A stretch of 64,000 nt of DNA from NCBI RefSeq assembly GCF_900169305.1, contig NZ_FWDP01000003.1, positions 1 through 64,000 of the forward strand, read 5' to 3'. Positions within the stretch are counted from its first letter, which is position 1. Every line of letters begins with the position of its first letter. Both the position numbers and the translations under genes were made by a program. This DNA is from Marinilactibacillus piezotolerans. GTDB taxonomy: Bacteria > Bacillota > Bacilli > Lactobacillales > Carnobacteriaceae_A. Below are positions 1 to 64,000 of the stretch, piece by piece. Below the pieces are notes generated by a model, which saw nothing but the letters and a program-made list of their open reading frames with translations, was not told the origin of the DNA and did not search any database.

Positions 1-190
1 TAAGTTTGAAAAGCTCAATTGTATTGATTGTGAATGAACCTTGTTCATTCGATAGTTGTCTTGATCCATAAAGAATCGAAGACCCCTGCACATTTGGTTG
101 TTTTACTTTGTTCAGTTTTCAAAGATCAATCGCCAACGCTTTAGTATCAAGCGTTTCTGTAAATGCCAACTCGTTGTGTCGACCTCTATA
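1..190 (-). other. rRNA operon leader (16S gene lies just outside the window)
   Basis: Read on the minus strand, this stretch contains GATCTTTGAAAACTG (about 113-127), which resembles the boxA antitermination element of Firmicutes rrn operons, and ends at the window edge with a sequence typical of the last bases before a 16S gene. It lies directly downstream of two strong tandem promoters with an AT-rich upstream element. Transcription leaves the window to the left. No mature rRNA base is present here, so the identity is inference from leader and promoter architecture. Confidence 0.68.
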
Positions 191-219
191 ATATTACATC
201 ATGTTCGGTCGGTTGTCAA
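191..219 (-). promoter_or_regulatory. rrn promoter, proximal
   Basis: On the minus strand there is a TTGACA -35 box (214-219), an exact 17-bp spacer and a TAATAT -10 box (191-196). An A/T-rich tract at about 220-245 sits immediately upstream where an UP element would be. This is the nearer of two tandem promoters feeding the rRNA leader. Confidence 0.8.
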
Positions 220-312
220 CATTTTTTAAAAATTATTTTTTTGTGTACTGTTTAAAAAGCAGTTGTGAGATGAAACATCTCGGCGTGCATTTCGTTATCA
301 GCAACGAGTAAT

Positions 313-341
313 ACTTTACCAGTTAGTGATCATCTCGTCAA
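313..341 (-). promoter_or_regulatory. rrn promoter, distal
   Basis: The minus strand shows a TTGACG -35 (336-341), a 17-bp spacer and a TAAAGT -10 (313-318) preceded by TGG, an extended -10. It lies 122 bp upstream of the second promoter, the usual tandem arrangement of rrn operons, and just downstream of the end of the methyltransferase gene. Confidence 0.72.
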
Positions 342-399
342 CAGTTTTCTACTACTTTTTTCAATTTATTTAAGCACTTATTCAGAAAAAGCTGATATA

Positions 400-1125
400 T
401 CAACTTTTGTCTTCAGTAACCTGCGTCTTCATAAATGAGAAATCGAAGTCTTCTTTTTTTGTAATCAGCAATAGACCATCTCCCAGCGGCAAGAGAGTTG
501 TGTCTAGAGCCGGATGATCCATAACAATTTCCAGAAATGCATTCAGTTTTTTATGGATCTTTCTTCTTCGTCTAGGAATTTCACTATCTTCTTCCAGTAT
601 TGTCCCCCCTTGCAAGACGTCATCTACTGCCAGCACACCGTTTTGCTTCAATACGCGCATACATTCAGGAAAGAAATCATAGTATTTCGCTTTTGCACTG
701 TCCATAAATATGAAATCATATTTGGAATCATCTAATTTTTCCAGCCACTCGTTCGCTTGACCTTCCAGCAAGGTTACTTTATCTTCGATTTCCAACGTTT
801 TGAAATTCGCTTTAGCTTTTTCAATCATGGTAGGATTTCGGTCAATCGTAGTGATTTTTCCTTCTTCATCCATATACTCAGCCATTAAGCCGGCAGAGAA
901 TCCAATAGCCGTTCCGATTTCCAAAACTTCTTTAGGCTTGATTTGTCCAAATAACCATACGAAGAAAGTAACTGTTTCATGAGGGATAACGGGGACCCTT
1001 TTTTCATTCGCTTCTTTTTCAATTTCTCCAAGTGTTCCTTTTAGTTGTTTTTGAGCTGTACGTAAAAAATCTCTGACTTCCTCTGACACAACTGGTCGAT
1101 CCATCATTTCATTTCTTTTATGCAT
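400..1125 (-). CDS. trmR: SAM-dependent O-methyltransferase, TrmR/YrrM type
   Basis: This 241-residue class I methyltransferase has the SAM-binding loop LEIGTAIGFS at residues 68-77, an acidic post-II residue, and the DSAKAKYYDFF and AVDDVLQGG segments typical of the YrrM branch of the caffeoyl-CoA O-methyltransferase-like family. In Bacillus subtilis that branch methylates 5-hydroxyuridine in the tRNA wobble position; the same role here is inferred by family. It is cytosolic. The ATG at 1125 is preceded by GAGGG at good spacing. The gene stands alone between the divergent CBS gene and the rRNA promoters, with no obvious terminator before the latter. A different small-molecule or tRNA substrate cannot be excluded. 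Confidence 0.7.
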   Translation of the reverse strand: MHKRNEMMDRPVVSEEVRDFLRTAQKQLKGTLGEIEKEANEKRVPVIPHETVTFFVWLFGQIKPKEVLEIGTAIGFSAGLMAEYMDEEGKITTIDRNPTMIEKAKANFKTLEIEDKVTLLEGQANEWLEKLDDSKYDFIFMDSAKAKYYDFFPECMRVLKQNGVLAVDDVLQGGTILEEDSEIPRRRRKIHKKLNAFLEIVMDHPALDTTLLPLGDGLLLITKKEDFDFSFMKTQVTEDKS

Positions 1126-1201
1126 TTTAGACCCTCGGCTTTCTTATTCAGAATTTCTTATTTATTTTACATGGTTTTTTATATTTTCTAAAGCTTTTAT
1201 C

Positions 1202-1210
1202 TGGTATAAT
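1202..1210 (+). promoter_or_regulatory. extended -10 promoter of cbpA
   Basis: TGG followed by TATAAT (1205-1210) forms an extended -10 box 48 bp upstream of the CBS-protein start. No good -35 box is seen, as is common for extended -10 promoters. Confidence 0.55.
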
Positions 1211-1257
1211 AAAAATGTGAAAATAGCGATAATTACATGAGAAGGAGTAAATAAACA

Positions 1258-1896
1258 ATGTTGATCAAACAACTGTCTGTACCAAAAAGCGCTGTGCAAA
1301 CTATTCCCGAAACAGCAACATTACAAGAATCAATCGATTTATTAGAAAGAACAGGGTATAGATGTGTTCCAGTATTAGACGAAAGCGGGAAAATTTTCCG
1401 CGGTAATATCTATAAGATGCATATTTATCGTCATAAAGCTAACGGCGGAGACATGAACTTGCCGGTTACCCACTTATTAAAAAACGCAACGAAGTATATT
1501 CACTTGAACTCTTCGTTCTTCAAAGTTTTCTTTATGATCAAAGACTTGCCTTATATTACTGTTCTAGATGAAAACAACCATTTTTACGGCATCTTGACTC
1601 ACAGTTCTTTAATCGATCTGCTTCAGCAGTCTTGGAGCATTGATCAAGGGAGTTACGTATTGACAGTTGCTTCCCCTGGACAAAAAGGCGACTTAGCAGC
1701 GATCACTAAGATCATTAATCGCCATTGTACGATTATGAGCTGTATTACTTTAGACGTCCAAAGAGAAAATATGGTGCGCCGTACAATTATTACTCTGGAG
1801 CCGAATATTTCCGAAAGAACATTAGATGATATTTCCAATCAGCTGGAACGTAAAGGGTTTAAGATTATCGGGATTGAAGATCTTCATAACGACTAA
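1258..1896 (+). CDS. cbpA: c-di-AMP-binding CBS-ACT protein, CbpA type
   Basis: The 212-residue protein has two CBS motifs (about residues 5-60 and 70-130) followed by an ACT-like C-terminal half (about 135-210) with alternating beta strands. This CBS-ACT layout matches the Listeria c-di-AMP receptor CbpA rather than the shorter CBS-only CbpB/DarB proteins. The family is cytosolic and senses c-di-AMP; downstream partners are not known from this sequence. The start has AGAAGGAG ten bases upstream. It is monocistronic, with an extended -10 promoter before it and a strong terminator shared with convergent queT behind it. No catalytic motif is present, which fits a receptor. Confidence 0.7.
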   Translation: MLIKQLSVPKSAVQTIPETATLQESIDLLERTGYRCVPVLDESGKIFRGNIYKMHIYRHKANGGDMNLPVTHLLKNATKYIHLNSSFFKVFFMIKDLPYITVLDENNHFYGILTHSSLIDLLQQSWSIDQGSYVLTVASPGQKGDLAAITKIINRHCTIMSCITLDVQRENMVRRTIITLEPNISERTLDDISNQLERKGFKIIGIEDLHND

Positions 1897-1912
1897 TCTG
1901 ATGAGTCCATTT

Positions 1913-1959
1913 AAAAAGCAGTGCTTCTTCTACTTTTTTGTAGAGAGCACTGCTTTTTT
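1913..1959. terminator. bidirectional terminator between cbpA and queT
   Basis: AAAAAGCAGTGCT pairs with AGCACTGCTTTTTT across a TTCTAC/GTAGA inner stem. T-runs occur on both strands, so it can end both convergent genes. Confidence 0.88.
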
Positions 1960-1977
1960 CACGCCAAAAATCAAAAG

Positions 1978-2475
1978 TTATTTTTCCATTTGTGCATTAA
2001 AATTGATTTTGCTGTTTAAGAACATCATAATCGGGATCCCCACTGCCATAGTAACAAATTGGCTGGCAAACAGTAATCCATAACTAACCCAGAACGTTTC
2101 TTCTACTGCTCCACTCAACATCAGCATGTAGGCAATAATGAAGGTGAATAGTGAGAACACAACTGTATTGATCAGCATTTTAAGCGGGATCGAAGCAATT
2201 TTTCTAGTTAACAGTATCGTAACGATTAGAGAAATGATCGTGTGTCCGCCGCCTAGTATCCAGTCCAGCACTCCATATGGAGACAGCAGGATATTTGCGA
2301 CAATAACCCCAATACTAAGTCCGTAAGCATATTTGCTGTTGAAGACAACGAAATGATTCAGCATTTCAGATAGTCTAAGCTGTACCACTCCAAACGAAAA
2401 TGGCGTGACTGCTAAGGTAATCACAACATAAAGAGCTCCTATAATTGCGTTAATTACTAATTGTTTGATTTTCAA
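1978..2475 (-). CDS. queT: queuosine precursor transporter QueT
   Basis: A 165-residue integral membrane protein with five or so hydrophobic segments and the QueT hallmark region LRLSEMLNHFVVFN near the first third. QueT is the substrate-binding (S) component of an energy-coupling factor transporter that brings in preQ1 or related queuosine precursors. The start is taken as TTG at 2475, not the upstream in-frame ATG at 2535: AGGAGG (2483-2488) lies seven bases before this TTG, and the upstream codons fall inside a preQ1 riboswitch. The shared ECF module (EcfA, EcfA', EcfT) is not in the window. It is likely repressed at translation when preQ1 is abundant. Confidence 0.87.
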   Translation of the reverse strand: MKIKQLVINAIIGALYVVITLAVTPFSFGVVQLRLSEMLNHFVVFNSKYAYGLSIGVIVANILLSPYGVLDWILGGGHTIISLIVTILLTRKIASIPLKMLINTVVFSLFTFIIAYMLMLSGAVEETFWVSYGLLFASQFVTMAVGIPIMMFLNSKINFNAQMEK

Positions 2476-2482
2476 TTCTTTT

Positions 2483-2525
2483 CCTCCTAGTTTTTGATAA
2501 CGTGGGTTGGCGCTTTCGAACCACG
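2483..2525 (-). promoter_or_regulatory. preQ1-I riboswitch
   Basis: On the minus strand a CGTGG/CCCACG hairpin (2501-2525) is followed by the A-rich tail TTATCAAAAACTAGGAGG. The tail closely resembles the preQ1-I aptamer tail, for example GUUAACAAAACAAGG of the Thermoanaerobacter example. The tail runs straight into the AGGAGG of queT, so folding of the pseudoknot would hide the ribosome-binding site: a translational OFF switch by inference. The downstream gene is a preQ1 transporter, as expected for this class. Confidence 0.78.
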
Positions 2526-2544
2526 GTTGATGCACAACGAGAGT

Positions 2545-2574
2545 AGTGTATCACGATTCGATCAACTTGCGCAA
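2545..2574 (-). promoter_or_regulatory. queT promoter
   Basis: TTGCGC (2569-2574), an 18-bp spacer and TACACT (2545-2550) preceded by TGA (extended -10) on the minus strand. This places the start about 15 nt upstream of the riboswitch hairpin. Confidence 0.6.
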
Positions 2575-2611
2575 CTTATTTTGCATCACATAACTGTATA
2601 TCTGTCTACAT

Positions 2612-2649
2612 AAAAAGAGACAGAATCTATTCGCAGATTCTGTCTCTTT
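2612..2649 (-). terminator. terminator of the ndoA toxin gene
   Basis: AAAGAGACAGAATCT pairs perfectly with AGATTCTGTCTCTTT around a six-base loop, and the minus strand continues into a T-run. Confidence 0.88.
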
Positions 2650-2673
2650 CACTAAGTAAATGGGCTAACTGAG

Positions 2674-3036
2674 TTATATGTGTTTATATTTATTCGATAA
2701 TCCTACACTGATAGATAGAGCTTCATCAATAGAATTCATAGTATTGGAATTCAAATGAGTTACTTTGTCTCGCAATCGTTGTTTATCGATAGTACGGACT
2801 TGTTCCAACAAAACGACAGAATTTTTCTCAAGACCTTGGTCCGAGCCCACTTCTACGTGCGTCGGCATTTTCCCTTTTTGAATTTTTGTCGTAATCGCCG
2901 CAACAATTACTGTCGGACTATATTTATTCCCAACGTTGTTCTGAATTACCAAGACAGGCCTCATTCCGCCTTGTTCTGAACCAACGACAGGTGACAGATC
3001 CGCATAAAATATATCTCCCCGCTTAACCATAGGCAT
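2674..3036 (-). CDS. ndoA: MazF/NdoA-type endoribonuclease toxin
   Basis: A 120-residue PemK/MazF-fold toxin. It contains [29 protein letters not shown] and [12 protein letters not shown], which are close to B. subtilis NdoA (EndoA), an RNase cutting at UACAU. These conserved segments include the catalytic Arg and Thr region of the family. The upstream gene is a matching RHH antitoxin, so the pair is a complete type II system. Two ATGs are possible (3036 and 3030), four and ten bases after GAGGAG; the upstream in-frame start at 3054 would overlap that site and was rejected. In most Bacilli the pair follows alr downstream of acpS; here alr is absent. Confidence 0.92.
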
Positions 3037-3116
3037 TTTTCTCCTCAAAGGCACCCTTTGGAGTATGGTCAGTTTCGTCCGAAATCATCTTTCTTTTCAT
3101 CGCACGTTACGTTCCT

Positions 3117-3368
3117 TTAGATATGCATGTGCACTTCGCTTTCACAACCATCAAACTCAGAACAGATCTCTAAATTGATGTGTGCCATTTCTGCATATCC
3201 CTTCCGCATGGCATCCATTTTATTCATACTTTCTCTAACACAAACCTTTACCATTTCTGCCATCAATTGAGTTTTTTCCATGTTTGTTTCAACACAATAT
3301 TCGACCAAGTCTTCATAGACTGACTGATCTAATTCAATAATCATTTTCTTGCTGCGCTGTTCTTCCAT
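3117..3368 (-). CDS. ndoAI: NdoAI/MazE-type RHH antitoxin
   Basis: An 83-residue ribbon-helix-helix protein with an N-terminal beta strand and helices (MIIELDQSVYEDL). Its C-terminal MRKGYAEMAHINLEICSE segment aligns by eye with the toxin-binding tail of B. subtilis EndoAI. It neutralises the adjacent RNase toxin and should repress its own promoter as an RHH dimer. ATG at 3368 was preferred over the in-frame TTG at 3383 because GGAGGG lies seven bases before it and includes part of that TTG. The toxin gene follows about 80 bp downstream, presumably co-transcribed. Confidence 0.85.
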   Translation of the reverse strand: MEEQRSKKMIIELDQSVYEDLVEYCVETNMEKTQLMAEMVKVCVRESMNKMDAMRKGYAEMAHINLEICSEFDGCESEVHMHI

Positions 3369-3623
3369 GACCGTGCCCTCCAAAAGATTATCGCTTATCT
3401 ACAAACGTCCAACTCCAAACTCATCAATGCAATGTAACGTCTTCAATCCCACTATCAGGTTTGCATTAATTGCGTTTGAACATTTTAGAAATGAATCGTG
3501 CAAAGTTTCATCTTATAGATAAGTTTAGCATGAAAAATCTTTTATTAAAACAGGTCATTCAAGTTGATTGTGACGAAAGTATGACCAAAAAACAGAGAAC
3601 AGATGAAGAATGGATGATCACCC
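3369..3623. other. intergenic gap where alr is usually found
   Basis: Between acpS and the antitoxin there are about 250 bp without a plausible gene. No remnant of alanine racemase (no PLP-lysine motif in any frame) is visible. The segment presumably carries the toxin-antitoxin promoter, but no strong -35/-10 pair stands out. Confidence 0.5.
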
Positions 3624-3651
3624 CTCTAAAATCACTTCTCTAAAATCACTT
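3624..3651. repeat. 14-bp exact tandem duplication at the acpS stop
   Basis: CTCTAAAATCACTT occurs twice head to tail. The duplication spans the last codons and stop of acpS, so the gene ends in the first copy on the plus-strand map. It looks like a recent slippage event that changed the extreme C terminus only. Confidence 0.85.
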
Positions 3652-3982
3652 GGGCTGCCGCGATTTGATAAGTATGGGTAATCGAGATCCAGACATTTCC
3701 ATCAAAAGGTGTTTGGGTGACTTCCGGTTTTCCTGTCGGTCCATTTAGTATCTCAATATCATGAAATCCTAATTTGCCGATTCCAGTGCCCATTGCTTTT
3801 GAAAAAGCTTCTTTCGCTGAGAACCTTCCGGCTAAAAATTCATCTTTCCGAGTCCCTTGCAACTTTTCATAAACTTTATGCTCGTTAGGTGTCAAAACTC
3901 TAGATGAGAACGTCTCTCTTCTTTCGCAAGCTAGTTTAATCCTTTCGATCTCTACTACATCTAACCCGATTCCTGCAATCAC
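3632..3982 (-). CDS. acpS: holo-[acyl-carrier-protein] synthase
   Basis: A 116-residue enzyme that moves 4'-phosphopantetheine from CoA to the serine of acyl carrier protein. The family signature GIGLDVVEIER (metal ligand Asp8) and FLAGRFSAKEAFSKA (Glu58) are both present, followed by SITHTYQIAAA near the C terminus. Length is normal for the trimeric AcpS class. Just before the stop there is a 14-bp tandem duplication, which only affects the last residues. It lies upstream of the toxin-antitoxin pair, but the alr gene usually in between is missing. Essential for fatty acid synthesis; cytosolic. Confidence 0.95.
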   Translation of the reverse strand: MIAGIGLDVVEIERIKLACERRETFSSRVLTPNEHKVYEKLQGTRKDEFLAGRFSAKEAFSKAMGTGIGKLGFHDIEILNGPTGKPEVTQTPFDGNVWISITHTYQIAAAQVILEK

Positions 3983-4157
3983 TGGTTTCCCTCATTTTCG
4001 TCAGCAAACATTTGCTATTCTCTCAATTCATAATGACTTGATGTTAATATTACCAGAATCATAGGTAAAAGTCATATAATAGAGCACTCTGTTATGAATT
4101 CTTAAAATTATGACGATTCTGCGTTTTAATATTACAGTTAAACCCATTTTTAGACCT

Positions 4158-4190
4158 AAAAAAAAGAGGCCCTTGAAAGGACCTCTTCGG
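4158..4190 (-). terminator. cshA terminator
   Basis: On the minus strand AAGAGGTCCTT pairs with AAGGGCCTCTT and runs into eight T residues, nine bases after the cshA stop. Confidence 0.88.
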
Positions 4191-4198
4191 TTTATTGA

Positions 4199-5671
4199 TT
4201 AATTGCTGCCTTTTTTACGGTCTTTACGGTAATTGTCACGACGTCCTTTGTTATCACTGCGTCGATTGTTATTCCGTCTGTTGCTGCTTCCGCTGTTGCG
4301 GTTGCTTCTGCCGCGATATCCGCCTTTTCCGCCTTTACGCTTGCGGTCTTTAGAAGGAAGAGGTCTCTGCGGTGAGATTTTTACAGGGATTTCTGTCGGG
4401 TCTTTGACCATAGATTTCACTAATGCTGCTGCCAAATCTTCCGCTGAGTAGGCACTCAACAATTTTTCAGCGGCATTGTGATAGCGATCCAGACCATTTT
4501 CTGCAATCGTTTTTTGAATATCTTCCATTGCAGATTCCAGCTGACTTTCAATTGCTTCGTCGTTGGTAGGTGGACGAAGAGCTGTCATTTCTTGTTTAGT
4601 CAGGTTTTCTACTGTACGCAGGTAACCCATTTCCTGAGGCGTTACAAAAGTAACTGAAACTCCTTTTTCTCCAGCACGTCCCGTACGTCCGATACGGTGA
4701 ACATAACTTTCGGGATCTTGAGGAATATCATAGTTATAAACATGTGTTAAACCAGAAACATCTAACCCACGTGCAGCAACGTCTGTAGCTACAAGGATAT
4801 CAATATTTCCTTTTTTAAATGAATTCAACACGCTCATACGTTTACTTTGAGAAAGGTCTCCGTGGATCCCTTCAGCTTGATAGCCGCGCATTTCAAGTCC
4901 TTTAGCTAGTTCATCTACACGGCGTTTGGTACGACCGAAAATGATGGCTGAATCAGGATTTTGCACATCAATCAAACGAGTTAAAATATCGAATTTTTCA
5001 TTGTCGCGTGCTTTTGTATAGAACTGCTCAATAGTAGAAGCAGACAATGTTTTCGTTTTGATTTTAACGGTTTCTGGATTTTTCATGAAACGTTCAGCAA
5101 TACGCTGGATTGGTTTAGGCATTGTAGCTGAGAAAAGAAGCGTTTGACGAGCAGAAGGTACTTCACTGATGATTGTCTCAATATCTTCAATGAATCCCAT
5201 GTTCAGCATTTCGTCTGCTTCATCTAAAACAAGCGTTTCTACTTGTTCCAGTTTAAGCGTTTTACGTCTGATATGGTCCAGCAAACGACCTGGTGTACCT
5301 ACGACGATTTGTGCGCCGCCTTTGATTTGCTTGATCTGTCTTCTAATATCTGCTCCACCATAAACACAAGTTACTTTTACTCGTTTATCTCTACTTAAAC
5401 GGAATAACTCTTCTTGTGTTTGAATCGCTAATTCACGAGTAGGTGCGATGACCAACCCTTGAACATTGTGATTTTTCGGATCGATTTTCTGCAGCATCGG
5501 CAAACCGAAAGCAGCTGTTTTTCCTGTACCTGTCTGGGCTTGACCGATAACGTCTTTCCCTTCCAATGCTAATGGAATGGTTTGTCCTTGAATGGGTGTT
5601 GTTTCCTCAAATCCCATTCTTTCTACAGATTTCAGTATTTCGGGTGCAATATTTAATTCGCTAAATTTCAA
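4199..5671 (-). CDS. cshA: DEAD-box RNA helicase, CshA type
   Basis: A 490-residue helicase with every expected motif in order: the Q motif (GFEETTPIQ), [29 protein letters not shown], and in the second RecA lobe [18 protein letters not shown] and [10 protein letters not shown]. The last 60 residues are a basic Gly/Arg/Asn-rich tail ([17 protein letters not shown]), typical of CshA, which works with the RNA degradosome, ribosome assembly and cold growth. ATG at 5671 is preceded by AGGAGG. The gene has its own consensus promoter about 300 bp upstream and a long leader with stable hairpins, suggesting control at the RNA level. Confidence 0.93.
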
Positions 5672-5978
5672 AAATGTATTCCTCCTATTATTTTCCTTGG
5701 CTTCTATTTCGTCTGGGGAGCCAAGGAGTCATGCTTGAACGCACAGTAACCTACCTGCAGATTCAGCATCACTTAAAAGAAACGGGTTTTTCTTGTCCCT
5801 AAGATCGTTCGACGTTTCTTTTCACATAAAGACCCCAATGTTCGTATCCGAAACGCGCGATGCGACACACCAGGGTTTTAAATCTTCTTGACTCATATTT
5901 AATTATTAGATGGCTTGTTCTCACTTTATTGTTTGTCTATAAGAAAAACAAGCGTAAACAATATCGAACCATTGTTCA
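5672..5978 (-). promoter_or_regulatory. long structured 5' leader of cshA
   Basis: The promoter at 5985-6013 places the transcript start about 300 nt before the helicase ATG, with no gene in between. The leader holds an AAAAGAAACG/CGTTTCTTTT stem enclosing GGG/CCC (5774-5822), which is terminator-like. A CCTTGGCT/AGCCAAGG hairpin (5695-5726) lies just before the ribosome-binding site. Long leaders on DEAD-box helicase genes are often cold- or self-regulated; that role here is inference. Confidence 0.6.
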
Positions 5979-5984
5979 ACAGAC

Positions 5985-6013
5985 ATCATAGCACGCATAG
6001 TTTTCATTTTCAA
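5985..6013 (-). promoter_or_regulatory. cshA promoter
   Basis: Minus strand TTGAAA (6008-6013), a 17-bp spacer and TATGAT (5985-5990). It lies between murF and cshA, so the helicase can be expressed independently of murF, for which no terminator is seen. Confidence 0.7.
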
Positions 6014-6057
6014 CTTATATTGACTAGTTTAACAATGAATACGTTTTACCTACCAAT

Positions 6058-7431
6058 TTATTTTTTCAATTCGTTAACAACATTCAAAATACCTGTTCCT
6101 AAACTGGATTTCAACAAAACCACATCGTCTGGTTGGATTGTTTTTCTTAAATAATCGATCATCGGCGTTTTATCCCCCGAAAAGTGGCGGATGGTCTCGA
6201 GCGTAAAGTCCTCTTTTACGGTTTTGTAAACCACACCCATCTCAGTACCATACAAGATCAGCTGGTCTATCGCTTTTGGATCAATAGCTTCCGCTATACT
6301 TTTATGCAACTCTTCAGATAATGCGCCTAATTCCAGGACATCTCCCAATACAACAATCTTTTTACCACTGCTCTCTATACTGGAGAAGTAACGCAAAACA
6401 GCTTTCATAGAAGAAGGACTCGCATTATAAGCATCGTTTAAAAGTTGTGCTCCATTAAATCCTTCCAGCCATTCCAAACGATTTTTGGTCAACTGAAAAT
6501 GAGCCAGTTTTTCTGCACTCTGTTCAATCGAAATATCAAACTCCAATCCAACCAGCAGTGCAGCCAGTGCGTTCTGTACATTATACTCTCCCGGCATCGG
6601 CAATGTGATCGTCAACCCGGGGGCTTGGTTTACCGAAAACGATGTCTGGCGCATTTCTGACTGAACATTGAGCGCATACAAATCCTGATCCTCATTTTTC
6701 CCAAAAGTCCGTTTTCTTTCACTCGGCAGCTTTTGAGTTCGTTCCGCCAGCAGCGGTTCTTCTCCCGGATAAATCAGCACACCTTCAGGTTTTAAACCAT
6801 CCGTAATTTCCATTTTCGCATCCGCTATTCCAGCTCTTGAACCGAAAAATTCTATATGCGACTCTCCAATCATCGTGATAACAGCCGCATCCGGCTCTGC
6901 CAGCATAGACAAGACATGGATTTCTCCAGCCTCACTCATACCCATTTCCAGCACGACGGCTTCTGTATCTGCCGGCATTTCCAGGATTGTATAAGGCAGT
7001 CCGATATGATTATTGAAATTACCAACTGTCTTATGCGTTTTGTATTTCGCTGACAGTACCGCTTCAACCATATCTTTTGTTGTCGTTTTTCCATTACTGC
7101 CGGTCACACCGATGATTTTCGGATCCACTTTTTTCAGATACCATTTCGCAAACTGCTGAAAGGCTTTCATTGTATCCTCTACTTGAATAATCGGCAGGTC
7201 TTTTGGCGCCTGCTCTATTGGATCACTCCAGAGTGCAGCTGCTGCACCATTCGAAATTGCACTCTCAATATACTCATGACCGTTTCGCTCAGCTACCAGC
7301 GGCACAAACAAACTGCCCTCCTGTAAACTTCGCGAGTCAAAAGCCGCCTTTACAACTTCCTTATTTTCATCATCTGCATGATAAAGCACGCCATCCGTAG
7401 CTGACGCAATTTCTTTCAGTGTCCATTTCAT
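6058..7431 (-). CDS. murF: UDP-MurNAc-tripeptide--D-Ala-D-Ala ligase MurF
   Basis: The 457-residue enzyme adds the D-Ala-D-Ala dipeptide to the peptidoglycan precursor in the cytosol. The Mur ligase P-loop GVTGSNGKTTTKD sits at about residues 108-120, followed by the substrate-binding NFNNHIGLP and AVLEMGMSEAGEI segments, and the C-terminal LNDAYNASPSSM and VVLGDVLELG motifs. Length is normal. It lies downstream of ddl, which makes its dipeptide substrate, and the two are about 70 bp apart on the same strand, likely one operon (ddl-murF), as in many Bacilli where cshA follows. Confidence 0.95.
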   Translation of the reverse strand: MKWTLKEIASATDGVLYHADDENKEVVKAAFDSRSLQEGSLFVPLVAERNGHEYIESAISNGAAAALWSDPIEQAPKDLPIIQVEDTMKAFQQFAKWYLKKVDPKIIGVTGSNGKTTTKDMVEAVLSAKYKTHKTVGNFNNHIGLPYTILEMPADTEAVVLEMGMSEAGEIHVLSMLAEPDAAVITMIGESHIEFFGSRAGIADAKMEITDGLKPEGVLIYPGEEPLLAERTQKLPSERKRTFGKNEDQDLYALNVQSEMRQTSFSVNQAPGLTITLPMPGEYNVQNALAALLVGLEFDISIEQSAEKLAHFQLTKNRLEWLEGFNGAQLLNDAYNASPSSMKAVLRYFSSIESSGKKIVVLGDVLELGALSEELHKSIAEAIDPKAIDQLILYGTEMGVVYKTVKEDFTLETIRHFSGDKTPMIDYLRKTIQPDDVVLLKSSLGTGILNVVNELKK

Positions 7432-7500
7432 TCTCTTATTCTCTCCATTGCCTCAAGGAACACCTCTAATCCCGCACTCCTTGTTTGATTTCAATCCGCT

Positions 7501-8556
7501 TTATTCTCTATCCTTCAATGCCTGCTGCTGTCTAACCTTAAAACGACGCAGTCCCAATTGAATCATTTCCTCAATCAGATCGCCATACGCCAACCCGGTT
7601 TTCTCCCACAATCTCGGATACATACTATAATTCGTAAATCCAGGGAATGTATTGACCTCATTGATAAAAATCTCTTCATTTTCAGTTACGAAAAAGTCTA
7701 CCCGTGTTAATCCATTCCCGTCAATCGCCATAAAGGCTTTAGCTGCATATTCTCTTAACCGTTTTGAAATGTCTTCAGACACATCAGCCGGAATCTGCGG
7801 CACCACTTCATTTGATAAATACTTGGACTCATAATCATAGAATTGCTGTTCTTTGACCAACTCTCCCGGGACAGATGTATTGATATCTTCATTCCCCAGC
7901 ACAGCCACTTCCAGTTCACGTGCTTGGATCCCTTTTTCAATCAAGACTCGACGATCGAATTCAAAAGCTTTATTTACTGCTTCGATCAGCTCTTTTTGTG
8001 TAGTTGCCTGAGAGATACCCACGCTGGAGCCCATATTAGCAGGCTTGACGAACATAGGATACGGCAGCACTTGTTCCGCTTCTTGAACAACTGCTTTTAA
8101 ATCCACTTTCCAGTCTGACTTTTTCACATCTACATAAGGAACGATCGGCAGCCCTGCTTCTTTGAACAATACTTTACTGATAATCTTATCCATTCCCGCT
8201 GCGCTCGCTAATACGCCTGCACCAACGTATGGGATATCCAGCACTTCCAGCAGCCCTTGAACCGTTCCATCTTCGCCGTTTGGACCATGCAGGACTGGGA
8301 AAACGATGGTATCTTCTTTTGGCAAGTCAGAGAAATGCAGTTCATTTCCATTATCTTCTAACTTCAACTGCTGAGCATCTGTGACTTGATCAGCATCCGT
8401 AATATCGCTGCCTTTCAGCCACTTGCCTTCTCGCGTAATATACACTGGTGTCACTTGATAATAATTGTAGTAGATTTCTTTTAAAATAGAGTAGGCTGAA
8501 AGAATCGAAATGTCATGTTCAGCACTTTTTCCTCCATAGAGTAAAATGATATTCAT
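7501..8556 (-). CDS. ddl: D-alanine--D-alanine ligase
   Basis: This 351-residue ATP-grasp enzyme joins two D-alanines for peptidoglycan synthesis. It carries LLYGGKSAEHDIS at the N terminus, PVLHGPNGEDG, FVKPANMGSSVGIS, and FINEVNTFPGFT with the metal-binding Glu and Asn. In the omega loop the sequence is DYESKYLSNE with Tyr246; ligases making D-Ala-D-Lac have Phe there, so this looks like a normal vancomycin-sensitive type. ATG at 8556 is chosen over an in-frame upstream ATG at 8619 because AAAGGAG lies seven bases ahead and family members begin with MN(I/K)I. It probably forms an operon with murF. Confidence 0.95.
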   Translation of the reverse strand: MNIILLYGGKSAEHDISILSAYSILKEIYYNYYQVTPVYITREGKWLKGSDITDADQVTDAQQLKLEDNGNELHFSDLPKEDTIVFPVLHGPNGEDGTVQGLLEVLDIPYVGAGVLASAAGMDKIISKVLFKEAGLPIVPYVDVKKSDWKVDLKAVVQEAEQVLPYPMFVKPANMGSSVGISQATTQKELIEAVNKAFEFDRRVLIEKGIQARELEVAVLGNEDINTSVPGELVKEQQFYDYESKYLSNEVVPQIPADVSEDISKRLREYAAKAFMAIDGNGLTRVDFFVTENEEIFINEVNTFPGFTNYSMYPRLWEKTGLAYGDLIEEMIQLGLRRFKVRQQQALKDRE

Positions 8557-8727
8557 CAAAACGCTCCTTTGCCCTATCGCAGTTTTTATCCATTTAATAA
8601 AAGGGGTATATTCGATCATTCTGGTCTGTTGTTACAACGATTATTTTAGCAACAAAACCTAGGTTAAACAACTAAAAGTATGTACAGATCTATAAACCAA
8701 CTTGCCGATCAGCTGTTTTTGGCGTAT

Positions 8728-8757
8728 AAAAAAAGCTCTGGATATCCAGAGCTTTCT
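8728..8757 (-). terminator. rpmE2 terminator
   Basis: A perfect 20-bp palindrome, AGCTCTGGATATCCAGAGCT (8734-8753), with a run of seven T residues after it on the minus strand. Confidence 0.88.
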
Positions 8758-8768
8758 TACAATACTGA

Positions 8769-9023
8769 TTATTCGCTGTCTGCCAAACCGTATTTTTTGT
8801 TGAAACGGTCGATACGTCCATCTGCTTGCGCAAATTTTTGACGACCAGTGTAGAATGGATGAGAATCAGAAGAAATTTCCACACGAATTAGTGGATATTC
8901 ATTTCCGTCTTCCCATTCAACTGTTTCATTTGAAGTTTTAGTAGACCCAGTCAAGAATTTGTATCCTGTAGTTGTGTCCATAAATACGACTTGATTATAT
9001 GTTGGATGGATTTCTTGTTTCAT
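8769..9023 (-). CDS. rpmE2: 50S ribosomal protein L31 type B
   Basis: An 84-residue L31 protein: [16 protein letters not shown] at the N terminus, [13 protein letters not shown] in the middle and [11 protein letters not shown] at the end. It lacks the CxxC zinc ligands of the A type, so it is the zinc-free B type. The internal ATG at 9023 was chosen because AAGGAG precedes it by ten bases and homologues start with MK; a longer in-frame start has no ribosome-binding site. It follows rho, as in many Firmicutes, with a strong terminator behind it. Type B genes are often induced in zinc shortage, but no Zur box could be confirmed. Confidence 0.93.
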
Positions 9024-9224
9024 ATTCTTTTCACTCCTTGTGCCATGAAATCTCTGCGATTCCATAGTTGTCTTCTATCATAAAAAGTTGAATCACCATG
9101 TACCGGCTTATCTGCAGGCATGCTTTCCCACTTTTTAAGTTTGTATGCAACATTAGATATCATAGCATGATTGAACCATTCACGCAATGTTTTTTCATGA
9201 TATTTTATGACTTTTTGTGACTGG

Positions 9225-10487
9225 TCAACCTTTCTGCTGCAGGACTTTTTGAACGAACTGTTCGTTTTTCTTATGTCTGCGCAGAGTTTTGATAAACTGG
9301 TCTGTATATTCCAGCGAATCATTTCGCATACCGCGACGCAGTTTGTAGACTGCTTCATACTGTTCTTTTGTTAACAGCATATCTTCTTTTCTTGTGCTGG
9401 AACGTCTGATATCGATTGCCGGGAAAATCCTGCGTTCTGCCAAGTCTCTGGACAGATGCAGCTCCATATTACCAGTCCCTTTGAATTCTTCATAAATCAC
9501 GTCATCCATACGGCTTCCCGTATCCACCAGCGCTGTAGCAACGATCGTCAAGCTTCCGCCTTCCTCTACATTACGCGCTGACCCGAAGAATCGTTTAGGA
9601 CGATACAATGCTGCAGGATCGATTCCGCCGCTCAATGTCCGCCCACTCGGCTGTTCTACCAAGTTATAAGCCCGTGCTAAACGAGTGATGCTATCCATCA
9701 GGATGACCACATCTCGTTTATCTTCCACCAGTCTTCTCGCACGTTCCAGTACTAGCTCGCTGACTTTAACGTGATTCTGCGGCTGCTGGTCAAATGTAGA
9801 ATGGACGACTTCTCCATCAATACTTCTTTCCAGATCTGTCACTTCCTCAGGACGCTCATCAATTAACAGAACGATCAATTCGACCTCTGGATGATTCTGT
9901 TTGATACCATTGGCAATTTCTTTCAAGATCGTCGTTTTACCGACTTTTGGAGGTGCGACGATCAACCCGCGCTGACCAAATCCAATGGGCGCAATCAAGT
10001 CAACCATTCTAGCAGAAAGATCTTTTGCAGAAGATTCCAGCTGGATGCGTTTTTCTGGATATAGTGGTGTTAGGGCCGGGAAATGCGGTCTTTCTCTGGC
10101 TTCTTCCGGATCTTTTCCATTGACTTGGCGGACGTTCATCAGCCCGTAATACCGTTCTCCTGATTTCGGCGGTCTCGCTGTTCCGGTGATTTTATCTCCG
10201 TTACGCAATCCAAAACGGGTCATTTGCGAGGCAGAAATGTAGATATCTTCATTACTGTGTGCGTAGTTGATCGGACGCAGAAAGCCAAAATCCTGATTAT
10301 AGATTTTGTCCAATACGCCGGATACTTGAAAATACCCTTGTTTTTCTTCTTGCACTCGAATCACAGCCAGCGATAATTCTTTTTTATTCATTTGGCTGTA
10401 ATAGGGTATTTTCAAATTTTTTGCCAGTTCATAGATTTCTTTTAAGGTTTTTTTCTGCAGATCGTCAAACGTTAAAAAGTTTGCCAC
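9225..10487 (-). CDS. rho: transcription termination factor Rho
   Basis: A 420-residue hexameric RNA helicase. The N-terminal domain ([20 protein letters not shown]) is followed by the RNA-binding cold-shock-like fold ([16 protein letters not shown]), then the ATPase with [14 protein letters not shown] (Walker A), [14 protein letters not shown], and the Q- and R-loop segments ([17 protein letters not shown]). The start is taken as GTG at 10487 because AGGGG lies six bases upstream; the ATG six codons earlier has no such site. It lies directly after murA, an arrangement conserved in Bacilli. Confidence 0.95.
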
Positions 10488-10520
10488 TTTGTTTCCCCTA
10501 TTCATTGGTTTCAGTTCGAT

Positions 10521-11795
10521 TTAATCGGTCTCTTCCGCTTCTTCCATGCGGATATCGGCTCCAAGTGCCGTCATTTTCCCAACAATGTCTGCGTATCCGC
10601 GCAGAATGTTCTCTACGCCAGTGATTTCTGTCTCGCCATTTGCGATCAGACCGGCGATCACTAGACATGCACCTGCACGTAAATCACTTGCCGCAACTTG
10701 TGCGCCATCCAGCTGGTTATTTCCTTCGATCATAATAATATCACTGGTCACTTTTGCTTTTGCACCCATTCGATTTAATTCTGGAATATGTTTAACTCGT
10801 TTAGGATAGATCGTATCAATGATGGTTGAATCTCCGTCAGCCAGCATCAGCAGCGGTGTGAATGGCTGCTGCAAGTCGGTTGCAAACCCTGGATACGGCA
10901 GCGTTTTGACAGAGATCCCTTTCAGCCGGCCGCTCGGTTTCCGGACACGGACTGAGTCTTCGCCGATTTCCATCGGAACACCCATTTCTTCCAGCTTGGC
11001 AATCAGCCCTTCAATATGTTCGACAATGACATTGTTTACCAGCACATCATCTCCAGCCGCTGCAGCCATGATTAAATAGGTTCCGGCCTCAATGCGGTCA
11101 GGAATCACAGTATGACGACAGCCATGCAGTTCTTCGACGCCATCAATACGAATGACATCTGTACCAGCACCGCGGATTTTAGCCCCCATATTATTCAGCA
11201 GGGTTGCAATATCGATAATCTCCGGTTCACGAGCTGCATTTTCAATAACAGTTCTGCCTTTCGCCTTTACTGCTGCCAGCATCACATTGATCGTAGCGCC
11301 AATAGAGACCACATCAAAATAAATACGAGCTGCTTGAAGTCCGGATGGTTCTGTTTTTAAATACATTGCACCTAGTTCATTTTCCACAGAGGCGCCTAAA
11401 GCACGGAATCCTTTTAAATGCTGATCGATCGGACGCGGTCCTAAGAAACATCCACCCGGCAGCCCTACAACACCTTGACCATATTTTGTCAGTAATGCAC
11501 CCATGAAATAATAAGAAGCTCTCAGGCTTTTGATTTTACCGCTCGGCATTGGAATGGAGACCATTTCAGTAGGATCGATCACAAGTGTAGAGCCGTCAAA
11601 AGTCGTTTTTACGTTCATGTCAGCTAGAATTTCGATTAAAGAATGGACATCTTGGATATCCGGTACTCCTTCTAATGTAACAGGAGAATTTGCAAGGATT
11701 GCTGCGGGAATCAAAGCAACGGCACTATTTTTAGCACCTGATATCGTGACTTCACCGGTCAGTCTTTTTCCGCCGTTGATCAGTAGTTTTTTCAT
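10521..11795 (-). CDS. murA: UDP-GlcNAc 1-carboxyvinyltransferase, MurA2/MurZ type
   Basis: The 424-residue enzyme performs the first committed step of peptidoglycan synthesis, joining enolpyruvate to UDP-GlcNAc. [13 protein letters not shown] at the N terminus and [11 protein letters not shown] with catalytic Cys116 are present; Cys here means the enzyme should be sensitive to fosfomycin. The sequence and position before rho fit the second Gram-positive paralogue (B. subtilis MurZ/MurAB). The start is uncertain: ATGs at 11807 and 11795 are two and fourteen bases from AGAGG; 11795 fits homologue N termini better. A second murA probably exists elsewhere in the genome. Confidence 0.92.
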
Positions 11796-11873
11796 AACTG
11801 TCTTCATAGCCTCTTTTCAAAAATTTATCGTTCAGTTAAAAGCCTTTATGGTTTAATCAGACGTTCAGCAGAT

Positions 11874-12422
11874 TTATGCCGTTCTCATTAAAACGGATTC
11901 TAGTCGCTGACAGACGATTCCGGCTGCAAACGCCTTGATCATATCGATCGGCAAAAATGTCGTCAGGTTCGTCAGGAAAATGGTCTGCAGGGTAATCGGC
12001 GTCTGTAAATATACGTTCATAATGAAATACTGATAACTGATCCCTACTACATAAAGAACCAGGATACCTATAAACATCGTTGAAATTCTATAAAGACTAG
12101 AAGTTTTATATTGATACAGTTTACCGACGATCAAACTCACAAAAACAGCTCCTATAATATAACCGAAAGCTGGAGATAAAATACTCTGGAAACCGCCTGA
12201 ACCGCCAGCAAACACTGGGAAGCCGATTAAACCTAGTAAAATATAGAGCAGGATCGATAACGTCCCTTTAAATGGACCCATCAATGCGGGAATCAGTAAG
12301 AAAAAGAAAACTTGCAGTGTTATAGGAACGGGGCCGATCGGAATAACGAATACGGACGCAACGGAGAGCATCGAAGTTAATAACGCGATTTGGACGAGAT
12401 CTTTGGTTGATAATCTTTTCAA
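11874..12422 (-). CDS. bioY: biotin transporter BioY
   Basis: A 182-residue membrane protein with about six hydrophobic helices and the BioY hallmarks IGPVPITLQVFFFLL, GLIGFPVFAGGSGG and SPAFGYIIGA. BioY is the substrate-binding S component of the biotin ECF transporter and works with a shared EcfAA'T module not in this window. TTG at 12422 was chosen because AAAGGGG lies six bases before it; the upstream in-frame ATG at 12446 lacks a site. A consensus promoter lies about 42 bp upstream. Insertion of bioY between fbaA and murA interrupts the usual Firmicutes order. Confidence 0.9.
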   Translation of the reverse strand: MKRLSTKDLVQIALLTSMLSVASVFVIPIGPVPITLQVFFFLLIPALMGPFKGTLSILLYILLGLIGFPVFAGGSGGFQSILSPAFGYIIGAVFVSLIVGKLYQYKTSSLYRISTMFIGILVLYVVGISYQYFIMNVYLQTPITLQTIFLTNLTTFLPIDMIKAFAAGIVCQRLESVLMRTA

Positions 12423-12463
12423 AGGAATCCCCTTTACTTTATTCATAGTTTTAAACACACATA

Positions 12464-12492
12464 AGTATAAACAATCCAACGATAGAATACAA
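12464..12492 (-). promoter_or_regulatory. bioY promoter
   Basis: Minus strand TTGTAT (12487-12492), a 17-bp spacer and TATACT (12464-12469). It gives a leader of about 35 nt. No convincing BirA operator was recognised across it. Confidence 0.68.
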
Positions 12493-12542
12493 TATTTTAA
12501 GAGAGAATGATAGCCCGCTGACATCTCTTCTACATCTGTATG

Positions 12543-12579
12543 TAAAAAAGACGCCCGGAATAATCCAGACGTCTTTTTT
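12543..12579 (-). terminator. fbaA terminator
   Basis: AAAAAAGACGTCTGG pairs imperfectly with TCCGGGCGTCTTTTTT on the minus strand just after fbaA; T-runs on both sides make it potentially bidirectional. Confidence 0.82.
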
Positions 12580-12594
12580 TAGGTTTTAGACTGA

Positions 12595-13452
12595 TTAAGC
12601 TTGGTTTGAAGAACCGAATTCTTGCATTTTAGCTTTAGTTGTAGCAATGATGTTTTCTTTACCAGGTCCGATAACTTTACGAGGATCGTAAACTTTTTCG
12701 TCATTAGCAAGAACGTCACGCGTACGTTTAGTCCAAACTTGTTGTAATTCAGTATTTACGTTGATTTTAGTGTGTCCGTACTCGATTGCTTGTTTGATTT
12801 GGTGAGTTGGAATACCAGAACCACCGTGTAATACTAAAGGTGCGCCAGTTAGTTCAGAAATTTCTTTCATTTCGTCGAATCCAAGTTTTGGTTCGCCAAC
12901 GTAGTCTCCGTGAACAGATCCAAGAGCAGCAGCTAAAGCGTCGATTTTAGCTTCAGTTACCATACGTTTACATTCTTGAGCGTCTGCATAGTTCACGTTA
13001 CCGATAACGCCGTCTTCGTTTCCGCCTACAGATCCAACTTCCGCTTCAACAGAAGCACCTTTTGAATGAGCATATTCTACAACTTTTTTAGTTGCTTCAA
13101 TATTTTCATCAATCGGGAATTTAGAGTTGTCGATCATTACTGAAGAAAATCCGGCATCGATCGCAGCCGTACATGTTTCTAATGAAGAACCGTGGTCCAA
13201 GTGTACCGCTACTGGTACAGTGATATCCATAGTTTCCATCAAAGCGTTAACCATAGCTGTAACAACTTTGAATCCGCCCATGTATTTTGCTGCTCCTTCA
13301 GAAACACCCAGGATTACTGGAGATTTTTCTTCTTGAGCTGCTTGTAGAATAGCTTGAGTCCATTCTAAGTTGTTGATGTTGAATTGTCCTACGGCATATT
13401 TGCCTTCTAGAGCTTTGTTCAACATCTCTGTCATACTTACTAAACGAGTCAT
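12595..13452 (-). CDS. fbaA: class II fructose-bisphosphate aldolase
   Basis: A 285-residue zinc-dependent aldolase that splits fructose 1,6-bisphosphate into dihydroxyacetone phosphate and glyceraldehyde 3-phosphate in glycolysis. [10 protein letters not shown] (His84, Asp86 region) binds the metal; [13 protein letters not shown] and [10 protein letters not shown] are the other family signatures, and NINTEL-like INVNTELQ binds phosphate. ATG at 13452 has AAGGAGG ten bases ahead. Codons are the highly biased set of abundant proteins. It follows pyrG with about 190 bp in between and has a strong terminator. Confidence 0.96.
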
Positions 13453-13638
13453 GTAATAAGTTCCTCCTTAAAATTTTGCGCACTTTTAAACCGAGGCTTG
13501 ACTTTCGGTTTCTTTATCATTATAAACAAAATTCACAAATAAAACTAGTCAAATCTGCATAATTAAACGGAATTCAATTATCCATTATCTTCTTCTAATT
13601 TTATGAGAGAATTTGCCACTTTCTCATAGAGCTGCCGA

Positions 13639-15249
13639 TTACTGCTCAAGCTGGCTGTTTAACGACTTTTCAACGAACGCCGCAAATAATGGTTGAGGAC
13701 GATCAGGTCTTGATATAAACTCAGGATGGAACTGGCATCCTACAAAGAATGGGTGATCAGAAACTTCAACAATCTCAACGAGACGATTATCCGGAGATAC
13801 ACCTGAGAAGACTAGTCCACTATTTTCCAGAATCTCACGGTATTCATTGTTAAACTCATAACGGTGTCTGTGACGCTCTTGAACGACTTCTTGATTACCA
13901 TAAGCCGCTGCTGTAACCGTCCCTTTTTCCAATTTACAAGGATATAGACCCAGTCTTAGCGTTCCGCCCATTTCAACCACATCTTTTTGGTCGGGCATTA
14001 AGTCAATGATGTTGTGTTCGATGTCCGGATCAACTTCCGCTGTTCCTGCACCTGCAATTTTCGCTACATTACGCGCATATTCAATAGTTGCCAGCTGCAT
14101 GCCTAAGCAGATACCGAAATACGGCACTTTATTTTCACGAGCATACTGGATCGCCAATAGTTTTCCTTCAAGCCCTCTAGATCCGAATCCGCCTGGAACC
14201 AGAATCCCATCGACATCCTTAAGCTGGCTGACCAGTTCTGAAGGTTCCAGTTTTTCTGCATTGATCCACTTGATGTCGATATCAGAGTCGACTGCATATC
14301 CAGCATGTTTCAATGCCTCTACTACAGAAAGATACGCATCGGGTAATTCAACATACTTCCCGACAATGGCAATGCGTGTCATGTGTTTCAAGTTCTGAAC
14401 TTTTTCTTCCAGTTCTTTCCACTCTGTCATATCCGCTTCTGGAACATCTAGTTTCAAATGATCCACAACGATCTGATCCATATGCTGTTTCTGCAAGTTC
14501 AAAGGAATGGTATAGAGTGTATCTACATCCCTTGATTCAATAACGGCTTTTGAATCTACATCAGTAAATAACGCCAATTTGTCTTTTGTATGCTGGTCTA
14601 ACGGATATTCCGTTCTTACAATCAGCAGGTTAGGCTGAATTCCTAGACTGCGCAATTCTTTTACACTGTGCTGAGTCGGTTTTGTTTTCATTTCTCCCGC
14701 TGCTTTCAGGTAAGGAATCAGCGTCGTATGGATATACATAACGTTATCAGATCCAACTTCGCTTTTCATTTGACGAAGCGCTTCAAGGAATGGCAAAGAT
14801 TCAATATCTCCAACCGTTCCGCCGACTTCTGTAATAATAATATCAGAGTCTGTGGTTTGTGCAGCTCGCATGATTTTCTGCTTGATTTCATTGGTAATAT
14901 GAGGAATGACTTGAACGGTAGCGCCCAGATAGTCTCCTCGGCGTTCCTTGTTCAAGACTTCTGAATAAACTTTTCCCGTTGTTACGTTTGAATACTGATT
15001 CAAATTGATGTCGATGAATCGTTCGTAGTGTCCCAAGTCCAGATCGGTCTCTGCTCCATCATCTGTTACAAATACTTCTCCGTGCTGATAAGGACTCATT
15101 GTTCCCGGATCCACATTGATATATGGATCAAATTTCTGGATTGTCACTTTCAAGCCGCGGTTTTTCAGTAAACGACCTAGGGAAGCTGCTGCGATTCCTT
15201 TTCCGATCGACGATACTACGCCGCCTGTTACAAAGATATATTTTGTCAT
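13639..15249 (-). CDS. pyrG: CTP synthase
   Basis: The 536-residue enzyme converts UTP to CTP with glutamine. The N-terminal synthetase domain begins [17 protein letters not shown] and holds [15 protein letters not shown]; the C-terminal class I amidotransferase has [17 protein letters not shown] (nucleophile Cys) and GCQFHPEF (His, Glu). AGGAGG precedes the ATG. The 245-nt leader carries a GGGC transcription start and a terminator with a C/U-rich 5' arm, the setup of CTP-dependent attenuation of pyrG known in B. subtilis. It lies between rpoE and fbaA as in other Firmicutes. Confidence 0.97.
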
Positions 15250-15372
15250 TTGTATTCCTCCTGATAGATTGATGTTGGGAAAGTTCAGTGCAGGTACTGC
15301 ACCTAGAGTATATAGAGACTCTGATTACTGTTCTCTATTCTTTTTCAAGTGTTTCTCCAGGTGCTTGGCTTC

Positions 15373-15417
15373 TAAAAAAGAGAAAGCTCCCTATTCTATT
15401 ATAGAATAGGGAGCTTT
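15373..15417 (-). terminator. pyrG leader attenuator
   Basis: Minus-strand AAAGCTCCCTATTCTA pairs with TAGAATAGGGAGCTTT (15383-15417), followed by CTCTTTTTT. The 5' arm contains GCUCCCU, which added G residues at the transcript start could pair with. It lies about 77 nt downstream of the GGGC start and 120 nt before the pyrG ATG. Confidence 0.85.
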
Positions 15418-15490
15418 ATATATAGTGTTCCGCTCTGCCCCTTTGAGTTCAGCTGTTTTTTATAAAAAGTACAGCTCAGCCTCTTAGGGT

Positions 15491-15530
15491 GCCCAATAAA
15501 TATAATAACCACTTCACTAAGCTTCGTCAA
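15491..15530 (-). promoter_or_regulatory. pyrG promoter with GGGC initiation site
   Basis: Minus strand TTGACG (15525-15530), a 17-bp spacer, TATTAT (15502-15507), seven bases, then GGGC (15494-15491). In B. subtilis pyrG, low CTP causes repeated G addition at the same GGGC start; the match of start and attenuator supports the same control here (established mechanism, inferred by similarity). Confidence 0.82.
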
Positions 15531-15581
15531 GGTTTATTTTCAATTGAGCTGTCATCTATCAGAGCTTGCTGTTCAAGAAGA

Positions 15582-16163
15582 TTACTCGTCTTCTTCGTCA
15601 TCTTCCAATACGTCTTCATCGTCTACAACGGTAAGTCCAGCAATATTTTCATCTTCATCGTCGTCACCCAGGTCATCCAGATCCTCTTTATAATCGCCTA
15701 GATCTTCCTCATCTTCATCATCGACCATAACACCGTGCTCATCAACATCAACACGCGCACCGTATTCAATCCCGTCGTCTTCATCTTCTTCTTCGTCTTC
15801 TGCATCATCGAAGTCTTCAACGTCTACTTCGTCAAAACCTTGACGATTTCTAGGGCGCGGTCTTTCATCTTCTGCATCGTTATCGTGCGTGATTTCTTCA
15901 TCGATCGAATCGACTGGATACCATCCGCGAAGTCCCCAGCGGTTAGATCCTAAGGAAATAAAGCGGCCGTCAATGTTCAAATCTGTATAAAATTGAACCA
16001 TTTGTGCCTCTAGTTCTTCGTCACTCAACTCTAAATATTCCGCTACTTGTACAAGCAAGTCATTATAATTTGTAACTTCGCCTGTATTTTCTAAAATAGC
16101 GTGTGCTACGTCTACCATTGCAAGTTCTTTTTTCGATTGATCTTCGAATTGTTTCAATTCCAA
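15582..16163 (-). CDS. rpoE: DNA-directed RNA polymerase delta subunit
   Basis: A 193-residue protein with the HARE-HTH domain in the first 90 residues (VAHAILENTGEV, QFYTDLNIDGRFISLG, RWGLRGWYP), then a disordered tail that is almost entirely Asp and Glu. Delta is Gram-positive specific; it displaces RNA polymerase from nucleic acids and speeds recycling. The start is set at a TTG at 16163 (MELKQFED), eleven bases after AAAGG and matching homologues; a GTG nine bases earlier has too short a spacing. It is followed by pyrG. Confidence 0.92.
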   Translation of the reverse strand: MELKQFEDQSKKELAMVDVAHAILENTGEVTNYNDLLVQVAEYLELSDEELEAQMVQFYTDLNIDGRFISLGSNRWGLRGWYPVDSIDEEITHDNDAEDERPRPRNRQGFDEVDVEDFDDAEDEEEDEDDGIEYGARVDVDEHGVMVDDEDEEDLGDYKEDLDDLGDDDEDENIAGLTVVDDEDVLEDDEEDE

Positions 16164-16293
16164 ATCCCACACGACCTTTCTTGTCTTCTCTATATATTGT
16201 TTATGATCATTCGGCCGTCATCTATTTTGGATGACGAATGCAGTTGACTAATTGTCAATTACTTGCTGACCGTCTAGTTACGGCATCCAATTT

Positions 16294-16322
16294 ATACTAC
16301 CTTATCACGTAGTAAAACGCAA
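16294..16322 (-). promoter_or_regulatory. rpoE promoter
   Basis: Minus strand TTGCGT (16317-16322), a 17-bp spacer and TAGTAT (16294-16299). The -35 box and spacer lie inside the last codons of the upstream DUF1934 gene. Confidence 0.55.
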
Positions 16323-16748
16323 TCTTATTTGATAAGAACCTAGCAGTTCTTCATCGAAATATAATTCATAATTCACAGAAACTCTTCCTGCAAACGGACG
16401 GTCATAGTAGCTGATCTTCAAGTCTTCTGTTTCAATCCGGATCGGCATGATTCCCGCAGGTGTTTTGTACTGGGTTTCCGTCTTTTCTTCACTGTTGAAT
16501 GTTAACCTTGTCAGGAACTCTCCTCTTCTGATCAAGTTGACCGTTCCATTCGGATTGATTTTAACCGTGACCGGTACATCCGGCTCTCCAGGATGTTTTT
16601 CTTCATAACGAATGTAATAACTGTTATTCATATATACAATACGGCCTTTTTCTTCAAATTTATGATGATGGGTTTCTCCATTTTGTACAAACGAAGAATT
16701 CATCACAATTTCTGCCGGCATTCCATTTGTTAATTCTTTTGAGGGCAC
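16305..16748 (-). CDS. DUF1934 family protein, YwiB-like
   Basis: A 147-residue protein made of alternating beta strands, the expected calycin-like barrel of DUF1934 (YwiB in Bacillus). Recognisable pieces are YIRYEEK, NPNGTVNLIRRGEF and the closing FDEELLGSYQIRLRF. Its molecular function is not known; members usually sit next to rpoE or argS in Firmicutes, as here just upstream of rpoE. Translation starts at GTG 16748, eight bases after AAAGGAG. No signal peptide or membrane helix. Confidence 0.75.
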   Translation of the reverse strand: MPSKELTNGMPAEIVMNSSFVQNGETHHHKFEEKGRIVYMNNSYYIRYEEKHPGEPDVPVTVKINPNGTVNLIRRGEFLTRLTFNSEEKTETQYKTPAGIMPIRIETEDLKISYYDRPFAGRVSVNYELYFDEELLGSYQIRLRFTT

Positions 16749-16945
16749 AGTTGAATCTCCTTTCTGTATTTCCGGTTATCTGCACTTCACATACGTGATT
16801 CTACAGGTCTTAGTTTATCATAAAATGATAGGGACGTCTCATACTTCCTTTTTATAATGGATGATAGGCAAAAAATCCTATCTTTGTTATACTGAAGATA
16901 AGCACTTTTGCTGAACAAATTGAATATGATGAAAGAAGACTCAAC

Positions 16946-17782
16946 ATGACTGTATTAAATAACCATTCGGTTCCGGTACATCTGCCTTATTTACTGTATG
17001 ATTCGGACTCCGTGCCGTATCCTTATACACCTTCAGCACCATTTGCTCTAACAGACGCATTTATTGAATACGCCGGTAAAACCAGCCAAGGTATTCTCCA
17101 CTTCTGGAAAACAGATCCGCTGGTTATACTGGGGATGATGGACACTAAACTTCCCGCTTTCGACTCAGCACTATCTGTCATCAGACAGTCCGATTATGCA
17201 TTAGTGGTTCGCAATTCGGGGGGATTAGCTGTAGTCAGTGACCCGGGAATTTTGAATGTCTCCTTGATTTTCCCTGAAGAAGAACAGCGCATGACCATCA
17301 ACGAAGGATACCAGCGAATGCATGCACTGATTGCTGAATCATTTCAAGAGTATGGTAAAACGATCGATGCAGTTGAGATCCCTGATTCTTATTGTCCCGG
17401 TGATTATGATTTGAGTATCGACGGAAAAAAAATCGCGGGTATTTCTCAGCGCCGGATCAAAGGCGGGATTGCCATTATGATTTATTTGAGTGTAAGCGGC
17501 AACCAGCTGGAACGCGGACAACTGATTCAAGATTTCTATCAAAAAGGCGATGCGCATGAACAAGACAGATGGCATTTTCCTGATGTTCGCCCCTCTTCCA
17601 TGACCACTTTAGAAGCTGCATTCGAAACCTCTTTATCTGTTAGACAGGTTAAATACAAGCTTGAACAAACACTTAGAAACTGGGGAGCTGAACTTACAAC
17701 AGGTACCTACTCAGAAGACATTCATATGGCCTATCAAGCTGGTATGAAAAAAATGAAAAAACGAAATGAAAAACTACTTTAA
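16946..17782 (+). CDS. lipL: octanoyl-[GcvH]:protein N-octanoyltransferase LipL
   Basis: A 278-residue biotin/lipoate ligase-fold protein. RNSGGLAVVSDPGILNVSL and DGKKIAGISQRR are lipoate-transfer signatures, and Cys150 in DSYCPGDYDLS coincides with the catalytic cysteine of B. subtilis LipL. LipL moves octanoyl or lipoyl groups from GcvH to the E2 subunits of 2-oxoacid dehydrogenases. The ribosome-binding site is weak (AAAGAAG). The next gene is an HD phosphohydrolase, an arrangement also seen around ywfL/ywfO in Bacillus. GcvH and LipA are not in the window. Confidence 0.85.
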   Translation: MTVLNNHSVPVHLPYLLYDSDSVPYPYTPSAPFALTDAFIEYAGKTSQGILHFWKTDPLVILGMMDTKLPAFDSALSVIRQSDYALVVRNSGGLAVVSDPGILNVSLIFPEEEQRMTINEGYQRMHALIAESFQEYGKTIDAVEIPDSYCPGDYDLSIDGKKIAGISQRRIKGGIAIMIYLSVSGNQLERGQLIQDFYQKGDAHEQDRWHFPDVRPSSMTTLEAAFETSLSVRQVKYKLEQTLRNWGAELTTGTYSEDIHMAYQAGMKKMKKRNEKLL

Positions 17783-17855
17783 AGTGGATACTCTTCACGC
17801 TTTCTGGCACTATTTACGACCTGAAAACTTGAGAAGAGCATCTTCTAAAAACTGA

Positions 17856-17957
17856 TTGCTGAAAAAAGAAAGGGGCCGCCTGCTTGATCGCAGCAGCATG
17901 CTGGAGATTCAATCCTATTTTGACGAGTCATTCGGCAGCGACAGCAGAACTATATGA
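17856..17957 (+). CDS. possible 33-codon coupled small ORF
   Basis: A TTG-started frame of 33 codons ends in a TGA that overlaps the ATG of the HD phosphohydrolase by ATGA. The HD gene has no Shine-Dalgarno of its own, so translation through this ORF could deliver ribosomes to it. The peptide (MLEIQSYFDESFG in its second half) is not recognised and no clear ribosome-binding site precedes the TTG. It may equally be untranslated leader. Confidence 0.25.
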   Translation: MLKKERGRLLDRSSMLEIQSYFDESFGSDSRTI

Positions 17958-19303
17958 GTGCAGACAAATTTGAACGAATCGATCGCTTGCCTTTTGAAAA
18001 AGTTTTTAAAGATCCTGTGCACGATTATGTACATGTCAGACACAAAATCATTCTAGAGCTGATCGACACAAAAGAATTCCAGCGACTGCGCAGAATCAAG
18101 CAATTAGGAACTGCACAATTCACCTTCCACGGCGCAGAACATTCTCGCTTTTCTCATTCCTTGGGCGTGTATGAGATTACACGCAAGATCGTCGATATGT
18201 TTGAACGCAATTATCCGAAAGAGTGGGATCTGAGCATGCGTCTAGTCACACTATGTGCTGCGCTTCTGCATGATCTGGGTCACGGACCGTTTTCTCATAC
18301 CTTTGAAAAAATCTTTGATACCGATCACGAAGCTTTTACCACTGATATTATTCTGACGGAAGGAACAGAAATTCACGAAGTCTTGAGCCGGGTTTCTCCT
18401 GACTTCCCGAATCAAGTAGCCAGTGTGATTACAAAAGAACACAAGAATCCACAGGTCGTCCAGCTGATTTCCAGTCAAATTGATGCTGACCGGATGGATT
18501 ATCTGCAGCGGGATGCCTTTTTTACCGGAGCAACCTATGGCGCTTTCGATTTATCGCGTATTCTTCGTGTCATCCGTCCTTATGATAAAGGGATCGCTTT
18601 TCAGTATCAGGGTATGCATGCCGTAGAAGACTATGTGGTCAGCCGTTTTCAAATGTACATGCAAGTTTATTTCCACCCTGCTTCACGCGGAATGGAAGTG
18701 ACTTTGGACCGCTTGCTCTACCGTGCCAAACAGCTCTATCAGAACGGTGAACTGTATCCTGCATTTCCGCTGCTGGAACCTTTTTTCAAAGAAGACTATA
18801 CTCTTGATGATTATCTGCGGTTAGACGATGGTGTCATCCAGACAGCTATCAACCTTTGGACAACCAGTGATGATGCCTATCTGAGTGAATTGTCGACCAT
18901 GTTTTTGAATAGACGACCATTCAAATCCGTCGCCTATCAAAAAGGACAGGATGAACCGATTATCGAAAAACTGCAGGATATCGTTGAAGAATTGAACTAT
19001 GACAAAGAAATCTTCACGCGCATCAACAGCAGTTCTGACTTGCCGTATGACTATAAGTTGAAAAGCAAAACACCGATCCATCTGATGTACGGAGACGGAA
19101 CGCTGGTCGAACTCAGCGAAGCCAGCCCAATCGTCCGGTCGCTCAGCGGAAATCTGCATGGTGACCATCGACTGTTTGTCCCGAAAGAATTTCTGGAAGG
19201 TACTAAAGAGAATCAGGAAGTCAGTATGTTTCAGGAGTATTATGATGAGTTTCAACGTTACATTAAAAATGACCGGATCAATGATCCGAGTAAAAAACAA
19301 TAG
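17954..19303 (+). CDS. HD-domain dNTP triphosphohydrolase-like protein, YwfO/EF1143 type
   Basis: The 449-residue protein has HSRFSHSLGVYEITRK, LHDLGHGPFSHTFE (the HD pair) and DADRMDYLQRDAFFTG, the metal site of the SAMHD1/dGTPase-like HD family. Enterococcus faecalis EF1143 of this family is a dNTP triphosphohydrolase; activity on dNTPs is therefore likely, preventing excess pools. The N terminus FKDPVHDYVHV is typical. The ATG at 17954 has no visible Shine-Dalgarno but overlaps the stop of a short upstream frame (ATGA), suggesting coupled translation. A HAD phosphatase gene follows after 20 bp, so the two are probably co-transcribed. Confidence 0.85.
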   Translation: MSADKFERIDRLPFEKVFKDPVHDYVHVRHKIILELIDTKEFQRLRRIKQLGTAQFTFHGAEHSRFSHSLGVYEITRKIVDMFERNYPKEWDLSMRLVTLCAALLHDLGHGPFSHTFEKIFDTDHEAFTTDIILTEGTEIHEVLSRVSPDFPNQVASVITKEHKNPQVVQLISSQIDADRMDYLQRDAFFTGATYGAFDLSRILRVIRPYDKGIAFQYQGMHAVEDYVVSRFQMYMQVYFHPASRGMEVTLDRLLYRAKQLYQNGELYPAFPLLEPFFKEDYTLDDYLRLDDGVIQTAINLWTTSDDAYLSELSTMFLNRRPFKSVAYQKGQDEPIIEKLQDIVEELNYDKEIFTRINSSSDLPYDYKLKSKTPIHLMYGDGTLVELSEASPIVRSLSGNLHGDHRLFVPKEFLEGTKENQEVSMFQEYYDEFQRYIKNDRINDPSKKQ

Positions 19304-19323
19304 AAGTGGAGAATAATAATCCT

Positions 19324-20133
19324 ATGAAAAAAGATTTAATCGCCATCGATATGGATGGAACCTTGTTAAACCCGGATCGCAAAGTCACAGATGAAGTGAA
19401 AAAAGCAATCCACGAAGCAAAACAAGCTGGAATCAAAATAGTTTTATGTACCGGCCGACCTTACCCAGGTGTTATTTCTTATTTAGATGAGTTGGACCTT
19501 AAAAATACTGGTGATTACGTTATCACCTATAACGGTGCACTTGTACAAAAATCTGATACAGAAGAAGTGATTTCTCAGCATACCATGGATCACGAAGATT
19601 ATCTGATTCTTGAAAAAGCCGCTAGAGAAGCCGGCGTTCATTTCCATGCCATTCGTAATGACGGCATTTATACCCCAAATAAAGATATTGGAAAATATTC
19701 TGTTGTGGAATCCTTTATTAATGAAGTCCCGTTGTTTTACAGCCCTGTTGAAGAAATGGATCCTAAAACTCCTTATAATAAAATGATGATGATTGATGAA
19801 GAACCGATTTTAGAAGCAGCTATTGCTCAACTGCCAAATGAATTATGGGAAAAGTACACTATCTTACGCAGTGAACCCTACTTTTTAGAATTCTTAAACA
19901 AGAAAGCAAACAAGGGGATTGCACTGGAAGATTTAGCGAACAGCTTGGATATTCCGCGTGAACGGGTCATGTCTATCGGCGACAGCGGAAACGATGTGCA
20001 CATGATCGAATATGCCGGAACAGGCGTTGCAATGGGCAATGCAAAAGATGCCGTCAAAGATGTTGCAGATGCCTTTACCACTTCAAACGCTGAAAACGGT
20101 GTAGCAAAAGCGATTCGTGATTTCGCATTATAA
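19324..20133 (+). CDS. Cof-type HAD phosphatase
   Basis: A 269-residue haloacid dehalogenase-like phosphatase of the Cof/YidA group. Motif I is IDMDGTLLNP with the nucleophile Asp, motif II is VLCTGRPY, and motif IV is MSIGDSGNDVHMIEYAG; the long insert between them is the C2 cap that decides substrate. The group dephosphorylates sugar phosphates and related metabolites; the exact substrate cannot be read from sequence. ATG at 19324 was preferred over GTG at 19306, which falls within the GTGGAG ribosome-binding site. It follows the HD phosphohydrolase and ends at a strong terminator. Confidence 0.88.
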   Translation: MKKDLIAIDMDGTLLNPDRKVTDEVKKAIHEAKQAGIKIVLCTGRPYPGVISYLDELDLKNTGDYVITYNGALVQKSDTEEVISQHTMDHEDYLILEKAAREAGVHFHAIRNDGIYTPNKDIGKYSVVESFINEVPLFYSPVEEMDPKTPYNKMMMIDEEPILEAAIAQLPNELWEKYTILRSEPYFLEFLNKKANKGIALEDLANSLDIPRERVMSIGDSGNDVHMIEYAGTGVAMGNAKDAVKDVADAFTTSNAENGVAKAIRDFAL

Positions 20134-20144
20134 CTCAGTAAACC

Positions 20145-20177
20145 AAAACAGCCTTCTATCTGGAGGGCTGTTTTTTT
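20145..20177 (+). terminator. terminator after HAD gene
   Basis: AACAGCCTTC pairs with GGAGGGCTGTT around a five-base loop followed by seven T residues. Confidence 0.85.
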
Positions 20178-20255
20178 ACAGCCGTATTATTTTTCCCATA
20201 TGATATGGAGTGTTATACTTTCAATAGAATAAAAAAATAAGGAGTGGATTTAAAG

Positions 20256-20693
20256 ATGGCAGATAAACCCGTTTACACTACAACATCAGTCAATACAGGT
20301 GCTCGTAATGGAGAAAGTCACACACCAGATCGTTCTTATGAGGTAAAAGTCGATACACCTAAAGATATGGGCGGATCAGGAAACGGTACAAATCCTGAGC
20401 AGTTGTTTGCATTAGGATACAGTGCCTGCTACCACGCTGCATTAGATCACTACAAACGAGAAGAAAAAATCACCAACAAATCCCAAGTAACCTTAACGGT
20501 TCATTTATTAAAAGACCCAACAGACGGCGGATTCAAGTTGAGTGCAGACATCGAAGTCGGTATCGAAGGCTTAGAAGATGCAAAAGTTAAAGAACTGGCA
20601 GATAAAGCACACCACTACTGCCCTTACTCTAAAGCAACGATGGGCAACATCGACGTAAACGTTAGTGCTGTTCCTTATGTAGAAGGTAAATAA
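20256..20693 (+). CDS. ohr: organic hydroperoxide resistance protein, Ohr/OsmC family
   Basis: A 145-residue OsmC-fold peroxidase. The two redox cysteines of the family are in FALGYSACYHAAL (Cys58) and HHYCPYSKATMG (Cys122), the Ohr-like spacing. Ohr enzymes reduce organic and fatty acid hydroperoxides with dihydrolipoamide as electron donor. ATG at 20256 follows AAGGAG; an in-frame GTG four codons upstream overlaps that site. A TATACT -10 box (20214-20219) lies about 40 bp ahead with a poor -35. No OhrR regulator gene is adjacent. Strong terminator behind. Confidence 0.82.
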   Translation: MADKPVYTTTSVNTGARNGESHTPDRSYEVKVDTPKDMGGSGNGTNPEQLFALGYSACYHAALDHYKREEKITNKSQVTLTVHLLKDPTDGGFKLSADIEVGIEGLEDAKVKELADKAHHYCPYSKATMGNIDVNVSAVPYVEGK

Positions 20694-20718
20694 TCACACG
20701 ACTAAATGGATAACATGC

Positions 20719-20765
20719 AAAAATACAGCATCGCCGGATGTATCATCTGGCGATGCTGTATTTTT
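20719..20765. terminator. bidirectional terminator after ohr
   Basis: AAATACAGCATCGCC..GATG pairs with CATC.GGCGATGCTGTATTTTT; long GC-rich stem with T-run on the plus strand and T-run on the minus strand for the convergent membrane gene. Confidence 0.87.
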
Positions 20766-20796
20766 ATGGTAAAAAGTATTGAACTGTATTCAAGCT

Positions 20797-21216
20797 CTAA
20801 GGAGCAAACCCATAATACAATAAGATAAAAGCTGGATGGCCGATGATCAAGACGCCAAATAGTGCAGCTATATAAGTGACCAAGAAACCTACCCTTAATA
20901 CTGGGAAGTGTTTTTGTTTCAAAATTTTGCGTCCGCCATACCAGGCTAGGATGAGCAGCAATACTATCGCTAATACAAAGTAAGAAACTTCGATAAATCC
21001 ATAATAGTCAGCATAAGTATCGAATCCCACGTTCGAAGTCGTCATTAAGTACACCGATCTTCTCAACCAGAGAAAAAGAAACCCTCCTTGTAAAACGCCA
21101 GAAAAAGCAGTGATACTATAAGCGATCGGTTTCTTTTCTTTCCTCACTGATAAATAGACCAGCCCCACATAAGCAAGCGCCATCAGCATGGCATAAAATG
21201 GTTGCATTGAAAGCAT
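20797..21216 (-). CDS. four-helix integral membrane protein, unknown
   Basis: A 139-residue protein with four hydrophobic segments (about residues 5-25, 33-53, 70-92 and 105-132) and short connecting loops; no catalytic or transport motif is recognised. The ATG at 21216 is taken because AAAAAGGAG precedes it by six bases; a TTG seven codons upstream lies before that site. It is the last of three minus-strand genes (21966 to 20797) separated by 28-35 bp, all encoding membrane or exported proteins without assigned function. Confidence 0.7.
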   Translation of the reverse strand: MLSMQPFYAMLMALAYVGLVYLSVRKEKKPIAYSITAFSGVLQGGFLFLWLRRSVYLMTTSNVGFDTYADYYGFIEVSYFVLAIVLLLILAWYGGRKILKQKHFPVLRVGFLVTYIAALFGVLIIGHPAFILLYYGFAP

Positions 21217-21251
21217 ATTTTTCTCCTTTTTTCTCAATAAACTGAGTTATT

Positions 21252-21740
21252 TTAGTCTGCAACCAGCTTAAAGACATAAGTTGCAGTCCCCTCATTCCAC
21301 TTGCCGACTATTTCGTAAATTATTTCTCCTTGCTCTGGAAGCTTTACTTCTTTAGATTCGCCGGCTATCGTACTATCTTGACTCCAGACTCTCACCGAGT
21401 AGGTTTCAGGTTGTTTTTCAAAGTCCAGTACAATACTCGTATCAGCAGTAACCTGGAATGGTTCTTGATCCGAAGTTAATACCGGCGGCACTTCTGCCTC
21501 TGCTTCCACACTTGTGCTCCCACTTTCCTTTTCTTCAGACCAACTGTACGTCCCTAAAATCGGTGTTAATTTTTCTTCATTTAGTCGAATGGTCAGGTTC
21601 GGCGGTTTAGGCGTCGACTGATTCGCAAAATATTCTACACCATTCATATCACTTTCATCTTCCGAAAGATATACAATAAGAAATGTACCAAGTAAAAACA
21701 TCCTCATCATTAACGCCAGAAATCGTTTTCCACCTTTCAT
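21252..21740 (-). CDS. membrane-anchored or secreted protein, unknown
   Basis: The 162-residue protein begins with a basic stretch and one hydrophobic segment (about residues 6-26), then a polar, acidic region facing outside the cell. No lipobox cysteine is present. The second half (SIVLDFEKQPETYSVRVWSQD, GEIIYEIVGKWNEGTATYVFKLVAD) looks like a small beta-sandwich. The family is not recognised. AAGGGAG precedes the ATG. It lies between two small membrane protein genes in a probable operon. Confidence 0.6.
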   Translation of the reverse strand: MKGGKRFLALMMRMFLLGTFLIVYLSEDESDMNGVEYFANQSTPKPPNLTIRLNEEKLTPILGTYSWSEEKESGSTSVEAEAEVPPVLTSDQEPFQVTADTSIVLDFEKQPETYSVRVWSQDSTIAGESKEVKLPEQGEIIYEIVGKWNEGTATYVFKLVAD

Positions 21741-21768
21741 TTTGCCGTTCTCCCTTCAAAGTAAAAAG

Positions 21769-21966
21769 TCACGATTTATCTGATTCGGATCTTAGATACT
21801 TTTTGTCAAACCATCTAACTAGTATATAAACGACCGTAAACATTACCGTATGAATCAGCGATTGGATAACGCCTTCTAAGCTGAACGGCTCTCGAAAAAT
21901 TGTAAATATCATATCTATCGCAAATACTAATACAAAATAAACCACTATAATCCATTTGCTTTTCAA
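21769..21966 (-). CDS. small two-helix membrane protein, unknown
   Basis: A 65-residue protein with two hydrophobic helices (about residues 4-22 and 35-52) and a basic, then acidic C terminus. It starts at TTG 21966, eight bases after AAAGGA. It is the first gene of a three-gene minus-strand unit with the exported and four-helix proteins downstream. No family was recognised. Confidence 0.6.
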   Translation of the reverse strand: MKSKWIIVVYFVLVFAIDMIFTIFREPFSLEGVIQSLIHTVMFTVVYILVRWFDKKYLRSESDKS

Positions 21967-22256
21967 GTATAAAATCCTTTCTACTGTTTTTGACTAATTT
22001 TGCTTATGTACTGACTAAAAAACTCTATTGCTTTCTCATCTGTGTTGACAAACAATTAAAAATGAAAAAAACATTCACAGCATTTTTGAAATCAAAACAT
22101 TTACTCTTGCTTTTCAAATATTTTTTTATCCCAAAACTAAAACACTATAAACTCATACCCTTTTAAATACGAAAACCAGCATTTATATTGTTATAATAAC
22201 ACATTGCACTCTACTATAAATCCCTTATTTCACTTCTTTTGAGCAAATATTTTCAG
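21967..22256. other. AT-rich intergenic region
   Basis: About 290 bp of very AT-rich sequence between divergent genes. The only clear signal is the LexA-boxed promoter at its right end, annotated separately. The promoter for the minus-strand membrane genes must lie here but no convincing box pair was found. Confidence 0.5.
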
Positions 22257-22285
22257 TTGACCATTCGAATATACGTTCGTATAAT
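22257..22285 (+). promoter_or_regulatory. SOS-regulated promoter with LexA box
   Basis: TTGACC (22257-22262), a 17-bp spacer and TATAAT (22280-22285). The spacer contains CGAATATACGTTCG (22266-22279), one mismatch from the Gram-positive LexA consensus CGAAC-N4-GTTCG. LexA bound here would block RNA polymerase directly. Confidence 0.85.
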
Positions 22286-22324
22286 AATAATTAACCAAAC
22301 TAACATTCGGCAAGGAGAAAGACA

Positions 22325-23620
22325 ATGGTTCAGCAGATCGATTATACACACGAACCTAGACGGCATATCTTATGTATTGATGTAAAATCTTTTTTTGCAT
22401 CCGTTGAAGCTGTCGAACGCCACCAGCATCCTCTTGAAGCGTATATTGCTGTTGTCAGCAAACCAGAAAATAACGGCGGTTTAGTGCTGGCCTCTTCCCC
22501 TATGGTCAAAAAAACTTATGGAATCAAAACCGGCTCGCGTGTTTTTGATATTCCGCGGCGGTCTAAAATTCAGATTGTAGAACCGCGAATGGCTTTTTAC
22601 TTAGAAAAGAATATAGAAATCCTGCGTATTTTCAAACGGTTCGTTACTAACGAAGATCTGCTTGTGTACAGTATTGACGAGTCTTTTCTGGATGTTACCC
22701 AGTCACGGCAGCTGTTTGGTACAGCAGAAGACATTGCAAAGCAGATTCAATACATAATATGGAAAGAACTGAACTTGGTTGTGACAGTAGGGATAGGAGA
22801 TAATCCGCTGTTAGCCAAGCTGGCTTTAGATCATGCCGCTAAGCATGATCTAAAGAAAAATTTCATTGCTAACTGGCACTATGAGAATGTTCAAGAGACC
22901 GTTTGGCAGATCCATCCGATGGCAGACTTCTGGGGGATCGGCAGTCGTACCGAAGCACGTTTGATGCGTATGGGCATTTCTTCTATTTACGACTTGTCTC
23001 AGTTCGATGTGCGGCAGCTGAAGAAAAAAATGGGGGTCATCGGCGAACAGCTCTTTTACCATGCACATGGCATTGATCGAACACGGCTGTCCGAAACCTT
23101 TACGCCCCAATCAACTTCTTATAGTAAAAATCAGATTTTGAACAGGGACTATACAAATAAGCACGAAGTCGAAATCGTGATCCGGGAAATGGCTGAAGAA
23201 AACGCCATGCGTCTGCGCAGACATTACGTCACGACCAGTACTGTCAAACTGACTCTAGGCTACTCCAAGCATATTGAAGAAAGAGGGTTCAGCCATCAAA
23301 TGCCGATAGAAGCGACCGATTCTTCAAAAGCACTGGTCAGCGCGCTGCTGCTTTTATTCGAACGCCACTATCTCAACCAGCCAGTACGCGTTGTCAATGT
23401 AACATTTGCTCATATCCGTCCGAAACAGTCGCTGCAGTTAAGTCTATTTGAAGAACCGCAGCAGCTGATCGACCGGGAGGCATTGGACCAGACGATCGAT
23501 CATATCCGCAGAAAATACGGCTACACCTCTCTTCTCCATGCCAGCAGCTTGGTTCAAGGCGGGATGGCACTGCAGCGGGCCAAGCTGCTCGGGGGACACC
23601 GTTCAGGAATTCAGAAATAA
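22325..23620 (+). CDS. Y-family translesion DNA polymerase, UvrX/UmuC type
   Basis: The 431-residue protein is a Y-family polymerase: catalytic CIDVKSFFASVEA (Asp19), SIDESFLDV (Asp118-Glu119), and the helix-hairpin-helix region WGIGSRTEARL. Near the C terminus QLSLF (371-375) is a sliding-clamp-binding motif. It copies across damaged bases with low fidelity. The family includes the Bacillus YqjW/UvrX proteins found on chromosomes, plasmids and phages. AAGGAG precedes the ATG by seven bases. The promoter holds a LexA box, so expression should rise on DNA damage. No partner such as ImuA or YolD-like gene is next to it. Confidence 0.9.
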   Translation: MVQQIDYTHEPRRHILCIDVKSFFASVEAVERHQHPLEAYIAVVSKPENNGGLVLASSPMVKKTYGIKTGSRVFDIPRRSKIQIVEPRMAFYLEKNIEILRIFKRFVTNEDLLVYSIDESFLDVTQSRQLFGTAEDIAKQIQYIIWKELNLVVTVGIGDNPLLAKLALDHAAKHDLKKNFIANWHYENVQETVWQIHPMADFWGIGSRTEARLMRMGISSIYDLSQFDVRQLKKKMGVIGEQLFYHAHGIDRTRLSETFTPQSTSYSKNQILNRDYTNKHEVEIVIREMAEENAMRLRRHYVTTSTVKLTLGYSKHIEERGFSHQMPIEATDSSKALVSALLLLFERHYLNQPVRVVNVTFAHIRPKQSLQLSLFEEPQQLIDREALDQTIDHIRRKYGYTSLLHASSLVQGGMALQRAKLLGGHRSGIQK

Positions 23621-23683
23621 GTTTACTGTATCTTTAAGCAGCTGATTCCTCTTCTGCTTAGTCAAAAATCCTTCAGTTTGCAC

Positions 23684-23722
23684 AAAAAAGGACCGACACT
23701 GTCCGTGGACAATAGTCGGTCT
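23684..23722 (-). terminator. folT terminator
   Basis: Minus strand GACCGAC(T) ... GTCGGTC with an inner TGTCC/GGACA stem, followed by CTTTTTTG. Confidence 0.82.
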
Positions 23723-23753
23723 CTTACTTACTGATATTCTTTCAATAAAGACA

Positions 23754-24317
23754 TCATTTTTTAGCTGTAGAAAATTTCTGATAGACATTTTTCAGCTGCG
23801 GATTTGTAGCCAAAAACCAGATCGTTACAAAGTGAATCACTGCCGTCAACGCATTTTGCGCTAACCGAATCGGTAAAATCACTCCTAAAGGATTTCCCGT
23901 CAAGATCAGAATCCAAATGGTGTTCAGCGTCAAGTTCACAAATATCGTATTGAATGCCACAACAGCTGCAATTCTCCACCAGTGAATGTTTTTCCTATGC
24001 AGAAAGAATCCATAAGCCACTCCGCCGATAAAGGCAGATACCGTAAACCCCGGAAAGAATCCGCCGACACCGCCCAGCAGCACAAAAGCTAATAGATCAC
24101 TAAAGGCTGCAGCAGTCCCTGCAATCAGCGGACCGAATAGGATTCCCAGCAATGCAATGGGTAAAAAGGCAAAGGTAATACGGACAATTGGTGTACTGAT
24201 GCCCACCCTGCTCAATGCGATATTCATGGCGATCAGGATTCCAATGATGACTATTTCAATAGTTCTGATTTCCCATTTTGATCGTTTTGGTCGGTTACTG
24301 TAAAAGTTGTTATTCAT
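23754..24317 (-). CDS. folT: folate ECF transporter S component FolT
   Basis: A 187-residue membrane protein with about six hydrophobic helices and the pattern IVRITFAFLPIALLGILFGP with a following GTAAAFSDLLAFVLLGG segment, typical of the FolT branch of ECF S components. It binds folate or reduced folates at the membrane and uses a shared EcfAA'T engine encoded elsewhere. ATG at 24317 follows AAAGGAG; longer in-frame starts run into the leader. A THF riboswitch lies about 130 nt upstream, confirming the substrate. It is the last gene of a five-gene folate/one-carbon block. Confidence 0.9.
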   Translation of the reverse strand: MNNNFYSNRPKRSKWEIRTIEIVIIGILIAMNIALSRVGISTPIVRITFAFLPIALLGILFGPLIAGTAAAFSDLLAFVLLGGVGGFFPGFTVSAFIGGVAYGFFLHRKNIHWWRIAAVVAFNTIFVNLTLNTIWILILTGNPLGVILPIRLAQNALTAVIHFVTIWFLATNPQLKNVYQKFSTAKK

Positions 24318-24445
24318 TTCGAAGATCTCCTTTAATTTGAACTCACGCACTGCATAGTGATATCTATACAGTTTCCGTCCGCTGCAGTTGGAGCGCAGCA
24401 GACCAACGTTCGTCAAAGAGTCCTCGCTAAAAAACGATTAAGCTT

Positions 24446-24540
24446 TCAAGCGGATGCAGAGAGGAGTCGCAAAACGGGTCGTTTTTTCGTCTGAGGGCAA
24501 CATCCCATCCACTCAGCACTTAACGCTCATCTCTTACTCT
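24446..24540 (-). promoter_or_regulatory. tetrahydrofolate riboswitch
   Basis: The minus strand carries the conserved pieces of the folT-associated THF riboswitch in order: GAGCGTTAAGTG, GGATGGGATGTTGCC, CTCAGACGAA and TGCATCCGCTT. These match the Streptococcus mutans folT aptamer by eye. It lies between the cyclo-ligase gene and folT, so folate would control folT separately from the upstream genes. The expression platform in the next 120 nt is not clear. Confidence 0.9.
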
Positions 24541-24571
24541 TTTTCGTCTATTTTATACGTGGTTATATCTT

Positions 24572-25162
24572 TTATTTTGATAGGTGGTGCTGGTCGGCAG
24601 AAAGGGTTGCAGAAATGCCTGCTTCTGTCAGTAAAAATTCTACCGGGATATCATGCGGTTCTACTGGGATATCCTCGCTTAGCTGGCACTCGCTGACGAT
24701 CGATAGTGTCGGTTGGGTAAATCCCTTCAGAAATCGATCGTAGTAACCTCCGCCAAACCCTATTCTATACCCTTTTTTGGTAAATACAACCCCTGGAACA
24801 ATCATAAGGTCTATCTTTTTATCGTCGACTTTCTTCGTCTTTTCCGGAATGGGTTCATTGAGTCCAAAGTACCCTTCTCCCACTTGATCGAAGTGGTCGA
24901 TCTGATAGAAATGAAGCGCTCGGGAAGCATGGATGGATTTGGGAACACTGACACTTTTCCCTTCCTTCCAAGCTCTTTGAATAATGGGCGCCGTATTCCA
25001 TTCAAACCCTCTGGATAAAGTTACTCCTATACTTTGAGCCGTCTGCCATAATTCAGAAGCAAATAGTATTTTGTAGAATTGTTCCTCTTTGGCTGACTTT
25101 TCTGCCGGGGACAATTGCCGTAATGAAGCAATGATTTTTTTCCGAAGTTTTTCTTTTTCCAT
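24572..25162 (-). CDS. 5-formyltetrahydrofolate cyclo-ligase
   Basis: A 196-residue enzyme that turns 5-formyl-THF into 5,10-methenyl-THF using ATP. The C-terminal signature IVPGVVFTKKGYRIGFGGGYYDRFL is the phosphate- and folate-binding region; the N-terminal LRKKIIASLRQLS is typical. It lies 15 bp after folD in the direction of transcription and shares the one-carbon pathway with fhs, fchA and folD. AGGAAGG precedes the start. Length is normal for the family. Confidence 0.92.
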   Translation of the reverse strand: MEKEKLRKKIIASLRQLSPAEKSAKEEQFYKILFASELWQTAQSIGVTLSRGFEWNTAPIIQRAWKEGKSVSVPKSIHASRALHFYQIDHFDQVGEGYFGLNEPIPEKTKKVDDKKIDLMIVPGVVFTKKGYRIGFGGGYYDRFLKGFTQPTLSIVSECQLSEDIPVEPHDIPVEFLLTEAGISATLSADQHHLSK

Positions 25163-25177
25163 TCAGTACGCCTTCCT

Positions 25178-26035
25178 TTATGATGCTTTTGTCATTTTCC
25201 ACGCCGCTTTGACCACTTGTTCCGCCAGCACCGCAGTAGTGATAGTGCCGATTCCTCCAGGAACTGGTGTGATCGCTGCAGCTTTCTCAGCTACTGCATC
25301 ATATTGTACATCTCCACAGGTCTTCCCGTCGACTTGTCCGTAGCCTACGTCAATCACGACTGCGCCTTCTCTGACATGCTCAGGAGACACTAAATGAGGC
25401 GCCCCAGTGGCAGAAATAACGATATCCGCCTGTCTTGTATACTGCGTTAAGTCTTTTGTTTTAATGTGGCAATTGGCAACCGTTGCTTCTGCATTTAATA
25501 ATAAAATGGACAGCGGTTTTCCGACAACTGGACTGCTGCCGATGACACAGACATCTGATCCTGCCAATTCGATTTCATAATAGGCAAGCAGCTCCATTAC
25601 TGCCTTTGGTGTACTCGGCCACAAACCAGTCTGATCGTTTTCAACTAATTTCCCTAAATTACTGGGTGTCAATCCATCAATATCTTTGTCTGGGCTGATC
25701 CGCAATGCAACTTCATTTCTGGATAATGATTCAGGCAGCGGCTGCATCACTAGAATACCATGTGTATCTGCATTTTCGTTCAAATCATCGATCGCGGATA
25801 AAATATGTTCTGAAGGAGCATCTTCAGGAAAAACAATTGATTCGACTTCTATACCTACTTGATTCATTGCCTTGATGGCAGCTGTTTCGTAAGCAATCGA
25901 AGAGGGATCTTCCCCGACACGTACGATCGCTAAAGCTGGTATATGATGAATCAGCTTCAATTCTTCTACTACTTGCTGCGTCTGTTGATTGATCTTATCT
26001 GCAACTTCTTTTCCACTTAATACTTTTGTCATCAT
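25178..26035 (-). CDS. folD: bifunctional methylene-THF dehydrogenase/methenyl-THF cyclohydrolase
   Basis: The 285-residue FolD enzyme interconverts 5,10-methylene-, methenyl- and 10-formyl-THF with NADP. YETAAIKAMNQVGI holds the catalytic Lys region, VMQPLPESL the folate site, and VIGSSPVVGKPLSILLL plus TPVPGGIGTITTAVL the nucleotide-binding and C-terminal signatures. Its start overlaps the fchA stop by four bases (ATGA), indicating translational coupling. Having both FolD and FchA means two methenyl-cyclohydrolase activities in one operon. Confidence 0.96.
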   Translation of the reverse strand: MMTKVLSGKEVADKINQQTQQVVEELKLIHHIPALAIVRVGEDPSSIAYETAAIKAMNQVGIEVESIVFPEDAPSEHILSAIDDLNENADTHGILVMQPLPESLSRNEVALRISPDKDIDGLTPSNLGKLVENDQTGLWPSTPKAVMELLAYYEIELAGSDVCVIGSSPVVGKPLSILLLNAEATVANCHIKTKDLTQYTRQADIVISATGAPHLVSPEHVREGAVVIDVGYGQVDGKTCGDVQYDAVAEKAAAITPVPGGIGTITTAVLAEQVVKAAWKMTKAS

Positions 26036-26697
26036 TGCACTCCTTTTACATCAGAAGGCGGCCACTTCTTATGCATCAGATAATATTTTGAATCTGCATA
26101 CAGCTGATCTGCGATTTCTTCGCCTTGGACCAGATACACATTCCCAAGTCTTTCCAGCTCGTTTCTAATCGGTTCTTGTTTGATGCCGTTTGTGTTGACC
26201 AGTACATTTAAATAGGCCGATTGAAGGGTCGTTTTAGCAAATAAAACACCGACAGCAATATCATTTACAATAGAACCTTTAATATCCAGCTTCGTCAGTT
26301 TATCATATAACTCCAAGACTTGAACAGTCGCTTTCATCATTTTCAGCGGCGGCTGTGCAGCACCGTGCAATCCTTTTTCAATTGCTTCTTGACGTTCGGC
26401 TTTTTGCTGATCGGTTTCTTTCGGAAGCTTATAGGCTTGAGAAACGGGTTCGAAGGCTAGAGCATCTTCTTCGCTCAACTCTTCAAATGATGTCCGCAAG
26501 TTTTCTGCTTTTTTTAAAATCTCTAAAATATTCTCTTTATGTTCAAAATAGGCTTTTTTGTCTTTTTGAATATCAGAAACCATTCGAATCAAAGCAGCGC
26601 TCATCGCACCAATTAAAGCTGTGGCGCTTCCGCCTCCTGGGATCCCTTCTTTAGACTGAAGTTGATCCAAGTAGGATGAAATAGATTGATCGGTCAT
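26032..26697 (-). CDS. fchA: methenyltetrahydrofolate cyclohydrolase, FchA/FTCD-C family
   Basis: A 221-residue all-helical protein of the cyclodeaminase/cyclohydrolase family. The N-terminal GIPGGGSATALIGAMSAALIRMV is the family signature and EEDALAFEPV is conserved in the middle. Members hydrolyse 5,10-methenyl-THF or act on formimino-THF; the neighbourhood (fhs, folD, cyclo-ligase) favours the cyclohydrolase role seen in clostridia, while no histidine-degradation genes are nearby. It is 20 bp downstream of fhs and overlaps folD. Confidence 0.85.
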   Translation of the reverse strand: MTDQSISSYLDQLQSKEGIPGGGSATALIGAMSAALIRMVSDIQKDKKAYFEHKENILEILKKAENLRTSFEELSEEDALAFEPVSQAYKLPKETDQQKAERQEAIEKGLHGAAQPPLKMMKATVQVLELYDKLTKLDIKGSIVNDIAVGVLFAKTTLQSAYLNVLVNTNGIKQEPIRNELERLGNVYLVQGEEIADQLYADSKYYLMHKKWPPSDVKGVQ

Positions 26698-26716
26698 CTT
26701 TTTTCTCCTCTGTTAT

Positions 26717-28384
26717 TTAAAATAATCCAGTGATTTTCCCTTCTTCTGTAACATCGACCTGCTCGGCCGCCGGACGTTTAGGCAGCCCTGGCATCCGCAT
26801 GATGTTTCCTGTCAGAACTACAATGAATCCGGCTCCTGCTGAAATCGATAATTCACGGATATTCACTTCAAACTGTTCAGGTCGTCCCAAAAGACTCGCT
26901 TGGTCAGATAAAGAATACTGCGTTTTCGCCATGCAGATCGGCAGCTGACCATATCCTAATTCAGTTAATTTTTTCGCTGTTCGTTTAGCCTTGCTAGTCC
27001 ATTCTGTTCCAGATCCGCCGTAGACTTTCTGAACAATTTTTTCGATTTTTTCTTCTATTGTATCGCTTAATGCATAAGCGAACGTCAATTGAGATGGCTG
27101 GTCGCAGAGGTCAACCACTGCTTGGGCTAATTCAACTCCGCCAGATCCGCCTTCAGCCCATACATTAGACTGAACAACTTGTACACCTTGTTTTTCACAA
27201 GCTGCTTTTAAAACGTTCAATTCATTTTCCGTATCTTGAGGAAAGGTGTTGATCGCCACAACCGCATTCAGTCCATAGACCTGCCGAATATTTTCCACGT
27301 GTTTCACCAGGTTTGGCAGTCCGGCTTCCAGTGCAGTTGTATTCTCCTCGTTTAAGGCAAGCTTTGAGACACCGCCATGCATTTTCAATGCGCGAATCGT
27401 CGCTACAATCACTACAGCATCTGGCTTCAATCCGCCTATCCGGCATTTGATATCTATGAATTTTTCAGCACCCAGATCTGCTCCAAACCCAGCTTCCGTT
27501 ACCACATAATCAGCATGCGCCAACGCCATTTTAGTAGCCAGCAAGCTGTTGCAGCCATGGGCGATATTGGCGAAGGGTCCGCCGTGCACAAAAGCCGGCG
27601 TATGTTCCAGTGTCTGTACTAGATTTGGTTTCAGTGCATCTTTCAGCAGCGCTGTCGCAGCGCCTTCTGCTTTCAAATCTCCAACCGTTACGGGTTCGTT
27701 GGCAAAAGTATAGCCTATAAGACAATTTTTCAATTTCTTTTTCATTTCTTCCACTGAATGAGACAAGCATAGTACTGCCATGATCTCTGAGGCAACTGTA
27801 ATATCAAATCCATCTTCTCTAGGCATGCCGTTTGTATGCCCGCCTATACCGCTGACTAGCGACCGGAGTTGGCGATCATTCATGTCCATAGCCCGTCTCC
27901 ATGTAATTCGACGAGGATCAAGTCCTAATTCATTGCCTTGATAAATATGATTATCGATCATGGCAGCAATCAAGTTATTGGCTGCTCCAATAGCGTGCAT
28001 ATCTCCAGTGAAGTGCAGATTCAGATCTTCCATAGGCACCACTTGAGCGTATCCTCCGCCTGCTGCGCCGCCTTTCATTCCAAATACAGGACCAAGTGAG
28101 GGTTCTCTTAAGGCGATGGCCGTTTTCTTGCCGATTTTCTGCAAGGCATCACCTAGTCCTACAGAGGTCGTCGTTTTTCCCTCACCAGCCGGCGTAGGGT
28201 TAATAGCGGTCACTAAAATCAATTTCCCGCTTTTTTTCTGTTCTATGTCTTGATTGGATAGTGTAACTTTTGCTTTATATCTACCGTATAGTTCTAAGTG
28301 ATTCTGTGTCATTTCCAGTTTGTCTGCAATCTCCTCGATTGGCAGCATACTGGATGCTTGTGCGATTTCAATATCTGTTTTCAT
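26717..28384 (-). CDS. fhs: formate--tetrahydrofolate ligase
   Basis: The 555-residue enzyme makes 10-formyl-THF from formate, THF and ATP. It carries [14 protein letters not shown] (P-loop), [28 protein letters not shown]-like [11 protein letters not shown] and the [13 protein letters not shown] signature. The length equals the standard 555-560. ATG at 28384 follows GGAGG at six bases; a longer in-frame start 34 codons upstream is unsupported. It heads the one-carbon operon fhs-fchA-folD-cyclo-ligase-folT, which supplies formyl groups for purines; the purine genes lie 26 kb away. Confidence 0.96.
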
Positions 28385-28646
28385 TAGGTTCCTCCAATTA
28401 ACGAACGATATAGCAGTCATTTTCGATTCAAACCTATCTATTAGCGTAAAAATCCGTAAAGAATTTCTTCTAAACCAGTATATCATATCTATAAACGAAC
28501 TTTATAACAGTCGCAGTGTTTTCTCTCTATTTTTCCATACTTTCCTGTTTCCGCGTATACAGATCTTTGATTTTTAATTTTATCAATCGACTTTTTTGGA
28601 ATTATTGCGTAAAATAGGAATAGTTAGTAAAAAAGGAGGACGTATC

Positions 28647-28868
28647 TTGAAAATACTAGATAGAGCTGCACTAGCGATTCTAATCCTTGGCGGTATCCAT
28701 TTACTGTTGATCGGACTGATTGGTTTCAACGTAGTGGAATATGTATTCGGCAGCCCAGAAGAATGGGGTACACGAATTACTTACATTGTGATCGGATTGA
28801 GTGCTCTATGGTGCTTTAAATACTTTTCGTACACCCCAAGAGGCGGAAGCAGGCTTAGAGACCGCTAG
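28647..28868 (+). CDS. DUF378 small membrane protein
   Basis: A 73-residue protein with two membrane helices, LDRAALAILILGGIHLLLIGL and ITYIVIGLSALWCF, separated by a short polar loop. This is the DUF378 pattern (YuzA in Bacillus); function unknown. It begins at TTG 28647, seven bases after AAAGGAGG, rather than at an upstream in-frame ATG. It is a single gene followed by a bidirectional terminator. Confidence 0.8.
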   Translation: MKILDRAALAILILGGIHLLLIGLIGFNVVEYVFGSPEEWGTRITYIVIGLSALWCFKYFSYTPRGGSRLRDR

Positions 28869-28897
28869 ACTGAACTTAAAACTGAAAATGTTTCAAA

Positions 28898-28939
28898 TAA
28901 AAAGCCGAGTTACTATGTAATATAATAACTCGCTTTTTT
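28898..28939. terminator. bidirectional terminator
   Basis: AAAAAGCCGAGTTA pairs with TAACTCGCTTTTTT around an AT loop; serves the convergent DUF378 and small membrane protein genes. Confidence 0.82.
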
Positions 28940-28956
28940 CTTTGCCCTTCATTCAG

Positions 28957-29175
28957 TTAGCGATTTAATCCATAAACAATTACTCCTGAAATAACTAAGA
29001 GAATGCCTGCTATCAGGGCAATCCATCCGCCAATAATATACAAATTCTGGTACAAACGAAAAATTTGATTATCGTCCTTTTTTCGATGCATATTCTGTTC
29101 TTTCTTTTTTGGAAATCTCAGCGAGATTCCTCCATAAACCATCAGAATAGCGCCAATAATGATCAATACTTCCAT
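28957..29175 (-). CDS. small two-helix membrane protein, unknown
   Basis: A 72-residue protein: helix at about 2-20, a strongly basic and polar loop (RFPKKKEQNMHRKKDD), helix at about 43-68. AAAGGAAG precedes the ATG. It is downstream of mgsA by about 50 bp and may be co-transcribed. No family recognised. Confidence 0.6.
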   Translation of the reverse strand: MEVLIIIGAILMVYGGISLRFPKKKEQNMHRKKDDNQIFRLYQNLYIIGGWIALIAGILLVISGVIVYGLNR

Positions 29176-29228
29176 GGTACTTCCTTTCCAACGATTAAAT
29201 CTGTATGCTTATTTCAAAGTCGGCACTG

Positions 29229-29651
29229 CTATAATGGCAGATCTTCCCGACCTTTCCCGCGGTAAAGATCACGCCATTCGTAAAACCCGGCATCGAGCCC
29301 TCTCAATAGAACTTCTGCAGTTCCGGCATTAGTTGCTAGTGGAATTTCATAAACGTCACTCAAGCGCAGCAGCGCAGAAATATCCGGTTCATGAGGCTGT
29401 GAAGTCAGCGGATCACGAAGAAAAATCACCAGATCCATTTTATTATCTGATATGTACGCGCCGATCTGCTGGTCGCCTCCAAGCGGTCCCGATTTAAAAC
29501 GATGGACATCTAGCCCTGTTTCTTCAATAATTCTTTTGCCGGTCGTTCCAGTCGCAAACAGCGTATGACTTTCAAGGATCGTTTTGTAGGCTGTTGCCAA
29601 TTTGATCATATCGTCTTTCTTTTTATCATGAGCAATCAATGCAATATTCAT
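29229..29651 (-). CDS. mgsA: methylglyoxal synthase
   Basis: A 140-residue enzyme that converts dihydroxyacetone phosphate to methylglyoxal and phosphate, a relief valve for sugar-phosphate stress. [21 protein letters not shown] (phosphate site), [13 protein letters not shown] with catalytic Asp60, and [15 protein letters not shown] are all present. Length is standard. The divergent neighbour is a DJ-1/PfpI family gene, a family that includes enzymes acting on methylglyoxal adducts. Confidence 0.95.
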
Positions 29652-29838
29652 CTCTCATCACTCCTTATAAAATCCAGTATTCACGTACCCTGTTTTCTTT
29701 ATCATACCATATCCCAGTAAACAATTTAGCCTAAATCACTTAATGCAGACACTGACTTTCTCATCATAAGCATTAGATTTGAACCCTGTTTTGAACCGCG
29801 GTAAACTGTATATAGAAAATTAAAGGAGGAATTCAATA

Positions 29839-30354
29839 ATGGGTAAAAAAGTTGCAACAGTCATCACCAAATTATTCGAAGATGTAGAATTTACCTCACC
29901 AAAAGAAGAACTCGAAAAAGCAGGACATGAAGTTGTCACGATCGGGTTTGAAGCTGGCGAAACCGTTGAAGGTAAAAAAGGCAAAGCTTCCGTTACGATT
30001 GATAAAAGTATTGACGACGTTTCTCCAGAAGATTTTGATGCTTTACTCATCCCAGGCGGATTTTCTCCAGATCAGCTCCGTAAAGATGAGCGTTTCTTGA
30101 ACTTCACTCGTGCATTTGCCGGTGACCAGAAACCGATTTTCTCAATTTGTCATGGACCTCAATTACTGATCAATGCAGAAGTCGTCAAAGGTAAAGACAT
30201 TACTTCAGTCTCTCAAGTAGCGATTGATCTGAAAAATGCCGGCGCAAATTTCCATGATAAAGAAGTGGTAATTGATGATTCCGGTTTGATTTCAAGCCGT
30301 ACACCAGATGATTTACCTGCTTTTAACGAAGCTATGGTAAATGCATTACAATAA
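29839..30354 (+). CDS. DJ-1/PfpI family protein
   Basis: The 171-residue protein has the class I amidotransferase-like fold: FEDVEFTSPKEEL at the start, LLIPGGFSPDQLR with the oxyanion region, and FSICHGPQLL with the nucleophile Cys at the elbow. It resembles the YraA/PfpI stress proteins, described variously as proteases, glyoxalase III or deglycases; which activity applies here is unknown. AAAGGAGG precedes the ATG. It is monocistronic and divergent from mgsA. Confidence 0.85.
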   Translation: MGKKVATVITKLFEDVEFTSPKEELEKAGHEVVTIGFEAGETVEGKKGKASVTIDKSIDDVSPEDFDALLIPGGFSPDQLRKDERFLNFTRAFAGDQKPIFSICHGPQLLINAEVVKGKDITSVSQVAIDLKNAGANFHDKEVVIDDSGLISSRTPDDLPAFNEAMVNALQ

Positions 30355-30590
30355 TTACGATTGACTGAGTAAATTATAATGTAGCATACTGAAAACCTTA
30401 GTTTATTCTAAGGAAAAACAGACCGTTTATTGCTAAACTATCTATAGTGTAAAAATAAAAAACACTTTTCTTTTCTCCCCCATATATTGAATGAAGTAAA
30501 GTACCCCCACTTTATGGAAATTCTTTTGAAAAGAAAATGATTCTATAAAAAGCTGAACTTTCTTTCTCCCCTGATTGAATTGTATATAAT

Positions 30591-30671
30591 GCTTGATATG
30601 GAAACACAAAAGACTAGATATGTCTTTATCCCCCATAACCGTCTTTCCTTAGAGGAAAGGCGGTTTTACTT
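30591..30671 (+). ncRNA. candidate C-rich small RNA A
   Basis: A TATAAT box (30585-30590) is followed by an AAAGAC/GTCTTT hairpin (30609-30627), a single-stranded TCCCCC (629-634 of this block, i.e. 30629-30634) and an AACCGTCTTTCC/GGAAAGGCGGTT terminator hairpin (30637-30666) ending TTTT. Hairpin, C-rich single strand and terminator is the layout of Firmicutes C-rich sRNAs such as RsaE/RoxS. No homology to those is claimed. The -35 box is poor and the U-tract short. Confidence 0.45.
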
Positions 30672-30751
30672 ATTGTCAGCTTTTTTAGAATTTGCTGGTT
30701 TTTCATGTGTTCATCACAACTTCTTCAAATCTAGGTTCTATACTATAATCA

Positions 30752-30847
30752 TACCCACAACAACCAACTTATTTTTTGATTGACTACTCCTCCAAGTAGT
30801 CAATCCATCTCCTTTTTAGCCACCTGCTTCGGCAGGTGGTTTTTTTG
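30752..30847 (+). ncRNA. candidate small RNA B with CCUCC loop
   Basis: Downstream of TATAAT (30744-30749) the plus strand has an 11-bp perfect stem GATTGACTACT/AGTAGTCAATC (30778-30805) presenting the loop CCTCCA, an exact complement of the Shine-Dalgarno core. A single-stranded CATCTCCTTTTTA follows, then a CCACCTGC-TTCG-GCAGGTGG terminator with seven T residues (30820-30846). This is the architecture of an anti-Shine-Dalgarno regulatory RNA. The -35 box is weak. Confidence 0.6.
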
Positions 30848-31061
30848 CATTTATCGATAAAAAAAAAGTTGCATTTAACGTTACGTACAATTTTGTCTTT
30901 TAATTTGTGTGCAGCACTTGCCTTCAACTTCTATAATTCCCTAGACCAAACGCTATTCCACCAACCTTTGTTCTACTATCCTTTTTTTGTCTTATTCCTT
31001 TTTCACAAGTCGATATGTCCATAATCGATAGATTTCATTGCAGAATCCTCTTTCGCTCCCT

Positions 31062-31103
31062 TATAATAAGTCGTGTTTGAATCACTGTTCCTGACGATCG
31101 TCA
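31062..31103 (+). promoter_or_regulatory. metN promoter region with 12-bp palindrome
   Basis: A TATAAT -10 box (31062-31067; weak -35 TTGCAG at 31038-31043, 18-bp spacer) is followed 24 bp later by the perfect palindrome TGACGATCGTCA (31092-31103), about 35 bp before the metN ATG. The palindrome may be a repressor operator or hairpin; the factor is unknown. Confidence 0.45.
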
Positions 31104-31137
31104 AACACTACTTTAAAAGAAAGAAGTTATTTCTACT

Positions 31138-31875
31138 ATGATTCAATTCCAAAATGTTTCAAAAAAATTCAGCGGTCTAGACGGTCCGGTCAGTGCGCTT
31201 GATCAGGTCAGTCTGACGATTGAAGATCATGAATTATTTGGTGTAATCGGTGAAAGCGGCGCAGGAAAGTCGACATTGCTGCGTTTCATTAATGCGTTAG
31301 AAAGTCCAGACAGCGGTTCCGTCATTGTTGATGACCGGACAGTTAACCAACTGTCTAAGAAAGCATTGCGTCAGCACCAGAAAGAAATCGGAATGGTTTT
31401 TCAGCAGTTTAATTTATTGAGTAACAAAACCGTCCAGCAAAATACAGCGCTGCCTTTGAACCTGCATCGATACGAACATCCTTTATCTGTTGATCAGGTG
31501 CTGGAATTTGTAGGGCTGTCTGACAAGAAAAATCAGTACCCTGCTCAGTTGAGCGGCGGTCAAAAACAGCGGGTAGGAATCGCTCGAGCATTGATTTCTC
31601 GACCGAAGTTGTTACTTTGCGATGAACCTACTTCAGCATTAGACCAGAATACAACAGAGGAAATCGTAGATGTGTTGAAAAAAGCCCATCAAGAGTTTGG
31701 GATGACGATTGTGATTGTTACCCATGAATTGGGAGTCATTAAAGAACTCTGTGACCGAGCAGCGATTATGGAGAACGGAAAAGTTGTCAATATGGTTGAG
31801 GTCAAGCGCTCATCAACTGCTAGAAATGTGAAACCTTATCGCGAACGAGCAATGGAGGTGTTGAGCCATGACTGA
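31138..31875 (+). CDS. metN: methionine-type ABC transporter ATP-binding protein, NIL domain missing
   Basis: The 245-residue ATPase carries GESGAGKSTLLR (Walker A), FQQFNLLSNKTV (Q loop), LSGGQKQRVGIARAL (signature) and LLLCDEPTSALD (Walker B). Sequence is MetN-like, but typical MetN is about 340 residues with a C-terminal NIL/ACT-like domain that binds methionine and shuts transport down. Here the protein ends right after the ATPase. The end is natural: the stop overlaps the metI start by eight bases. AAAGAAAGAAG is a weak ribosome-binding site. First gene of metNIQ. Confidence 0.88.
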   Translation: MIQFQNVSKKFSGLDGPVSALDQVSLTIEDHELFGVIGESGAGKSTLLRFINALESPDSGSVIVDDRTVNQLSKKALRQHQKEIGMVFQQFNLLSNKTVQQNTALPLNLHRYEHPLSVDQVLEFVGLSDKKNQYPAQLSGGQKQRVGIARALISRPKLLLCDEPTSALDQNTTEEIVDVLKKAHQEFGMTIVIVTHELGVIKELCDRAAIMENGKVVNMVEVKRSSTARNVKPYRERAMEVLSHD

Positions 31876-32554
31876 TTTTCTATCCACTTACTTGGAACGG
31901 GTCAGTGAATTTGCACCACGTATGATCGAGAGCCTTGGGGAAACCGGGATTATGCTTTCTTTTGCAATGATCGCAGCCATTTTATTAGGTCTGCCCGTAG
32001 GAACTCTACTGTTCTTGACGACGCCTGGTCGGCCGATGTCCAATCGCATCTTTAACAGCATGCTCAATATTATTGTCAATATCATTCGCTCCTTCCCGTT
32101 CTTGCTGCTCGTCGTCGCCATGCAGCCAGTTATCCGGCAAATCTATGGAAGAGCAACCGGAGACTCTGTAGCGGCATCTTTTCCAATGATCGTCATTGCG
32201 ATCGCGCTTTATGCTCGCTTTGTTGAACAGTCCCTGCTCGGTGTTCCAAAAGGAATTATCGAAACGGCACAATCAATGGGCGCAACGACCTGGCAATTAA
32301 TCTGGAAATTTATGTATGTTGAAGCCAGAAGCAGTCTGGTTATCGGGTTCACGACTGCTGTGATCAGTTTTGTTTCTTACTCTACCATTATGGGGGTAGT
32401 CGGCGGCGGCGGGATCGGAGATTTTGCCATTCGCTACGGTTATCAACGTTACGAAACAGACATTATGTACACGGCCATTATTTTAATTATCATTCTAGTA
32501 GAAATCTTCCAGCGACTGGGATTGAAACTAGCTAAATCAATCGACAAACGGTAA
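31868..32554 (+). CDS. metI: methionine-type ABC transporter permease
   Basis: A 228-residue permease with five or six membrane helices and the MetI motif ETAQSMGATTWQLIWKFM, the coupling helix that contacts the ATPase, followed by SYSTIMGVVGGGGIGDFAIRYGYQRYETD. It starts inside the end of metN (eight-base overlap), which suggests coupled translation, and is followed by metQ after 25 bp. Confidence 0.93.
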   Translation: MTDFLSTYLERVSEFAPRMIESLGETGIMLSFAMIAAILLGLPVGTLLFLTTPGRPMSNRIFNSMLNIIVNIIRSFPFLLLVVAMQPVIRQIYGRATGDSVAASFPMIVIAIALYARFVEQSLLGVPKGIIETAQSMGATTWQLIWKFMYVEARSSLVIGFTTAVISFVSYSTIMGVVGGGGIGDFAIRYGYQRYETDIMYTAIILIIILVEIFQRLGLKLAKSIDKR

Positions 32555-32579
32555 CGTTTGATCAAAAGGAGAATTCATT

Positions 32580-33422
32580 ATGTTTAAAAAAAGTTTATTA
32601 CTTGGAACGACCGCTCTATTGTTAGCTGCTTGCGGAAATGAAGATGCAGCAAACACGGAGTCTGACAGCGCATCTTCAACGGAAGAAGATACTGTGATCA
32701 AAGTGGCTTCACACTTGCCCCCAATGACAGATATCGTAGAAATTGCCGGAGATGTTATTGAAGACGGATATTCTGTTGAACTGGTAGAAGTTTCTGACAA
32801 TATTCAATACAACGAAGCTTTATTAAATGAAGAAGTGGACGCAAACTTTGCACAACACGAGCCATTTATGGAAATGTTCAATGAAGAACGCGACGGTAAC
32901 TTAGTTGCATTGCAGCCGATCTACAACCCAATCGTTGGATTTTATTCTCCTGTTTATGACTCAATCGAAGAGGTAGAAGACGGTGCTGAAGTAGCGATTC
33001 CAAGCGATGCGTCCAACGAAGCTCGTGCGTTAATGATCCTGGACCACTACGAATTGATCACACTAGCTGATGGGGTGGGATTTGAAGCAACAGTTGATGA
33101 CATTAAAGAAAATCCGCACAACTTAACCTTTACACATGTTGACTTGCTGAATCTGACAGGATCATATGAAGACGGTGTTGAATTAGTCTTCAACTACCCG
33201 ACTTACATTGAAAGTATTGGTTTAACACCAGACGACGCTTTGATTTTAGAAGATGATGACAAGTATACGTTTGGTATCCAAGTTGTTGCACGCGAAGACA
33301 ATCAAGACTCTGATGAAATTCAAGCACTCGTAGACGCTTTTACCAGCCAAGAAGTCATGGACTACTTGAACGAACTGGCAGAAAATGGCCACTTAGAACC
33401 AGCCTTCGAAGTCAGCGAATAA
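32580..33422 (+). CDS. metQ: methionine-type substrate-binding lipoprotein
   Basis: A 280-residue NlpA-family binding protein. The signal peptide ends in the lipobox LLAAC (Cys19), so the mature protein is lipid-anchored on the outer face of the membrane. VASHLPPMTDIVEIAG, NYNEALL-like NIQYNEALLNEEVDANFAQHEP and IPSDASNEARAL mark the ligand site of the MetQ group. The mature protein is very acidic, which fits life in salt or alkali. Methionine or a derivative is the likely substrate; other amino acids are possible in this family. Confidence 0.92.
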   Translation: MFKKSLLLGTTALLLAACGNEDAANTESDSASSTEEDTVIKVASHLPPMTDIVEIAGDVIEDGYSVELVEVSDNIQYNEALLNEEVDANFAQHEPFMEMFNEERDGNLVALQPIYNPIVGFYSPVYDSIEEVEDGAEVAIPSDASNEARALMILDHYELITLADGVGFEATVDDIKENPHNLTFTHVDLLNLTGSYEDGVELVFNYPTYIESIGLTPDDALILEDDDKYTFGIQVVAREDNQDSDEIQALVDAFTSQEVMDYLNELAENGHLEPAFEVSE

Positions 33423-33443
33423 TCTGGATTTAATCGATTTGAA

Positions 33444-33476
33444 GAAGCTCATCCACTGCCGGATGGGCTTTTTTTA
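33444..33476 (+). terminator. metNIQ terminator
   Basis: AAGCTCATCC pairs with GGATGGGCTT followed by seven T residues. The T-run touches the stop codon of the convergent NERD gene. Confidence 0.87.
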
Positions 33477-34388
33477 ATGATAGTATGTCCCATTGGTGGT
33501 TCCGACTGATGTAAAATTTTGTTTTAGGATGCTTCTTATCCTTACTATGTGTCCGACTTCTCCACACCATTCGTACACAATATTGGTCGTAAGAGGGATA
33601 GACGGAAATAGGAAATTGAATTCTTCAATACTATTTAAAATAACATCTTTCACTGTGTACCTTTTAAGACAGTTTCGACAGGTACAATACTGTCTTTTAA
33701 TTTCTAAATTAAATGTATCACACTCAATACAAGATAGACCCTTTTTTAGCGATTGATATTGATAACTCGGCATTTGTTTCTGATAGGGCACATCTTCTTG
33801 ATGCAATCGCAGAAACTTATTAGCTAAGTAATACTGTTGCTTAGTTAATTGATTACTGTCATCTGACATTTCAGCCAGAAATTTTCCTATTTGCGATGGA
33901 AAAATAAATGGATCATCAACTTGTGCTTGATATAGCGTAAAATTAGGGTGAACAAAAATAACATTCGCTTCAATTTTATAATTGCTATTCCAGTCTTGTA
34001 ATAAAGCTGCGACATTCCTTTTGATTTTGACCAGTTGAATTTTAGGATTAGGAATATCTGTACCCTTCAACGTGGTAAAATCATCAGAATTGAGTATATA
34101 ACTTCCTTTATAATTTTTGATTTCATTTATATAGATTGTATCTGATGAAATGATTAATGAATCGATTTGAAAAGATACTCCTCTGTTCATAAGCAGCAAA
34201 TCGTTTAATACAATTATCTCCGCTTCCCTTTGTTCTTTAAGCATCTTGTCAAAGGAAGATTCTCCCTCAAATCCTTTTTCGAGATTTGTCAAAAGCTTTT
34301 TATCCGCTTCATTTAGAGTACTTCTTTTATCTAAATAAGTTAAGCCTTTTAACAGCTTAGATTTTTCTCTAATTTTCATGAATTCCAT
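33474..34388 (-). CDS. NERD-domain protein with C-terminal zinc-ribbon-like motif
   Basis: The 304-residue protein has a nuclease-related NERD domain at about residues 45-150: EGESSFDKML, IDSLIISSDTIYINEIKNYKG with the acidic and Lys residues of the nuclease-like core, and IEANVIFVHPNFTLY. A C-terminal region with CIEC and CTCRNC could bind zinc. NERD proteins are often linked to DNA processing, but their targets are unknown. ATG at 34388 follows GAGGTG; a GTG three codons earlier overlaps it. The gene stands alone, AT-rich compared with its neighbours, next to a tandem repeat array, so it may be an acquired gene. Confidence 0.75.
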   Translation of the reverse strand: MEFMKIREKSKLLKGLTYLDKRSTLNEADKKLLTNLEKGFEGESSFDKMLKEQREAEIIVLNDLLLMNRGVSFQIDSLIISSDTIYINEIKNYKGSYILNSDDFTTLKGTDIPNPKIQLVKIKRNVAALLQDWNSNYKIEANVIFVHPNFTLYQAQVDDPFIFPSQIGKFLAEMSDDSNQLTKQQYYLANKFLRLHQEDVPYQKQMPSYQYQSLKKGLSCIECDTFNLEIKRQYCTCRNCLKRYTVKDVILNSIEEFNFLFPSIPLTTNIVYEWCGEVGHIVRIRSILKQNFTSVGTTNGTYYH

Positions 34389-34509
34389 TCTAATCACCTC
34401 AATAATAAATTGTTCATTTATCCTTAAACTAATTTATATAATTAGAGAAGTATTTAATTGAGTGTCCCGCATGAATGTGGTGTTTCTTTAAGGTCGTTAT
34501 ATCAAATCC

Positions 34510-34990
34510 CGGTCTATTTCTAACGATACTTTTCTGTTTTACATTTATCTCGCTGAATTCCATCTCTATTCTTACCGTTATTTCTCTGCTTCCCGTTTAT
34601 CTCGCTGAATTTCGCCTCTATTCCTAACGTTATTTCTCCGCTTCCCATTTATCTCGCTGAATTCCACCTCTATTCCTAACGTTACTTCTCCGCTTCCTAT
34701 TTATCTCACTGAATGCTGCTGCTATTCCTAACGTTATTTTTCTTCTTCCCATTTATCTCGCTGAATTCCACCTCTATTCCTAATGTTACTTCTCTGCTTC
34801 CTATTTATCTCGCTGAATTCCACTTCTATTCCTAACGTTATTTCCATCTTTTTCATTTATCTCGCTGAATTCCGCCTCTATTCCTAATGTTATTTCCATC
34901 TTCTTCATTTATCTCGCTGAATTCCACCTCTATTCCTAATGTTACTTCTCTGCTTCCCATTTATCTCGCTGAATCTCACCCTCACCTCCA
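34510..34990. repeat. 52-bp tandem repeat array, eight full units
   Basis: Eight consecutive units of exactly 52 bp start at 34551, 34603, 34655, 34707, 34759, 34811, 34863 and 34915, each beginning CGCTGAATTC or a close variant, with degenerate partial units at both ends. The unit contains TCTATTCCTAACGTTA and ends CATTTATCT. The plus strand is pyrimidine-rich. Units differ by point changes but never in length. 52 is not a multiple of three, so it is not a conserved coding repeat, and there are no spacers, so it is not CRISPR. Confidence 0.93.
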
Positions 34991-35042
34991 AAAACGCCCC
35001 CCTCTCTCCAGCCATCAAGCCCGGCAATCATCTCAAACCGTC

Positions 35043-35066
35043 AATACTCGTCTGCAGACGAGTATT
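35043..35066. repeat. 24-bp perfect palindrome
   Basis: AATACTCGTCTG followed directly by its reverse complement CAGACGAGTATT with no loop. It lies between the 52-bp repeat array and the trpZ terminator and has no T-run, so it does not look like a terminator. Confidence 0.85.
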
Positions 35067-35091
35067 CCCTTTACAAAACACCCGGAAAATG

Positions 35092-35122
35092 AAAAAACAG
35101 CCGAGCGAGTCGGCTGTTTTGC
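35092..35122 (-). terminator. trpXYZ operon terminator
   Basis: Minus strand AAAACAGCCGA pairs with TCGGCTGTTTTTTC around a five-base loop, shortly after the ATPase gene. Confidence 0.87.
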
Positions 35123-35140
35123 TTTCCTTATTAAACTTTT

Positions 35141-35923
35141 TCAAATAGTTGGAGTCAGTTTGTCTTCTTCAAATAGTTTCAACAGGTCTTTTAGGGTCAT
35201 CTGATCTTTTTCCTGTTGGTTCAGGTCTAGTGTGATTTCACCGTCTTTCATAACGATCAGACGATTTCCGTAAACGAGTGCATCTTCCATTTGATGCGTA
35301 ATCATCATGCAAGTCAGACGTTGTTCTTTAATCAGCTCATCGGTCAGCTGCATCAGTCGTTTCGACGTTTTAGGATCGAGAGCAGCTGTGTGCTCGTCCA
35401 GCAGCAAAAGCTCCGGCCGAGACATCGTTGCCATCAGTAAACTCAGCGATTGTCTCTGCCCACCCGATAATTGACCGGCTGGAGTATCGATATGTCGTTC
35501 CAATCCGTTACCAATTGAAGCACACAGCTCTTGGTAACCCGCTTTTTGTTTCTTCAATCCGCGCGGCTTCAGCGTCTTCTTCTTTCCTCTAAGTTGAGCT
35601 AAGAAGAGGTTTTCCGCTACAGTCATTCTAGGAGCTGTTCCCATTTTAGGATCTTGAAAAACCCGGGAGATATATCCCGCTCTTTTTTCTTCTTTCCAGT
35701 TAGTAATGTTTTTTCCATTCAACTGAACCGTTCCGCCTGTTGTTTCTGTTGAACCGGTAATACTATTGAATAAAGTAGATTTCCCGGCCCCGTTCCCACC
35801 CAGAACAGTCACAAACTCACCTTCATTTAAAGTGAAATCTACGCTATCCAGGATTTTATTGTCTTCATCGGCCTGATTGGAAATGATTTTGGTCAATTGT
35901 TTCAACTCTAGTAATGCACTCAC
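35141..35923 (-). CDS. trpZ: tryptophan-type ABC transporter ATP-binding protein
   Basis: A 260-residue ABC ATPase: GGNGAGKSTLFNSI (Walker A), FQDPKMGTAPRMTVAEN (Q loop), LSGGQRQSLSLLMA (signature), LLLLDEHTAALD (Walker B) and MITHQMEDAL (H loop). The RVFQDP.MGTAP stretch is typical of ATPases paired with ABC_sub_bind-type binding proteins. It overlaps the permease gene by four bases (ATGA). Substrate is inferred from the leader with Trp codons and from TrpXYZ of streptococci, not from the ATPase itself. Confidence 0.85.
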   Translation of the reverse strand: MSALLELKQLTKIISNQADEDNKILDSVDFTLNEGEFVTVLGGNGAGKSTLFNSITGSTETTGGTVQLNGKNITNWKEEKRAGYISRVFQDPKMGTAPRMTVAENLFLAQLRGKKKTLKPRGLKKQKAGYQELCASIGNGLERHIDTPAGQLSGGQRQSLSLLMATMSRPELLLLDEHTAALDPKTSKRLMQLTDELIKEQRLTCMMITHQMEDALVYGNRLIVMKDGEITLDLNQQEKDQMTLKDLLKLFEEDKLTPTI

Positions 35924-36813
35924 GCTTTTTCTCCTTTCCCGATCAGCGTTCCTAAGTTCAATGAACGTCTAATCTGCGGAATCATCAAGCAGATTGCTAG
36001 AATCACTGAACTGTAGATTCGGATATAGGTTGTATCCAGCCCAAGCTGAATAACGCCAAGCAGCAGCAACTGGTATAAGATACTTCCGATGACGACAGCA
36101 CCTAAACGTTGTCCAAGTTTCAAATTACCAAATAGAACTTCTCCAATGATCAGTGAAGCCAGTCCTATGACAATGACTCCTGTACCACCATTGACGTCAG
36201 CGTACCCTAATTCTTGAGCTACCAGCGAACCGGCCAGCGCAATAATTCCATTTGAAATCATTAGACCTAAAATTTTCATTTTATCTGTATGGATACCAAG
36301 GGAACGAGCCATTTCTTCATTATCTCCTGTCGCAATGAAGGCTTGTCCCAGTCGGGTATAAAAGAATCCCAGCAACAATATGATCAATAAGGCCAACACG
36401 ATCATCCCTGTAAAAACGACATCATAGTAGTCTGGCAGTCCTTGGAAAAAGTAGTAAATACGGTCATGATTCAGCAGACTGAGGTTAGGACGCTGCATGA
36501 TAAACAGGATGACAGAATGGAGTCCTGTCATAACCAGTATTCCAGCTAAAATAACGGGGACTTTTCCTTTAGTGTATAACAGTCCAGTCACAAGCCCTGC
36601 TCCCATACCAGCCAGCACCGCAAGCCCCATTGACAGTATGGGAGAAACGCCCGATACAATTGCAGTAACGGCTACAGCAGAGCCTAAAGGAAATGAGCCT
36701 TCTGTTGTAAGATCCGGAAATTTCAGTATTCGGTATGTCAAGTACAATCCAATACCCAGCACAGCCCAAATCAGTCCATCAGCGATCGCTGATATGATCA
36801 AGCTTATGAACAT
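35920..36813 (-). CDS. trpY: tryptophan-type ABC transporter permease
   Basis: A 297-residue membrane protein with about eight or nine hydrophobic helices and the branched-chain-type permease segments YLTYRILKFPDLTTEGSFPLG and AFIATGDNEEMARSLGIHTDKMK (cytoplasmic coupling region). It belongs to the permease group that partners ABC_sub_bind proteins. It lies two bases after trpX and overlaps trpZ by four, so the three are translated from one message. Confidence 0.85.
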   Translation of the reverse strand: MFISLIISAIADGLIWAVLGIGLYLTYRILKFPDLTTEGSFPLGSAVAVTAIVSGVSPILSMGLAVLAGMGAGLVTGLLYTKGKVPVILAGILVMTGLHSVILFIMQRPNLSLLNHDRIYYFFQGLPDYYDVVFTGMIVLALLIILLLGFFYTRLGQAFIATGDNEEMARSLGIHTDKMKILGLMISNGIIALAGSLVAQELGYADVNGGTGVIVIGLASLIIGEVLFGNLKLGQRLGAVVIGSILYQLLLLGVIQLGLDTTYIRIYSSVILAICLMIPQIRRSLNLGTLIGKGEKA

Positions 36814-36815
36814 GG

Positions 36816-37862
36816 TTATTCCTCTCCTTCTGCTATCGGTTCTACAATTTTACTATTATCTAAAATGTCTTGAGGTATTGTGATCCCCAAATCATCTACT
36901 TTTTGTATATTGATCAGCTGGTCTCCGCCTTTAACGATATAGACTGGATATTCTGCGGGATCTTTTCCATCTAAGACTTCTGCAGCCACTCTTCCGGATT
37001 CCACACCCAGTTTAGTTTGGCTGATCCCGATTGTTGCCAGACCACCTTGTGCAATCATATTATCTACAGTAGGGATCAGTGGAATATCATAACGGTCTGC
37101 TTCACTGACAACTGTGTTAAAAGCACTAGCAATCGTATTATCTGTCGGAAGATAGATAACATCTACTTCATCTGCCATGGTTGCGACCATCTGTTGAATT
37201 TCGTTTGTATTAGAAACTTTGTATGTCGTTGCATTCATCCCTAACGCTTCAACAGCTTTTTGGGCTCTTTCGCCTTCTGCACGAGCATTATCTTCTCCGG
37301 AACTGTACAGCAATCCAACTTCTTGTGTTTCAGGTAAAATCTCTTTCAAAAATGTAAGTTGATCCTCTACTGGCGCTTTATTCATTACTCCAGTAATATT
37401 TCCACCAGGATTTTCAAGTGAGTCTACTAAACCTGAGCCAACCGGATCTGAGACAGCCCCCATAATGACTGGAATGTCACTAGTTGCATTAGAAAGTGCT
37501 TGACTCGCTGGTGTACCAATCCCGATCACCAGATCCGCTCCTCCCTCAACGAGTGATTTAGCCATTGTATTCATTAAATTCTGGTCTCCTTGTGCATTTT
37601 GGAACTCGATTTCAACGTCTTCTCCTTCTGCATATCCATTCTCTGCTAGACCTTGAATCGTTCCTTCAGTAATCTGATCAAGTGACGGATGACTTGTTGT
37701 CTGCAGAATTCCGATTTGCAGTTTTTCTTCTGTTACCGCTTCGCTTTCGGAAGCTTTACTTGCTGTTTCTGTTTCCCCTGAGCCAAGCATGGGAAGAATA
37801 AGTCCTCCTGCTAGTACAAGAAATATCAATGCAACTGTTATAATCAAACCTTTTTTCTTCAT
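36816..37862 (-). CDS. trpX: tryptophan-type ABC transporter substrate-binding protein
   Basis: A 348-residue periplasmic-binding-type protein of the ABC_sub_bind family. After an N-terminal hydrophobic segment (about residues 5-26) come IGILQTTSHPSLDQITEG, EIEFQNAQGDQNLMNTMA, VIGIGTPASQALSNAT and VIMGAVSDPVGSGLV. No lipobox cysteine is present, so it is held by an uncleaved helix or released. Streptococcal members bind tryptophan; here the leader region contains two Trp-codon peptides, which supports that substrate. The start follows GAGAGGGA at eight bases. Confidence 0.87.
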   Translation of the reverse strand: MKKKGLIITVALIFLVLAGGLILPMLGSGETETASKASESEAVTEEKLQIGILQTTSHPSLDQITEGTIQGLAENGYAEGEDVEIEFQNAQGDQNLMNTMAKSLVEGGADLVIGIGTPASQALSNATSDIPVIMGAVSDPVGSGLVDSLENPGGNITGVMNKAPVEDQLTFLKEILPETQEVGLLYSSGEDNARAEGERAQKAVEALGMNATTYKVSNTNEIQQMVATMADEVDVIYLPTDNTIASAFNTVVSEADRYDIPLIPTVDNMIAQGGLATIGISQTKLGVESGRVAAEVLDGKDPAEYPVYIVKGGDQLINIQKVDDLGITIPQDILDNSKIVEPIAEGEE

Positions 37863-37914
37863 TTTAATAATCCCTCTCTATTTTAACTTTTTTAAAATCA
37901 ATATTATTTTTACG

Positions 37915-37953
37915 TCATCTGTTTTTACAGTTCCAGTCCCAGTCAGATTTCAT
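37915..37953 (-). CDS. second Trp-containing leader peptide
   Basis: ATG nine bases after AAGGAG opens a 12-codon frame, MKSDWDWNCKNR, with two Trp codons separated by one codon. Its stop is 53 bp before the trpX ATG. The ATG lies in a TCAGAT/ATCTGA hairpin and CGTCAT/ATGACG could enclose the whole frame. A stalled ribosome here could affect translation of trpX, as rtpL does for rtpA in Bacillus; that is inference. Confidence 0.55.
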   Translation of the reverse strand: MKSDWDWNCKNR

Positions 37954-37980
37954 CTGAACCAACTCCTTCATTGAATGACG

Positions 37981-38009
37981 ATTTTATCAACGGCTTTTCA
38001 GCTGAACAA
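37981..38009 (-). promoter_or_regulatory. possible second promoter before trpX
   Basis: Minus strand TTGTTC (38004-38009), a 17-bp spacer and TAAAAT (37981-37986) preceded by TGA (extended -10). It lies immediately after two tandem terminators and would start RNA just ahead of the second leader peptide. Confidence 0.5.
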
Positions 38010-38055
38010 AAAAAGGCAATTCCCACTTAAGTTTCAGTAGTGGAAATTGCCTTTT
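38007..38055 (-). terminator. second leader terminator T2
   Basis: Minus strand AAAAGGCAATTTCCACT pairs with AAGTGGGAATTGCCTTTT around a ten-base loop and runs into seven T residues. Its 5' arm AAAAGGC can also pair with the GCTTTTT that closes the first terminator. Confidence 0.87.
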
Positions 38056-38061
38056 CAGTCT

Positions 38062-38101
38062 AAAAAGCAAAAACCACATAGATATCACAAGATCTATGTG
38101 G
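38062..38101 (-). terminator. trp leader terminator T1 (attenuator)
   Basis: Minus strand CCACATAGAT (38101-38092) pairs with ATCTATGTGG (38083-38074), then TTTTTGCTTTTT. The 5' arm can instead pair with ATCTATGCGG at 38142-38133, a near copy of the 3' arm, which would prevent termination. That copy can in turn pair with GCGTAGAT at 38208-38201, right after the second Trp codon of the leader peptide. Confidence 0.85.
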
Positions 38102-38192
38102 TCGATTATCTAAAATTTCTAGAGAAATAAGCCCGCATAGATACAAAATTTAGAAAATTTCTAAACGTTGCATCCATGAGAGAGTCTCATAT

Positions 38193-38261
38193 CTACAACG
38201 ATCTACGCCAGCTTTGCCAGTTCATATTCAATTGTACTGTCTGCTTCGCATCGAAGGTCAT
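38193..38261 (-). CDS. Trp leader peptide of the trpXYZ attenuator
   Basis: ATG at 38261, seven bases after AAAGGAG, opens a 22-codon frame ending in LNMNWQSWRRSL. The two Trp codons are the 15th and 18th. It follows a consensus promoter by about 30 nt. The codons just after the second Trp (38208-38201) form one arm of an alternative stem that controls terminator T1. A ribosome waiting for Trp-tRNA would cover that arm, freeing the antiterminator. Too short for homology; support is context, codons, ribosome site and pairing. Confidence 0.72.
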   Translation of the reverse strand: MTFDAKQTVQLNMNWQSWRRSL

Positions 38262-38296
38262 GAGCTTTCTCCTTTGTCATCTTTAATGTGATTCTC

Positions 38297-38325
38297 ATAT
38301 TACCTTGTTCTTTTCAGCTTGTCAA
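38297..38325 (-). promoter_or_regulatory. trpXYZ leader promoter P1
   Basis: Minus strand TTGACA (38320-38325), an exact 17-bp spacer and TAATAT (38297-38302), a near-perfect consensus. It drives the leader with the 22-codon Trp peptide; the start should be near 38290. Confidence 0.85.
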
Positions 38326-38422
38326 CTTAAACTCTAAAATTTATATTGATTTTTTTGTACCACTGAAGAAGTTAAAAAAATCATGGTACACTAGTACAGG
38401 AGAGAACAGAAAGGTGTTTGTT

Positions 38423-39559
38423 ATGAAGAAAAAGAAAGTAGCTATTGTCGGAGCAGGCATAGTGGGTGCTTCTGCTGCTTACGTATTAAGTAAAGAACCT
38501 GATCTGGACATTACGATTTATGATGAAGGAATCGGTCAAGGGACTTCCGCCGCTGCCGGTATCATCAGCCCCTGGTTATCTAAACGCAGAAACAAAAAAT
38601 GGTACCGGATGGTCAAAGAAGGGGCTGCATTTTATCCGACCTTTTTAAAAGAAGTAGTTTCAGGACAGGACATTCCGCCTGCAGTTTACCGGAAAGTCGG
38701 TACGTTGTTATTTAAAAAAAATCCGAAACACTTAGAGGATTTACTGAAAATCGGGATAAAACGGAGAGAAGCAGCCCCGGAAATCGGCTCGCTCGCTATC
38801 TTGTCAGCTGAAGAAATCAGAAGTAAAATCCCACTCTATACAGGGACAGCATCTGCGCTCTGGGCTTCGGGCGGCGCGCGAGTAGATGGTCGAAGTTTAG
38901 TCGAACTGCTGCTGGAAAAAGCTGTACAGAATGGTGCCCAGTTGAAAAAAGAACGCGTTGAAGCTCTCGGCATAACGGAAAAAAACTATCGACTTCAGAC
39001 ACAGATAGAAGAAGATACGTATGAAGAAGTTGTTCTCGCTATTGCTGCTTGGCTGCCTTCCTTGCTGGAACCTCTAGGGTACAAGGTAGATATCCGCCCG
39101 CAAAAAGGCCAACTGATGGAGCTTCAATTATCTCAGACAGATACGCATAATTGGCCGGTCATTATGCCGGAAGGAGAGACGGATATTATTCCATTTGAAG
39201 GTGGTCGCCTGATTGTTGGAGCAACGCATGAAAACGATCAAGGATTTGATCTGGAGATCGATGAAGTAATGCTGCAGGAAATGTTGGCTGAAACAGCTGA
39301 TCTTTTTTCTCATCAGTTAAAAACAGAATCGATCAGCGCCTATCGATCTGGAACCCGTGCCTATACGTCAGATTTTGCGCCTTTCTTCGGACATGTTCCA
39401 GGGATGACGGGTGTTTATGCTGCCAGCGGTCTGGGCTCAACCGGCCTCACTGCCGGACCTCTCGTTGGACATGAACTAGCCCAACTGGTTATGAAAAAAC
39501 CGACAGTATTACCTCTAGAAGATTATCCAATCGAACGATATATAACAGCTGAATGTTGA
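38423..39559 (+). CDS. FAD-dependent oxidoreductase, DAO family
   Basis: The 378-residue flavoprotein has the dinucleotide-binding VAIVGAGIVGASAAY at residues 5-20, TSAAAGIISPWL (substrate-side FAD loop), RPQKGQLMEL in the middle and YAASGLGSTGLTAGPLVG near the end, typical of glycine/D-amino acid oxidase-like (DadA/YurR) enzymes. The substrate is unknown. ATG at 38423 follows AAAGGTG by six bases; a longer in-frame start 45 codons upstream runs through the opposing promoter. A TGG-TACACT extended -10 box lies near 38385-38393. Single gene with a strong terminator. Confidence 0.82.
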   Translation: MKKKKVAIVGAGIVGASAAYVLSKEPDLDITIYDEGIGQGTSAAAGIISPWLSKRRNKKWYRMVKEGAAFYPTFLKEVVSGQDIPPAVYRKVGTLLFKKNPKHLEDLLKIGIKRREAAPEIGSLAILSAEEIRSKIPLYTGTASALWASGGARVDGRSLVELLLEKAVQNGAQLKKERVEALGITEKNYRLQTQIEEDTYEEVVLAIAAWLPSLLEPLGYKVDIRPQKGQLMELQLSQTDTHNWPVIMPEGETDIIPFEGGRLIVGATHENDQGFDLEIDEVMLQEMLAETADLFSHQLKTESISAYRSGTRAYTSDFAPFFGHVPGMTGVYAASGLGSTGLTAGPLVGHELAQLVMKKPTVLPLEDYPIERYITAEC

Positions 39560-39569
39560 TGACATCCAC

Positions 39570-39610
39570 AAAAAGGGATCGACCACTGCATTGTGATCAA
39601 TCCCTTTTTT
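39570..39610. terminator. bidirectional terminator
   Basis: AAAAAGGGATCGA pairs with TCAATCCCTTTTTT (imperfect) around a loop with an additional ATTGTGAT inner stem; between convergent oxidoreductase and phosphatase genes. Confidence 0.82.
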
Positions 39611-39629
39611 GTCTATATAGACTATTCTA

Positions 39630-40325
39630 TTATGATTTATTTTCTTCTTCCATTCTTGGTTGCTGAGTTAGAGACAGTCCATACATTCCGATACTGAATG
39701 CCAACCACATCATCCCTACAGAATATCCCCCAATAATATCAGATGGATAGTGAACGCCCAAGTAAACCCGGCTGATACCAATTAAAGCAATTAAGGATCC
39801 AAATAAAAGAATGAAAATCAGGTAAGTTCTTTTCCGCTTCGCTAAACGGATGATTAAAAACAGCAAAGCCCCATAAACAATTATAGATCCCATGGCATGT
39901 CCGCTCGGGAACGAGTAGCCGCCTTGTTCAATTAAATGATTGATGACATCTGGCCGCTGCCTTCTGAAAACAGCTTTCAATATCTGATTCAAAATTCCTG
40001 CACCTACAATAACTGTCATTGCGTACCAAACTGCTAACCAGATCTGTTTGAACTTAATGATAATTGCCGTACAGACAATGACCGTCACAATCGCAACAAA
40101 CCAGCCATCGCCCAGTCTTGTAATGACCACAAATACTTGCGTCAACAGGTTTTCTCTTTCATCTCGGACCTCTCTGCCAATCAAATCATCTACGGTTCCG
40201 ATAATCCCCCATTCAAAGTAACTGGCGATCGCCAAAAGCAAGAACGGGATAATCATAATCAGCCCTAGATAAAACATCGTCTTCGGTTTCCAGAATCCTC
40301 TTCTGTATTTATTCAGTTTTTCCAA
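39630..40325 (-). CDS. PAP2-family membrane phosphatase
   Basis: A 231-residue membrane protein with five or six helices and the three phosphatase motifs: KAVFRRQRPD, YSFPSGHAMG and SRVYLGVHYPSDIIGG. Such enzymes remove phosphate from lipids such as undecaprenyl pyrophosphate or phosphatidylglycerol phosphate at the outer face; which lipid is used is unknown. TTG at 40325 was chosen over ATG at 40352 because GGAGGG lies eight bases before it. Single gene. Confidence 0.88.
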   Translation of the reverse strand: MEKLNKYRRGFWKPKTMFYLGLIMIIPFLLLAIASYFEWGIIGTVDDLIGREVRDERENLLTQVFVVITRLGDGWFVAIVTVIVCTAIIIKFKQIWLAVWYAMTVIVGAGILNQILKAVFRRQRPDVINHLIEQGGYSFPSGHAMGSIIVYGALLFLIIRLAKRKRTYLIFILLFGSLIALIGISRVYLGVHYPSDIIGGYSVGMMWLAFSIGMYGLSLTQQPRMEEENKS

Positions 40326-40447
40326 TAGATTTACCCTCCATAAAGCATCCACGCTGCGCTATCCGCTTTCATCTTTTCTTCTGTAAACCCCATTGTCTAA
40401 TGATTTTGAGTTTTTTTCAAGTATCTTACATTTTATTAAAAACTTCT

Positions 40448-40476
40448 TTGACTTATGGAGCTGCATTAGGTAAAGT
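40448..40476 (+). promoter_or_regulatory. guaC promoter
   Basis: TTGACT (40448-40453), a 17-bp spacer and TAAAGT (40471-40476). The leader of about 110 nt contains an AAGGG/CCCCTT stem followed by a T-run (about 40481-40518), which could be a weak attenuator. No purine aptamer was recognised. Confidence 0.62.
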
Positions 40477-40594
40477 AGTCAAGGGAATCTGAAACACTCC
40501 CCTTTTGGACTTTTTTGAATAGGAATGCACGGTCTCTTTTTCAAAAAGGAAAAATAAAAAGTATGACTACTACTAAAGAGGAGTTTAACGTTAT

Positions 40595-41629
40595 ATGAAA
40601 GTTTTTGATTATGAAGATATTCAGTTGATCCCTGCTAAAGCGGTCGTTTCAAGCCGTTCTGAATGCGACACAACAGTAGAATTAGGTGGACGCCGATTCA
40701 TGCTGCCTGTTGTACCGGCGAACATGCAGACCGTTGTTGATGAAGAACTCTCTATCTGGTTGGCAAAAAATGAGTACTTCTATGTTATGCACCGTTTTGA
40801 CGAAGCAGCTCGTGCTGATTTCATCAAGAATATGCATGACCAGGGCTTATTTGCTTCTATCAGTTTAGGTGTAAAAAAAGAAGAATATGATTTCGTTAAA
40901 GAACTTGCTGAAAACAATCTTGTACCTGAATACGCAACTATTGATGTTGCACATGGTCACTCTCAAATGGTCATTGATATGATTGCTCACGTTAAGAAAT
41001 ATTTACCGGAAACATTTTTGATTGCCGGAAATGTTGGAACACCTGAAGCGGTTCGTGAATTAGAAAATGCTGGAGCAGACGCTACAAAAGTCGGAATTGG
41101 ACCCGGTAAAGTTTGTACTACTAAACTGAAAACCGGATTCGGTACAGGCGGATGGCAGCTCGCAGCTGTTTCTCACTGTTCTAAAGCAGCCCGCAAACCG
41201 ATTATTGCAGATGGCGGGGTCCGTACTCACGGAGATATCGCAAAATCTATGCGCTTTGGCGCGACGATGGTTATGATCGGATCACTATTTGCCGGTCACG
41301 ATCAATCACCCGGTAAAATGGTTGAAGTCAATGGCCGTCCTTATAAAGAGTATTTCGGTAGTGCTTCTGCTCATCAAAAAGGTGAAAGAAGAAATGTTGA
41401 AGGTAAAAAAATGTTGACACCTTATAAAGGTGATATTGCTGACACTTTACTTGAAATGAAGCAAGATTTGCAGTCTTCTATATCTTATTCAGGTGGAGAT
41501 GATATTGAAGCCTTAAGAAAAGTAGACTATGTTATCGTTAAAAACTCTATCATGAATGGTGAAAATTATAATGCCAGCGGAATCGACGTTCCAGACAGTT
41601 TCGCAACTTCATCTAATTTCCAACCATAG
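40595..41629 (+). CDS. guaC: GMP reductase
   Basis: A 344-residue IMPDH/GMPR-family enzyme that converts GMP to IMP with NADPH, recovering purine from guanine nucleotides. [39 protein letters not shown] (catalytic Cys loop) and [21 protein letters not shown] are present, and there is no CBS domain, which separates it from IMPDH. The homologous core ends at [10 protein letters not shown]; about 18 further residues follow, more than the usual ~326-residue form. AGAGGAG precedes the ATG. Single gene with terminator. Confidence 0.93.
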
Positions 41630-41640
41630 AATCTAAAATC

Positions 41641-41677
41641 AATCACTTACAGTCCACTAGACCGTAAGTGATTTTTT
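41641..41677 (+). terminator. guaC terminator
   Basis: AATCACTTAC pairs with GTAAGTGATT and is followed by a T-run. Confidence 0.87.
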
Positions 41678-41795
41678 ATTACCCTTTTTTATTGATTTCA
41701 ACATTGATCAGCAGTATAACACTTACCACAGCCTCCATCAGCACACTGACTGATATACGTATATTCGGGAGCGCTTGTTTTGTTTAGTAAGTTGT

Positions 41796-42239
41796 TTAAT
41801 CAACTCGCCACTGCATGACGTATTCTGTCTCGCTGGTTTCTTTTTCTATCTGTTCTTTAACAATTTTAAATCCTAAATTGATATAAAACCCTATAGCTGC
41901 TTGGTTTTTCTTGTATACTGCTAGCGTTAAGAGACTATTCTCTTGCTTAACCGTATTTAACAATTGTCTTCCTATCCCTTGTGCTCTGTTTTCTCTTTTC
42001 ACAAAAAGCCCGGCAATATATCCCTCAACCAGTCCCAAAAATGCTGTCACATTGTCTTTTTCATAATAAACGTATAACTCAGCTTCTTCGATGGCTTCAT
42101 TTACTGCGTTGTACTGTTCTTCCCAATAAAATAGACTTATAAAAGGATGAGCTTCTATATTGGACTCCAGCCAGATGGATAAAATTTCGTCTAGTTCTCT
42201 GCGTGAAAGCTGACTGCCTTTCTGCACTTTTTTTATCAT
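41796..42239 (-). CDS. GNAT family N-acetyltransferase
   Basis: A 147-residue acetyltransferase. The acetyl-CoA loop is KRENRAQGIGRQLLNTV (Q/RxxGxG/A-type) and the C-terminal AAIGFYINLGFKIVKEQ is the usual alpha-beta end. It resembles the YjaB/YjgM-like small GNATs. The substrate cannot be read from sequence. It lies alone between guaC and the persulfide operon. Confidence 0.82.
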   Translation of the reverse strand: MIKKVQKGSQLSRRELDEILSIWLESNIEAHPFISLFYWEEQYNAVNEAIEEAELYVYYEKDNVTAFLGLVEGYIAGLFVKRENRAQGIGRQLLNTVKQENSLLTLAVYKKNQAAIGFYINLGFKIVKEQIEKETSETEYVMQWRVD

Positions 42240-42401
42240 GATATTCTTCCCTATTCTTTATAGTTTATATTCAATTTTTATTGGTAAACTACTTTAAATT
42301 CTTCAAAAATCACACGATGGTCCTCAGAAAAGTCATTTTCCGATTCTTTCCTATAATCCATTATACGGTTTATTTTAACAAATTCATGGTCTTATTTTTA
42401 C

Positions 42402-42445
42402 AAAAAAATGATCTCTCCTCAAATTTAAGAAGAAATCATTTTTTC
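42402..42445 (-). terminator. cstR operon terminator
   Basis: Minus strand AAAAAATGATTTCTTC pairs with GAGGAGAGATCATTTTTTT around an AT loop, just after cstR. Confidence 0.72.
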
Positions 42446-42453
42446 TAATTTGT

Positions 42454-42720
42454 TTAGCGGCTTTTCATCAGCAGCTTAATGGCTTGTTGGATTCGTTCGT
42501 CTTCTGTAAAGTCTTCGTTTTCGTTTTTGTTATTTTGAATACAGTCTAATAAATTCTCCGCTACAATCAAGCCGATAGCACGGTCCAGACTGGATCTCAC
42601 AGCTGTTAACTGTGTGACGATCTCAGCGCAGTCCTTCTCATCATCGATCATGTTCAGTACACCTTCCAACTGACCTTTTGACCGCTTGAGCCGATTTACA
42701 ATCTTGGCATTATATTCCAT
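42454..42720 (-). CDS. cstR: CstR-type persulfide-sensing repressor (CsoR family)
   Basis: An 88-residue all-helical CsoR/FrmR-family repressor. The two cysteines fall at positions 31 (DDEKDCAEIV) and 60 (AENLLDC), exactly as in Staphylococcus CstR. The copper-ligand His four residues before the second Cys in true CsoR is Asn56 here, so it should sense persulfides and not copper. The start at 42720 overlaps the upstream rhodanese stop (TAATG). It is the last gene of a sulfur operon whose promoter contains a matching palindromic operator, so it likely represses its own operon. Confidence 0.88.
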   Translation of the reverse strand: MEYNAKIVNRLKRSKGQLEGVLNMIDDEKDCAEIVTQLTAVRSSLDRAIGLIVAENLLDCIQNNKNENEDFTEDERIQQAIKLLMKSR

Positions 42721-43016
42721 TAAACCTTGTCTCCCTTCCAAGCAGAGATTCCTCCTAAAATATTTACTGTATCAATTCCTTCAGCTGAAAGACGTTGGCA
42801 AGCCATGGCAGAACGCCCGCCAGAATGACACATGACATAATATGGAGTATTTTTATCTAATTGGTTTACGTATTCATCCAGTTTACTTAATGGAATATGT
42901 TGTGCTCCCTCTACATGTCCTGTTTCCCATTCATCCAATTCTCTGACATCTATCAATGTGACGTTCTCATTGTTCCATTTATGTTCAAATTCACTCATAG
43001 AGATAGATTTATACAT
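42720..43016 (-). CDS. single-domain rhodanese
   Basis: The 98-residue sulfurtransferase has VTLIDVRELDEWETGHVEGAQ and the active-site loop MCHSGGRSAMA with the persulfide-carrying Cys. It overlaps its neighbours on both sides by one base (TAATG), showing tight translational coupling. In this operon it presumably passes sulfane sulfur between low-molecular-weight persulfides, thioredoxin and the reductase next to it. Confidence 0.9.
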   Translation of the reverse strand: MYKSISMSEFEHKWNNENVTLIDVRELDEWETGHVEGAQHIPLSKLDEYVNQLDKNTPYYVMCHSGGRSAMACQRLSAEGIDTVNILGGISAWKGDKV

Positions 43017-44668
43017 TAATTTTCAATCCTTTCTGGTTTAACCATGGAGTAAAGTGCAAATGCCCCATCAAGATTTTTTACATCATACCCGTGTTGCTTC
43101 AATATTCTTTCTGCTACGTAACTGCGTAGTCCGCTGTGGCAACTGACGATGAGTGGCTGTTTTTCAGGAAGTTCAGACAGTCGATCTCTTAAACTGTCTA
43201 AAGGAATATGCACAGCGTTCTTCATGCGGCCGTTAGCTTTTAGTTCTGACTCACTTCGAACATCCAGCAGCACATGCCCAGCCTGCTGTTTTTCTTCTAA
43301 TTCATGCCATTGGATCGATTCACTGATACCTTCCAGTATGTTTAATGCAGCATATCCTGCCATATTTACAGGGTCTTTTGCTGAACCAAATGGCGGTGCA
43401 TAAGTGAATTCCAATTCAGGCAGATCTTTAACTGTCATTTCTGCTTTGATAGCTGTTGCAAGAATATCGATACGCTTATCTATTCCGTCTGTACCAACTG
43501 CCTGAGCACCATAGAGTTTTCCGGTTTGCGGATTGAATATCAATTTCAGCAAGATCGTTCCGGCATTCGGGTAGTACCCTGCATGACTTTTCCCTTGTAT
43601 GTGGACCACATCAAACAACTCTCCTGCCTGTCTCAGCTGGAATTCATTCAATCCTGTTGAAGCCGCAACTTGATCGAACACACGCACGATTGCCGTTCCA
43701 ATACTTCCTTTGTTTTGACGAGAGATTCCGCTGATTACATCTGAGACTTGCCGGCCTTGTCTGTTTGCTGGCGATGCCAGCGAAATCATTGCATCCTGCT
43801 GATTGATCTGCTGCTTGACAACAACTGCATCTCCGACAGCATAGATATCTTTTTGACTGGTTTCATATCTTTCGTCAACAATAATGCCGCCGCGAATGCC
43901 TGTCTCGATACCCGCCGTTTCCGCAACACTTGTGTTTGGTTTTACTCCAACAGACAACAATGTCAAATCACTATTCAATTCTTCTCCATTTTCCAGAATG
44001 ATCGTTTTTCCGTTGTTCTCAAAAGAAAATGCAGCCAGTTCTGTATATACTTTTACCCCATTGTCTTTTAATTCTTTGGTGATATATGCAGCCATCTCTT
44101 CATCAAGCGTCGGCAAAACATGTGGCGCTTTCTCGACGATCGTTACATCCATTCCACGGTGCGCAAGACTTTCAGCCATTTCCAGTCCAATAAATCCCGC
44201 CCCGATGACGACAGCCGATTTAGGATGTTTCTTTTCAATAAATTCTGATATAGCATCTACATCCGGAACTGATCTCAGCGCAAAGATATTTTCTGCTTCA
44301 TCCAGTCCATTGATTGGCGGAATAAGCGGGCTGGCCCCTGGAGACAAAATCAATTTATCATAAGATAAGTTGTATTCTTCTGCTTCAGCTTTGACTGTCA
44401 CTTCTTTTGTTTCTGCATTGATCGAAACAGCTTCACTGTTCGGTCTAACATCCAGATTGAATCTCGCTTTCAGACTTTCAGGCGTTTGAACAAGGAGCTT
44501 GCTGCGTTCCTCAATTTCACCTGCCACGTAATAAGGCAGTCCGCAGTTTGCAAAAGATACATACGGCCCTTTTTCTAAAATAATAATTTCTGCGTCTTCA
44601 TTTAATCTTCTTAAACGAGTCGCTGCAGACATCCCTCCGGCAACTCCTCCGATTATTACAACTTTCAC
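43016..44668 (-). CDS. CoA-disulfide/CoA-persulfide reductase with rhodanese domain
   Basis: A 550-residue fusion. Residues 1-440 form a flavin disulfide reductase: VVIIGGVAGGMSAATRLRR, SFANCGLPYYV with the single catalytic Cys42, VIGAGFIGLEMAESLA and YAVGDAVVV. Residues about 455-545 are a rhodanese with LLDVRSESEL and VSCHSGLRSYV. This CoADR-RHD class reduces CoA persulfide and disulfide, releasing sulfide. It begins at GTG overlapping the upstream rhodanese stop (TAGTG). Typical member of CstR regulons in Firmicutes. Confidence 0.93.
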   Translation of the reverse strand: MKVVIIGGVAGGMSAATRLRRLNEDAEIIILEKGPYVSFANCGLPYYVAGEIEERSKLLVQTPESLKARFNLDVRPNSEAVSINAETKEVTVKAEAEEYNLSYDKLILSPGASPLIPPINGLDEAENIFALRSVPDVDAISEFIEKKHPKSAVVIGAGFIGLEMAESLAHRGMDVTIVEKAPHVLPTLDEEMAAYITKELKDNGVKVYTELAAFSFENNGKTIILENGEELNSDLTLLSVGVKPNTSVAETAGIETGIRGGIIVDERYETSQKDIYAVGDAVVVKQQINQQDAMISLASPANRQGRQVSDVISGISRQNKGSIGTAIVRVFDQVAASTGLNEFQLRQAGELFDVVHIQGKSHAGYYPNAGTILLKLIFNPQTGKLYGAQAVGTDGIDKRIDILATAIKAEMTVKDLPELEFTYAPPFGSAKDPVNMAGYAALNILEGISESIQWHELEEKQQAGHVLLDVRSESELKANGRMKNAVHIPLDSLRDRLSELPEKQPLIVSCHSGLRSYVAERILKQHGYDVKNLDGAFALYSMVKPERIEN

Positions 44669-44979
44669 TACATTTTACCTCCCCGTACTGAGCCTTTCCA
44701 CGCCATCATTCCGCCACGGACATTAACAACATCGACTCCATTTTTCATCAATATTTTTGCTGCTTTTTTGCTGCGCATCCCTGATTGACAGATGACATAT
44801 ACTTTACCCCTTGGGGTATAGTTCTCTACTCTGCTAAGCGGGATATTATTTGCCCCGGGAATATGCCCTCCTCTAAACTCTTGCGGTTCTCTTACATCAA
44901 TTAGTTGAGGCTGATCAGCCATGATTTTTTCTAGATTTGCTGCAGATATAGATGGGGTTCTTTTAAATAACATATTCAT
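44668..44979 (-). CDS. rhodanese-like sulfurtransferase
   Basis: A 103-residue protein with LIDVREPQEFRGGHIPGANNIPLS and VICQSGMRSKKAA, whose Cys carries the persulfide. It is the second stand-alone rhodanese of the operon and overlaps the reductase gene by one base. Four bases separate it from trxA. Role inferred as sulfane sulfur transfer. Confidence 0.9.
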   Translation of the reverse strand: MNMLFKRTPSISAANLEKIMADQPQLIDVREPQEFRGGHIPGANNIPLSRVENYTPRGKVYVICQSGMRSKKAAKILMKNGVDVVNVRGGMMAWKGSVRGGKM

Positions 44980-44983
44980 TCAC

Positions 44984-45310
44984 CTATTTGTCTGACTCTG
45001 TCATTTTTTCTTGCAGATACCCTTTTAAAACCTCTTTAGGATGGAACCCGACGATTTTTTCTACCGGCTTCCCGTCTTTGTAAAGCACCATAGTCGGTAT
45101 ACTCATAATGCCCAGCTGCCCCGGCGTAACTTGATTTTCATCTATATTCAGTTTAGCGATCTTAATATCTGAGCCGAGCTCTTCCTCTAATTCTTCCAAA
45201 ACAGGTCCAAGCATTTTGCAGGGTCCGCACCAAGGAGCCCAAAAATCGACTAACGTAAGCCCTTCTTGCACTTCTTTCATTAAGCTTGAATCGGTTACTT
45301 TAACTGTCAT
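44984..45310 (-). CDS. trxA: thioredoxin
   Basis: A 108-residue thioredoxin with the redox motif FWAPWCGPCKMLGP at about residues 24-37, cis-Pro loop IMSIPTMVLYKDG and a normal length. In this operon it can reduce protein and rhodanese persulfides. Since it sits in a CstR regulon it is probably an accessory copy; a housekeeping thioredoxin is expected elsewhere. Confidence 0.93.
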   Translation of the reverse strand: MTVKVTDSSLMKEVQEGLTLVDFWAPWCGPCKMLGPVLEELEEELGSDIKIAKLNIDENQVTPGQLGIMSIPTMVLYKDGKPVEKIVGFHPKEVLKGYLQEKMTESDK

Positions 45311-45340
45311 CTTAGTTTTCCTCTCTATTTTGATTTCATT

Positions 45341-45685
45341 TTAAAACAAGCTTTGTTCATACATATCCGCTGCTAGCTGAAACTTCTCACGCAAGTCATC
45401 CATGACTATAAAGCGAGCTTCACGGATCATTTCTTTACCTTCAATAAACAATAGTAATGCCGGTACAGTGAATACTGTAAATTCTCCTGCAACTTCCGGT
45501 ACTTCATCTGCACTCACTTGAAGAGTGCGGATTGTCGGAAAATCTTCAAGCATTTCTTCTACTTGAGGTCTGACTACATGGCAGACTCCGCAATTTTCTC
45601 TGGATATATACAAGAAAGCAAGCGGATTTGAAGCAATAAAAGTTCTGATTTCCTCAATTGTTTGTGCTTTAGGAAAAGTTGTCAT
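45341..45685 (-). CDS. thioredoxin-like protein with CGVC motif
   Basis: A 114-residue thioredoxin-fold protein with FLYISRENCGVCHVVRP in the active-site position and FTVFTVPALLLF as the cis-Pro loop. The CGVC motif differs from trxA. A close paralogue with CSVC lies at 48342-48686. ATG at 45685 has GAAGGG five bases before it; the ATG six codons upstream lacks a site. It is the first gene after the CstR-type promoter, so it should be made under persulfide stress. Confidence 0.85.
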   Translation of the reverse strand: MTTFPKAQTIEEIRTFIASNPLAFLYISRENCGVCHVVRPQVEEMLEDFPTIRTLQVSADEVPEVAGEFTVFTVPALLLFIEGKEMIREARFIVMDDLREKFQLAADMYEQSLF

Positions 45686-45740
45686 ATTTACCCTTCTTTC
45701 CATTATTTATTAACTTACAATAAATAAGTTCATAAATACA

Positions 45741-45769
45741 ATATACCCATATGGGTATTATTTGTAAAG
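45741..45769 (-). promoter_or_regulatory. CstR-controlled promoter
   Basis: Minus strand TTTACA (45764-45769), a 17-bp spacer and TATATT (45741-45746). The spacer is filled by the perfect palindrome ATACCCATATGGGTAT (45744-45759), the style of operator used by CsoR/CstR proteins. The repressor gene is the last in this operon. Confidence 0.83.
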
Positions 45770-46027
45770 ACTTTTTACTGTATTTTTCAGATTTCTTCAG
45801 ATTTCTTGCATATAGAGATTCGGTATAGCCTCTATATAGCATTAAATTGTTAGAAAGCTGGATCAGCACCTACTTTTTTAATTAAGAAATGTTGTTAAGT
45901 GTTTTAACTGACTTGCGGCGCTTTTATTCTATTGTTTCATTCATTTCATGTTCAAATAGGCCAATTCGACAGGACTATTTTATAAATCCAAGCTCGCCGG
46001 CTGCTTATCCTGCATTCATTGGAGACG
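45770..46027. other. intergenic, no gene seen
   Basis: About 250 bp upstream of the persulfide operon promoter. It contains a short TTCAGATTTC direct repeat near 45786-45806 but no plausible coding frame or RNA structure. Confidence 0.5.
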
Positions 46028-46076
46028 AATAAAACCGCGGAGACAATCGTAAGTTGATTGCCTCCGCGGTTTATTA
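46028..46076. terminator. strong inverted repeat terminator
   Basis: AATAAAACCGCGGAG.CAATC pairs with GATTG.CTCCGCGGTTTATT; on the minus strand it follows the small membrane gene and ends TTTTATT. The long GC stem makes it effective in both directions. Confidence 0.75.
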
Positions 46077-46161
46077 TTTACTGGATCTGTTTGTTCCAAT
46101 CTCCTATTATAATCTCATTCAAAATGATTTCTCGGAACCCTTACAAGCTATAAATACCAAG

Positions 46162-46338
46162 CTATTTCCTTTTCATTTCGTAGATAATAAAGATCAAATA
46201 ATATACGATGATTAGAAAAAGCAAGATAAAGAGAGTATAAAACGGCACATCGAATCCTAAATATAGAATCAAAAACAGTATCAGGGAAAACAACGGATAC
46301 CATACAAGTGTTTTAGGATCAAAATCGGGCTGCGGCAT
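46162..46338 (-). CDS. small membrane protein, unknown
   Basis: A 58-residue protein: polar start MPQPDFDPKTLVWYP, then two closely spaced hydrophobic helices and a basic tail. The ATG at 46338 is nine bases after AGGGG; another ATG two codons earlier is too close. It is the last gene of a three-gene unit after the prenyltransferase-like and kinase-like genes, 12 bp downstream of the latter. No family recognised. Confidence 0.55.
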   Translation of the reverse strand: MPQPDFDPKTLVWYPLFSLILFLILYLGFDVPFYTLFILLFLIIVYYLIFIIYEMKRK

Positions 46339-46350
46339 AACCATCTACCC

Positions 46351-46893
46351 CTACGCAGTAAAGTTTAAGTACATTAAAATTCGATTTACGGTTTCTTCTA
46401 TGTTGATGTTTTCGATAATAAGATCTGTTCCAGCGGGCGGAACTAACTCATCCTGCTCTTTACTGTGTTGAATTCTCTCCGCAATCTTTTCTTCGCTGTC
46501 TCCCCTGTTGCGCATTCGTTCGATCATGGTTTCGGTGGAAATATGAATATACACTACCACCGTTTCATCAGGAAAAAACTTTTTCATAGCTTCCGCTCCA
46601 TTGCGATCCAGAGAGACATGAACCACATCATGTTCTCTCAATGCATCGCTGACAACCGACTTAGTCAATCCATATACTTTATGATTGTACAAAGTCTGTT
46701 CGATAAAATCTTCCGGATTCAATTCTTCAACTGCTCTGAAATGGTAATCTACTCCATCCTGTTCGCCAGATCTAGGTGCTCGCGTCGTCGTGGTCACGAG
46801 CTTTGGGATGCCTTTTCTAGTCAAAGCCTCTCCAATAGTCGTTTTTCCGCTGCCGCTTGGTCCTACCATAACAATAATGCACTTGTCTCTCAT
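46351..46893 (-). CDS. guanylate kinase-like P-loop protein
   Basis: The 180-residue protein begins IIVMVGPSGSGKTTIGEAL (P-loop) and has VTTTTRAPRSGEQDGVDYHF, the GMP-binding signature of guanylate kinases, then YIHISTETMIERMRNRGD near the lid. The region after FIEQ differs from Gmk (YNHKVYGLTKS in place of the usual GNxYGT). It may be a diverged kinase with a different acceptor; the housekeeping gmk is expected elsewhere with rpoZ. It lies 36 bp after an unusual cis-prenyltransferase gene and is probably co-transcribed with it. Confidence 0.75.
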   Translation of the reverse strand: MRDKCIIVMVGPSGSGKTTIGEALTRKGIPKLVTTTTRAPRSGEQDGVDYHFRAVEELNPEDFIEQTLYNHKVYGLTKSVVSDALREHDVVHVSLDRNGAEAMKKFFPDETVVVYIHISTETMIERMRNRGDSEEKIAERIQHSKEQDELVPPAGTDLIIENINIEETVNRILMYLNFTA

Positions 46894-46929
46894 AAATTCT
46901 CTCCTCAGAATGGACTTAGGATCAATGGA

Positions 46930-47592
46930 TCAGCCACCCAGTGTGACATCCGTTTCTTGGTACCAGTTCAAGGCATCATACAAATGCTGATCCTTATAGT
47001 CAGGCCAAAATTCATCAATCACATAAATATCTGAATAAACAGATTGAATAGGTAAAAATCCGCTCAATCTGCGGCGTCCGCCCCATCTTAAGACCATATC
47101 CATACGCGATACATCTTTAGACGCGATATGATCAATGATATTACCAGAATCAATAGCTGCTTCATGATTCAGAGCATAATTCAGATCCCAGTTCCAACCA
47201 TAATTGACTAGAAAATTCACTTTCATTTTTCCTTCGCCAAAACGTGTCCGTTTCATAGCATATGGCAGCAGTTCTTTTGGAAAAACTTTTGAATCCGTAT
47301 TTCCAAGCACCATTAGATCCGCATCTCTTTTTTTCAGTTCATTGACAGAGTCTACGCATGCTTTTTGAAAAGCTTTTGTTTGCAAGGATGGGCGTTTGAC
47401 ATTATCCATTGTAAAACCGTAAAAAGTCATTTCTTCTACGCCTAATTTTAAACAAGCTTCATAAAGATCTAACCCAGGTCCGATCCCGTGATTATACCCA
47501 TCTTTCTTTTGCAGTCCCTTACCTACTGCCCACCGGCGATTCCCGTCCGGGATTACCCCAATGTGTTTTGGCATGCGTTTAAATGTTTTCAT
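46930..47592 (-). CDS. diverged cis-prenyltransferase (undecaprenyl diphosphate synthase family)
   Basis: A 220-residue homologue of UppS. The catalytic region is IGVIPDGNRRWAVGKG with the key Asp kept, but other signatures are altered: FTMDNVKRP for FSxENWxRP, NYGWNWD for NYGGRxD, and LRWGGRRRLSGFLPIQ for RTGGExRxSNFLxWQ, losing the conserved Glu that helps bind magnesium. It is therefore unlikely to be the housekeeping enzyme. It may make a shorter or different prenyl product. ATG at 47592 is chosen to match the family start; AAGGAG is 13 bases away. Co-transcribed with a guanylate-kinase-like gene. Confidence 0.75.
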   Translation of the reverse strand: MKTFKRMPKHIGVIPDGNRRWAVGKGLQKKDGYNHGIGPGLDLYEACLKLGVEEMTFYGFTMDNVKRPSLQTKAFQKACVDSVNELKKRDADLMVLGNTDSKVFPKELLPYAMKRTRFGEGKMKVNFLVNYGWNWDLNYALNHEAAIDSGNIIDHIASKDVSRMDMVLRWGGRRRLSGFLPIQSVYSDIYVIDEFWPDYKDQHLYDALNWYQETDVTLGG

Positions 47593-47765
47593 TCTGCTCG
47601 TACGTCTCCTTATACTATATTTCCTATCATTTCTATATACATACAACCTCATACTCTATAATACCGTTTTTCAGTCTCTGTATTCAACTCGCACGAATAA
47701 AAAAATTCCTTTTCCATATTTCATAGGTTAGGGGAGTTAAACATCTATATTTTTTTGTAACTAAA

Positions 47766-47774
47766 TGGTATAAT
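47766..47774 (+). promoter_or_regulatory. extended -10 promoter
   Basis: TGG-TATAAT (TATAAT at 47769-47774) upstream of a 28-codon frame and the 86-residue protein gene; divergent from the prenyltransferase cluster. Confidence 0.5.
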
Positions 47775-47827
47775 TAAACAAAAGAAATCGCTATCATTTA
47801 GTAATCATTTATTATCGAAAGGTCAGG

Positions 47828-47914
47828 ATGCAAACATGTGAGCTAGGAAAGGTCATTACCGCTTTATTGCAGTTGAATCATCATAAGGCTTCCCGCTATC
47901 TTTCTTATCGCTAG
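47828..47914 (+). CDS. possible 28-codon small ORF
   Basis: An ATG five bases after AAAGG opens a 28-codon frame (MQTCELGKVITALLQLNHHK at its start). It lies in the roughly 230-nt leader of the 86-residue protein gene. AGGAT (about 47825) and ATCCT (about 47933) could pair across the ORF. The peptide is not recognised; it may be a real small protein, a regulatory ORF, or chance. Confidence 0.3.
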   Translation: MQTCELGKVITALLQLNHHKASRYLSYR

Positions 47915-48006
47915 GTTCTCGAAAGTCATATCCTGCTCTTTACAATAGAAGTCAGTCACTTGAACAGTTACCCATCCGAACTTTTTTCGATCGAGGAGGA
48001 TCTGAT

Positions 48007-48267
48007 ATGTTTAAAAACGAACGCAACAAGCGTATCTTCCATATCTTCAGCAATATCTTTTTTGCGTTTATCTGGTCATGGATGCTCTACGTTCAATACC
48101 AAACTGTTTACTACACTCCGTTTGAAGCCGGCTTCCAGCAAGTCTATATGGTGGTGTTATGGAGCTTCATTGTCATTGCGCTTGGACGAGCTGTATTTCA
48201 TTACGTTAAACTGCGCACCTACAATGATGCAAAAAAACACATGAATAGACACTCAAAATTCGGCTAA
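48007..48267 (+). CDS. small membrane protein, unknown
   Basis: An 86-residue protein with two hydrophobic helices (about residues 11-30 and 44-63), a basic N terminus and a basic C terminus (KLRTYNDAKKHMNRHSKFG). GAGGAGG precedes the ATG closely. A long leader of about 230 nt lies ahead and a strong terminator behind. No family recognised. Confidence 0.65.
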   Translation: MFKNERNKRIFHIFSNIFFAFIWSWMLYVQYQTVYYTPFEAGFQQVYMVVLWSFIVIALGRAVFHYVKLRTYNDAKKHMNRHSKFG

Positions 48268-48282
48268 TCACCCTTATATATC

Positions 48283-48320
48283 GCAGCCGTTCCTTATTGC
48301 TACAGGAACGGCTGCTTTTT
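48283..48320 (+). terminator. terminator
   Basis: GCAGCCGTTCC pairs perfectly with GGAACGGCTGC and is followed by five T residues. Confidence 0.87.
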
Positions 48321-48341
48321 GTATGTCTGTTCACCCTGACT

Positions 48342-48686
48342 TCAGTACCCTTTGCCATCATACTGTTCTGTAATGCGCTTAAACTGCCCCCGCAAGTCAT
48401 CCATCACGACAAAACGCACTTCTCGAAACCACTCTTTTCCATCTACATACATCAACAGTGCCGGCGCAGTAAAAACTGTATATTCACCAGCTGCTTCTGG
48501 AACTTCATCTACGCTGATTTGAAGTGAAGCAATCATCGGAAAGTCTTCCAACATCTCTTCCACTCGCGGTTTTACTGCTTGGCAAACACTGCAGCTTTCA
48601 CGAGATATATACAGAAATGCCAAAGGATGTGCATCAATAAACGACTGGACATCTTTAAGAGAGTGGGCACCCTTAAATTCCTTCAT
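48342..48686 (-). CDS. thioredoxin-like protein with CSVC motif
   Basis: A 114-residue thioredoxin-fold protein with FLYISRESCSVCQAVKP at the active site and FTAPALLMYVDG as the cis-Pro loop. It is a close paralogue of the CGVC protein at 45341-45685 (shared pieces PLAFLYISRE, VEEMLEDFP, FVVMDDLR), showing a duplication in which one copy is in the CstR operon and this one stands alone. AGAAGG precedes the ATG. Partners unknown. Confidence 0.83.
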   Translation of the reverse strand: MKEFKGAHSLKDVQSFIDAHPLAFLYISRESCSVCQAVKPRVEEMLEDFPMIASLQISVDEVPEAAGEYTVFTAPALLMYVDGKEWFREVRFVVMDDLRGQFKRITEQYDGKGY

Positions 48687-48910
48687 GTAACGCCTTCTTC
48701 CTAATGGTAATCATTTAACTTTAGCATTCGAAAAAACTTACTGAGTATCAGCTCCTAAATTATAACTCTATAGATATATTTAGTAAGCACTTATGACGTT
48801 AAACCGCTTACTAAAAAATAAAATCGTTTATAATTTCTTAGATAAATTCCGAACATTTTTGAAATTTAAGGCGATTTCAGAAGCTTATATTCTACTATTC
48901 TTTTATAATT

Positions 48911-48919
48911 TGCTATAAT
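48911..48919 (+). promoter_or_regulatory. extended -10 promoter of the AbiEi-like gene
   Basis: TGC followed by TATAAT (48914-48919), 64 bp before the ATG. The region 48690-48900 before it is AT-rich with no gene. Confidence 0.5.
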
Positions 48920-48982
48920 ATTTTTAATGTTAAGAGTACTCCATACTTTTAACAGATTCACATATTGATTGGAGGACACTAC

Positions 48983-49723
48983 ATGACAACAACGTTTAAA
49001 ATTAAAGAACTTAAAAGATACTTAAGAAATCATCAGCCAGTAGATACAAAACAACTGTTGCAATTTTACCGATCCTTCGATTTTTCTCTTAGTTTCAGTA
49101 CTTTAAGATGGCGTATCCACGAGTTGAAAAAGCGCGAAATCATATACAGTCCGAAGAGAGGGCAGTATGCTTTGCGGGAAAAAGAAGCTTTCCCTCAGTA
49201 TGAAACCCCTGAAATGAAAGATCTGGCCAGACTGATACAAGTAAACTACCCTGAAGTGAAGTTTTCTATTTTTACAACTGAGTGGTTGACTCGCTTTTCA
49301 GATTATACATATCCTTATCATAATTTAGTTGTGGATGTAGAAGGTCAGTCACTGAATAATGTCTTCCAATTAATTAAGCAGCATCATTCAAACGTCTTTT
49401 TATCTCCAGATGAAACCAAGTATCGCTACTATCTTTCACCGGATCAAGAAAACATTATTGTAAATCGTTTACATGTTGATGCGCCGCTGAATAATATAGA
49501 TAGTCACTATTATGTCCCGAAATTTGAAAAACTGATTGTTGACCTAATGATCAATTCACCAATTATTTTAATGATCAGTAAACATGAAATGAAACAAATC
49601 CTTACACGTGCTCAAGAGAAGCATCACATAAATTTTTCAACCTTGCGTCGATATGCAAAAAAACGGTATCTGGGCAAACATCCAAAGGACTTCGGTTTAT
49701 TGAACCACTCATTTATCTCTTGA
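48983..49723 (+). CDS. AbiEi-like winged-helix protein (DUF6577 type)
   Basis: The 246-residue protein starts with a helix-turn-helix region (FSLSFSTLRWRIHELKKREIIYSPKRGQYALRE, shown in parts: FSTLRWRIHELK and SPKRGQYAL) followed by an alpha/beta domain with YPEVKFSIFTTEWL. This resembles AbiEi antitoxin relatives and DUF6577. AbiEi normally represses and neutralises the nucleotidyltransferase AbiEii, but no AbiEii gene is next to it, so it is an orphan. GGAGG precedes ATG 48983 by seven bases. Function unproven. Confidence 0.55.
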   Translation: MTTTFKIKELKRYLRNHQPVDTKQLLQFYRSFDFSLSFSTLRWRIHELKKREIIYSPKRGQYALREKEAFPQYETPEMKDLARLIQVNYPEVKFSIFTTEWLTRFSDYTYPYHNLVVDVEGQSLNNVFQLIKQHHSNVFLSPDETKYRYYLSPDQENIIVNRLHVDAPLNNIDSHYYVPKFEKLIVDLMINSPIILMISKHEMKQILTRAQEKHHINFSTLRRYAKKRYLGKHPKDFGLLNHSFIS

Positions 49724-49725
49724 AG

Positions 49726-49764
49726 AAAGCCTCGTATGTCAACATTGACATACGAGGCTTTCTC
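49726..49764. terminator. bidirectional terminator
   Basis: GAAAGCCTCGTATGTCA pairs perfectly with TGACATACGAGGCTTTC around a four-base loop; between the convergent AbiEi-like and dsdA genes. Confidence 0.85.
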
Positions 49765-49772
49765 AAGTTTAT

Positions 49773-51137
49773 TTACGCATTAATCAGTGATGCACTGACC
49801 GCTTTTCCTTCTGCCAGAAAAGCTTCTTTATTATCCTCAGGAACCATTGACCCGCCTGTTGCCCATGCAATATGTGTTGCTTGTGCTAACTTATTTTTCA
49901 AGTTCTTTGATTTTAAATAAGCTTGCCCTTCCGCTGTTTCCAGTAACTTATGAGGACCTGCCAGCCCCGCTACTGCTGCCGGTTCTAAAAAGATTTCTTC
50001 TCTATCGTAAAGGTTCCATAATAATCTTTTAAATGTGTCATCCTGTAAGCTGTACCCTGCGCTAAAATAGCTGTGCATCAGCTTCGCTACCAGTCCAGAT
50101 GTTCTTGGAACTGCCAAGCCATCCGCAACTGTCAATCCACCTAACCCAATTTCTTCTACAGAAATTTCATCATACAGTTTGGATTCCAGCCCCAGCAGCA
50201 TGCTCGGCATCTTGGTCGGCTCTGCAAAAAAGCAGTGGACATGATCTCCAAATGCTTGCTTCAACCCAAATGTTATCCCGCTTGGTGATCCGCCGATTCC
50301 GCAAGGTAAATAGACAAACAAAGGATGGTTTTCATCTACAGTAATATTCTGTCCTGCCAACTGACGCTTCATACGATAGCCGCCGACAGTATAGCCTAGG
50401 AATAATTCTTCAGAGTGCTCATCATCCACAAAATAACTGTCTGGATTTGCATTTGATTCTGCTCTGCCTTGTTCGACAGCTTTTGAGAAGTTGGTTTTAT
50501 GTTCAATCACTTTTACGCCTTTGGACCGCAGATAATCTTTTTTCCATTGTTTGGCTTCAACAGACATATGCACCGTCACGTTGAATCCTAACTTGCTGCC
50601 CATTGTTCCTACGCTGATCCCTAAGTTGCCGGTTGTTCCCACAGCAAGGTGGTGTTGAGAGAAAAAGTTTTTGAAAGCATCGCTGGCAAAGATGGCATAG
50701 TCTTCATCAATGCTTTTCAGCAGTCCTTTTTCAAGCGCAATCGTTTCTGCATGCTTCAGCACCTCATAAATTGCACCTCTGGCTTTTATCGTTCCAGATA
50801 TAGGAAGCGTATCATCTCTCTTCAACCACAATTTCCCGTTTAATTGCATTTCGCTGACGTCATTCAACCAGCTTTTCATAGAAGAAATCTCTCTTAATTC
50901 TGACTCAATGATGCCGCTGGTTTCTTCAGTCTCTGGAAAAGCGACTCGGATGTAGGCAGCGAATCGCTGTAATCTCGCCTCTGCGTCTTCAATATCTTTT
51001 AAAGAATATTTTGTCTGACGGTTCGCAGTCTCTGTTTCAGTATAAGCAGGGTTCATCCAGAACACTTCTTTACCTGAGGCGATTTCTTTAATCATCTGGC
51101 TCTGTTCTGTAAACTCTCCTGCAAATTCCTCTGTCAT
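49773..51137 (-). CDS. dsdA: D-serine ammonia-lyase
   Basis: A 454-residue PLP enzyme of the DsdA group that deaminates D-serine to pyruvate and ammonia. KRDDTLPISGTIKARGAIYEVL contains the PLP lysine, shown here as SGTIKARG; VGTTGNLGISVG and LPCGIGGSPSGITFG are cofactor loops. ATG 51137 follows AAAGGA by nine bases; the ATG six codons earlier overlaps that site. Divergent from a threonine/serine exporter pair. A TGC-TACAAT extended -10 box lies at 51219-51227 region on the minus strand. Protects against or feeds on D-serine. Confidence 0.93.
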   Translation of the reverse strand: MTEEFAGEFTEQSQMIKEIASGKEVFWMNPAYTETETANRQTKYSLKDIEDAEARLQRFAAYIRVAFPETEETSGIIESELREISSMKSWLNDVSEMQLNGKLWLKRDDTLPISGTIKARGAIYEVLKHAETIALEKGLLKSIDEDYAIFASDAFKNFFSQHHLAVGTTGNLGISVGTMGSKLGFNVTVHMSVEAKQWKKDYLRSKGVKVIEHKTNFSKAVEQGRAESNANPDSYFVDDEHSEELFLGYTVGGYRMKRQLAGQNITVDENHPLFVYLPCGIGGSPSGITFGLKQAFGDHVHCFFAEPTKMPSMLLGLESKLYDEISVEEIGLGGLTVADGLAVPRTSGLVAKLMHSYFSAGYSLQDDTFKRLLWNLYDREEIFLEPAAVAGLAGPHKLLETAEGQAYLKSKNLKNKLAQATHIAWATGGSMVPEDNKEAFLAEGKAVSASLINA

Positions 51138-51475
51138 TTTAGTCAATCCTTTCATATTTCAGATTTCTGTCTGTTTATTTTAAGTAGTCACTGACTCTCG
51201 GTGCACTTTTGCATCTCGTTTATTGTAGCACACTATTCATTTTGCAAAAGGGATAATTTATTTTCCATCATAAGATTCTCATATTCTTTATATAATTCTG
51301 TCAAATCCTCTTTTCACCTTACAAAACTTTGCTGTACCAGCGGAAAATAGACTCGTTGGAAAATATACAAATTTTCCTGTTTGTTTTCTATTTGTTCTCC
51401 ATCTGTTTTCTATCGATTTTTCAGAATAGAATCGTTATACTAAGCATGATGAGTTTTTAGAAGAGAGGGACCGCA

Positions 51476-52234
51476 GTGGAAAATTATCCAGTTGCCGATA
51501 TTTTAGATGTCTGTGTTGAGGCAGGAAGAGTCATGCTTGAAAACGGGGCTGAGACTTACCGAGTTGAAGATACACTTTACCGAATTGCCAAGAGTTACGG
51601 GCTGACGTATATTAATGTTTTTGTTGTACCTACTGCATTAATCATAACGGTTCAGGGAAAAGACAAACAAGATCATACAGAGCTTCTGAGAATGACAGAC
51701 CGACAAACGAATTTAGAGAAAGTATCAAAGGTAAATGATCTTTCCAGACAATTAACGGAAACCATTCTGTCGCCTGATGAAGTAAAGGAGCTGCTGCAAG
51801 CTATTAAAGAAACGCCCAGGAACTTCAATCAGAGGCAGCGAAACCTTGCTATAGCATGCGCCTGTGGCTGTTTTCCGCTGTTATTCGGAGGAACCTATAA
51901 TGATATGCTGCCTTCTTTCATTGCCGGCGGCCTAGGACATCTATTGTTTGATATCGTCAACCGCTGGACGAATGTGAGCTTTTTTGCCGAAATGGTCGCA
52001 TCCTTTTTTATTGGATTATGTGCGGTTTTTTTCATATCGTTAGGCATTGGGAACAATGTTAATACCGTTATCATCGGCAGTGTAATGTGTCTTGTACCGG
52101 GAATGGCCATCACCAATAGTTTCCGGGATCTCATGGCAGGTCATTTACTTGCTGGAGTAGCCGTTGTCGCAAAAGCGCTGCTGACGGCTGGTGCAATCGG
52201 TATCGGTATTGCATTAGTATTGACCTTTTTGTAA
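51476..52234 (+). CDS. threonine/serine exporter, ThrE N-terminal half
   Basis: A 252-residue membrane protein of the ThrE/YjjP family. The soluble front part has AGRVMLENGAETYRVEDTL and FVVPTALIITV; about five helices follow with FLIGLCAVFFIS-like segments. Together with the next small gene (YjjB type) it makes a two-part exporter for threonine or serine. It starts at GTG 51476, five bases after AGAGGGA. A TATACT box lies at 51436-51441. The divergent dsdA suggests a link to serine metabolism. Confidence 0.87.
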   Translation: MENYPVADILDVCVEAGRVMLENGAETYRVEDTLYRIAKSYGLTYINVFVVPTALIITVQGKDKQDHTELLRMTDRQTNLEKVSKVNDLSRQLTETILSPDEVKELLQAIKETPRNFNQRQRNLAIACACGCFPLLFGGTYNDMLPSFIAGGLGHLLFDIVNRWTNVSFFAEMVASFFIGLCAVFFISLGIGNNVNTVIIGSVMCLVPGMAITNSFRDLMAGHLLAGVAVVAKALLTAGAIGIGIALVLTFL

Positions 52235-52288
52235 GGTTCTATTTATCCATCTGAAAGAACTGCTGAATTCAAACAAGGAGTCTTGTCT

Positions 52289-52756
52289 ATGTTACTAGAA
52301 TATATAACCTATTTCCTGGCTGCTTTTATTGCTACGATCGGTTTTGGCATTTTGTATAATGTGCCGACTAGAACTATCTTTGCTTCCAGTATTGCTGGCG
52401 CAGCCGGCTGGGTCATCTATTATTATTTGTCTTTTGAATTGAAGCTGGATTATTTTGTCGGTGCCGGCGTCGCAGCTTTTACCGTAGCCAACTGCAGTCA
52501 GTGGTTCGCCCGCTACTATCGGATGCCTGTGATCGTCTTCGCCATCCCCGGTATCATCCCGCTTGTTCCAGGAGGCTCTGCTTATAACATGATGCGGGCA
52601 TTTATCGAAGGAAATTCTAATCTAGCCTTTATGTTCGCTACGGAAACCTTTCTAGTTTCCGGCGCAATTGCTCTAGGCCTATCTGTCAACAGTGGTTTGC
52701 TGCAAGTGTTGTCTTCAAAAACACTGAACCGAAGAGGCAAGCGCTATTTGCCCTGA
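52289..52756 (+). CDS. threonine/serine exporter, ThrE C-terminal half (YjjB type)
   Basis: A 155-residue membrane protein with four or five helices. IGFGILYNVPTRTIFASSIAGAAGW is the family start and VIVFAIPGIIPLVPGGSAYNMMRA is the ThrE_2 signature, seen as PGIIPLVPGGSAY. It pairs with the preceding YjjP-type protein. ATG 52289 follows AAGGAG by eight bases. Strong terminator downstream. Confidence 0.88.
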   Translation: MLLEYITYFLAAFIATIGFGILYNVPTRTIFASSIAGAAGWVIYYYLSFELKLDYFVGAGVAAFTVANCSQWFARYYRMPVIVFAIPGIIPLVPGGSAYNMMRAFIEGNSNLAFMFATETFLVSGAIALGLSVNSGLLQVLSSKTLNRRGKRYLP

Positions 52757-52766
52757 TTTATCATTC

Positions 52767-52812
52767 AAAAAACCCTCTTTCCCGATATCGATCGAGTAAA
52801 GAGGGTTTTTTT
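52767..52812. terminator. bidirectional terminator
   Basis: AAAAAACCCTCTTT pairs with AAAGAGGGTTTTTTT around an inner ATCGAT region; ends the convergent exporter and peptidase genes. Confidence 0.86.
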
Positions 52813-52816
52813 ATAC

Positions 52817-54310
52817 TTAAATATAAAGTGCAGGATCGACAAATCTTCCATTCTTGCGAACTTCAAAGTGAAGATGGACACCCGTTGACAAACCGGTCGT
52901 ACCCATTACAGCAATTCTTTGTCCTTGAGAAACGCTCTGTCCTGCAGTGACACTGACGCCAGGCTGCAGATGCGCATAAAGGGTTTCAAATCCATTCCCA
53001 TGATTGATTTTAATATAAAACCCATAACTGCTGCTGTAGCTGGAAATCGTCACTGTACCGCTGGCAGCTGCTAGAATCGCTCCTTTACCGGCAATATCGA
53101 TACCGTTGTGCATTTTACGTTCTCCCGTAACCGGGTGACTTCTCATTCCGAATCCAGAAGAAATATAACCGCTGGCCGGACGTATGAATGTTGCTGACGG
53201 TGATTCAGGTTTGACGGTTTCTTCCTCAGGCTCTTCTTCTGCCGGCTGTTCTTTTACTGGATCTGGTGCAAGTTCCGAATCAGTATCAGGGACTGCCGGT
53301 TCTTCAACTGGCTGTTCATTCGGCTGATTTTCTGATACTGACTCTTCTGCTTCGTCAATCTGATTGTCAGAGCTGCTAGGTTTCACTTCATTCTCTACTG
53401 CTTTTTCTGCAGCTGCAGCTTCTTCTGCCGCATTCCTTGCTAATGCTTCCTGTTCGCGTTGTTCAGCGGCTTCTTTCTCTGCAGTCAATTGAGCAATACG
53501 TTCTTGTTCAGCCTGCTGCTCTGCTAGAATCCGATCTTTTTCTGTTTCAATCTGACTTTCTACGGTCTCAGATTCTTTAGCTAAGAGATACTGTTCCTGT
53601 ACAAAAGCTTCTTTTTCTGCAGCGGTCATTTGGTACAGATCAGCTACATGAGCAATCTGGCTATCCAACTCTTCCTGTTGTGCAGCCATTTCTCCCCTAG
53701 TACTTTCCATTTTTATTAATAATTCTGTTACAGCTTCTTTTTCAAATTGCATTTGAGCTTCAGCTTTGATAATTGCCTTCTGATCGCGTATTTGATCTTC
53801 AACGATTTGCTGATTGGCTTTCACAAGTTGGCTGACAACACCTAGACGGCTCATGACTTCTGCAAAATCTTCAGCAGCAAGTATAGTATGTATAATGTTA
53901 GAGGCGTTCCACTCTGTTTGTGTAGCTCTCGCTTGTGTTTCCAATTTATGATTTCGTTTTTCAATGGCTAGGTTCAGTTCATCTATTTCGCTTTGCAGCA
54001 TAACAATTTCGGCATTTGTTTCTTCTAAGCGCAAACTTTGCTTTTCGAGCCCGCTAATCAGCTTGTCTAATTCCAGCTGAAGCGATTGAATCTGAGACTC
54101 TAGCGCTGCTCGCTCACTATCTAACGCTTTTAATTCACTTTCTTGTTGTTCAATATCGTCTTCTACCTCATGCGAACGATCTTCTATCTTTTCCTGTTCT
54201 TCCTGTAATTCATTTAGTGTGTCTTCAGCGTGAACGGGCTGGATCCGGCTTGTGCCGACACTAGATAAGAGAAGCGTTGTCATGGAGGCAGCTAACCATC
54301 TTTTTCTCAA
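52817..54310 (-). CDS. secreted coiled-coil M23 peptidase (EnvC/PcsB-like)
   Basis: A 497-residue exported protein: signal peptide (about 1-28, ending PVHA), a long coiled coil (about 30-290) rich in Glu, Gln and Ala, an acidic Pro/Glu linker (about 300-365), and a C-terminal M23 domain. The metal site is seen in HPVTGERKMHNGIDIA and GVHLHFEVRKNG. Such proteins cut or activate the cutting of peptidoglycan during division, often with FtsEX. No ftsEX gene is adjacent. Full-length and with all zinc ligands, so probably active. Confidence 0.88.
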   Translation of the reverse strand: MRKRWLAASMTTLLLSSVGTSRIQPVHAEDTLNELQEEQEKIEDRSHEVEDDIEQQESELKALDSERAALESQIQSLQLELDKLISGLEKQSLRLEETNAEIVMLQSEIDELNLAIEKRNHKLETQARATQTEWNASNIIHTILAAEDFAEVMSRLGVVSQLVKANQQIVEDQIRDQKAIIKAEAQMQFEKEAVTELLIKMESTRGEMAAQQEELDSQIAHVADLYQMTAAEKEAFVQEQYLLAKESETVESQIETEKDRILAEQQAEQERIAQLTAEKEAAEQREQEALARNAAEEAAAAEKAVENEVKPSSSDNQIDEAEESVSENQPNEQPVEEPAVPDTDSELAPDPVKEQPAEEEPEEETVKPESPSATFIRPASGYISSGFGMRSHPVTGERKMHNGIDIAGKGAILAAASGTVTISSYSSSYGFYIKINHGNGFETLYAHLQPGVSVTAGQSVSQGQRIAVMGTTGLSTGVHLHFEVRKNGRFVDPALYI

Positions 54311-54453
54311 ATGGATTCCCCCAATACCAGATATTCTATTTTTTAAATCGGTTTACTTATATTGAGTATAATAGACTGCTATTAGAATGGGAAACAGATT
54401 GAGCCGATTTCTTTATTACAGTTTCGTTACTTGAATAAGTTCACACAAAGCTT
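54311..54453. other. short gap between purD and the peptidase gene
   Basis: No clear terminator for the purine operon is visible here. On the minus strand TATTATACT near 54364-54375 may be the -10 box of the peptidase gene. Confidence 0.4.
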
Positions 54454-55722
54454 TTATTTACAATTCTTCTGCTTTGCTTTGTCTCCTATATCTTTTCGGT
54501 AGATTAACTGCTGTTTATCGTTTTGATTCAGCCAATCATAAATGAGCGATTGTGCTGCTTCGATGGTTTCTCCTGCTGCGGCTGCCAAGTAGATTCTTCC
54601 GCCATTTGAAACGAGCTGCTGATTCCTTTCAGTTACTCCAGCAAAGAAAAGTTCTACCGACTCTGAAGCGGTTAAGTCTAATGGGATTTCTTTTTCATAA
54701 GCTTCTGGATAACCTTTTGCTGCTACTACTACCCCAAGGTCTATCCCTTCCTGTTTCCACTTCAATTCCGGCTCCTTCCCTTCCAACACTGACGTAATGA
54801 CCTCAGCCAAATCAGACTCAAGACGATTCAGTACTACTTGTGTTTCCGGGTCTCCAAAGCGCGCATTGAACTCTATCGTTTTTGGTCCTTCATCCGTTGC
54901 AATGATCCCAGCATACAAAATACCTTTAAATGGTGCACCCTTTGCACTCATCCCTTTTGCTGCAGGCACAAGGATTTTTTCAATTGCTGCATCAACTGTT
55001 GCTTCCGGAATATGCCGCACCGGAGCATAAGCCCCCATCCCGCCTGTATTAGGCCCTTTGTCCTGCTCCAGCAGTCGCTTGTGGTCTTGAGAAATCGGCA
55101 TAGGATAAATCTGGTCTCCGTTGACAAAGGCCATTAGTGAAAATTCTTCTCCAATCAAGCATTCTTCAATGACCACGCTTGCTGAAGAATCTCCAAACTT
55201 ATTATCTTGCATCATTTCTTTTAGAGCTGTTTGGGCTTCTGCAGCGGTTTCTGCCACCACTACCCCTTTTCCGGCAGCTAGTCCGTCGGCTTTGATTACA
55301 ATCGGCGCCCCCTGTTCAGCAAGATAGGCTTTGGCGGTCTCATAATCGGTAAACGTCTGATAGTCAGCTGTCGGAATCCTTTGCTGGGTCATCAGTTGTT
55401 TTGCAAAACGTTTTGACGCTTCAATTTGTGTTGCGGCTTGCGAAGGACCAAAAACTTTTAACCCTTCCGCTTCAAATGCATCTGCCAGACCATTAAAAAG
55501 CGGGACTTCTGGTCCTATAATCGTCCAAGCCACTTTATGGTTTTTAGCAAATTCAATTAGGCTTTTATGATCATCTTGCTCAATCGCTGCAGTTTCAATA
55601 CCATCTCTTTTCATACCAGGATTTCCCGGAAGACAGTAAACAGAGTGGACTTTGGGACTTTTTTTCAGTTTTTTTGCGATGGCATGCTCGCGTCCGCCGC
55701 TGCCGATAACCAGAAGCTTCAT
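54454..55722 (-). CDS. purD: phosphoribosylamine--glycine ligase
   Basis: A 422-residue ATP-grasp enzyme for the second step of purine synthesis. VIGSGGREHAIAKKL opens the protein; GPEVPLFNGLADAFE, ADGLAAGKGVVVAE, GPNTGGMGAYAP and EFNARFGDPETQVVL are the family signatures. AGAGGA precedes the ATG. Last gene of purCSQLFMNHD. An intrinsic terminator lies between it and purH, so its expression may be lower than the rest. Confidence 0.96.
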   Translation of the reverse strand: MKLLVIGSGGREHAIAKKLKKSPKVHSVYCLPGNPGMKRDGIETAAIEQDDHKSLIEFAKNHKVAWTIIGPEVPLFNGLADAFEAEGLKVFGPSQAATQIEASKRFAKQLMTQQRIPTADYQTFTDYETAKAYLAEQGAPIVIKADGLAAGKGVVVAETAAEAQTALKEMMQDNKFGDSSASVVIEECLIGEEFSLMAFVNGDQIYPMPISQDHKRLLEQDKGPNTGGMGAYAPVRHIPEATVDAAIEKILVPAAKGMSAKGAPFKGILYAGIIATDEGPKTIEFNARFGDPETQVVLNRLESDLAEVITSVLEGKEPELKWKQEGIDLGVVVAAKGYPEAYEKEIPLDLTASESVELFFAGVTERNQQLVSNGGRIYLAAAAGETIEAAQSLIYDWLNQNDKQQLIYRKDIGDKAKQKNCK

Positions 55723-55750
55723 TTTTATTCCTCTTTTCGTTTTTTCTGTT

Positions 55751-55785
55751 AAAAAACGAAAGAGAAGGCACCCTCTCTTTCGTTC
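55751..55785 (-). terminator. terminator between purH and purD
   Basis: Minus strand AACGAAAGAG pairs with CTCTTTCGTT (55755-55784, eleven base pairs with the inner A-T) and is followed by a run of six T residues. It lies within the operon in the 75-bp purH-purD gap. Confidence 0.78.
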
Positions 55786-55796
55786 ATCTGACTTTC

Positions 55797-57332
55797 TTAA
55801 TGTCTGAAGTGACGCGTAGCCGTTGTCACCATGGCAATGCCGTATTCATTGGCTTTATCGATCGAGTCTTGGTCTTTGATGCTTCCGCCTGGTTGAATAA
55901 TGGCTTTGATGCCATGTTTTGCTGCATACTCCACACTGTCGTTCATTGGGAAAAAGGCATCGCTGGCCAGAACGGCACCTTCTGCCAGTTCCCCAGCTTG
56001 CTCAATGGCAATCTTCACTGCACCGACACGGTTCATCTGCCCAGCTCCGATGCCTAAAGTACGATTTGTATTTCCAACTACAATAGCATTACTTTTAACG
56101 TGTTTCACAACTTTCCAGTTCAGCTCTAGGGCTTTTAATTGCTCTGGTGTTGGTTCCGTCTCTGTCACGACTTTCCATTCCGGTTTATCTGTTTCTGCTA
56201 TCCAGTCCTGGTCTTGGATCAATAAACCGCCTAAAACAGAAACAAATTCTTTTCCTGCTGATGCAGCTTCTGAAAAATCCAGCTTCAACAGGCGAATATT
56301 TTTCTTAGAACTTAATTTTTCAAAAGCGGCTTCTGTAAACGCTGGTGCAATAACGATTTCCAGGAAAATCTTATGCAGTTTTTCAGCCAATTCAAGTGTG
56401 ACTTCACGGTTCAAGACAACAATTCCGCCAAAGATCGAGATGCTGTCCGCTTCATACGCACGGTCAAAGGCTTCTTCGATCGTATCTCCGATTCCGATTC
56501 CGCATGGATTCATATGTTTCACTGCCACAGCAGCCGGTTCGTCGAATTCACGTGCCATTCGAATCGCAGCATCCGCATCCTTGATATTATTATAAGATAA
56601 TGCTTTTCCGTGTAATTGTTCAGCTTTTGCAATTGAGAACGGACCTGCCATTGGGTCTTCGTAAAATACAGCTGATTGATGACTGTTTTCACCGTAGCGC
56701 AATGTCTGTTTTTTATTGTACGTCAGAGTAACTGATTCTCTGTCTTCTTCGCCAGATCGTTCTGTCAGGTAGTCTGCAATGAGCGCATCATATCGGGCTG
56801 TATGACGAAACACTTTTGCTGCTAATGTTTTTCTGGTTTCCAGACTGGTTTGACCATCTGCTTTCAATTCATCAATGACTTTGCTGTAATCATCAGCATC
56901 TACAACGACTGTGACCGCAGCAAAATTCTTCGCTGCACTGCGCAGCATACTCGGTCCGCCGATATCGATCTGTTCAATCGCTTCTTCAGGTGTAACGCCT
57001 GTCTTGGAGATCGTTTCTTTAAATGGATAAAGATTTACGCATACAAAGTCGATCGGTGTAATGCCGTGCTCTTCCATCGCATCCATGTGACTGTTCAATT
57101 CTCTGCGTCCAAGTAATCCTCCATGAATAAGCGGATGCAGCGTTTTTACCCTGCCATCCATCATTTCAGGAAAACCCGTTACCGCTTCAATTGAAATGGT
57201 TGAAATACCGGCTTTTTCTAATACGCTTTTTGTTCCGCCAGTAGAAATAATTTCAATTTCCTGCTCCGATAATGCTTTCGCAAAATCTACAATACCTGTC
57301 TTGTCTGATACACTGATCAGTGCTCGCTTCAT
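55797..57332 (-). CDS. purH: bifunctional AICAR transformylase/IMP cyclohydrolase
   Basis: A 511-residue enzyme for the last two purine steps. The N-terminal MGS-like cyclohydrolase has [14 protein letters not shown] and [13 protein letters not shown]; the transformylase has [27 protein letters not shown] and [14 protein letters not shown]. It uses 10-formyl-THF made by fhs/folD. It overlaps purN by four bases (ATGA). Confidence 0.97.
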
Positions 57333-57934
57333 GTTCTAACCTGCTCCTTTTTCAGCTTTTCAATATAAAACTCAATAACTCTAGGATACATCATATGCTC
57401 TAGAGTATGTATCTTTTCTTCAAGAGTTTCCAGCGTGTCTGTTGATTCAACGGTTATTTTTTCTTGAGCAAGGATAGGTCCGGTATCAATCCCTTGATCA
57501 ACCAAGTGCACGGTGACGCCTGTTTCCGCCGCGCCATCCTTATAGGCGTCTGCAATCCCTTGTCTCCCTGGATAAAGCGGCAGCAAAGAAGGATGAATAT
57601 TCAAGATGCGGTTCGGATAAGCTTGAAGCAAGGTTTGTCCTATGATGCGCATATATCCGGCTAGTACAATCAGGTCGATGTTTTCCTGGTTTAATTGAAT
57701 CAGTATCTCTTCCTCGTACGCTGCTTTATCTGGAAACTGTTCCGGCTTCAGCATAACAAATGGAATGCTGAACTGTTTTGCCCGTTCTATAACGTAAGCA
57801 TCTGGTTTATCGCATATTAAAAGGCCGATTTCCGCATCCAGTTCCCCTGCTTTTCCGGCTTGGACAATCGCTTCAAAGTTTGTGCCGCTGCCCGAAGCAA
57901 AGACTGCCATTCTGAAACGGTTCTGATTATCCAA
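57329..57934 (-). CDS. purN: phosphoribosylglycinamide formyltransferase
   Basis: A 201-residue formyltransferase. [16 protein letters not shown] is the substrate loop, LAGYMRIIG and [12 protein letters not shown] the catalytic Asn-His region, and [14 protein letters not shown] the catalytic Asp. TTG 57934 is proposed as start (nine bases after GAGG), giving an eight-base overlap with purM; an ATG at 57910 is the alternative. Uses 10-formyl-THF. Confidence 0.93.
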
Positions 57935-58970
57935 ATACGATCGCCTCATTCTGTTCAATGCTTTTTTCGATAACTTCCCCTATAACCGTTCCTTGTTCTC
58001 CCGTTCGTTCCAGTTTATTTAACACTTGTTCAGTCAGCTCTGGAGAGACCGCCAAGACCATTCCAATCCCCATATTGAAAATCTCATACATTTCTTTTGA
58101 ATTCAGATTTCCTTCTTTTTCCAGCAAATTGAAAATCTCCGGTACTTTCCAAGTCCCTTTTTTGATTTCTGCTGTCAGTCCTTCTGGAAGCATTCGAGGC
58201 AGATTTTCCACAAATCCCCCGCCTGTAATGTGTGAGATACCATGAATCAACTGTTCTCTGATTAACGGCAGCACTGAAGAAACATAAATTTTAGTCGGTT
58301 CCAGCAATACTTCTCCTAACGTCTTGCCGTTCTGTTCATCAAATCGTGTATCTAATGTATACCCGTTCTGTTCAAAAAACACTTTTCTGACTAAAGAATA
58401 CCCGTTTGAGTGGATTCCGCTAGAAGGCAGACCAATCAGTACATCTCCGGGTTTTACTTTGTCGGCCGTTAACAGTTCAGTCTTTTCAGCCACGCCTACA
58501 CAAAATCCTGCAAGATCATACTCTTGTTCTCCATACATGTCCGGCATCTCAGCAGTTTCTCCCCCGATCAACGCTGCACCAGCTTGTACACAACCATCAG
58601 AGACTCCGGAAACAATTTGTTCCATTCTTTCTGGAACCGTCTTGCCTGCTGCAATATAATCCAGAAAATACAGCGGTTCTGCTCCCTGAGCCAAAATGTC
58701 ATTCACACACATTGCGACACAATCAATTCCGATCGTGTCGTGTTTGTCTTGTTGAATAGCCAGCAATAACTTGGTCCCTACTCCATCTGTTCCAGAAACC
58801 AGTACAGGTTCTTTTACCTTTATACTGGATAAATCAAATGCGCCGCCAAATCCGCCCAACGCCCCCATCACTCCCAGGCGCTCTGTTCGTTTCGCATGTT
58901 TCTTGATTCGTTCAACTGTTTCGTAACCAGCTTCTACATCTACTCCAGCATTGGTATACGCATTTCCCAT
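57927..58970 (-). CDS. purM: phosphoribosylformylglycinamidine cyclo-ligase
   Basis: A 347-residue AIR synthase. GAFGGAFDL-like [42 protein letters not shown] and [17 protein letters not shown] are present, and [13 protein letters not shown] is the second-half signature. AGGAGG precedes the ATG. Between purF and purN. Confidence 0.96.
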
Positions 58971-59011
58971 TTAAATGGACCTCCTGATTGCTTTTTTGAT
59001 AAAAGTTACTA

Positions 59012-60463
59012 TTACGCCATCATCGGATTTCGTTCATTGATTTTTTCCAGTGTATTTAAATAGTCCGTTTCATAATCAAATAACGGGGTTGGATAATCCC
59101 CTGTAAAATACGCCATACAAAGTCCATTATGAGGAGCATCAAATTTCAATCCGATGGAATCCACTGTTCCCTCAATGCTTAAAAAGGACAGACTGTCTGC
59201 CCCGATGGCTTCTCTGATTTCTTCAACTGAATGATCCGCTGCAATCAGTTCTTTTTGGTTTTGAATATCAATTCCGTAAAAACAGGGATACTTAAGTGGC
59301 GGCGAAGAGATTCGGACATGAACTTCCGCTGCTCCGGCGTCTTTCAGTAATTGTACGATCCGTTTGCTGGTCGTGCCGCGTACGATCGAATCATCTACCA
59401 TGATCACTTTTTTCCCGGCAACTACCCCTCTGACGGCAGAAAGTTTCATCCGCACCCCTTGTTCGCGGAGTTCTTGCGTCGGTTGAATAAATGTTCTAGC
59501 CACATACTGATTTTTGACCAGTCCCATCTCATAAGGGATACCGCTCTCTTCTGCATACCCGCTTGCTGCGGATAATGAAGAATTGGGAACCCCGATCACC
59601 ATGTCGGCTTCGATCGGTGCTTCTTTCGCTAGGGTTCTGCCCATATTTTTTCTAGCCGTATGCACGTTAACTCCGGCAATATTAGAATCAGGTCTGGCAA
59701 AGTAGATGTATTCCATAGAACAGATCTGCATCAGTGTGTCTTCTGTGTACGTGTCGATCGTGTAGCCTTCGTCGTTTATGATGACGATTTCTCCTGGCTG
59801 TACGGAGCGGACAAAGGTTGCCCCGACAACATCAAGCGCACATGTTTCGCTGGCCAATACGTAAGCCCCGTTCTCCATCTGTCCGATTGACAAGGGACGA
59901 AATCCGTTTGGGTCGAGTGCACCAATCATTGCATCCGGCGTCATCATCAAATAAGCAAAGGCACCTTTGATCGCATTCAGACTTTCTTTGATTCTTTCCA
60001 TTAGCGTGGCTCTTTTGCTTCTGCGAATCAAGTGCATCAAGACTTCAGTGTCTGAGTTAGAGTGAAAAATAGCGCCCTCTTTTTCTAATCCCCTTCTTAA
60101 AGTCGAGGCATTGATGAGATTGCCATTATGCGCCAGTGCAATTTCTTCATCATGGAATTTAAACAAAAACGGCTGGATATTTAAAATGCTGTTGCTGCCG
60201 GCTGTGCTGTAGCGTACGTGTCCGATCGCTGCTTCTCCAGTCAATCGTTCAATCTCTCTTTCATCTTTAAACACCTCTGAAAGCAGCCCTAAATCGCGGT
60301 GGCCTTTCAAGCGCCCCTGATGATTGGCAACAATTCCAGCACCTTCCTGCCCTCTGTGCTGAAGACTGTGCAGACCGAAGTAAGTCAATCTCGCTGCATC
60401 CGGATGACCCCAGACGCCAAAAACGCCGCATTCTTCATTTAAGCTTTTGATTTCAGCAACCAA
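59012..60463 (-). CDS. purF: amidophosphoribosyltransferase
   Basis: The 483-residue enzyme makes phosphoribosylamine, the first step of purine synthesis. TTG 60463 is the start (seven bases after GGAGG), giving the propeptide [11 protein letters not shown] before Cys12, the N-terminal nucleophile after self-cleavage, as in B. subtilis. [25 protein letters not shown] and [15 protein letters not shown] (PRPP loop) are present. Of the four iron-sulfur cysteines of the Bacillus enzyme, three seem kept; the last (CxxC near the C terminus) reads CMAY. Overlaps purL by 25 bases. Confidence 0.95.
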
Positions 60464-62670
60464 GGAATGGCCTCCTCCCAAATTGTTTTCAGTTCATTGA
60501 TATCTTGTTTGATGATTTGATTCTTTGTTTTAATAACAGCTACTCTGTCAGCTGTGACTTCGCCGATCTCTTCAGCCGACTGCTGGAACAGTTTTTGTAC
60601 TGCTTCTGCATGTTCCGGTTTAACGGAAAGAACGAACCTCGAAGGCGATTCAGAAAACAACCATTCTTTCGGCATATCGGCTGTTACGTTGAAACCTAAC
60701 TGATTTTTGAAAGCTGATTCTGCTAAAGCAACCGCAAGTCCGCCTTCAGATAAATCATGAGCGCTTTGCACCCAGCCTTGACGAATGGCTTCCAGAACTT
60801 TTGACTGAATCAGTTTCTCTTTTTCAAGATCAAAGTCAAACAGCTCGCCTTCGATTCTGCCAAGCTGCATTTTCTGAATCTCTGTACCATTAAAATCAGG
60901 CTTTGTTTCGCCTGCAACAAAGATTCTGTCACCGATTTGTTTAAAATCAGAAGTTGTCACATGCGACAGGTCTTTGACTAATCCGACCATTCCGATCATT
61001 GGAGTCGGATAAATCGCTTCTTTGTTGGTCTCATTATATAAAGAGACATTCCCTGAAATGACCGGTGTTCCAAGTGTTTCACAAGCTTTCGAAATCCCAT
61101 CAGCGGAAGTCCATAATTCCCAGAACACTTCTGGTTTATCTGGATTCCCGTAATTCAAACAGTCTGTGATCGCTAAAGGCTCTCCGCCGCTCGCTACGAT
61201 ATTTCTCGCCGCTTCGGCAACTGCCAGTTGTCCGCCTCGTTCAGGGTTCAGATAAAGATATCTGGCATTGCAGTCTGTTGTCATTGCCAGCCCTTTTTGC
61301 GTACCACGAATCCGCAGAACGGCTGCATCGCTTCCCGGTCCGACAACCGTATTGGTTCTGACCATTGAGTCATATGTTTCAAATATTGATTTTTTAGAGG
61401 CAATCGTCGGCTGCTGCAATAACTGTTTCAGTGTTTCTCCAGCATCTTTTATCGCCGGTTCAAATGTCTTCATTTCTTTGAATCGTTTGATGCGTTCCGG
61501 TTCTGTATAAGGCTTATGATAAACCGGTGCTTCTTCTGCTAAAGCATCTACGGGCAGATCAGCAACCGGTTCGCCTTTATGGAACAAGCGGTATTGACCG
61601 TCATCTGTTACCTGTCCGATATTCACTGCGTCCAATTCATATTTGGAAAACAGTTCTTTAACGCGGTCTTCTGAACCCTTTTCCACACAAATCAGCATGC
61701 GTTCCTGAGACTCTGACAGCATCATTTCATAAGGTGTCATATTGGTTTCACGCTGCGGCACGTCATCAAGATTCAAAATCAGTCCGCTTCCGGCTTTAGA
61801 AGCCATTTCCGCACTGGACGAAACAAGTCCCGCAGCACCCATATCCTGGATTCCGACCAAAATGTCTTGATGACCTTGAATCAGCTCAAGGCAGGCTTCC
61901 ATTAACAGTTTTTCCATAAACGGATCGCCGACTTGTACTGCTGAGCGTTCAGACTCTTCTTCATCACTGAATTCTTCAGAAGCAAAAGTCGCCCCGTGAA
62001 TCCCGTCACGCCCGGTTTTCGCGCCTACATACATGATCGTATTGCCGACACCTTTTGCCTGGCCCTTTTGGATGTCTTTATGATCGATCAGCCCGACACA
62101 CATCGCATTCACAAGCGGGTTTCCTTTATAAACTGGATCAAAGCCGATTTCGCCGCCTACCGTCGGGATTCCGATACAATTTCCGTATCCACCAATTCCG
62201 GCAACGACTTCTTCCAGTAAATATTTTGTCCGCTCATTATCCAGTTCGCCAAAGCGCAGCGAGTCTAATAAAGCAATCGGACGAGCACCCATACTGAAAA
62301 TATCGCGAATAATGCCGCCGACACCTGTAGCTGCTCCTTCATACGGTTCTACGGCAGAGGGATGGTTGTGGCTTTCTGCTTTGAATACGACTGCTTGGCC
62401 GTCTCCGATATCGACAATTCCGGCACCTTCTCCGGGCCCTTGCAGTACTTGCGGCCCGCTTGTCGGAAACTTGCGCAGAACAGGTTTGGAATTTTTATAA
62501 GAACAGTGTTCACTCCACATCACTGAGAACAATCCAGTTTCTGTGTAGTTCGGCAGTCTTTTTAAAATGTCTTCTGAAATCATACGGTACTCTTCGTCCG
62601 TCAGTCCCCATTCTGCATAGATGCGCTGGTCTCGAATCATTTCTGCTGAGGGTTCTTGGATGGTTTTCAT
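60439..62670 (-). CDS. purL: phosphoribosylformylglycinamidine synthase subunit II
   Basis: The 743-residue small-type PurL forms FGAM from FGAR with PurQ and Pur[51 protein letters not shown] and [16 protein letters not shown] are the ATP and substrate motifs of the synthetase. It overlaps purQ by four bases (ATGA) and is preceded by AAGGAG. Confidence 0.97.
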
Positions 62671-63350
62671 ACGTTGACCGTCTCCTTCGCGAAGTTTTTG
62701 ATCATAGACTGGAAGAATCGCAATCCATCACTGGAACCGAGCAAGTCTTCTGTTGCTCGTTCCGGGTGCGGCATCATCCCCAGCACATTTCCCTGTTTAT
62801 TAATGACTCCAGCAATGTTTTCTACAGATCCATTCGGATTTTCTGAGGCATAGGTAAAGACGATTTGATTGTTGTCTTTTAATTCCTGCAGGGTCTCAGG
62901 ATCACAATAATAACTGCCTTCTCCATGAGCAATCGGAATCGTCAACTGTTCACCTTGTTCATATAATGAAGTGAATTTGGTTTGACTATTTTCAACAGTC
63001 AACTGAACGGATTTGCAGATGAAATGAAGATCTCTATTTCTCTGCAGTGCTCCTGGAAGTAAGCCAGCTTCTACTAATATCTGGAATCCGTTACACGTCC
63101 CAAAGACCGGCTTCCCTTCTTCTGCAAACCGCTGTACTTCGCTCATAATATTTGAAAACCGCGCGATAGCACCGCTGCGCAAATAATCTCCATATGAGAA
63201 TCCGCCGGGAAGCAGCACTCCGTCAAATCCTTCCAAGCTGTTTTCCGTGTGCGATACATACTCTGCTTGTTCACCGACACCATCTCTAATCGCATGCAGC
63301 AGATCAACGTCACAATTGGACCCGGGAAACTGAATAACTGCAAACCGCAT
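62667..63350 (-). CDS. purQ: phosphoribosylformylglycinamidine synthase subunit I
   Basis: A 227-residue glutaminase. [14 protein letters not shown] opens the protein, [12 protein letters not shown] is the oxyanion strand, [14 protein letters not shown] carries the nucleophile Cys, and MMPHPERA the His-Glu pair. Provides ammonia to PurL. Two bases separate it from purS. Confidence 0.97.
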
Positions 63351-63352
63351 TA

Positions 63353-63613
63353 TTAAACCGTCTCCTTTACTGCTTCAATCTCATATCGGTAACTTTCCAT
63401 AACGACGTTGGCTAATAATTTATCGCAGATTGCTTCAATGGTTTCCTCTACTGTACGGTCTGATTGTTTCGCCACTTTGATCTCGAAATATTTTCCGATT
63501 CGAATGTCCTCAATTTCATCAAAGCCCATACGATGGACGGCTCCACGAACGGCTTCGCCTTGTGGATCTAAAATAGATTCTTTATAGGTCACATAAACTT
63601 TTACGTTATACAT
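63353..63613 (-). CDS. purS: phosphoribosylformylglycinamidine synthase subunit PurS
   Basis: An 86-residue protein with the PurS pattern: [37 protein letters not shown] and [16 protein letters not shown]. It bridges PurQ and PurL. ATG 63613 follows AAGGAG by ten bases; a longer in-frame start has no site. It overlaps the end of purC by eight bases. Confidence 0.95.
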
Positions 63614-64000
63614 TGTGCATCGTCTCCTTATCAAGTTGCATTAAGCGGTCAAGCACTTCCTGGTAGAGCGGAATGATATCGCCCAAGTCTTTCCGGAAGA
63701 CATCTTTGTCGAGGCGGTCATTATTGTCCAAGTCCCATAATCGACAAGTATCCGGTGAAATTTCATCTGCCAAGACAATCTTGTTATCTGCCGTTTTTCC
63801 AAATTCCAATTTAAAGTCAACCAAACGAATATTGATGCGTTTAAATAATTCGATCAATGCCTGATTGATTTTCAGCGCCTGCTGCTGAATTTGTTCTATT
63901 TCTTCTTCGGCAGCGAGCTGCAGCACCTTTATATGATCCTCATTGATGATTGGATCATTCAGCTCGTCTTCTTTTAAATAAAATTCCAGGACTGGAAAGT
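63606..64000 (-). CDS. purC: SAICAR synthase, C-terminal part (cut by window edge)
   Basis: The visible 131 codons are the C-terminal part of phosphoribosylaminoimidazole-succinocarboxamide synthase. VLEFYLKEDELNDPIINEDHI, INIRLVDFKLEFGK, ADEISPDTCRLWD and DKDVFRKDLGD are family signatures. The N-terminal ATP-binding half lies beyond position 64000. It precedes purS and overlaps it by eight bases. Confidence 0.96.
   Translation of the reverse strand, partial: FPVLEFYLKEDELNDPIINEDHIKVLQLAAEEEIEQIQQQALKINQALIELFKRINIRLVDFKLEFGKTADNKIVLADEISPDTCRLWDLDNNDRLDKDVFRKDLGDIIPLYQEVLDRLMQLDKETMHNV

Follow-up and report, generated by a model that had tools for sequence, protein, structure and literature searches.

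In attenuators of the Escherichia coli trpL and hisL type, a short open reading frame (ORF) supplies control codons, antiterminator and terminator exclude each other, and a stalled ribosome allows read-through. A TRAP-binding leader consists of about 11 spaced GAG/UAG triplets. Leader-peptide attenuators of the classical logic have been described in Firmicutes for hisS/hisZ in bacilli (PMC2965389), for his operons of the Bacillus cereus group, Peptostreptococcaceae together with Lutispora, and Erysipelotrichales (PMC9413887), and for ilv of Staphylococcus aureus (PMC5794164); the available text of these papers reports them one by one and describes no shared codon-interchangeable scaffold, and it is these descriptions that set them apart from the scaffold presented here. 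T-boxes are described on tryptophan ABC transporter and NSS symporter genes, with Trp, Phe, and Leu T-boxes controlling NSS paralogs in the B. cereus group (PMC2494555, in the text available), and the trpX gene of Streptococcus suis is described as having a T-box (PMC9382623, likewise). The trpB motif (Rfam RF04312) was published as a strong orphan riboswitch candidate with >900 representatives (Narunsky et al. 2024, PMC11109978). The accessible part of that paper names Fusobacteria for the motif, and its authors speculate about an amino-acid-related ligand and call a classic attenuator "not ruled out."

The trpXYZ leader of Marinilactibacillus piezotolerans

The window, a stretch of 64,000 nucleotides from Marinilactibacillus piezotolerans, contains between a plus-strand gene for a DAO-family oxidoreductase and the minus-strand trpX gene a leader (Table 1) that is very probably a ribosome-mediated (leader-peptide) transcription attenuator, through which trpXYZ would be transcribed when charged tRNA-Trp is short. 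From its features we infer transcription and translation of the leader, ribosome stalling, a response to tryptophan, and a relay to a second terminator. A preliminary description, made from the letters alone, had listed the promoter, the AAAGGAG motif, the 22-codon frame with Trp codons 15 and 18, and the terminator with its T-run, and all of these read as described on the minus strand. It had also named the downstream genes trpXYZ, which protein family matches bear out (NF041285 and PF04392, PF02653, and PF00005), the TrpX match to NF041285 scoring 403 bits against a cut-off of 390. The stem of terminator 1 has 12 pairs (38103-38092 / 38083-38072) followed by TTTTTGCTTTTT, and it is the sole terminator-like site found between 37900 and 38600 (0.3 expected from shuffles) by a scan whose loop limit misses the second terminator. 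The segment GCGTAGAT (38208-38201) is complementary to ATCTATGC (38142-38135), and the hairpin at 38200-38166, which had also been described, has 14 pairs (−16.6 kcal/mol computed as a duplex). The leaders of four loci from the same genus (L036, L044, L046, and L047) read MNFDSKQTVQLNMNWQSWRRSL, and the genome itself holds one copy of the element. In line with the preliminary description, which saw no T-box here, RF00230 has no match in the window in a scan at the gathering cut-off, nor in 37900-38500 at E ≤ 1. Elsewhere in the window, a THF riboswitch (RF01831, 67.2 bits; 24446-24543, minus strand) lies upstream of a small membrane protein gene (23754-24416), which we take to resemble a folate ECF S component.

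Table 1. Features of the trpXYZ leader and operon, in window coordinates
Feature	Positions	Strand	Basis or remark
Promoter-like site, TTGACA-17-TAATAT	38297..38325	(-)	10/12 consensus positions
Shine-Dalgarno (SD) AAAGGAG of leader ORF	38269..38275	(-)	Sequence
Leader ORF, 22 sense codons, MTFDAKQTVQLNMNWQSWRRSL*	38193..38261	(-)	Sequence
Control codon Trp15	38217..38219	(-)	Sequence
Control codon Trp18	38208..38210	(-)	Sequence
Segment A, putative anti-antiterminator within leader ORF, partner of B	38201..38208	(-)	A:B covariation
Segment H1, contains stop codon, partner of A'	38185..38200	(-)	H1:A' covariation
Segment A', 5' arm of Rfam P1, partner of H1 or B	38166..38181	(-)	Covariation
Small hairpin in A'-B interval	38149..38165	(-)	Sequence, model alignment
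Segment B, P1 3' arm and putative antiterminator 5' strand, partner of A, A', and C	38130..38148	(-)	Covariation
Segment C, 5' arm of terminator 1	38092..38103	(-)	Terminator scan, covariation
Segment D, 3' arm of terminator 1 plus T-rich tail	38062..38083	(-)	Terminator scan
Rfam RF04312 (trpB motif) match	38062..38180	(-)	60.4 bits, gathering 59; model positions 1-107 of 107
Second intrinsic terminator, AAAAGGCAATTTCCAC / GTGGGAATTGCCTTTTTTT	38008..38055	(-)	Terminator analysis
trpX, tryptophan ABC transporter substrate-binding protein	36816..37862	(-)	NF041285, PF04392
trpY, permease	35920..36813	(-)	PF02653 (BPD_transp_2)
trpZ, ABC ATPase	35141..35923	(-)	PF00005

Three things had escaped the preliminary description: the competing helix A':B, which is Rfam P1; the second terminator at 38055-38008; and the fact that Rfam already has the RNA part of the element. 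The full-length RF04312 match exceeds the family's gathering score, and the window fits the family's description of two hairpins, the second an intrinsic terminator, 5' of trpB or an amino-acid ABC transporter gene. P1, the terminator hairpins, and the kind of downstream gene in the published motif (PMC11109978, as far as its text is accessible) are thus as in the window, whereas that description makes no mention of a leader ORF, of H1 and segment A, or of other amino acids. Within the family, 19 of 27 genomes match RF04312 at E ≤ 0.001, as do 211 of 395 sampled Lactobacillales genomes, representing 51 of 80 genera, with 60 of the 395 above the Rfam cut-off; across the phylum, 5 of 398 genomes matched under strict filters, the window's genome included. 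The Lactobacillales count contradicts the earlier view of this leader as a rare exception.

Leader codons and downstream genes

We inspected 152 RF04312 loci (L031-L182), of which 144 have an SD-led leader with Trp codons near its end, five have a Phe/Tyr-rich leader (L049-L052 and L054), and three have none that fits. The leader ORFs are 11 to 29 codons long (the search extended to 30 codons) and end a median of 16 nt before P1. At 143 of 149 loci there is an ATG-started ORF that has an SD of at least 4 and, toward its end, a Trp codon, against a mean of 3.8 of 149 (maximum 9) ATG-started Trp ORFs of this kind in dinucleotide shuffles of the same upstream DNA. SD-led ATGs fall in frames 0, 1, and 2 of the Trp codon in 152, 1, and 8 cases of 152, a comparison in which frame 0 is favored by the choice of ORF and frames 1 and 2 serve as the control. 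Judged from sequence, the locus has what a leader-peptide attenuator calls for, a short, potentially translatable ORF whose codons specify the operon's amino acid. Three weak RF04312 matches (L055, L056, and L162), lacking a fitting leader ORF and followed by unrelated genes, were dropped as members after the first count, and two leaders at first called Phe-rich (L149 and L182) proved to have been picked in another frame, TWQSWYKTLY being present in both. Of the 129 leaders with WQ, 128 have CAA directly behind the Trp codon, and LN or VN often precedes the control codons in several leader types; the pairing scheme gives no reason for either.

Segments A, H1, A', and B recur in leaders found by a P1 pattern scan and by a second Rfam family, RF02863. 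The scan of named genomes returned at least 117 loci, 80 of which were inspected (L203-L282) and 12 of those set aside (L204, L214, L215, L217, L222, L224, L234, L241, L242, L248, L257, and L275), having no fitting leader ORF and coming in several cases from other phyla. One Leu-type leader (L263) lies on the opposite strand and is without an ORF in the orientation used for counts. In all, 246 of 247 leaders were entered, one with masked bases (L261) staying unclassified, and 220 were kept after removal of identical ones. A further 37 loci from the scan (L283-L319), left out of all other counts, were viewed by eye: leaders of the types described here are present at 32 and missing from five (L284, L286, L304, L318, and L319). 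Streptococci and enterococci have [FY]YFSYFR-like leaders; Fundicoccus ignavus has an Ile leader, ATIISIIR, upstream of a branched-chain aminotransferase gene (L244); Terrisporobacter mayombei has a His leader, HHHHH (L282); and Clostridioides mangenotii has YYYYSQY (L274). A second Ile leader, NIIISIIR, was seen at L311. A leader with four Trp codons precedes trpB in Alloscardovia criceti (L221), possibly acquired from Lactobacillales.

RF02863 is filed as "Enterococcus sRNA 2410" and was found in 107 of 198 Lactobacillales genomes. All of its 30 best-scoring loci that we inspected have a Phe/Tyr (aromatic) leader, mostly FSYFR, where the window has a Trp leader, and all 30 lie directly 5' of a TrpX-like or AroE gene. 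The two families share one scaffold, and on contig G539:C1 a weak match to RF02863 (585118-585311), which at 41.4 bits falls short of that family's cut-off, overlaps a match to RF04312 that has a Trp leader (585168-585277). RF02863 appears to be a Phe/Tyr version of this attenuator that was wrongly entered as an sRNA gene. Loci of this family upstream of TrpX-like paralogs or aroE are L320-L349, L185, L187, L188, L194, and L195, the scan finding no fitting ORF at L194.

With a model derived from 43 leaders (R1), matches appeared in 39 of the 194 genomes of a clostridial order, that of G416, all within one family, and in 5 of 398 genomes across the phylum. A leader ORF is in place at 34 of 35 loci from both searches, some of them places seen before, and at 19 of 20 weaker places; because the last 24 nt of the ORFs are part of R1, codons toward the end are to some extent built into the model, and what the clostridial matches contribute independently is limited to the start of the ORF, the SD, and changes of codon. 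The leaders found in this way include FFFSFFR (Phe), AYYFNYYR and YYYSYYR (Tyr), and LLLLANL (Leu). Leu-type leaders, LLLLANL and the like, were noted in Clostridium at L395, L398, L399, L401, L402, L404, and L263, the first six of them upstream of an NSS symporter clade apart from the Phe and Tyr ones.

The codons mostly agree with the downstream genes. Among 210 downstream proteins, those behind Trp leaders are TrpX (138), TrpB (7), or other (3), and those behind Phe/Tyr leaders are a TrpX-like paralog (42), AroE (13), an NSS symporter (3), or a permease (1); one Ile leader precedes IlvE, one His leader an SBP, and one unclassified leader a TrpX-like protein, the IlvE, permease, and His-SBP rows matching by construction because the references are those loci's own proteins. 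Whole-protein families were assigned to ten examples: SBP_bac_3 (L282), Aminotran_4 (L244), BPD_transp_2 (L274), shikimate dehydrogenase (L203), PALP/TrpB (L221), SNF symporter (L352, L360, and L399), Branch_AA_trans (L390), and ABC_sub_bind (L206). TrpB and IlvE were also assigned by NCBIfam on 70-residue protein starts. Some genomes, G017, G020, and G023 among them, contain both a Trp leader with trpX and a Phe/Tyr leader with the paralog. In a tree of 180 TrpX-like proteins, made by a quick method and with its long branches flagged, a single branch (support 100) splits 137 Trp-leader from 42 Phe/Tyr-leader rows. Among 40 clostridial NSS proteins, those with Tyr leaders (15, support 90/91) and those with Leu leaders (6, support 100/100) each form one clade, whereas those with Phe leaders and mixed leaders do not; the labels change eight times on the tree, where shuffling gave 21.7 changes on average, and 0 of 200 shuffles were as low. 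A mismatch occurs in a few clostridia, in which aromatic leaders lie 5' of Branch_AA_trans-type carriers (L390 by Pfam). By eye, L365, L379, and L389 show the same arrangement of aromatic leader and branched-chain-type carrier. T-box matches were found at two TrpX-like loci (L198 and L199), in two genomes of another Lactobacillales genus.

These codon changes bear on explanations other than reading of control codons by the ribosome. TnaC-type stalling switches genes on with tryptophan, and a conserved WQ[SN] peptide might in the same way arrest on the ribosome and sense free tryptophan: WQ is present in 129 of 152 Trp leaders, LN or VN is frequent before the control codons, and in 44 of the 152 only one Trp codon stands close to the end. 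However, the residues switch wholesale with the downstream gene (YYYSYYR, LLLLANL, and HHHHH), and regulation in the TnaC sense would be wrong for uptake and synthesis genes, which makes arrest by the nascent peptide very improbable. We give slightly less weight still to a metabolite-binding riboswitch with an incidental leader ORF, which the publication of the trpB motif as a strong candidate (PMC11109978, in its accessible text) and the good conservation of P1 would favor: the leader ORF is in place at 149 of 152 loci, and because the P1/B core is common to seven codon types (Trp, Phe/Tyr, Phe, Tyr, Leu, Ile, and His), the would-be aptamer would have to stay constant across amino acids while the codons change. 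Least credible is an RNA working mainly in trans, with attenuation secondary, for although RF02863 is filed as an sRNA gene and terminated leaders would be short RNAs, its inspected loci (30 of 30) directly precede a TrpX-like or AroE gene.

Competing helices and ribosome position

Under leader-peptide attenuation, the order of the segments is A (within the ORF, starting at its second Trp codon), H1 (which contains the stop codon), A', B, C, and D, with A, A', and C competing for B, and H1 and B competing for A'. The default would be termination through C:D. With no ribosome on the leader, A:B would form around the H1:A' hairpin and leave C free for D; a ribosome at the stop codon would mask H1, so that A':B forms and C is again free for D. 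There would thus be two routes to termination, because B also pairs with A' (P1) and A' in turn has the stop-codon segment as a partner. With the ribosome stalled at Trp18, A would be masked and most of H1 left exposed, H1 would hold A', B would take C, and the polymerase would read on. Once freed, D may also pair with C2, the second terminator's 5' arm, and so carry the decision past this terminator.

Pairing energies of each locus's own strands were compared with those of strands swapped between loci, and own strands were better in 123 (A:B), 132 (A':B), 144 (H1:A'), 113 (B:C), and 148 (C:D) of 149 loci. For pairs outside the scheme the figures were 66 (A:A'), 104 (A:D), and 97 (A':D), D resembling B. 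Since relatives are not independent, we used disjoint nearest-neighbor contrasts (108 or 101, scored as compensating or opposing, the rest neutral), with p values uncorrected for the 16 pairs tested. Compensating changes outnumbered opposing ones for A:B (42 to 16, p = 0.0004), A':B (46 to 17), H1:A' (68 to 18), C:D (79 to 12), and C2:D2 (94 to 3). The pairing of A with B directly after the second Trp codon, which the preliminary description had proposed as anti-antiterminator, is accordingly conserved. Its antiterminator, B:C, is conserved as well, as the weakest of the switch helices (38 to 21, p = 0.018 uncorrected; Trp subset 26 to 16, p = 0.08; Phe/Tyr subset 12 to 5, p = 0.07). Of nine unproposed pairs, eight were not significant in the full set and A:D was (46 to 27, p = 0.017); the unproposed H1:B was significant in the Trp subset (35 to 18, p = 0.014). 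In an alignment of 43 leaders, 79.8% of the cells of A:B are paired and both partners have changed in 7 of its 14 pairs; the paired fraction is 93.8% and 92.3% for H1:A' and 92.6% for A':B. The covariation scores were reached by 0 of 500 shuffles, a control that does not remove relatedness. By eye, the end of B tracks the codons, CCAUCAUAGA occurring with UCUAUGGUGG in the His leader, UUAGCA with UGCUAA in the Ile leader, and AAUAACCAU with AUGGUUAUU in the Phe leader. The covariation of both C:D and B:C points to a mutually exclusive terminator and antiterminator. The comparison with related genomes that the preliminary description had called for, looking for conserved Trp codons and compensatory changes, thus found Trp codons near the leader end at 144 of 152 RF04312 loci, and pairings that covary. 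Comparison of sequences supports the leader ORFs, the codon-gene match, and helices A:B, A':B, H1:A', C:D, and C2:D2, and supports B:C more weakly.

Without a ribosome, the window RNA folded so that A:B and H1:A' coexisted, with 12.4 and 12.3 expected pairs, and with a ribosome at the stop codon it formed A':B (11.3); in either state C was left to D. Before D is made, a ribosome at Trp18 with its leading edge at +8 or +10 gave 5.7 to 6.0 expected B:C pairs, against 0.01 at the stop codon. The earlier proposal that a waiting ribosome covers the first arm and allows read-through would fit the rise in B:C at these two edges; at the others, B:C at Trp18 reached only 1.8 (+6), 0.7 (+12), and 0.6 (+14) expected pairs. 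Over 152 Trp leaders with the edge at +10, 51 gained more than two B:C pairs at Trp relative to stop, none went the other way, and 101 showed no clear change, so equilibrium folding backs the scheme only in part; over all edges tested, the effect appeared in 39 to 51 of the 152 and the opposite direction in 0 to 4. Elsewhere A':B outcompetes H1:A' plus B:C, so either the sequence in which the helices fold plays a part or something is missing from the model. Among Phe/Tyr leaders the effect was seen in 2 of 64, the hairpin after B being taken there as the terminator although it mostly lacks a T-run.

A second hairpin with a T-run lies downstream in 141 of 152 Trp leaders, 115 of which score well, and in 62 of 65 Phe/Tyr leaders, by loose criteria. 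The first hairpin is followed by a mean of 2.5 T of 9 in Phe/Tyr leaders versus 5.9 in Trp leaders, and because it is mostly without a T-run there, the second hairpin is probably the terminator in Phe/Tyr leaders. In the window, the 5' arm of the second terminator is complementary to D (−15.6 kcal/mol), and D:C2 was better with own than with swapped strands in 91 of the 115 Trp leaders with a good second terminator. Disjoint contrasts for D:C2 were not significant (43 to 33, p = 0.15), and for that reason we keep the relay only as an idea.

A proposed codon-reprogrammed scaffold

On balance, we favor a single homologous scaffold, present in Lactobacillales, a clostridial family, and outliers such as A. 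criceti, that has been reprogrammed by its codons for at least Trp, Phe, Tyr, Leu, Ile, and His, with B changed along with the codons and the released strand disarming the second terminator, and that would be a ribosome-read counterpart of the T-box. Like the T-box (RF00230), it would sense uncharged tRNA with one scaffold whose specificity lies in a codon set, before the same kinds of gene; unlike in the T-box, the codon would be read by the ribosome in a leader ORF. With E. coli trpL and hisL the leader in the window would share the leader-peptide logic, a likeness of mechanism. It differs from them in its two anti-antiterminators, A lying inside the ORF and A' held by the stop-codon segment, in its often tandem terminators, and in serving several amino acids with one scaffold. 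The Terrisporobacter His leader precedes an SBP_bac_3 gene and not the his operon. In the literature searched, which took in few subscription journals, we found no report that assigns a leader peptide to RF04312 or RF02863 or that joins the two families. The kind of attenuator is known; the single codon-reprogrammed scaffold and the function of the two Rfam families appear to be new.

The scheme offers a testable function for an orphan riboswitch candidate with >900 representatives and for an RNA filed as an sRNA, and indicates that both are one thing. With 211 of 395 sampled Lactobacillales genomes matching, the view of leader-peptide attenuation as exceptional in Firmicutes is weakened. Relatives of the window's TrpX with solved structures are described with tryptophan (3LFT), phenylalanine (3LKV), and tyrosine (6HNI) bound (PMC6816091, in the text available), so that one protein family is already known to span the three aromatic amino acids. 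Since the amino acid can be read from the codons of the leader, the scaffold predicts substrates for poorly annotated transporters: the TrpX-like paralogs would be Phe/Tyr importers, and there would be separate symporters for Tyr, Phe, and Leu.
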